Of a stretch of 20,140 nucleotides of DNA, positions 1 to 20,140 are shown in pieces. Numbering within the stretch: the stretch's first letter is position 1; each line of letters begins with the position of its first letter. A program made the translations under genes and the position numbers. The stretch is from a virus: positions 1-20,140 of IMG/VR virus record IMGVR_UViG_3300044972_002146; one strand, given 5' to 3'. The notes under the pieces were generated by a model, which was given only the letters and a program-made list of their open reading frames with translations, was not told the origin of the DNA and made no database searches.

Positions 1-372
1 ATAATCTGTTGATTCCAATACTCGCCTTGCAAACTGTTCTCTTGCCTCAATGTAACTACATTCAGACTTGCTTTTGCAATAATAAAGTATTTCTCTGGAG
101 AAGTTTTCGGTGCCTAGTTTGATTACGTCTGCGGTTAATTCTGGGCTTGACCCGTAGTACTCACGCCAATCTGAATCGATCTTGGTGCGTATCTTCTTCC
201 GCTTTTTGATGCCGTTCTTTTGTTTTACTGTCTTGTACGTTGTTTTACTAAATTTCGCTAATTTTTTGCCTATGTACTTGCGTCCAGATAGATTATTTGT
301 GATCTGATAAACAAATCCCACACATTCTTCAGGCAGTGTCTCAACTGGGGTGTCTTGATAAAGCCATGTCAT
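1..372 (-). CDS. GIY-YIG family endonuclease-like protein, C-terminus cut by window edge
   Basis: The frame is open for 124 codons from an ATG at 372 to the left edge, so the end of the protein is missing. Residues 20-22 (FVY) and 33-35 (YIG) form the two-strand signature of GIY-YIG nucleases, with GRKYIGKK around the second half. Further on, W69 and YYGSS (72-76) and the E109/E112 pair fit the later family positions, where a glutamate binds the metal. Family members cut DNA, either as homing enzymes or in repair and host DNA breakdown. Which role applies here cannot be told, and no intron or interrupted gene is seen beside it. The gene lies 31 bases after the dehydrogenase gene and is probably the operon's next member. 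An AAAGG stretch lies about 17 bases upstream of the ATG, which is far for a ribosome site, so the start is less certain than the family. Confidence 0.8.
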   Translation of the reverse strand, partial: MTWLYQDTPVETLPEECVGFVYQITNNLSGRKYIGKKLAKFSKTTYKTVKQKNGIKKRKKIRTKIDSDWREYYGSSPELTADVIKLGTENFSREILYYCKSKSECSYIEAREQFARRVLESTDY

Positions 373-403
373 GTGTGTTCGGGAATTGCCTTTCGTGTTA
401 TAG

Positions 404-994
404 TTATGCCTTGTGTTCAAAGTTCACGTAAAAAGTTGCCTCTTCTACCACAGTGTTTGGGGACACTTCAGTAGCGTATCGTATAAAATTGCTGATATCT
501 GTTAATACTATGCCGTTGCCTGTCCAATTAGGGCGACTACGGCTTAATTCTGTATCCAAGCGATCTGGTGTGATCAGCGTGGTTCTAAACTGCACTAAAT
601 TTTGTTTGAATGACTGGGTGCCTTGCCGGCTGGCATGTGCCAGTGCTGTTTTGGCCACACGGTATGTTTCAAACCTAGGTTCAGCGGCAACAACATGTTT
701 TTCGCCCACTGAACCAATGTTGAAAATATGTCCGCTCTTGCCGGCATCTTTCCACTTGTCGTACACAGCCATGTACAAATTTGTTTGCGCAAAGTTAGCC
801 CAGGCCTCTTGCGGAGGACCATCAAATGCATTATTCACAAACACATCATAATTCAAACTTTGTTGAGCAATCAGCTTGACTGCTTGTTCGTTGGTAATGT
901 CCAAGTTTGTGGCTCTGCTTACGCTGTCTGCACCAAACACATCCACTAGGTGCTTGCCCAGTCCTCGATTACCGCCTGTTATTAACATTTTCAT
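404..994 (-). CDS. Short-chain dehydrogenase/reductase (SDR)
   Basis: This is a 196-residue Rossmann-fold oxidoreductase of the SDR family, predicted to use NAD(P)(H). The N-terminal dinucleotide loop is TGGNRGLG (6-13), an LD pair follows at 31-32, and NNA is at 54-56. The catalytic tetrad appears complete: N72, S95 (in NIGS), Y111 and K115 (YRVAK). It is slightly shorter than the usual 230-250 residues, so the substrate-binding C-terminus is reduced. The start was put at 994, where ATG overlaps the TGA of the upstream radical SAM gene (ATGA). A longer reading from 1009 would add five residues and deepen the overlap. The substrate is unknown. Because it is translationally coupled to two radical SAM genes, it may act in the same pathway, but that is inference. 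Confidence is high for the family and low for the reaction. Confidence 0.9.
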   Translation of the reverse strand: MKMLITGGNRGLGKHLVDVFGADSVSRATNLDITNEQAVKLIAQQSLNYDVFVNNAFDGPPQEAWANFAQTNLYMAVYDKWKDAGKSGHIFNIGSVGEKHVVAAEPRFETYRVAKTALAHASRQGTQSFKQNLVQFRTTLITPDRLDTELSRSRPNWTGNGIVLTDISNFIRYATEVSPNTVVEEATFYVNFEHKA

Positions 995-2085
995 CGTGAT
1001 TGATCCCATACTTTTGTAAATTTTTCACCACAGGTCATTGCGCATTCAAATAGTCTGTTGTGGTTGTTGAATGATTCTACTAGATCTTGCCAAAACTCAT
1101 TGGCAAATATTTCTGGCAATGTCTTGTTGTGTATGTTTAGATTGTTTAATCCATAACGTTCTAAAAATTCACGCACTTGGTTTTTACCGCTCACTGTGCT
1201 CAATGAGTTTGCATCAGGCAATGTGCCATCTCTAAATCTTGCATCATACAAATTGTGATTGAAAAAATTACAAGGCAACACCACGCCTTCGGCATTAACA
1301 GCAACTTTTTTTCCAGCCAGTGCATCACATTGTATCGGTGTAGAGTCAAAATATTCTTTGATATTGATATATTTTTTCTTTAACTCAGGCAGGTATTGCA
1401 TACTATGATTTTGATATTTTTCATTGCTGGGTGGCTCCAACACATAATCAGCACCAGCCACAGGCCACGAATTCATTTCAGTCATAGTGTTATGATTTAA
1501 AAATCTTCCAGTCTTTCTAATCAAAACATTGTGAAAGCCAAGTGCTCGACTATACTGCTTGATTAGATCAACTTGATATTCATTGTGTTTAAAAACAATA
1601 AAGTTCCATTGTGCTCGTCCGCCTGCATTGATAAATGCTCGCGCATTGTCGATGACTTTGCTGTATTTTACATTCTTTCTATACAGATGTAAAGTGTCTG
1701 CCAGCCCATCAATACCAAAGTCTATCTGACCGTAGCCGTTCATGATAGCAGCTATTTCTGCCCAGTACTCAGGGTCATGCACTCCTCCATTGGTGTGTAT
1801 GTACAACCACAAGGTAGGGCTCTTGCGCCTAAAGTCACGCAAGATGTCCAAGAAATCTGGATGCATTATGGGATCACCGTAACTGCCACAGAAAAACACT
1901 TGTCGTAACTGTTGACACAATTCAGTGCTGAATGCTTGATCAATTGTCACACGTGGCAAGTGAGTGAGTGGCATGTAGGGATTGATGCCTGTTCCCAAGT
2001 TATTGCGAGGGCACTGAGGACAGGCTGCATTACAATATGTTGTAATCTCAATTTGATATTCAGTGATACTGTTGTAATCAAACAT
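991..2085 (-). CDS. Radical SAM enzyme with twitch/SPASM-like C-terminal cysteines
   Basis: This 364-residue protein carries the radical SAM motif CNAACPQC at residues 18-25 (C18, C22, C25), which binds the 4Fe-4S cluster that splits S-adenosylmethionine. A GSYGDP segment stands in for the usual glycine-rich SAM-contact motif. The C-terminal part has C253-x13-G-x4-C272 and then C348-x3-C352, the spacing expected of a twitch or SPASM domain holding an auxiliary iron-sulfur cluster. Enzymes of this type often modify peptides, proteins or small cofactors. The start was placed at 2085, 8 bases inside the end of the upstream gene. The frame is open further up to 2184, but that adds 33 residues that lie over the neighbour's coding sequence and before the usual short N-terminal lead. 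The substrate is unknown. The gene lies between a small beta-rich protein and a dehydrogenase, suggesting a shared pathway. Confidence 0.85.
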   Translation of the reverse strand: MFDYNSITEYQIEITTYCNAACPQCPRNNLGTGINPYMPLTHLPRVTIDQAFSTELCQQLRQVFFCGSYGDPIMHPDFLDILRDFRRKSPTLWLYIHTNGGVHDPEYWAEIAAIMNGYGQIDFGIDGLADTLHLYRKNVKYSKVIDNARAFINAGGRAQWNFIVFKHNEYQVDLIKQYSRALGFHNVLIRKTGRFLNHNTMTEMNSWPVAGADYVLEPPSNEKYQNHSMQYLPELKKKYINIKEYFDSTPIQCDALAGKKVAVNAEGVVLPCNFFNHNLYDARFRDGTLPDANSLSTVSGKNQVREFLERYGLNNLNIHNKTLPEIFANEFWQDLVESFNNHNRLFECAMTCGEKFTKVWDQSR

Positions 2086-2593
2086 CGGGCAAATTCTCAA
2101 ATATATTTTTGATTTCTTGGAGCACCTGATGATTGGTTTTAAAAATAGTATTGCCCAATTGTGGACCTGGGCGCCTGATGTCAATCAACCATTTCAATGC
2201 AGGAGTTGCAAACTCTAGCACCCATGTGCCATTGTGCCCCAGATACAAATTGGGACATATTGAATACGGTTCGTTGTCGGCTTTGTGCATGTACACAGGA
2301 AAAAACTTACCCAACCATAATTCATTGGTCAACGGGGTATGGTCTAAGTGTATTCCAACTATTTCTATGTGTTTGTCTATGGCAATACTGCCATCTGAGT
2401 TTAACACATGGTCATGCACAGTTTTGCCATGGTGTGTTATTTTTAATTCGTGATTGCCGTCAGTCAGCGGCACGTCAAATTCCAAATTGTCCTGTGCAAT
2501 GCCATCATACAACAACATGTAGTCGTCAATGGTGACCTTGATCAAAGGATCGCCCAGTCTTCGTTCTACAGCAAAATTCAATTGAATTTTCAA
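2078..2593 (-). CDS. Unknown beta-rich protein, TTG start
   Basis: The product has 171 residues and no recognised catalytic motif. Alternating hydrophobic residues through about 1-100, with segments such as NLEFDVPLTDGNHELKITHH, suggest a beta-sandwich of the carbohydrate-binding kind, followed by a short helical tail. There is no signal peptide and no membrane segment. It begins with TTG rather than ATG. An AGGAG ribosome site at 2606-2602 sits 8 bases before this TTG, and the TTG overlaps the TGA of the radical SAM gene by four bases, both of which support the start. Its 3' end overlaps the next radical SAM gene by 8 bases. Its position between two radical SAM enzymes makes it a candidate partner or substrate, but nothing in the sequence proves this. 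It could equally be an accessory carbohydrate-binding or virion protein. Confidence 0.75.
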   Translation of the reverse strand: MKIQLNFAVERRLGDPLIKVTIDDYMLLYDGIAQDNLEFDVPLTDGNHELKITHHGKTVHDHVLNSDGSIAIDKHIEIVGIHLDHTPLTNELWLGKFFPVYMHKADNEPYSICPNLYLGHNGTWVLEFATPALKWLIDIRRPGPQLGNTIFKTNHQVLQEIKNIFENLPDV

Positions 2594-4092
2594 TGCACCA
2601 ACTCCTGAATTCTAGCCAAGCGTTCTTGATACTTGTCCATCAGCGTCTTGAGTTGATCATCGCCTTTCCAGAATGTGTATCCCAACTGTTCACAATGTTC
2701 TTGTACCTGTATCCTGCGCATGATACGTTTTTTATATGTTAATTCAGGATTGGTTGTACACATCCAATCTGCACCTTGCGGCTGCTGATTGTTGATGCCA
2801 ATTATGTTCAGTGTATTGGGCTGATCAAACATGGGTGTGCCTTGCTCTATGGTCAGTGTGGTACCTAAGTTGACACCAATGATGGTACCATCTGCTACAA
2901 ATCGTTGATACTTGGTCAGCAGGTCCAACGATGCCTGATGGTCCTCTTCGGTCTCTGTAGGAAACCCAGTGATCATTAAAAAATAAACCTGCATTTTGTT
3001 TTTGCTGTACTGTGCCATGTTGTAGTCAAGATCGGCTATGGTAAAATCTTTGCGCATGTCAGCCAGCACTCGATCACTGCCACTCTCGATACCCAATACC
3101 ATGGTCTCTGCACCTGCTCGTGCCATGTGTTCAAAATCTATAGGTTTCATAGCACCGGGTCTACGCACAATAGCATGACTGCTGTAGGCAAAATGCCTGT
3201 CAGGAAGATTGTGAGATTCATAATAGTCTATCAATGTTCGATTGAACTGTCGAAAATCTTTCATGCTACCATTGCACAATGCATCGTGAAAAAAGAAATC
3301 TCTCACCCCGTATTGTTCATAGTAGTGAATCATTTCATTGGCCAGTTGTGATCCTGATTTGACTCGGAATCCGCCATGTATAGTAGGAATATCACAAAAC
3401 ACACATTTTCTAATACAACCTCTAGAACTTTCTATTGGTAGCACACCATGTTTACTGCCATTTTTATATGACTGTATGTTGAAATCGCTAAAATCCATCA
3501 CAGGCTGGTCGGCAATGTTGCTACGTTCGGCAAAAAAATCAGTATCTATTCCGGCCACATTGTAGTTGCCTTGTATGATTGCTGGTATAGTAGTTTCGGC
3601 CTCACCGCGTATCCAATGATCAATCAAGCCAAGTTGCTTGAGATAATGTGCAAAAGTTGGACGATCTGCAAAACTTCCATTTTCCTCACGTATGAGTCCT
3701 TGGCCGCCTATGATAACTTCACAAATATACTGTGTTCTAAATTTTTCTAAGAATTTTTCAGTGAATCGTTGTGCTTGCCAACTGAACACACTGATCAACA
3801 ATTGTTTGGGTTGATATGCAGAAATTAATTCAATCCAGTGTTGAATAAGCTGATCAAATTCTATTTGAGCACTTACACTGAGTTGTTTGTTTTTGATAAA
3901 CAAGTGCTCATCAATTTCATTCCATAACACAGGATCACACTGTTGTTGAAATCTTGTGAAATAATCTAAATTTATATCTAGACATTTGCTGGATACGCCA
4001 TGCTTGTTGAATATTTGTTTAATAATAGCAGGAGCAGCCGCAGGACGAACCGCAGCTTTTCTTGGTACTGTTAAAATTATTGCATGAATCAT
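2590..4092 (-). CDS. Radical SAM enzyme with B12-binding-like N-terminal domain
   Basis: This 500-residue protein has the architecture of cobalamin-type radical SAM enzymes. An N-terminal alpha/beta domain (about 1-170) ends in GGQG (129-132) and IRGEAE (161-166), which match the RGEGE region of that class. The radical SAM core follows with CIRKCVFC at 226-233 (C226, C230, C233). The DxHxxG motif that holds the cobalt ligand histidine is not seen, so real B12 binding is doubtful. Members of the superfamily carry out methylations, ring closures and sulfur insertions, and the reaction here is unknown. The gene starts 5 bases after the gp46 stop with no clear ribosome site, so it may rely on ribosomes arriving from gp46. 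It is the first gene of the radical SAM/beta protein/radical SAM/dehydrogenase cassette. The family is confident and the function is not. Confidence 0.88.
   Translation of the reverse strand: MIHAIILTVPRKAAVRPAAAPAIIKQIFNKHGVSSKCLDINLDYFTRFQQQCDPVLWNEIDEHLFIKNKQLSVSAQIEFDQLIQHWIELISAYQPKQLLISVFSWQAQRFTEKFLEKFRTQYICEVIIGGQGLIREENGSFADRPTFAHYLKQLGLIDHWIRGEAETTIPAIIQGNYNVAGIDTDFFAERSNIADQPVMDFSDFNIQSYKNGSKHGVLPIESSRGCIRKCVFCDIPTIHGGFRVKSGSQLANEMIHYYEQYGVRDFFFHDALCNGSMKDFRQFNRTLIDYYESHNLPDRHFAYSSHAIVRRPGAMKPIDFEHMARAGAETMVLGIESGSDRVLADMRKDFTIADLDYNMAQYSKNKMQVYFLMITGFPTETEEDHQASLDLLTKYQRFVADGTIIGVNLGTTLTIEQGTPMFDQPNTLNIIGINNQQPQGADWMCTTNPELTYKKRIMRRIQVQEHCEQLGYTFWKGDDQLKTLMDKYQERLARIQELVH
2602..2606 (-). 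promoter_or_regulatory. Ribosome binding site deciding a TTG start
   Basis: The minus strand reads AGGAG here, with 8 bases to the TTG at 2593. No in-frame ATG or GTG is better placed, so this site fixes the start of the 171-residue gene. It lies inside the last codons of the radical SAM gene upstream. Confidence 0.7.
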
Positions 4093-4097
4093 ATTAA

Positions 4098-6179
4098 TTA
4101 AGAAATGTCTACATCCGTGTTATAACTGGTAAAACCGTTTTCTTTGACAACTTTTAAAATATTTTCCACTCGTCCTGCAAGTTCATCTCTATGGCTTACA
4201 AGCCATATACTCTTGTGGCGTTCACGAGTCATCTTCTTCAACAGCGCCAAACTGGCTTCTACCCCTTGGGTGTCTAGTCCAGAGTCAATCATCTCGTCAA
4301 TGAACAAGATGTTGATGGGGTGATACAAACTTTCCCACACATCACGGAATGCCCAACTCATACTGAGTATCAACCGATTGCGTTCACCACGACTCAAGTT
4401 ATCAAAGTCCAGTTCACGGCCTAGTTCTTCAATGCTCACACTCAAATCGTTTTGGAACTTCACAGTGTGCGGCAATCCAATACGATCCAAATAGTGTGTG
4501 AGTCGTGCATTCAAATAACTCAAGTTTTGATCAATGATCTTTTTACGTACAAAACTGTCTTTGCTGGTCAGCAGTTTCAGCAAGAACTCTTGATGGTCCT
4601 GTACTTTGGTCAGTTCATTGATTTTGTTGTAGTCAACAACTTGTAGAGCCTGTTGTTGCATGTCCTCAATCTGTTCACTGTAGGGATCAGTTTCGGCGTG
4701 TTTGCTGGTGATCTGTTGCAGTAAATTATTTACCTGGGTAGAGTGTTTGATGGCCTGTGCTTCTGTGTCGTAGTGTGTGACAGGCTGTGCGCCCAGATCC
4801 ACAGGCACATAGCCAGCGAGTTGTTTAACATAAGGATCTGCTTCTGCAGATTTGTCTGTAATCTTTTGTTGTATGTTTTCTATTTCACTGTTGTGGCGAA
4901 TAGCTTCAGCTTCAGTTTTATAATATGTTGTGGGCTTGGCACCCAGTTCACCTAGTGTTCGGAGTGCATCGGTATTCTCCATCCACTGACCATTGGTGGC
5001 CAGTGCTTGTAGTGCAGACTCCTGCAGTGCTTGGCGTTTGGTTTCCAGCACAGTTTCGTGGGCACCGTCGTGAAACTCTTGACCACAAGCATAGCACTTG
5101 TGTGCTTCTAGTTCAGCAATCTCTGCTTTGAATTTTTCAACGGTCTTTTGTTCTTTTTTCTCATCCGCTACACATCGTGCAATGAGTTTTTCAAGTTCAG
5201 CAATATCCTTGACCTTTTGATTATACGCAGCCAAGTCTTGGTGTGCTTGTAGTTCTGCCACAATGTCAATATGACTGAGTTTGTTGTAGCTGTCTTGCAA
5301 GGCAGCAATTTCTTTGGTCTGAGTCTGACGCCATGCAGTTTGATATGCCAGCAATCGATCATGTGCATCTGCTTGCTTTTTGCGCTCGTTCCACAAGGCA
5401 AGATCTTTGTGTGCCAGTAACTCTGCTTCAATATTGACTTGAGACAAGTCGTCATATTGACCCACAAGGTAAGCCAAGTCACTGTCGTATTTCTTTTTCC
5501 ACAAGCCTTGACGTCTACGTAGGCTTTCAATTTGTTCTTCGATGCGTTTGTTGGCCTCTTGTACAGCACGTACTCTAAACTCTTCTGAGGTGATAGAATC
5601 TTTTGTGGCTTTGTTGAGTTCCTTGATGCGTTCAGCACGTTCACTCAATACTGTGATGCCCAACAACTGCTCAATAATGGTTCGTTGTTCGTTGGCTTTC
5701 AAACTCAAGAAAGGTTCTGTGTAAGTGTTTAGTGCCAAGATGTGTTTGAACATGTCATGACTCATGCCAAACACATGTTCAATGGCATCTTGTGTTTCAC
5801 GACTATCACCTTGTGCATCGTCTGTGGCAGTTTGTTCTTCGCTGTCTACATAGAAGCGCAACACATTGGGTTTGCGCCCACGTTCAATCTTGTATGTTTT
5901 ACCATTCACAGCAAAGTCAAGACTGACCAACATGCCTTTGCCATTGGTTTTGTTTACTAGATTGTCCTTGCGAATGTTGCTGAGTGCTTGCCCGTACATG
6001 GCATAACTTAGTGCATTGATGATTGTGGTTTTGCCTGTGCCGTTGCGGCTGCCGTCTCCGCCCAAGTCCAAGTTTTCGCCTAGTACCAGGGTAAGGTCTT
6101 GACGGTCAAAGTCAATGCCTTGTGTGGCATTGCCCACACTCATAAAGTTCTTAACAGTGAGATTTTTAATTTGAATCAT
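4098..6179 (-). CDS. 46: gp46-like recombination nuclease ATPase subunit (Rad50/SbcC type)
   Basis: This SMC-like ATPase works with gp47 as the phage Mre11-Rad50 complex, processing DNA ends for recombination-dependent replication and host DNA breakdown. Visible parts are a Walker A loop with SRNGTGKTT at 44-52, a long charged coiled coil (about 180-540), a zinc hook CYAC at 362-365 where two molecules join, the ABC signature LSRGER at 595-600, Walker B NILFIDE at 623-629, the D-loop SGLD at 633-636, and the switch histidine in SHRDE at 662-666. All ATPase motifs are intact. At 693 residues it is well above the 560 of T4 gp46, and the extra length lies in the coiled coil, where each arm carries a tandem duplication. 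It overlaps the end of the upstream SGNH-like gene by 14 bases. No strong ribosome site is visible, so coupled translation is likely. Confidence 0.95.
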   Translation of the reverse strand: MIQIKNLTVKNFMSVGNATQGIDFDRQDLTLVLGENLDLGGDGSRNGTGKTTIINALSYAMYGQALSNIRKDNLVNKTNGKGMLVSLDFAVNGKTYKIERGRKPNVLRFYVDSEEQTATDDAQGDSRETQDAIEHVFGMSHDMFKHILALNTYTEPFLSLKANEQRTIIEQLLGITVLSERAERIKELNKATKDSITSEEFRVRAVQEANKRIEEQIESLRRRQGLWKKKYDSDLAYLVGQYDDLSQVNIEAELLAHKDLALWNERKKQADAHDRLLAYQTAWRQTQTKEIAALQDSYNKLSHIDIVAELQAHQDLAAYNQKVKDIAELEKLIARCVADEKKEQKTVEKFKAEIAELEAHKCYACGQEFHDGAHETVLETKRQALQESALQALATNGQWMENTDALRTLGELGAKPTTYYKTEAEAIRHNSEIENIQQKITDKSAEADPYVKQLAGYVPVDLGAQPVTHYDTEAQAIKHSTQVNNLLQQITSKHAETDPYSEQIEDMQQQALQVVDYNKINELTKVQDHQEFLLKLLTSKDSFVRKKIIDQNLSYLNARLTHYLDRIGLPHTVKFQNDLSVSIEELGRELDFDNLSRGERNRLILSMSWAFRDVWESLYHPINILFIDEMIDSGLDTQGVEASLALLKKMTRERHKSIWLVSHRDELAGRVENILKVVKENGFTSYNTDVDIS
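4647..4946 (-). repeat. Internal tandem duplication in the descending arm of the gp46 coiled coil
   Basis: Residues 412-461 and 462-511 of gp46 are head-to-tail copies with a 50-residue period. Compare LGAKPTTYYKTEAEAIRH with LGAQPVTHYDTEAQAIKH, followed in both by a Q-Q-I-T stretch and a DPY. This is on the other side of the zinc hook from the first duplication. Confidence 0.8.
5217..5474 (-). repeat. Internal tandem duplication in the ascending arm of the gp46 coiled coil
   Basis: Residues 236-265 and 292-321 of gp46 align with an offset of exactly 56 residues, which is eight heptads. Matching pieces include IEAELLAHKDLALWN and IVAELQAHQDLAAYN. The similarity is clear in protein and much weaker in DNA, so the duplication is old. 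The two copies are separated by 26 residues of coiled coil. Confidence 0.75.
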
Positions 6180-6918
6180 TGCGGTTCTTTATTGCTTCTT
6201 GATAATGTTGATACAACATATTTTCCACTGCATTGATGTCTCTAGTGTTGCGCCATGGTAAATTAATATTGGGCATGATGTATTGTTTAATAAAATCAAA
6301 CGCCACCAATGGAACAGGTTGTACTATACCTAAATCTAAATCACAATATTTGCTCTTTGATTTAAAATCACTCATGCCTTTAAACGGCCCGTGGCAAATC
6401 CAATTAGCATCTACTCCAAGGTATTCACTGTTATCAACTAGCATAAAACGATAATCAATTTTATGTTGTTCAAGTAACAGTTTAGCATACTCAATATATA
6501 TTTGCGACCTCAATTGATGTTGTCTGATAGTGATATATTGTTGATGGTATTTTACGACTGCATCTGTCTTGGAGGCACTACTGATCCAAAATTTATCACT
6601 ACCACTGTCTAATACATTATTGCTGTAAACTGGATCACTATCAATAACATTCTGCCAAAATGTAAGATTTGTATGGGCAAGCACTAGATCTAGTCTATTA
6701 GGTTGTGCCCATTGAATTATTACTACATTGGCAGTATTGATGTGTTGTTTTAGTTCGTTGACAATAAACTCGTTCCCGGCACCATACCTGCTGCGGTCAT
6801 TGAGATCCACTCCCTTGGTCATCAGTTGTATAATTTTTGGCCATTTCCAATACTTTGGGTACCAATTAGGGACTGCCATACTGTCGCCATACCCATCGGA
6901 TAGTGTCAATAAATTCAT
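6166..6918 (-). CDS. Unknown protein, possibly SGNH/GDSL-hydrolase-like
   Basis: The product has 250 residues. Its start, LLTLSDGYGDS followed by WYPKYW, resembles block I of SGNH hydrolases, in which the serine after GD is the nucleophile (here S13). A hydrophobic strand VVIIQWAQPNR (about 64-74) sits where the third block is expected. The usual C-terminal DxxH pair is not convincing, so catalysis is unproven and the fold call is tentative. There is no signal peptide or membrane segment. It overlaps the upstream gene by four bases (ATGA) and gp46 by 14. Its DNA is more AT-rich than gp46 and gp47 on either side, suggesting later arrival than the nuclease genes. Related-looking proteins of unknown role are, from memory, common in marine T4-like phages. 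Confidence 0.7.
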   Translation of the reverse strand: MNLLTLSDGYGDSMAVPNWYPKYWKWPKIIQLMTKGVDLNDRSRYGAGNEFIVNELKQHINTANVVIIQWAQPNRLDLVLAHTNLTFWQNVIDSDPVYSNNVLDSGSDKFWISSASKTDAVVKYHQQYITIRQHQLRSQIYIEYAKLLLEQHKIDYRFMLVDNSEYLGVDANWICHGPFKGMSDFKSKSKYCDLDLGIVQPVPLVAFDFIKQYIMPNINLPWRNTRDINAVENMLYQHYQEAIKNRNDSN

Positions 6919-7715
6919 TTGATTAATTTAATAATTTCTTCAGTGTTGGAAAAAAAGTTAGCAAAATCGTTATGTGGAACTTCAATTCCAAATCGCAACC
7001 AAATGTAATAATACACCACGGACTGCGTCCATATATCTGTGGTGTCAGATAAATCGTATGACCATCCAACGCTTACATAATCTATAATTTTTCTTGCGTT
7101 TACCACAGGATCAGTGTATTTGGCGTTGGCAATACGCCATTCATTCCATAGATCCTCGCACCACTCTATTTTTGTAATAGAGTTTAATATGTTAACAAAT
7201 ACTTCATAATCATCATATAAATCATCTATATCTATATCATTCTCGTCTACAGATCGCCATGCATGTCTGAAATTGTGATCACGCAAAAATAAAAAATATT
7301 TTTCTCGTTGTGCCCATGGAGCATCAGTAGACCAATTGTTAACAGGTAATTGTTCTTCAATACTACTGTTCATGGCTTTTTCAATCATAGTTCGAGCAAC
7401 AACAGGCCAGGTATAATCTGTATAACAAATTTTAATAATCTTTGAGTTAGGGAATGTAGACTTAAATTTATCTGACTCGTTGTCGATTCCATTATCTATC
7501 AACACACAATAATTTTTATCGTTTAAAAATTCAATTCCTCCAGGCCAACAATCTTTTGCATATTTAGGAATTACCAAGTCAAGATTGTGGCTGTTGCCGT
7601 TACTGGAAAATTCTAAATTTTTTTTAGGTCTGACAAATCCTTGGCCGCGCAAAGTTAGTATGGCATTAATAAAATGTCCAAACCCGCCCGATGGATACCA
7701 GACACAATAGATCAT
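6915..7715 (-). CDS. Unknown protein with glycine-rich N-terminal loop
   Basis: This 266-residue protein was not assigned to a family. It opens with a hydrophobic strand and a glycine-rich turn (YPSGGFGHFINAIL, 7-20) that looks like a phosphate-binding loop, such as the 5' phosphosulfate loop of sulfotransferases, but no second sulfotransferase motif was found. The middle is acidic (DENDIDIDDLYDDYE) and aromatic residues are frequent towards the C-terminus. It has no signal peptide or transmembrane segment. It is joined by ATGA overlaps to gp47 upstream and to the SGNH-like gene downstream. The coding DNA is clearly AT-rich: 18 of 60 bases at 7201-7260 are G or C, against 29 of 60 at 8221-8280 in gp47. 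This suggests separate origin and insertion between the two nuclease subunit genes. Confidence 0.7.
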   Translation of the reverse strand: MIYCVWYPSGGFGHFINAILTLRGQGFVRPKKNLEFSSNGNSHNLDLVIPKYAKDCWPGGIEFLNDKNYCVLIDNGIDNESDKFKSTFPNSKIIKICYTDYTWPVVARTMIEKAMNSSIEEQLPVNNWSTDAPWAQREKYFLFLRDHNFRHAWRSVDENDIDIDDLYDDYEVFVNILNSITKIEWCEDLWNEWRIANAKYTDPVVNARKIIDYVSVGWSYDLSDTTDIWTQSVVYYYIWLRFGIEVPHNDFANFFSNTEEIIKLIK

Positions 7716-8728
7716 AAGTTTTGATATATTTGCAACAGCAGTTTGTTATCGTAAAACTCTGATTCAATGTTGGTCAGCTGGTCTGTGACAATCTGATCTA
7801 CACTCTCAAACTTAACATCACCTGGCGCGAGGTCCACGTCCACACCCGAAGTCTTGTTTGGTATCAAGGCCATTTCACGCAGACTATAATCTCGAATAAA
7901 CGTTTCTTTGATAAAGTTGGCTTCTTCATAACTGATCTCAATGTCCAAGTTCACACGCACATGCATCTTGGGCGCAAGCAAAGTGGCTGCATTGTCAATC
8001 AAGTTGGCCAAGCCGTGTACTCGGTATCTGGGTTGATCGGGCCAGGCATGATACTCAGGCTCTTTGCCCCATTCCAGGATCATCATGCCACGTTCATCAT
8101 CTCCTGCATCAGCATAGTTGTGTGGGAAGCAGTTGCCAATGTAGGTGATGTTGTTGGCTGTTTGACGTTTGTGGAAGTGTCCAGTGAACACATGATCAAA
8201 TCCGCCAAAGTCGCCACGTTGGATAGTACCATGATCCGGCATTTGTACCATGGCATTCATGTAGTAGCCGGGCAGTTCAAAATGCCCAAACATGTAACGG
8301 CCCTTTAGTTTGGGTATGCGTTTGTGGTCATCGCCGCATAGCCAAGGAGCAATAACAACGTCACCGTCACTGAACCAATCATTACAAATTTGAACTTTCG
8401 GCAAATGTTTGGCCCACTCCACACTTTGAATATCGCGCTTGTCTCGATAATAAAGATCGTGATTGCCAGGAATAAAATATACCCGATCAAAGTTGTCATT
8501 CATGTGCTCCAGGGCCCGGAGACTGTAACTCAGGGTAACAATATTTAAGCTGGCCCTGTTGTTGTGCCAGTCGCCAAGGAACATGCAAGTTTCACAACCT
8601 TGTTCCTGTGCAGTAGCAGTGGCCCATTTTACAAAGTCCAAGCAGTCATCGTTGTGTGTTTGACTGTTGCTCTTGAGCCCAAAATGTATGTCTGTGAAGA
8701 CCGCGGCCTTCTTGAATAGATTTGTCAT
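7712..8728 (-). CDS. 47: gp47-like recombination nuclease catalytic subunit (Mre11/SbcD type)
   Basis: This 338-residue calcineurin-like phosphoesterase is almost exactly the length of T4 gp47 (339). It is the nuclease half of the gp46/gp47 complex and acts on DNA ends during phage recombination and replication. The metal-binding motifs appear in the expected order: DIH at 13-15, GDWHNN at 52-57, GNHD at 88-91, GHF at 148-150, and GHFHK at 183-187. All expected Asp, His and Asn ligands are present, so the enzyme should be active. The start ATG is 12 bases after the gp55 stop, and its short-spaced UAGGU ribosome site falls in the arm of a possible hairpin (8729-8757). The gene ends in an ATGA overlap with an unrelated gene, so gp47 and gp46 are separated by two cargo genes. 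Confidence 0.95.
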   Translation of the reverse strand: MTNLFKKAAVFTDIHFGLKSNSQTHNDDCLDFVKWATATAQEQGCETCMFLGDWHNNRASLNIVTLSYSLRALEHMNDNFDRVYFIPGNHDLYYRDKRDIQSVEWAKHLPKVQICNDWFSDGDVVIAPWLCGDDHKRIPKLKGRYMFGHFELPGYYMNAMVQMPDHGTIQRGDFGGFDHVFTGHFHKRQTANNITYIGNCFPHNYADAGDDERGMMILEWGKEPEYHAWPDQPRYRVHGLANLIDNAATLLAPKMHVRVNLDIEISYEEANFIKETFIRDYSLREMALIPNKTSGVDVDLAPGDVKFESVDQIVTDQLTNIESEFYDNKLLLQIYQNL

Positions 8729-8757
8729 CTACCTAGTATACTACTCTTCGTAGGTAG
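8729..8757 (-). promoter_or_regulatory. Hairpin spanning the gp55 stop and the gp47 ribosome site
   Basis: In the leftward RNA, CUACCUA (8757-8751) can pair perfectly over seven bases with UAGGUAG (8735-8729), leaving a 15-base loop that holds the gp55 stop codon (8743-8741). The downstream arm contains the gp47 ribosome site and touches its ATG. Ribosomes finishing gp55 would melt the stem, which would tie gp47 translation to gp55. A 10-base palindrome TAGTATACTA lies at 8734-8743. The pairing is visible; the regulation is inferred. Confidence 0.4.
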
Positions 8758-9637
8758 TCACAACCGGTCCGGACATGGCTGCCATGCCAGCTTTGCCAGA
8801 GTTCTGGCGTGTCCATGACGGGTTGAGCCCGTTCATTTCAAGAATGTCATCACGGATGTTTTGATTTTTCTTTTCAATGTTCAGAATGCGAGTAAAGCTA
8901 TTAGTGATAGCGGCAGTATAATACGCAAAAGGGTTCTGCGATTTTGATTCGTCGAATTGCAGTCCGATTTGGCTGAGTTGTAACAGGGCTTGTCCGCGCA
9001 TTTCTTCATTGTAAGTGTATCCTCTCCAGTTTGATCTTGTGGCATAACGTTCGCACAGTTTCATAAACATAGTGGCCAGTTTGCGTGTCATGTTGCCATG
9101 ATCCTTGCAAAACTCGCCTGAGTCCAAATCGCCCCGCCAGTGGCTTTTGCCCACCAGCACAGGGTTCTTGTCCTCGTCCAGTCGGTAATGCCAGAACGGG
9201 GGAAAGTTCACTCGCATGTGTGTGGGATCCAACACAACGTCCTCAATCAAGTCCGCTAGTGGGTCTTCCACTACATCATCCAAGTCCAAGATGTCTTCAA
9301 TTTTCTTCTTTTTGGCAGCAGTTTTGGGCACTTTCTTGGGCGCCATGGGTATGTGTTCCCAAGTCATAATACGGAAAACCACCTCCGTATTGGGTATTTT
9401 TTTGGGATCAATCACTTCGCCAGTTTCACGTTTGTGGCGATCAGCACGATTGCGGCGTGCTTCGGCCACAGTCTTTTGATTGATTTTGCTTACACTGGGC
9501 AGGATCATGTCAAACTGATGATCAGTTGTTCTGTCACGAAAAGCACAGTAGGTGTTTTTGCTTAGGTGTATTTCTTTAAGAATATCTCTGTTGTTGAGAT
9601 AGTTAACACGCGGCGCAGCCTTTGCAATTAGGGTCAT
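8741..9637 (-). CDS. 55: gp55-like sigma factor for late transcription
   Basis: This 298-residue protein is the phage sigma factor that directs host RNA polymerase to late promoters. The conserved core is in the C-terminal half: GYTYNEEMRGQALLQLSQIG (206-225) and FDESKSQNPFAYYTAAITNS (228-247), then ILNIEKKNQNIRDDIL. The NPFAYYT segment corresponds to the sigma region 2 core that binds polymerase and melts the -10 element. A YLNNRDIL piece near the N-terminus (13-20) matches the start of many phage gp55 proteins. Between it and the core lies a long charged stretch (about 30-165) with a lysine cluster KKVPKTAAKKKK (101-112) followed by an acidic run, making the protein far longer than T4 gp55 (185). 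The start has a GGAGA ribosome site 7 bases upstream. It is the first gene of the leftward operon, behind a host-type promoter. Confidence 0.9.
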   Translation of the reverse strand: MTLIAKAAPRVNYLNNRDILKEIHLSKNTYCAFRDRTTDHQFDMILPSVSKINQKTVAEARRNRADRHKRETGEVIDPKKIPNTEVVFRIMTWEHIPMAPKKVPKTAAKKKKIEDILDLDDVVEDPLADLIEDVVLDPTHMRVNFPPFWHYRLDEDKNPVLVGKSHWRGDLDSGEFCKDHGNMTRKLATMFMKLCERYATRSNWRGYTYNEEMRGQALLQLSQIGLQFDESKSQNPFAYYTAAITNSFTRILNIEKKNQNIRDDILEMNGLNPSWTRQNSGKAGMAAMSGPVVTTYEE

Positions 9638-9649
9638 TGATAAGTCTCC

Positions 9650-9661
9650 AAGTATATACTT
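9650..9661. promoter_or_regulatory. 12-base perfect palindrome at the predicted gp55 start site
   Basis: AAGTATATACTT reads the same on both strands and covers the predicted transcription start, directly before the ribosome site. Its position is that of an operator where a repressor would block the gp55 promoter. No DNA-binding regulator is encoded in the window. Confidence 0.45.
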
Positions 9662-9689
9662 ATTGTAGCATATCTACAACACTTGTCAA
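9662..9689 (-). promoter_or_regulatory. Host sigma-70 type promoter for the gp55 operon
   Basis: On the minus strand a perfect -35 TTGACA (9689-9684) is followed after 16 bases by a -10 TACAAT (9667-9662), one base from the TATAAT consensus. The predicted transcript starts near 9655, and the ribosome site GGAGA (9649-9645) and the gp55 ATG (9637) follow at normal distances. No other good promoter for the leftward genes was found. Confidence 0.75.
9663..9679. promoter_or_regulatory. Inverted repeat overlapping the gp55 promoter -10 and spacer
   Basis: TTGTAG and CTACAA are perfect 6-base arms around a 5-base centre (CATAT). The dyad covers five of the six bases of the -10 element and most of the spacer. 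It could be an operator, or a weak stem if an RNA crosses it. Confidence 0.4.
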
Positions 9690-9720
9690 CCAGTTCTTTA
9701 ACTGCGTGGTTAAAAAATTG

Positions 9721-9728
9721 GTTAAATA
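9721..9728 (+). promoter_or_regulatory. Candidate late promoter of the baseplate operon
   Basis: GTTAAATA differs from the T4-type late motif NATAAATA at one position and keeps the TAAATA core. It lies 18 bases before the ATG of the first structural gene and a TAGGAA ribosome site follows at 9734-9739. The 8-base sequence TGGTTAAA occurs twice here (9707-9714 and 9719-9726), the second copy forming part of the motif. Confidence 0.5.
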
Positions 9729-9746
9729 ACACATAGGAACACAAAC

Positions 9747-11726
9747 ATGGCCGGCTACGATCCCAAAAAAGCAGCAACGTACAATAGACTTCGTCAGGGA
9801 GGACTCAGTGATGATGACGCCGCTTTCCAGGCCGGAATTGTTGACACTGATGCTTACAACTATGTGGTCAATGACATACCTGGAGATCCAAATCGAGGCA
9901 CCGTGGGTCCTGTGATTTTTGGCTCGGGCACGGTTAGTCAGGCGTCTACACCGGCCTTTGAAAAAGTTGATTATGCTGTAAAAGCTGACAGTCAACCCAG
10001 CACTAGAACTCCAACAAACTATGTTACCACCAGCACTGAGACAATCAGTGGCGGTGGATCAACCACTACAATATCAGGCGTGCCAAAAGCCAACGCTGCC
10101 AGTCGTGCATTGCAACCCAGCATTGATGCCAAGCAGGCTGAAATTGATCAGTTTGTAAAAGACAACCCCAGCAACTTTGCTAGAAGCAAACAAGGGTTGC
10201 CTCCACTGTCACAAGAAGACACTGCGGCTCGGCAAACAAAATTTCGAGAGTTGTCTCAAGAAAAGTCTGCGTTAAAGGCCGAACAGTTTGATGCACAAAC
10301 TCCTGGCAACCCCACAACAACAGTTGTACCAAACACAACTACTACTGTCAACACTACCACATTTGGCACATCATCAAATAATAACAATGTAGAAGCACCT
10401 GACAGTGCTGATCCGGCCATAGCCCGACAACAAGAAGATCAAGTTGCTGGACTTAATTTAAATCAAATAAACAATGCGCCATTATCTCCGCTTGATCCTG
10501 GCGACGGTACTTCATTACCTCCAGTGGTCAATGTTGATATTACTACTGGACAACCTGAGCCAGTTCCGGCCGAATCAGTGCCCGGCCTGCTGACACCAGC
10601 GGAATCTATTGCCCAGGCACAAGTCACTCCCACCGAAGCAGATCCTGCCGCAGCCGCAGCAGATTTCAATGCCAACACCAATGCCAGTGTGTTAGGCGCC
10701 ATTGGTGTAAAAGAACCTGAGACAGTGTCAGCAGCAACTCCAGGAACAGCAGGAGCTGAAAGTGCCTTCAATCAAGGCGCTTTGGGAACAAGAGCACCGG
10801 CAGCAGTAGAAGCCCCTGCGGTAGCTGCGCCGCCAGTGACCGAAACAGCAGCACAACGAGCAGAACGAGAAGCAATAGCGGCCGCGGCCGCTGAACAAGC
10901 AGCCAAGCAACGAGCACAACAACAAGCAGCCATACAGGCTGAATTTCAAACTCCGGCCAATGGTGACTGGCGTGTGCGTCTGCGCCTGGCTCCGGGTGCC
11001 ACTTATTTGTACAAAGACGCTGACAACAAATTGTTGGCTCCATTGGCCGCCAGTGACGGAGTGGTATTCCCATACATGCCCTCCATCGGTACCACTTACA
11101 CAGCCAACTACGATCAGACTGATCTGGTACACAGCAACTACAAAGGTTATTTTTATCGCAACAGTGCAGTGGACGCAGTCAGCATCACTGGCAAATTCAC
11201 AGCACAAGACACGTTTGAAGCCAACTACATGTTGGCAGTGATACACTTTTTTAGATCAGTGACCAAGATGTTTTATGGGCAAGACTGGCAACGAGGAGCT
11301 CCTCCACCGTTGGTATTTTTGTCTGGACTGGGCGAGTATCAGTTCAACAATCATCCTTGTGTGGTCAACAGTTTCAACTACAGCTTGCCTGCTGATGTGG
11401 ACTACATCAGAACCAAGCCCAACAACTACAATGTGAATTTGAGTTCTCGTGAAACCAAACCCATCAGTGGTCCATTTAGTGAAATTCAAAGCGTGATTCA
11501 AAGATTGAAAAATGCAGCCTTGCCCAAAGGAGCTGTGCGTCCGCAGCCAGAACAGGGTCTGGTCACTGCTCAAAGTGTGAACAACACTCAAAACAGTACC
11601 TATGTGCCCACCAGCATAGACATCACCATCACACTGTTACCCATACAAACTCGAAAACAAATCAGTCAAGGGTTTAGTGTGCAAGAATTCAGCAAAGGCA
11701 CACTGTTGAGAAAAGGATTCTGGTAA
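9747..11726 (+). CDS. gp48/gp54-like baseplate tail-tube junction protein
   Basis: This 659-residue protein has three zones. The N-terminus (1-60, beginning MAGYDPKKAATYNRLRQGG) is short and ordered-looking. A long Ala, Thr, Pro, Asn and Gln-rich region (about 60-395) is probably disordered and ends in an alanine-rich helix around 375-395. The folded C-terminal domain (about 400-659) starts with GDWRVRLRL, has FFRSVTKMFYGQDW near 500 and GLGEYQFNNHPCVVNSF soon after, and ends in DITITLLPIQTRKQIS. That domain matches, from memory, baseplate proteins at the tube end of myoviruses (T4 gp48 and gp54), which cap the baseplate and start tube assembly. Whether it corresponds to gp48 or gp54 is not decided. 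It is the first gene of the late operon and shares one base (TAATG) with gp53. The disordered insert is unusual. Confidence 0.65.
   Translation: MAGYDPKKAATYNRLRQGGLSDDDAAFQAGIVDTDAYNYVVNDIPGDPNRGTVGPVIFGSGTVSQASTPAFEKVDYAVKADSQPSTRTPTNYVTTSTETISGGGSTTTISGVPKANAASRALQPSIDAKQAEIDQFVKDNPSNFARSKQGLPPLSQEDTAARQTKFRELSQEKSALKAEQFDAQTPGNPTTTVVPNTTTTVNTTTFGTSSNNNNVEAPDSADPAIARQQEDQVAGLNLNQINNAPLSPLDPGDGTSLPPVVNVDITTGQPEPVPAESVPGLLTPAESIAQAQVTPTEADPAAAAADFNANTNASVLGAIGVKEPETVSAATPGTAGAESAFNQGALGTRAPAAVEAPAVAAPPVTETAAQRAEREAIAAAAAEQAAKQRAQQQAAIQAEFQTPANGDWRVRLRLAPGATYLYKDADNKLLAPLAASDGVVFPYMPSIGTTYTANYDQTDLVHSNYKGYFYRNSAVDAVSITGKFTAQDTFEANYMLAVIHFFRSVTKMFYGQDWQRGAPPPLVFLSGLGEYQFNNHPCVVNSFNYSLPADVDYIRTKPNNYNVNLSSRETKPISGPFSEIQSVIQRLKNAALPKGAVRPQPEQGLVTAQSVNNTQNSTYVPTSIDITITLLPIQTRKQISQGFSVQEFSKGTLLRKGFW
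10877..10892. repeat. GC-rich 16-base palindrome inside the first baseplate gene
   Basis: AGCGGCCGCGGCCGCT is a perfect palindrome containing two overlapping GCGGCCGC sites. It encodes part of the alanine run of the tube-junction protein and stands out in otherwise moderate-GC DNA. It is probably a by-product of alanine codons. Confidence 0.5.
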
Positions 11727-12025
11727 TGGCCAATTATGATCCCACTAGCCCGTACTACTTGACTGGAGTAAGTCAATTTTTCCTTGACGTCATGGTCAAC
11801 AGACCCGTACCCAAAGAAACTGATGACCTGCCGTTTGAAATCAACTTAACCTATCAATACAGACCAGACCTGCTGGCCAATGACCTTTATGGCAATGGCG
11901 CCTTGTGGTGGGTGTTTTATCAGCGCAATCCCAACACACTCACAAAACCTCCACTGGATTTTGTGCAAGGAACTTTGATCTACTTGCCCAAGATCAACAC
12001 CTTGAAATCAGCCCTGGGATTCTAA
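11726..12025 (+). CDS. 53: gp53-like baseplate wedge subunit
   Basis: This 99-residue protein belongs to the gp53 family (Phage_gp53), which forms part of the inner baseplate ring and links wedges to the hub. The family core is clear: YQYRPDLLANDLYGNGALWW at 43-62, then VFYQRNPNTL and a closing LIYLPK at 84-89, which is LysM-like. T4 gp53 is longer (196), so this is a compact form holding mainly the core. The start codon shares one base with the stop of the preceding gene and a gene for a hub-like protein begins three bases after its stop, so the three are co-translated. It begins MANYDP, close to the MAGYDP start of the gene before it. Identification is firm. Confidence 0.9.
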   Translation: MANYDPTSPYYLTGVSQFFLDVMVNRPVPKETDDLPFEINLTYQYRPDLLANDLYGNGALWWVFYQRNPNTLTKPPLDFVQGTLIYLPKINTLKSALGF

Positions 12026-12028
12026 CAC

Positions 12029-14740
12029 ATGGCAACAGCACCTCCAGTTTTGCCCGGCGCACAAAATCCCAACACAGGCTTGTCGATCAACGTTGCCAAT
12101 AGCAATCCAAATCTAGTGCCTGCTGATGCCACAACACAAACTACCGCCAATCAAGTCAATGCCAACACTGCTGATCCTTCCAATGGTTTCGTAAAACCAC
12201 AGCCCAATGTGCTGGATTCATTTGCCAGCACCACATGGTCGGCCAGCGTGTATCTTTTGTCACCAGAACTATACAAACAACTGGTTACTGGACAGGAATC
12301 AACCATTCCAGGCGAGTATCTGTTGTTTCAAACTGCTGGTGCAGGGGCCCAAGGTGCCAAGATAGGTGGTAGGGGTGGCAGCAGCATCAATGCTGACGGA
12401 AGTTTCAAAGTGGATGTAAGCGGACTATCGGGTGACAGAAATGCATTTTTTACAGAAGACTTTTACATTGACTCACTCACACTGGAAACCACGTTGCCAG
12501 GTGGTGGCACAGGTGCTGCTCACAGTGGTACAACTTTGAAATTCACAGTGATTGAACCAGGCAATATCAGCTTGTTGGATCGACTGTACTTGGCAGTGCA
12601 AGATGCCAACCAATTAGGATCAGACAACAAAACTGTGGTTAATTATGCTGCTGCACAGTACCTGCTGGTGATCAGCTGGTTTGGGTATGACATCGCAGGC
12701 AACCTGATCAAAAACAGCACCATAACAGAAGATGCCAAGACCAAGCTGATCAATCCCAATGCAGCCTTGCAAAAGCTCATACCATTCGTCATCAACAAGA
12801 TTGACTTCAGTGTGGGCACCAAACTGGTATCATATGATTTTGACTGCTCTCCAGTGGGACAGATCATTGCTGGTGGAACTCGCAGAAGTACCATACCCAG
12901 AGACATACAACTCACCGCTGGCACAGTGGGGCAACTGCTGCGAGGTGGAGGGGCAGATGTCACTGACTCTGCAGCCAGTGCGCCCGGTGCCAACACAACC
13001 AATACCACCAATACTCAGCCAGCAAAAAGTCCGTCCAAGGCCAACAATGCGCCAGCCAGCAAGATCACTCTCAAGCAAGGCCTGGCCACTGCCATGAATG
13101 AAACTGCTCAAGAACCAGTGCCCCAGATCTACACTATAGCAGATCAGTATGAAATTGTTTTTGTGGGACCAGGATCAGATGAAATAGAAAATGCCACATT
13201 GATTTTGCCCGGATCCATTGTGAATCAGGCTACCAGTCCCATGGCCACGTCTGTGTCTGAGAATGCCAACACTGCGTTGAACCCCAATGCCACGGCCATG
13301 CAAACCAAGTACAAAAATTGGAGTATCACTGCAGGCATGCAGATTGTGCAGGTGATTGACCTGGCCATACGCAACAGCAGTTATATCTACAATCAAAGTC
13401 TCACAGTGCTCAATGCTCAAGGCAAAGAACAAGTAAACGCTTCGGTAGCCAACAACATAAGCGATAGCAAGCCCATGAAATGGTTCAAGATCAATTTTGT
13501 GGCCATTCCCATTGCCAACGATCCTGCTCGCAATGACTATGCTTACAAACTGCGATTTGAAATCAGTGCCTACACACTACGAAGATTTGACAGCAGATAC
13601 TTTCCATTGACTCCATTTCGCGGGGTGCATAAAAGTTATCCTTACTGGTTCACTGGCCAAAACACCGCAGTGTTGGACTACACAGCCAGGTTCAGCAACT
13701 TGTACACTATCACTGTGTCTGGCGGACCTAGCGAAGAAGCCAACGTGACCAAGCTCCGACGATCTCAGACTGCCAACATGCGCGAACTTGTAAAAATCAA
13801 TTATTTTCCAACCAGCACAGAAAGCAACAAAGGTGCAGCCAACAATGCCAATGAAGTGGGTGCTAATGCATCTGAATACCTATATGCAGAAGACAGTCCG
13901 GGCGGCACTGACCTGCGTATTATTGGTGATCCAGGTTGGATACAGCAAGGCAGTCTCACTGGCCGATTGACCAATGGCAAGGACTTTAGCATACTGCCTT
14001 TCCTGCCAGACGGCACTATAAATTATGATGCTGCACAGGTCATGTTTGAAGTGAGTTGGCAACGTCCTGAAGACTATGATCTCACCACTGGACTGGCTGA
14101 CCCTTATGCCAGACCAGGCAATGCCAGCCGACAACCGCAGCAAAGCAATGTGTATGTGGCCACCAAGGTCATGAGTGAATTCCGTGGGGGTAAATTTGAA
14201 CAAGTGATCAATGGCGTTTTGTTCAATTATCCAAAACCTGATGGACTCAACACTGTGAATGGTGGAGCCACCGTTGGCAAATCCACAGACAAAGCAGCCG
14301 CGGCAGCTGGCACAGCCAGCACCGCAGTGTCCAGCAACGGCACAGCAGAACGAGAAAATGCCGCAGTGTCTGGCGTGAGAACCAGTACAGATGGTGCCGG
14401 ACCCAACCCCATCTCAGCCACTGCTGGTGGACCCAACGGATTCTTGGCCAGCGCACAAAAACAATTACAAGGTTTAGGAGCCATAATACCCAGCAGTTTG
14501 AACACAGCAACAACACAGGCCATCAACAACGCCATTGCACCATTTGCCGCAGTCAACAATGTAACACCGGCTAGTTACCCACGTGCGCCCACAGGATCTG
14601 GTGTGGGTCCAGCACCATTGCCCAGTCTGGCTGACGCAGGCTTGCCAGACGTGCTGCGAACCGCAGTGAAAAAAATCAACGACAATCCCCTGACCACAGC
14701 AGTGTACGGACGAACACAATTGATATCTAAAGATGCTTAA
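12029..14740 (+). CDS. Large baseplate hub-like structural protein (gp27 position)
   Basis: This 903-residue virion protein directly precedes the gp5 spike, the place where a hub protein that seats the spike is expected. A Thr/Asn-rich N-terminal 65 residues lead into beta-rich modules (about 70-315) with YDFDCSPVGQ and RRSTIPRDIQLTAGTVGQLL, a disordered linker (about 315-350), and a second module with WSITAGMQIVQVIDLAIRNS (430-450) and KPMKWFKINFVAIP (about 481-494). The final part (about 720-903) is rich in Ala, Thr, Pro and Asn. It is more than twice as long as T4 gp27 (391), and the match to gp27 rests on context and general resemblance, not on a shared signature. No signal peptide or enzyme motif was found. 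An AAGGA ribosome site for the next gene begins in its stop codon. It is surely structural; the hub role is inference. Confidence 0.65.
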   Translation: MATAPPVLPGAQNPNTGLSINVANSNPNLVPADATTQTTANQVNANTADPSNGFVKPQPNVLDSFASTTWSASVYLLSPELYKQLVTGQESTIPGEYLLFQTAGAGAQGAKIGGRGGSSINADGSFKVDVSGLSGDRNAFFTEDFYIDSLTLETTLPGGGTGAAHSGTTLKFTVIEPGNISLLDRLYLAVQDANQLGSDNKTVVNYAAAQYLLVISWFGYDIAGNLIKNSTITEDAKTKLINPNAALQKLIPFVINKIDFSVGTKLVSYDFDCSPVGQIIAGGTRRSTIPRDIQLTAGTVGQLLRGGGADVTDSAASAPGANTTNTTNTQPAKSPSKANNAPASKITLKQGLATAMNETAQEPVPQIYTIADQYEIVFVGPGSDEIENATLILPGSIVNQATSPMATSVSENANTALNPNATAMQTKYKNWSITAGMQIVQVIDLAIRNSSYIYNQSLTVLNAQGKEQVNASVANNISDSKPMKWFKINFVAIPIANDPARNDYAYKLRFEISAYTLRRFDSRYFPLTPFRGVHKSYPYWFTGQNTAVLDYTARFSNLYTITVSGGPSEEANVTKLRRSQTANMRELVKINYFPTSTESNKGAANNANEVGANASEYLYAEDSPGGTDLRIIGDPGWIQQGSLTGRLTNGKDFSILPFLPDGTINYDAAQVMFEVSWQRPEDYDLTTGLADPYARPGNASRQPQQSNVYVATKVMSEFRGGKFEQVINGVLFNYPKPDGLNTVNGGATVGKSTDKAAAAAGTASTAVSSNGTAERENAAVSGVRTSTDGAGPNPISATAGGPNGFLASAQKQLQGLGAIIPSSLNTATTQAINNAIAPFAAVNNVTPASYPRAPTGSGVGPAPLPSLADAGLPDVLRTAVKKINDNPLTTAVYGRTQLISKDA

Positions 14741-14748
14741 GGACTGAC

Positions 14749-16254
14749 ATGGCAGAAGAAATACAACGCAGTAGAGGAAGACCGGTAAATTTCAAACAAG
14801 ATCGTGGTGGTGTGGCCACAGAGTTTGGTCCTTTCACTGCCATAGTAAAAAACAATGTGGACCCCACTAGATCTGGGCGTTTGCAGGTGTTCATTGAAAA
14901 TTTCAACCGTGGTGCTGATGAAAACAACAATCGATTCTGGACCACCGTGGGATACTTGCCTGGATTTTATGGAGCAACTCCCCCAGGGCAGGCACCAGAC
15001 AACACAGTGGGCAGCTACCTTACCAATCAAAGCTCGTATGGCATGTGGATGACACCACCTGACATTGGTATCACTGTGGTAGTGGTGTTTGTAAACGGTG
15101 ATAGAGATCTGGGTTATTATATTGGTGCTGTGCCAGACCAAGGCACCGGTCATATGATACCAGCCATAGGTGGCAGTGCAAAATATCGCACAGACAATAA
15201 AAATCAAGAAACTTACTATGTAGACTCAGCTTTGTTGCCTGTGACAGAAATCAATACCAGTAACCCTGAAGTGATTAACGATGCAAGATTTTTCGATAAG
15301 CGCAAACCTGTACATGCAGTGGTAGCTGGTGCTATGTTTCAGCAAGGACTCAACAATGATCGCGAACGCGGGCCCATAAGAAGCAGCAGTCAACGAGAAA
15401 GTCCCAGCAGAGTGTTTGGAGTATCTACTCCGGGCATCCCTGTGTATCAAGGTGGCCTTAAACCCAACGACATAGCACAAAAAATAGCCAGTGGAGAGAT
15501 CCAACCAGCAGATGCTCAGGTCATAGGACGCATGGGCGGACACACTCTTGTGATGGATGACGGTGATCTGAACGGCGAAAATGCTTTGTTTAGACTGCGC
15601 ACACCCAAAGGTCATCAGATCACCATGAATGACTCAGGCAACTTTTTCTATATCACACATGCCAATGGGCAGACATGGTTGGAGTTTGGACAAGAAGGCA
15701 CTGTGGATGTGTTCAGCACCAACTCCATCAACATGCGCACACAGGGCGATATAAATTTTCATGCTGATCGTGACATCAACATGTTTGCTGGTGGTAACAT
15801 ACAGGTCAAAAGTACCTTGGCCACCACAATTGAAAGTGTGACTGATCTTTCAATATCAGCACAGAAAAATTTCAAAGTCTACAGCAAGGACACCATTGGC
15901 GTCAAAGCTGACGGCAGCCTGGCCTTGCAAAGTGCCACTGGCACATGGAATGGTGGCGAATCACTGTTGTTTACCGCAGGCGGCATTGATCTCAATGGGC
16001 CAGCAGCACCTGCAGTGACCAAGCCTGCTGTCATCATCACACGCAAACTGGATGACACCTCATTCAGCACTGCTCAAGGTTGGACAGTGGCCACAGGTAA
16101 TCTTGAAAGCATTGTGAACCGAGCACCCACACACGAACCTTATCCTTATCACAACAAAGGAGTCAATATCAAAGTCAATCTTGAACCTGGACAACCATCA
16201 CCTCCACCAGGTGCTGTGCCTGTACCAGCCGGCGTGGTCATTAGAGCAAAATGA
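14749..16254 (+). CDS. 5: gp5-like baseplate central spike, no lysozyme domain seen
   Basis: This 501-residue protein forms the needle under the baseplate hub. An OB-fold domain occupies about 27-130 (FGPFTAIVKNNVDPTRSGRL, then YGMWMTPPDIGI and VVVVFVNGDRDLGYYIGAV), as in gp5 and VgrG proteins. After a linker (about 130-260) comes the beta-helix spike, with RMGGHTLVMDDGD (261-273) and then regular repeats such as GDINFHADRDINMFAGGNIQ (333-352) up to about 418. T4 gp5 has a T4-lysozyme domain between OB-fold and helix. Here that space holds only a polar linker without the fold or a recognisable catalytic Glu-Asp-Thr set. The tail contains THEPYPYHNKG and a proline-rich end. An AAGGA ribosome site precedes the ATG, and the stop overlaps the next start by four bases. 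It works with the preceding hub-like protein. Confidence 0.88.
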   Translation: MAEEIQRSRGRPVNFKQDRGGVATEFGPFTAIVKNNVDPTRSGRLQVFIENFNRGADENNNRFWTTVGYLPGFYGATPPGQAPDNTVGSYLTNQSSYGMWMTPPDIGITVVVVFVNGDRDLGYYIGAVPDQGTGHMIPAIGGSAKYRTDNKNQETYYVDSALLPVTEINTSNPEVINDARFFDKRKPVHAVVAGAMFQQGLNNDRERGPIRSSSQRESPSRVFGVSTPGIPVYQGGLKPNDIAQKIASGEIQPADAQVIGRMGGHTLVMDDGDLNGENALFRLRTPKGHQITMNDSGNFFYITHANGQTWLEFGQEGTVDVFSTNSINMRTQGDINFHADRDINMFAGGNIQVKSTLATTIESVTDLSISAQKNFKVYSKDTIGVKADGSLALQSATGTWNGGESLLFTAGGIDLNGPAAPAVTKPAVIITRKLDDTSFSTAQGWTVATGNLESIVNRAPTHEPYPYHNKGVNIKVNLEPGQPSPPPGAVPVPAGVVIRAK

Positions 16255-17633
16255 AACAGTACTCATTTACTTTTGGGGGCAAAACTTTTCAGGTTGATGT
16301 ACCAACTGGACTCACTGAAGCTCAAGCACGACAGATATTTGATCAACAGGCCAAGACTGGTGCATTGGTTGGACTCAAACCAGGAGACATAATTGATGCT
16401 GCCAGTCAAGCTGCTGCTTCAGTGCCCGGTGCCACAGCACAATTCACACAGGCTCTCAGCGGAATACCAGGCAGTGTGCAAGGTGCGTTGACGTCGCCAG
16501 ACGCCAAAGCTGGCTTGACCAGTGCAATAGATCAAGGCAAACAAGTGTTGTCCAATATTACCAAGTCACTGTCTTCAACTCCAGTGACCAACGGAATGAG
16601 TGTGCCAGAGTTTGCCAAACAGGCACAAGCGTTGGTGCCAATTCAAGGACTCAGCAGTGTGGATGTGCGAGCAGGATTGAGTCAGGCAGCAGCTTTGATA
16701 GGACAAGCACCCACTGAAATCAGCAATGCCTTGGGTGTGGGGCAGTTTGGATTTGATGCCTCACAGTTGGAAACAGCTGGCTTGCTCAAACCAGGCACTG
16801 CCAGTGCATTTTTATCTCAGGGTGCCAATGAGCTGTCATCAATACTGCAAAGTCCCACAGTGTGGACCGGCGCAGGCGGCATCAAAGATCTGGATAGCTT
16901 TTTGTCCAACCCAGCAGCCCAAAATTTGACACAACAGAACTTGATGAATTCAGGATTGACAGCAGTAAAGCAACTGGGTCTTCCCATAGACAAACTGGAC
17001 AGCAAAGCCTTGGCCGGGGTGGCACTGAATGCAGCCAAATCAGTGGAGACCACACTGGAATGGGCCAAGGGACAAGCTCTTTCTGCAGAGGCCAAGGCTG
17101 AGTATGACACCTTGGCCAAAGATGCAGCGTTTGCTGTGGGAGTAGCTCAAGAAAAACTCAATGATGCACTGAAACAAGAAGAATTTGCTGTGCCGTCAGA
17201 AAACACAGTGGACCGTGCCACACTGGATGCCGCAGTCACCAGACTGTTTGGCAATGACAAAATCCCATCCTTTGAATACGGCAGTGGCGAACGTGACGAA
17301 GCACTGGATGGCCAGTACAAAGATCTACGCAAACAATGGTCAGATATCAATGACAATATTCTTGCTGCAAAAATTAGAAGCACCTCAACAGCAGAAAATG
17401 CACAAGCCAATCTTGGCAAGGCCAATGGCTTCCTGGCACAGAGTCGAGCACTGGAAGGCCAGCTAAAAACTCTACAGCAGCAGGCAGCTGCCAAACTCAA
17501 CATTGGACTTGCTTTTGACATTGGTCAACTGCTGGCTGAAGTTCAGGCCACCATCAATCAAATCCTCTATGCCACCATACCGTGGTTGCGCAGTTTGTTG
17601 AATCCCAATGCTCCGCCAGCCACACCTTTTTAA
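16251..17633 (+). CDS. Unknown virion-associated protein between gp5 and gp25
   Basis: This 460-residue protein was not identified. The N-terminus (1-50) looks like a small folded module: YSFTFGGKTFQVDVPTG, then LTEAQARQIFDQQAKTG and LVGLKPGDI. The rest is mostly Ala, Gln, Ser and Leu-rich helix with no cysteines; about 260-440 has the charged, heptad-like pattern of coiled coil (for example LEWAKGQALSAEAKAEYD). A short hydrophobic segment, NQILYATIPWLRSLL (about 435-450), is followed by a proline-rich end. It has no signal peptide or catalytic motif. It overlaps gp5 by ATGA, so it is made in step with the spike and is probably a baseplate or tail component. A spike-tip, tail fibre-linked or tape-related role are all possible; none can be chosen from the sequence. 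Confidence 0.75.
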   Translation: MKQYSFTFGGKTFQVDVPTGLTEAQARQIFDQQAKTGALVGLKPGDIIDAASQAAASVPGATAQFTQALSGIPGSVQGALTSPDAKAGLTSAIDQGKQVLSNITKSLSSTPVTNGMSVPEFAKQAQALVPIQGLSSVDVRAGLSQAAALIGQAPTEISNALGVGQFGFDASQLETAGLLKPGTASAFLSQGANELSSILQSPTVWTGAGGIKDLDSFLSNPAAQNLTQQNLMNSGLTAVKQLGLPIDKLDSKALAGVALNAAKSVETTLEWAKGQALSAEAKAEYDTLAKDAAFAVGVAQEKLNDALKQEEFAVPSENTVDRATLDAAVTRLFGNDKIPSFEYGSGERDEALDGQYKDLRKQWSDINDNILAAKIRSTSTAENAQANLGKANGFLAQSRALEGQLKTLQQQAAAKLNIGLAFDIGQLLAEVQATINQILYATIPWLRSLLNPNAPPATPF

Positions 17634-17635
17634 GC

Positions 17636-17643
17636 CATAAATA
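17636..17643 (+). promoter_or_regulatory. Late promoter motif abutting gp25
   Basis: CATAAATA is a full match to the T4-type late motif NATAAATA. Only five bases separate it from the gp25 ATG, so a transcript started at the usual distance would begin at or next to the start codon, giving a nearly leaderless message. Confidence 0.5.
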
Positions 17644-17648
17644 TCAGT

Positions 17649-18023
17649 ATGACCACATACATTGGCTTCAATACTATCAATCAAAACAAAAAATTCACAC
17701 TCACAGATTTTGAGTTGATTCAACGTGATCTTTTGAATGCTTTCAGCATTCGCCAAGGAGAACTGCCTGGCAGACCCAGTTACGGAACCACAGTGTATGA
17801 ATATCTTTTTGAAAACCAAGCTGATCAAATGCAACAGGCCATCAAGGATGAAATACAACGTGTGGCGTCAGGAGATCCACGCTTGTTTCTCAATGACATA
17901 CAGGTTTTCCCACAAAACAATGGCATTTTGATACAGTTGGAAATCACAATAGTACAGACCACCGAAGCCAAAATACTTGCTATCTTTTTTGATGCACAGC
18001 AACAAACTGCCGGCTATGTATAA
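17649..18023 (+). CDS. 25: gp25-like baseplate wedge subunit
   Basis: This 124-residue protein belongs to the gp25 family (T4 gp25 has 132 residues; the type VI secretion TssE protein is related). It sits in the wedge core and starts sheath assembly. The family layout is clear: FTLTDFELIQRDLLNAFSIR (16-35), QGELPGRPSYGT (36-47), and the conserved EPR-type motif as GDPR (75-78), followed by LNDIQV and a final beta strand pair. No ribosome site is visible before its ATG, and a late promoter motif lies five bases upstream. The start was kept because MTTYIGF leads directly into the conserved fold and no other early ATG is in frame. It is followed after 48 bases by gp6. Confidence 0.92.
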   Translation: MTTYIGFNTINQNKKFTLTDFELIQRDLLNAFSIRQGELPGRPSYGTTVYEYLFENQADQMQQAIKDEIQRVASGDPRLFLNDIQVFPQNNGILIQLEITIVQTTEAKILAIFFDAQQQTAGYV

Positions 18024-18042
18024 CTGCGCCGTTTTCTTTGTC

Positions 18043-18050
18043 AATAAATA
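18043..18050 (+). promoter_or_regulatory. Late promoter motif upstream of gp6
   Basis: AATAAATA matches NATAAATA fully and lies in the 48-base gap between gp25 and gp6. A ribosome site AGAGG (18056-18060) follows, 11 bases before the gp6 ATG. Transcription would start close to that ribosome site, leaving a very short leader. Confidence 0.6.
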
Positions 18051-18071
18051 ACTCTAGAGGCACAGAGATCA

Positions 18072-20140
18072 ATGGCAACCACCACAAGACAGACCGCAGT
18101 ATTTGGCGTAGAAGACTGGAAACAGATCTATCAAACCTATCGCGAAGCGGATTTTCAAAGCTACGACTTTGAAACACTACGCAAGAGCTTTATTGATTAT
18201 CTACGATTGTACTATCCTGAAACATTCAATGACTACATTGAATCCAGTGAATTCATTGCCTTGCTGGATGTCATGGCGTTTATGGGCCAAGCTCTTGCAT
18301 TTCGTACAGACTTAAACACTCGTGAAAACTACATAGACACTGCTGAACGTAGAGATTCAGTGGTGCGCTTGGCAGACCTTGTGAGCTATTCAGCCAAACG
18401 TAACACTGCTGCCGAAGGATATCTCAAAGTTTTCAACATCAGCACCACAGAAAACGTGGTGGACTACAACGGCGTAAACTTGAGCAATGTCACAGTGAAC
18501 TGGGCTGATCCTACCAACCCTGATTGGCAAGAACAGTTCACAGCCATTATCAATGCCAGCCTGGTAGACAGTCAAAAAGTTGGTCGCCCCGGCAATCGAC
18601 AAAGCATATTGGGTGTGCTCACCGATGAATATGCCATCAACCTGGTGCCAGGATTTTTGCCAGTGATTCCATATTCGTCCACAGTGGATGGTATCAACAT
18701 GCAATTTGAAGCAGTGACTTCTACGTCAGTGGGTCAAGATTATGTGTACGAACCTGCACCTGTGCCCAGCACAGCATTCAACGTGTTATTTAGAAACGAT
18801 CAACTGGGATTTCAATCAGCCAACAACGGCTATTTCTTCTTGTTCAAACAAGGTGTGTTGCAGAATCAAGACTTCAACTTGGCTGAACGCATTGCCAATC
18901 GCACTGTGGACATCAACATTGAAGGGGTGAACAATGAAGATCGTTGGTTGTTCCAATTGGACAATCTTGGCAACATTGCTCAAGAATGGCAATACGTTGA
19001 GAATATCTATCAAGCAGCAGCCGAAAGATCCACACAACTGTTGCCCACTTATGCTGTGACTTCTAGAGCCAATGACCAAATAACTTTGATTTTTGGTGAT
19101 GGTGTGTTCTCACAGATCCCAGTGGGCATATTTCGTGCGTATGTGCGAGCCTCAAACGGGTTGCAATACATTATCAATCCTGAAGAAATGCAAAATGTTG
19201 TGCTGCCCATCAGCTACACTGACCGCAACGGCAACTTGCAGACCATCACATTCACCTGTGGCATCACACGTCCTGTATCAAACAGCCAGGCACGTGAACC
19301 CATTGGAGAAATCAAGCAACGTGCGCCCGGCAGATACTACACACAGAATCGCATGGTCAACGGCGAAGATTACAATATATTTCCTTACACACAATACAAC
19401 AGTATTATCAAAAGCAAAGCACTGAATCGTGCGTCAATTGGTACCAGTCGATACCTTGACTTGATTGACAACACTGGCAAGTACTCATCAACCAACACAT
19501 TCAGCAGTGATGGAGGTATGTGGCGCAGTTTGGTGTTGCCTACTATATTGTTCAGTTTCAACAATAGAAATGATGTGGCTGATTTGATTACCAATCAAGT
19601 GCAACCAAATGTGGCGTCAGCCATTGTGCGACAATTCTACTATTCTTATTTTCCACGAGAGTCTACCAATACAGGCAGCACCACAGGTACTACCTGGAAT
19701 CAAAGCACCACGTTGGCCAATGAAACCACTGGTTACTTTGTAAACGCAGCTGGGCAACCTATACCCATTGGCAGTGCAGTGTCAACAATATTCAGATATG
19801 TGGTGGTAGGAAGTTTGATAAAATTTGTTCCGCCTACTGGATATTATTTTGATCGCAACAACCGACTGGTACAAGGAGTTCCCACTCGAGCCGACGAAAC
19901 GCTGCAGATATGGGCAACTCCTCAACAGATCGTGGGTGATGGATACAACAGTGGAGCAGGCAACTTGTCATCGGGTGCTGGTCCAATTACCATCAACAAT
20001 TTTGTGCCCACTGGTGCTATCATAGACACAGTGATACCAGCATTTATCACTGATTTGCCCACAGTGTTGCAGGTACAAATGGCCGATCAGATTTTGCTTT
20101 TACGCAATTTTGGACTGGGCTATGACAGTGAAGGCACCAT
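18072..20140 (+). CDS. 6: gp6-like baseplate wedge subunit, C-terminus cut by window edge
   Basis: The frame is open for 689 codons to the right edge without a stop. The product is the gp6 family wedge protein (T4 gp6 has 660 residues), which forms the ring of dimers that ties wedges together around the hub and works with gp25 and gp53. Recognised parts are a helical N-terminus with DFETLRKSFIDYLRLYYP and EFIALLDVMAFMGQALAFR (within residues 30-80) and RDSVVRLADLVSYSAKR, and a middle block YYTQNRMVNGEDYNIFP near 421, then SIIKSKALNRASIGTSRYLD, a family hallmark. The protein is already longer than T4 gp6 and will continue past the window, which fits the longer forms of marine T4-like phages. 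It has its own late promoter motif upstream, so it may be expressed independently of the preceding genes. Confidence 0.93.
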   Translation, partial: MATTTRQTAVFGVEDWKQIYQTYREADFQSYDFETLRKSFIDYLRLYYPETFNDYIESSEFIALLDVMAFMGQALAFRTDLNTRENYIDTAERRDSVVRLADLVSYSAKRNTAAEGYLKVFNISTTENVVDYNGVNLSNVTVNWADPTNPDWQEQFTAIINASLVDSQKVGRPGNRQSILGVLTDEYAINLVPGFLPVIPYSSTVDGINMQFEAVTSTSVGQDYVYEPAPVPSTAFNVLFRNDQLGFQSANNGYFFLFKQGVLQNQDFNLAERIANRTVDINIEGVNNEDRWLFQLDNLGNIAQEWQYVENIYQAAAERSTQLLPTYAVTSRANDQITLIFGDGVFSQIPVGIFRAYVRASNGLQYIINPEEMQNVVLPISYTDRNGNLQTITFTCGITRPVSNSQAREPIGEIKQRAPGRYYTQNRMVNGEDYNIFPYTQYNSIIKSKALNRASIGTSRYLDLIDNTGKYSSTNTFSSDGGMWRSLVLPTILFSFNNRNDVADLITNQVQPNVASAIVRQFYYSYFPRESTNTGSTTGTTWNQSTTLANETTGYFVNAAGQPIPIGSAVSTIFRYVVVGSLIKFVPPTGYYFDRNNRLVQGVPTRADETLQIWATPQQIVGDGYNSGAGNLSSGAGPITINNFVPTGAIIDTVIPAFITDLPTVLQVQMADQILLLRNFGLGYDSEGT

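Follow-up and report, generated by a model that had tools for sequence, protein, structure and literature searches.

In apramycin biosynthesis a radical SAM diol dehydratase, AprD4, works with an NADPH-dependent reductase, AprD3, on an aminoglycoside. BlsE, DesII and BtrN are twitch-type radical SAM enzymes that act on sugars or aminocyclitols. Phages are known to modify their DNA, in some cases with sugars. A study of pelagimyophages, which are T4-like, describes radical SAM cassettes that come and go in a hypervariable island of the structural region, VrlC-gp14 (PMC7029224).

Here we describe a cassette of two radical SAM genes, a beta-sandwich protein gene and a short-chain dehydrogenase/reductase (SDR) gene, found in a window of 20,140 nucleotides (positions 1 to 20,140 of viral record IMGVR_UViG_3300044972_002146). 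The four genes are two modules with separate histories that share one slot, not a single four-gene system. The carriers form a family of large, uncultivated bacterial viruses, in which the enzyme pairs probably remodel sugars. As far as we could find, phage radical chemistry of this sugar-remodelling kind has no earlier description, and in the open-access literature we found no account of phage radical SAM or CBM-plus-radical-SAM systems.

Table 1 Features of the cassette and its borders in the window.
Feature	Coordinates	Strand	Description
SegE-type GIY-YIG endonuclease gene	1..372	-	Truncated by contig end; downstream border of the slot; PF19835 109.7 bits
SDR	404..994	-	196-aa short-chain dehydrogenase/reductase, rSAM2 partner
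rSAM2	991..2085	-	364-aa twitch/SPASM-type radical SAM enzyme; C18/C22/C25 plus C253, C272, C348, C352
Beta protein	2078..2593	-	171-aa beta-sandwich, CBM60-like predicted fold; TTG start
rSAM1	2590..4092	-	500-aa radical SAM enzyme, B12-type architecture
rSAM1 domains			Rossmann-like, ~1-190 (N-terminal); radical SAM core, ~215-395, with C226/C230/C233; C-terminal region
gp46	4098..6179	-	SbcC-like recombination exonuclease subunit; upstream border of the slot; PHROG 77, E 2.6e-106

The minus-strand gene order is gp46, rSAM1, beta, rSAM2, SDR and the SegE-type GIY-YIG gene (Table 1). A 5-nt gap separates gp46 from rSAM1, and the cassette genes are joined by overlaps, as an earlier note on this DNA had reported: 4 nt at rSAM1/beta, 8 nt at beta/rSAM2 and 4 nt at rSAM2/SDR. 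The rSAM2 start listed at 2184 is too long and was rejected for the MFDYN start at 2085, which agrees with the relatives. Each of the four is a real, intact gene that evolves under purifying selection, with dN/dS values of ~0.05-0.19 against seven relatives. The interval between gp46 and the SegE-type gene is a cargo slot of T4-like phages. It is hypervariable: of the 66 loci anchored on SegE, ~14 have nothing in the slot and many contain other radical SAM genes only. In the window the gp55/gp47/gp46 replication-recombination genes and the cassette follow one another head-to-tail. A scan for T4-type late promoters returned zero exact TATAAATA matches and 20 one-mismatch matches where 12 were expected; the early expression proposed in the earlier note is something we infer.

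The two radical SAM enzymes are indeed different from each other, as had been claimed. Both exceeded the PF04055 (Radical_SAM) cut-off of 29.5 bits, rSAM1 with 51.7 and rSAM2 with 41.1, and CX3CX2C is invariant in each (50 relatives of rSAM1; 62 of rSAM2, alignment A4). rSAM1 matched profiles of the B12 radical SAM enzymes MgmA, OxsB, CysS and TokK, and the OxsB and CysS matches span its N-terminal region. These matches are indirect support for the putative B12-domain-like N-terminus proposed in the earlier note; the Pfam B12-binding domain gave no match in rSAM1. No DxHxxG base-off motif was seen in rSAM1 by inspection, and many B12-dependent radical SAM enzymes also lack it. B12-type NCBIfam models matched it with scores far under every family cut-off, and RiPP methyltransferases, likewise below cut-off, were among the matches. 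rSAM1 is probably a B12-type radical SAM enzyme with C-alkylating or related chemistry.

A recognizable beta-type neighbor was present at 71 of 75 rSAM1 genes, and the two proteins co-diverge (distance r = 0.96), whereas neither tracks the phage backbone (r = 0.10 vs gp46). The beta protein is a dedicated partner, in line with the earlier note, and it is passed on together with rSAM1 whatever the backbone. Its AlphaFold model (pLDDT 87.8) superposed on the CBM60 structures 2xfd (Z 12.0; 103 residues, 2.6 A) and 2xhh (Z 11.2), with unrelated folds at 6.8 or less, and the predicted fold is a CBM60 beta-sandwich, well over background. At the sequence level the CBM60 assignment of the family is faint. 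An hhalign comparison with CBM60 scored 27.7 (shuffles at most 15.7), and CBM60 was the commonest Pfam match in alignment A6 (6 of 10 members), with a best E of 0.0056 that lies below cut-off and a bit score of 14.8 for one relative against the 28.2-bit cut-off. The beta protein of the window itself did not match PF16841 (the CBM60 Pfam family) or any PHROG, its relatives gave only scattered weak PHROG matches, and a PDB sequence search with the beta and A6 alignments returned nothing significant.

Across alignment A1 the invariant residues are P16, K57, D73 and G122. The fetched cellular CBM60s carry an FxND...DRN motif, which in the phage family is replaced by [H/T]x[G/N/D]K57...D73[K/R]. 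The aspartate of 'FxND', which we take to be a calcium-binding residue, appears to be substituted by the invariant K57, so calcium-dependent sugar binding may be lost in the beta protein; any carbohydrate binding is a prediction from the modeled fold.

For rSAM2, we used a twitch/SPASM test that combines an auxiliary-cluster C-x(9-15)-G-x4-C, further cysteines and a twitch/SPASM fold. The protein contains C253-x13-G267-x4-C272, followed by C348 and C352; C272, C348 and C352 are invariant and C253 is at least 90% conserved. Its AlphaFold model (pLDDT 94.9) matched SuiB, SkfB, BlsE, MoaA, DesII and BtrN with Z of 16-20, and the peptide-maturing SuiB and SkfB fit as well as or better than BlsE. 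We assign rSAM2, on its conserved residues, to the twitch/SPASM type with a single auxiliary cluster, in line with the twitch-like cluster site noted earlier. Because the SPASM Pfam score (15.3) falls under the cut-off of 21.5, a 4-Cys twitch form is more likely than a full SPASM domain. The top NCBIfam match, TIGR04317 (tungsten-cofactor oxidoreductase maturase), scored ~61 bits against a cut-off of 380, and a PDB sequence search with the rSAM2 alignment gave nothing significant. A viperin-like identity was rejected, since its Z of 15.7 was lower than those of the sugar and peptide enzymes and a nucleotide-triphosphate context is absent.

The SDR scored 30.9 bits with PF00106 (adh_short), against a cut-off of 26.6. 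Among 36 sequences, N54-N55, S95 and Y111-x3-K115 are invariant and the nucleotide-binding motif TGGNRGLG is nearly so. As judged from these residues, the N-S-Y-K active site is intact, and the earlier description of an intact dehydrogenase stands; the enzyme would presumably use NAD(P)H and act as a reductase. In all 101 members of the rSAM2 clade the SDR either adjoins rSAM2 (85) or is fused to it (16), and conversely rSAM2 neighbors 88 of 90 SDR genes, the remaining two being at contig ends. A pair of cellular homologues (35% for rSAM2, 27% for SDR) lies between UDP-glucose/GDP-mannose dehydrogenase and Gfo/Idh/MocA, methyltransferase and hexapeptide-transferase genes, that is, in a nucleotide-sugar locus. 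A second cellular rSAM2 adjoins three genes of glycosyltransferase families, and a clear adjacent SDR was present at only one of six cellular rSAM2 loci. At E 1e-30, a search for rSAM2 in 150 genomes from each of two hits' orders, and in 6 genomes for a third, recovered only the already-known genome. The phage cassette has no glycosyltransferase, and the large records give at best marginal matches to GT2. Several large cassette-bearing records encode PF01370 nucleotide-sugar epimerase-family proteins.

The cassette is conserved and non-random, as expected from the earlier note; by tblastn against 50,697 phage records, beta and SDR had no relatives and the radical SAM genes had only distant matches (Streptomyces phage SF3, Campylobacter phages CP220/F379 and a pelagiphage). 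However, the four genes do not form one system. Co-occurrence is tight inside each pair, but the rSAM2-SDR pair occurs widely without rSAM1-beta, and the histories of the two modules hardly correlate (rSAM1 vs rSAM2 distance r 0.16). The candidate targets, which had been left as cofactor, nucleotide, sugar or protein, narrow to a sugar or glycan because the beta protein has a CBM fold and the cellular rSAM2-SDR pair is in a nucleotide-sugar locus.

We tentatively favor, with confidence just short of even, a sugar- or glycan-modifying cassette in which module B is AprD4/AprD3-like and module A is a B12-type enzyme with a sugar-binding partner. In module B, rSAM2 would cleave SAM, and the 5'-deoxyadenosyl radical would abstract a hydrogen at a carbinol position of a sugar that is most likely attached to a nucleotide or a glycan. 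Loss of water or of an electron would give a keto sugar, and its NAD(P)H-dependent reduction by the SDR would yield a deoxy or epimerized sugar. In module A, the CBM60-like protein would bind a carbohydrate and present it to rSAM1. While infection proceeds, the product might change glycans of the host surface or of the phage, with a block to superinfection as one conceivable effect. What we infer here is the sugar as substrate, the sequence of reactions, the chemistry of rSAM1 and the biological purpose. Further points for this reading are the fold class of rSAM2, which takes in BlsE, DesII and BtrN, and the PF01370 proteins of several large records. Against it weigh the fit of rSAM2 to SuiB and SkfB, its top NCBIfam match to a tungsten-cofactor maturase, the missing glycosyltransferase, the PLP partners of some beta proteins, the lysine in place of the 'FxND' aspartate and the single cellular locus with a clear adjacent SDR. 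In a variant, which we consider possible though somewhat unlikely, the gp46-SegE slot holds a modular system: a single CBM60-like adaptor, as glycan presenter or target, would be shared by unrelated enzymes that can replace one another (B12-type radical SAM, twitch radical SAM or paired PLP enzymes), next to a fused or paired radical SAM-SDR sugar deoxygenase, making an undescribed phage glycan route.

The main rival to the sugar or glycan reading is that the beta protein is itself the substrate, perhaps displayed on the virion or exported, with its residues modified by the adjacent enzyme in a RiPP-like maturation and rSAM1 acting as a radical protein modifier. Elsewhere in the same slot beta proteins adjoin other enzymes, so that the protein is constant beside three unrelated classes: rSAM1, a twitch radical SAM (c19) and two flanking PLP-aminotransferase-like genes. 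A PLP protein that partners beta proteins in the slot belongs to the Aminotran_1_2 family, not to the sugar aminotransferase family. This constancy, the co-divergence with rSAM1, the peptide maturases among the closest folds of rSAM2 and the sub-cut-off RiPP methyltransferase matches of rSAM1 would all suit a protein target. However, the conserved residues (P, K57, D73, N-G) are common to all enzyme classes, with no class-specific target residue. The protein, 171 aa long, is folded, shows neither an obvious leader nor an obvious repeat region, and matches a carbohydrate-binding module in fold. We regard a protein target as unlikely.

The hypervariable and often empty slot, together with the near absence of correlation between rSAM1 and rSAM2, could also mean that these are four unrelated morons in a gp46-SegE insertion hot spot, whose adjacency says nothing of joint function. 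Chance adjacency within the modules is refuted by pairing, fusion and co-divergence; furthermore, pairing persists where copies are inverted or duplicated (L135, L182, L018, L039, L055, L063), and rSAM2-SDR is paired in a cell too. As a whole this account is improbable, although for the link between modules A and B chance adjacency is possible. Hypermodification of phage DNA, with a modified base or nucleotide sugar that evades host restriction, would fit the head-to-tail position beside the replication-recombination genes, but among the cassette genes we recognized neither a DNA glycosyltransferase nor a base hydroxylase or nucleotide kinase, and an essential genome modification is not expected of a general cargo slot that is so often empty. 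We consider it very improbable.

If the sugar or glycan reading is right, phages bear radical sugar chemistry of their own, natural fusions of rSAM with SDR would give a handle on a reaction class with few known enzymes, and a radical SAM enzyme obligately paired with a carbohydrate-binding-module fold would be an architecture not seen before. As small and conserved proteins, the fusions and the beta protein can be studied in E. coli without the uncultivated phage.

Like the pelagimyophages, the carriers are T4-like phages with variable islands that gain and lose radical SAM cassettes; here the variable site is gp46-SegE, and the accessible part of that study describes neither the two modules nor their partner proteins or the fusion (PMC7029224). 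The beta protein resembles the calcium-dependent CBM60/CBM36 modules in predicted fold and in the register of the FxND...DRN region. In contrast to them it stands alone, at ~150-190 aa, scores below the Pfam cut-off, has lysine for the 'ND' aspartate, and is partnered by a radical SAM or PLP enzyme instead of a glycosidase. rSAM1 shares domain order, the CX3CX2C core and profile matches with the B12-dependent OxsB, CysS, TokK, MgmA, PhpK class, but differs in having neither a Pfam B12-binding match nor a visible DxHxxG, in its sub-cut-off scores and in its CBM60-like partner. The overall fold and auxiliary-cluster region of rSAM2 are similar to those of BlsE (Z 18.7, 263 residues), DesII (17.7) and BtrN (16.1), although identity is only 13-16% and RiPP maturases and MoaA score equally. 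Module B is like AprD4/AprD3 in joining a radical SAM enzyme to a dedicated partner, a reductase there and an SDR here, and in its proposed radical-then-reduce logic; unlike AprD4/AprD3, the two phage enzymes are often a single fused polypeptide.

The interval between gp46 and the SegE-type GIY-YIG gene is a hypervariable cargo slot of this T4-like lineage. Relatives were gathered by five scans of viral contigs, queried with rSAM1 (24 loci), the beta protein (67), rSAM2 (best 80 of 190), the dehydrogenase SDR (best 80 of 88) and the SegE-type gene (80 of at least 595, a sample chosen independently of the cassette), and by three extra scans with other beta-type proteins. Because relatives are ranked by similarity to the window, these counts are not population frequencies, and because their genes are mechanical ORFs with BLAST labels, small or diverged neighbours may escape notice. 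Nearly all relatives have the cassette genes bounded by gp46 on one side and the SegE-type gene on the other. Both slot borders were present in 66 SegE-anchored loci, where by our count 14 slots were empty and the contents were rSAM2-type genes in 37 (paralogues included), beta in 14, rSAM1 in 11 and SDR in 8. The empty slots and uneven gene content in this sample indicate a cargo slot and no fixed operon; conserved co-occurrence, which the earlier note proposed to look for among the four genes, holds in these scans within the rSAM1-beta and rSAM2-SDR pairs. The GIY-YIG border gene might drive slot turnover. In loci L208-L284 the slot was either vacant or occupied by differing radical SAM genes, by a beta protein together with PLP-aminotransferase-like pairs, or by other small genes.

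Gene layout of the window (the whole virus record, 20,140 bases), left half in gene order
Feature	Position	Strand	Length	Remarks
gp55		minus		late sigma factor
gp47		minus
Two unknown genes	6166-7715	minus	250 and 266 aa	no database matches
gp46	4098-6179	minus
rSAM1	2590-4092	minus		radical SAM enzyme, putatively B12-type
Beta protein	2078-2593	minus	171 aa	itself unmatched in Pfam and PHROGs
rSAM2	991-2085	minus	364 aa	start most likely 2085
SDR	404-994	minus
SegE-type GIY-YIG gene	1-372	minus		truncated at contig end
gp53-like, gp5-like hub, gp25	right half	plus		virion structural and baseplate genes

The gene coordinates proposed earlier for the cassette were correct apart from the rSAM2 start, and the genes are indeed joined, their start and stop codons overlapping by 4, 8 and 4 bases. 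Both radical SAM enzymes have an intact CX3CX2C motif, rSAM2 carries four further conserved cysteines in agreement with the suggested twitch-like cluster site, and the catalytic tetrad of SDR is complete, bearing out its intact active site. Against seven relatives, dN/dS was ~0.05-0.19 for all four genes, indicating purifying selection on each. The 266-aa gene of the gp47-gp46 interval was found again in other phages of the lineage. By eye, this interval in neighbouring phages holds SGNH-hydrolase-like and sulfotransferase-like genes, for which Pfam gave one DUF6071 match and one arginine-deiminase match below cut-off, and nothing else.

A recognisable beta-type neighbour stood beside 71 of 75 rSAM1 genes, and this adjacency was kept where the module is inverted (L135, L182) and in a two-copy mirror arrangement (L018, L039, L055, L063). 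Pairwise distances of rSAM1 and beta were strongly correlated (67 pairs, r = 0.96, permutation maximum 0.23; 0.92-0.95 among closer pairs), whereas each correlated weakly with gp46 (r ~0.10) and rSAM2 (r 0.16-0.17), which argues that the unit is transferred between phages as a block. The rSAM2-SDR pair follows the phage backbone more closely (rSAM2 versus gp46, r 0.70). An rSAM2 neighbour accompanied 88 of 90 SDR genes, the other two lying at contig ends. In a tree of 110 rSAM2-type proteins, 101 formed one clade with SDR adjacent (85) or fused into a single ORF (16 loci, L168, L171, L068 and 13 further; 568-595 aa), the fusions falling into one or two groups (one or two fusion events in the tree); eight of the remaining nine rows were without SDR and outside the clade.

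The rSAM2 model has a twitch/SPASM radical SAM fold (pLDDT 94.9), but SuiB, BlsE, SkfB, MoaA, anSME, DesII and BtrN all match it at Z 16-20, so the fold does not decide between peptide and sugar chemistry. The genomic context of cellular homologues, six of which were found by genome scan at 32-35% identity, leans towards sugars. In a Deltaproteobacteria MAG (L194) the homologue lies directly downstream of an SDR, flanked by UDP-glucose/GDP-mannose dehydrogenase, Gfo/Idh/MocA oxidoreductase, methyltransferase and hexapeptide transferase genes; three glycosyltransferase-family genes adjoin that of a Hyphomicrobiales MAG (L199), and a Deltaproteobacteria MAG (L196, 8001-12293) has two homologues in tandem. 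A nearby 331-aa protein in L196, without a Pfam match, resembles a glycosyltransferase on visual inspection, with a DxD-like motif, and a similar 332-aa gene lies downstream of the single homologue in L195 (7950-10012). When 150 genomes were sampled from each of two orders, the genome already known was the only hit; judged from these samples, cellular homologues are rare. Several large cassette-bearing virus records contain PF01370 nucleotide-sugar epimerase-family genes, and GT2 glycosyltransferases are at best marginal in such records.

The 171-residue protein is beta-rich as predicted, its AlphaFold model (54 relatives) being a confident beta-sandwich (pLDDT 87.8). Its top two structural matches are both CBM60 (2xfd, Z 12.0 over 103 residues at 2.6 A; 2xhh, Z 11.2); the best unrelated fold trails far behind (Z 6.8). 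Sequence profiles agree weakly with this fold: against 21 cellular CBM60 domains the beta profile scored 27.7, with an HH probability of only 26%, while 20 column-shuffled controls reached at most 15.7, and CBM60 was among the Pfam matches, all weak, of 3 of 54 members and of 6 of 10 members of the group with other enzyme partners. The alignment sets CBM60 FxND...DRN over phage HxGK57...D73K, retaining the second Asp and replacing the first, which we take to be a calcium ligand, by a lysine invariant in both beta alignments (A1, A6); calcium dependence may thus have been lost.

We suggest that rSAM2 would carry out a radical step on a sugar, which SDR would then reduce to a deoxy, keto-reduced or epimerised product, and that rSAM1, as a putative B12-type enzyme, may work on a carbohydrate that the CBM60-like protein binds; the phage would probably benefit through a change in a glycan, either the host's or its own. 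In the chief competing explanation the enzymes modify the beta protein itself, and the constancy of this protein as partner of three unrelated enzyme classes fits that view. Such an enzyme adjoins 79 of 80 beta-type genes, the remaining gene lying at a contig end: rSAM1 in 71, the twitch radical SAM enzyme c19 in 4, and AT51, a PLP protein of the Aminotran_1_2 family, in 4, while 2 of the rSAM1-adjacent genes have AT51 as a neighbour as well. The fixed orders rSAM2-like/c19/beta and AT51/beta/AT51 were met again in the scans with other beta-type queries, and P, K57, D73 and an N-G loop are common to the beta proteins of all three classes. Two paralogous AT51 genes flank the CBM60-like gene within the slot in L315-L317, L210 and L284. 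Carbohydrate binding, the reading that we prefer, is consistent with the CBM60 structural matches.

The cassette enzymes are all members of known superfamilies; we class the cassette among phage cargo or auxiliary metabolic genes. In the open-access literature we found no description of the rSAM1/CBM60-like pair, the rSAM2-SDR fusion or the gp46-SegE slot. AprD4/AprD3, a radical SAM enzyme working with its own reductase on a sugar-type substrate (PMC5461906), is a documented precedent for a pair of the rSAM2-SDR type. Radical SAM cassettes have also been noted in pelagimyophages, which are T4-like as well and carry them in variable regions of the genome (PMC7029224).
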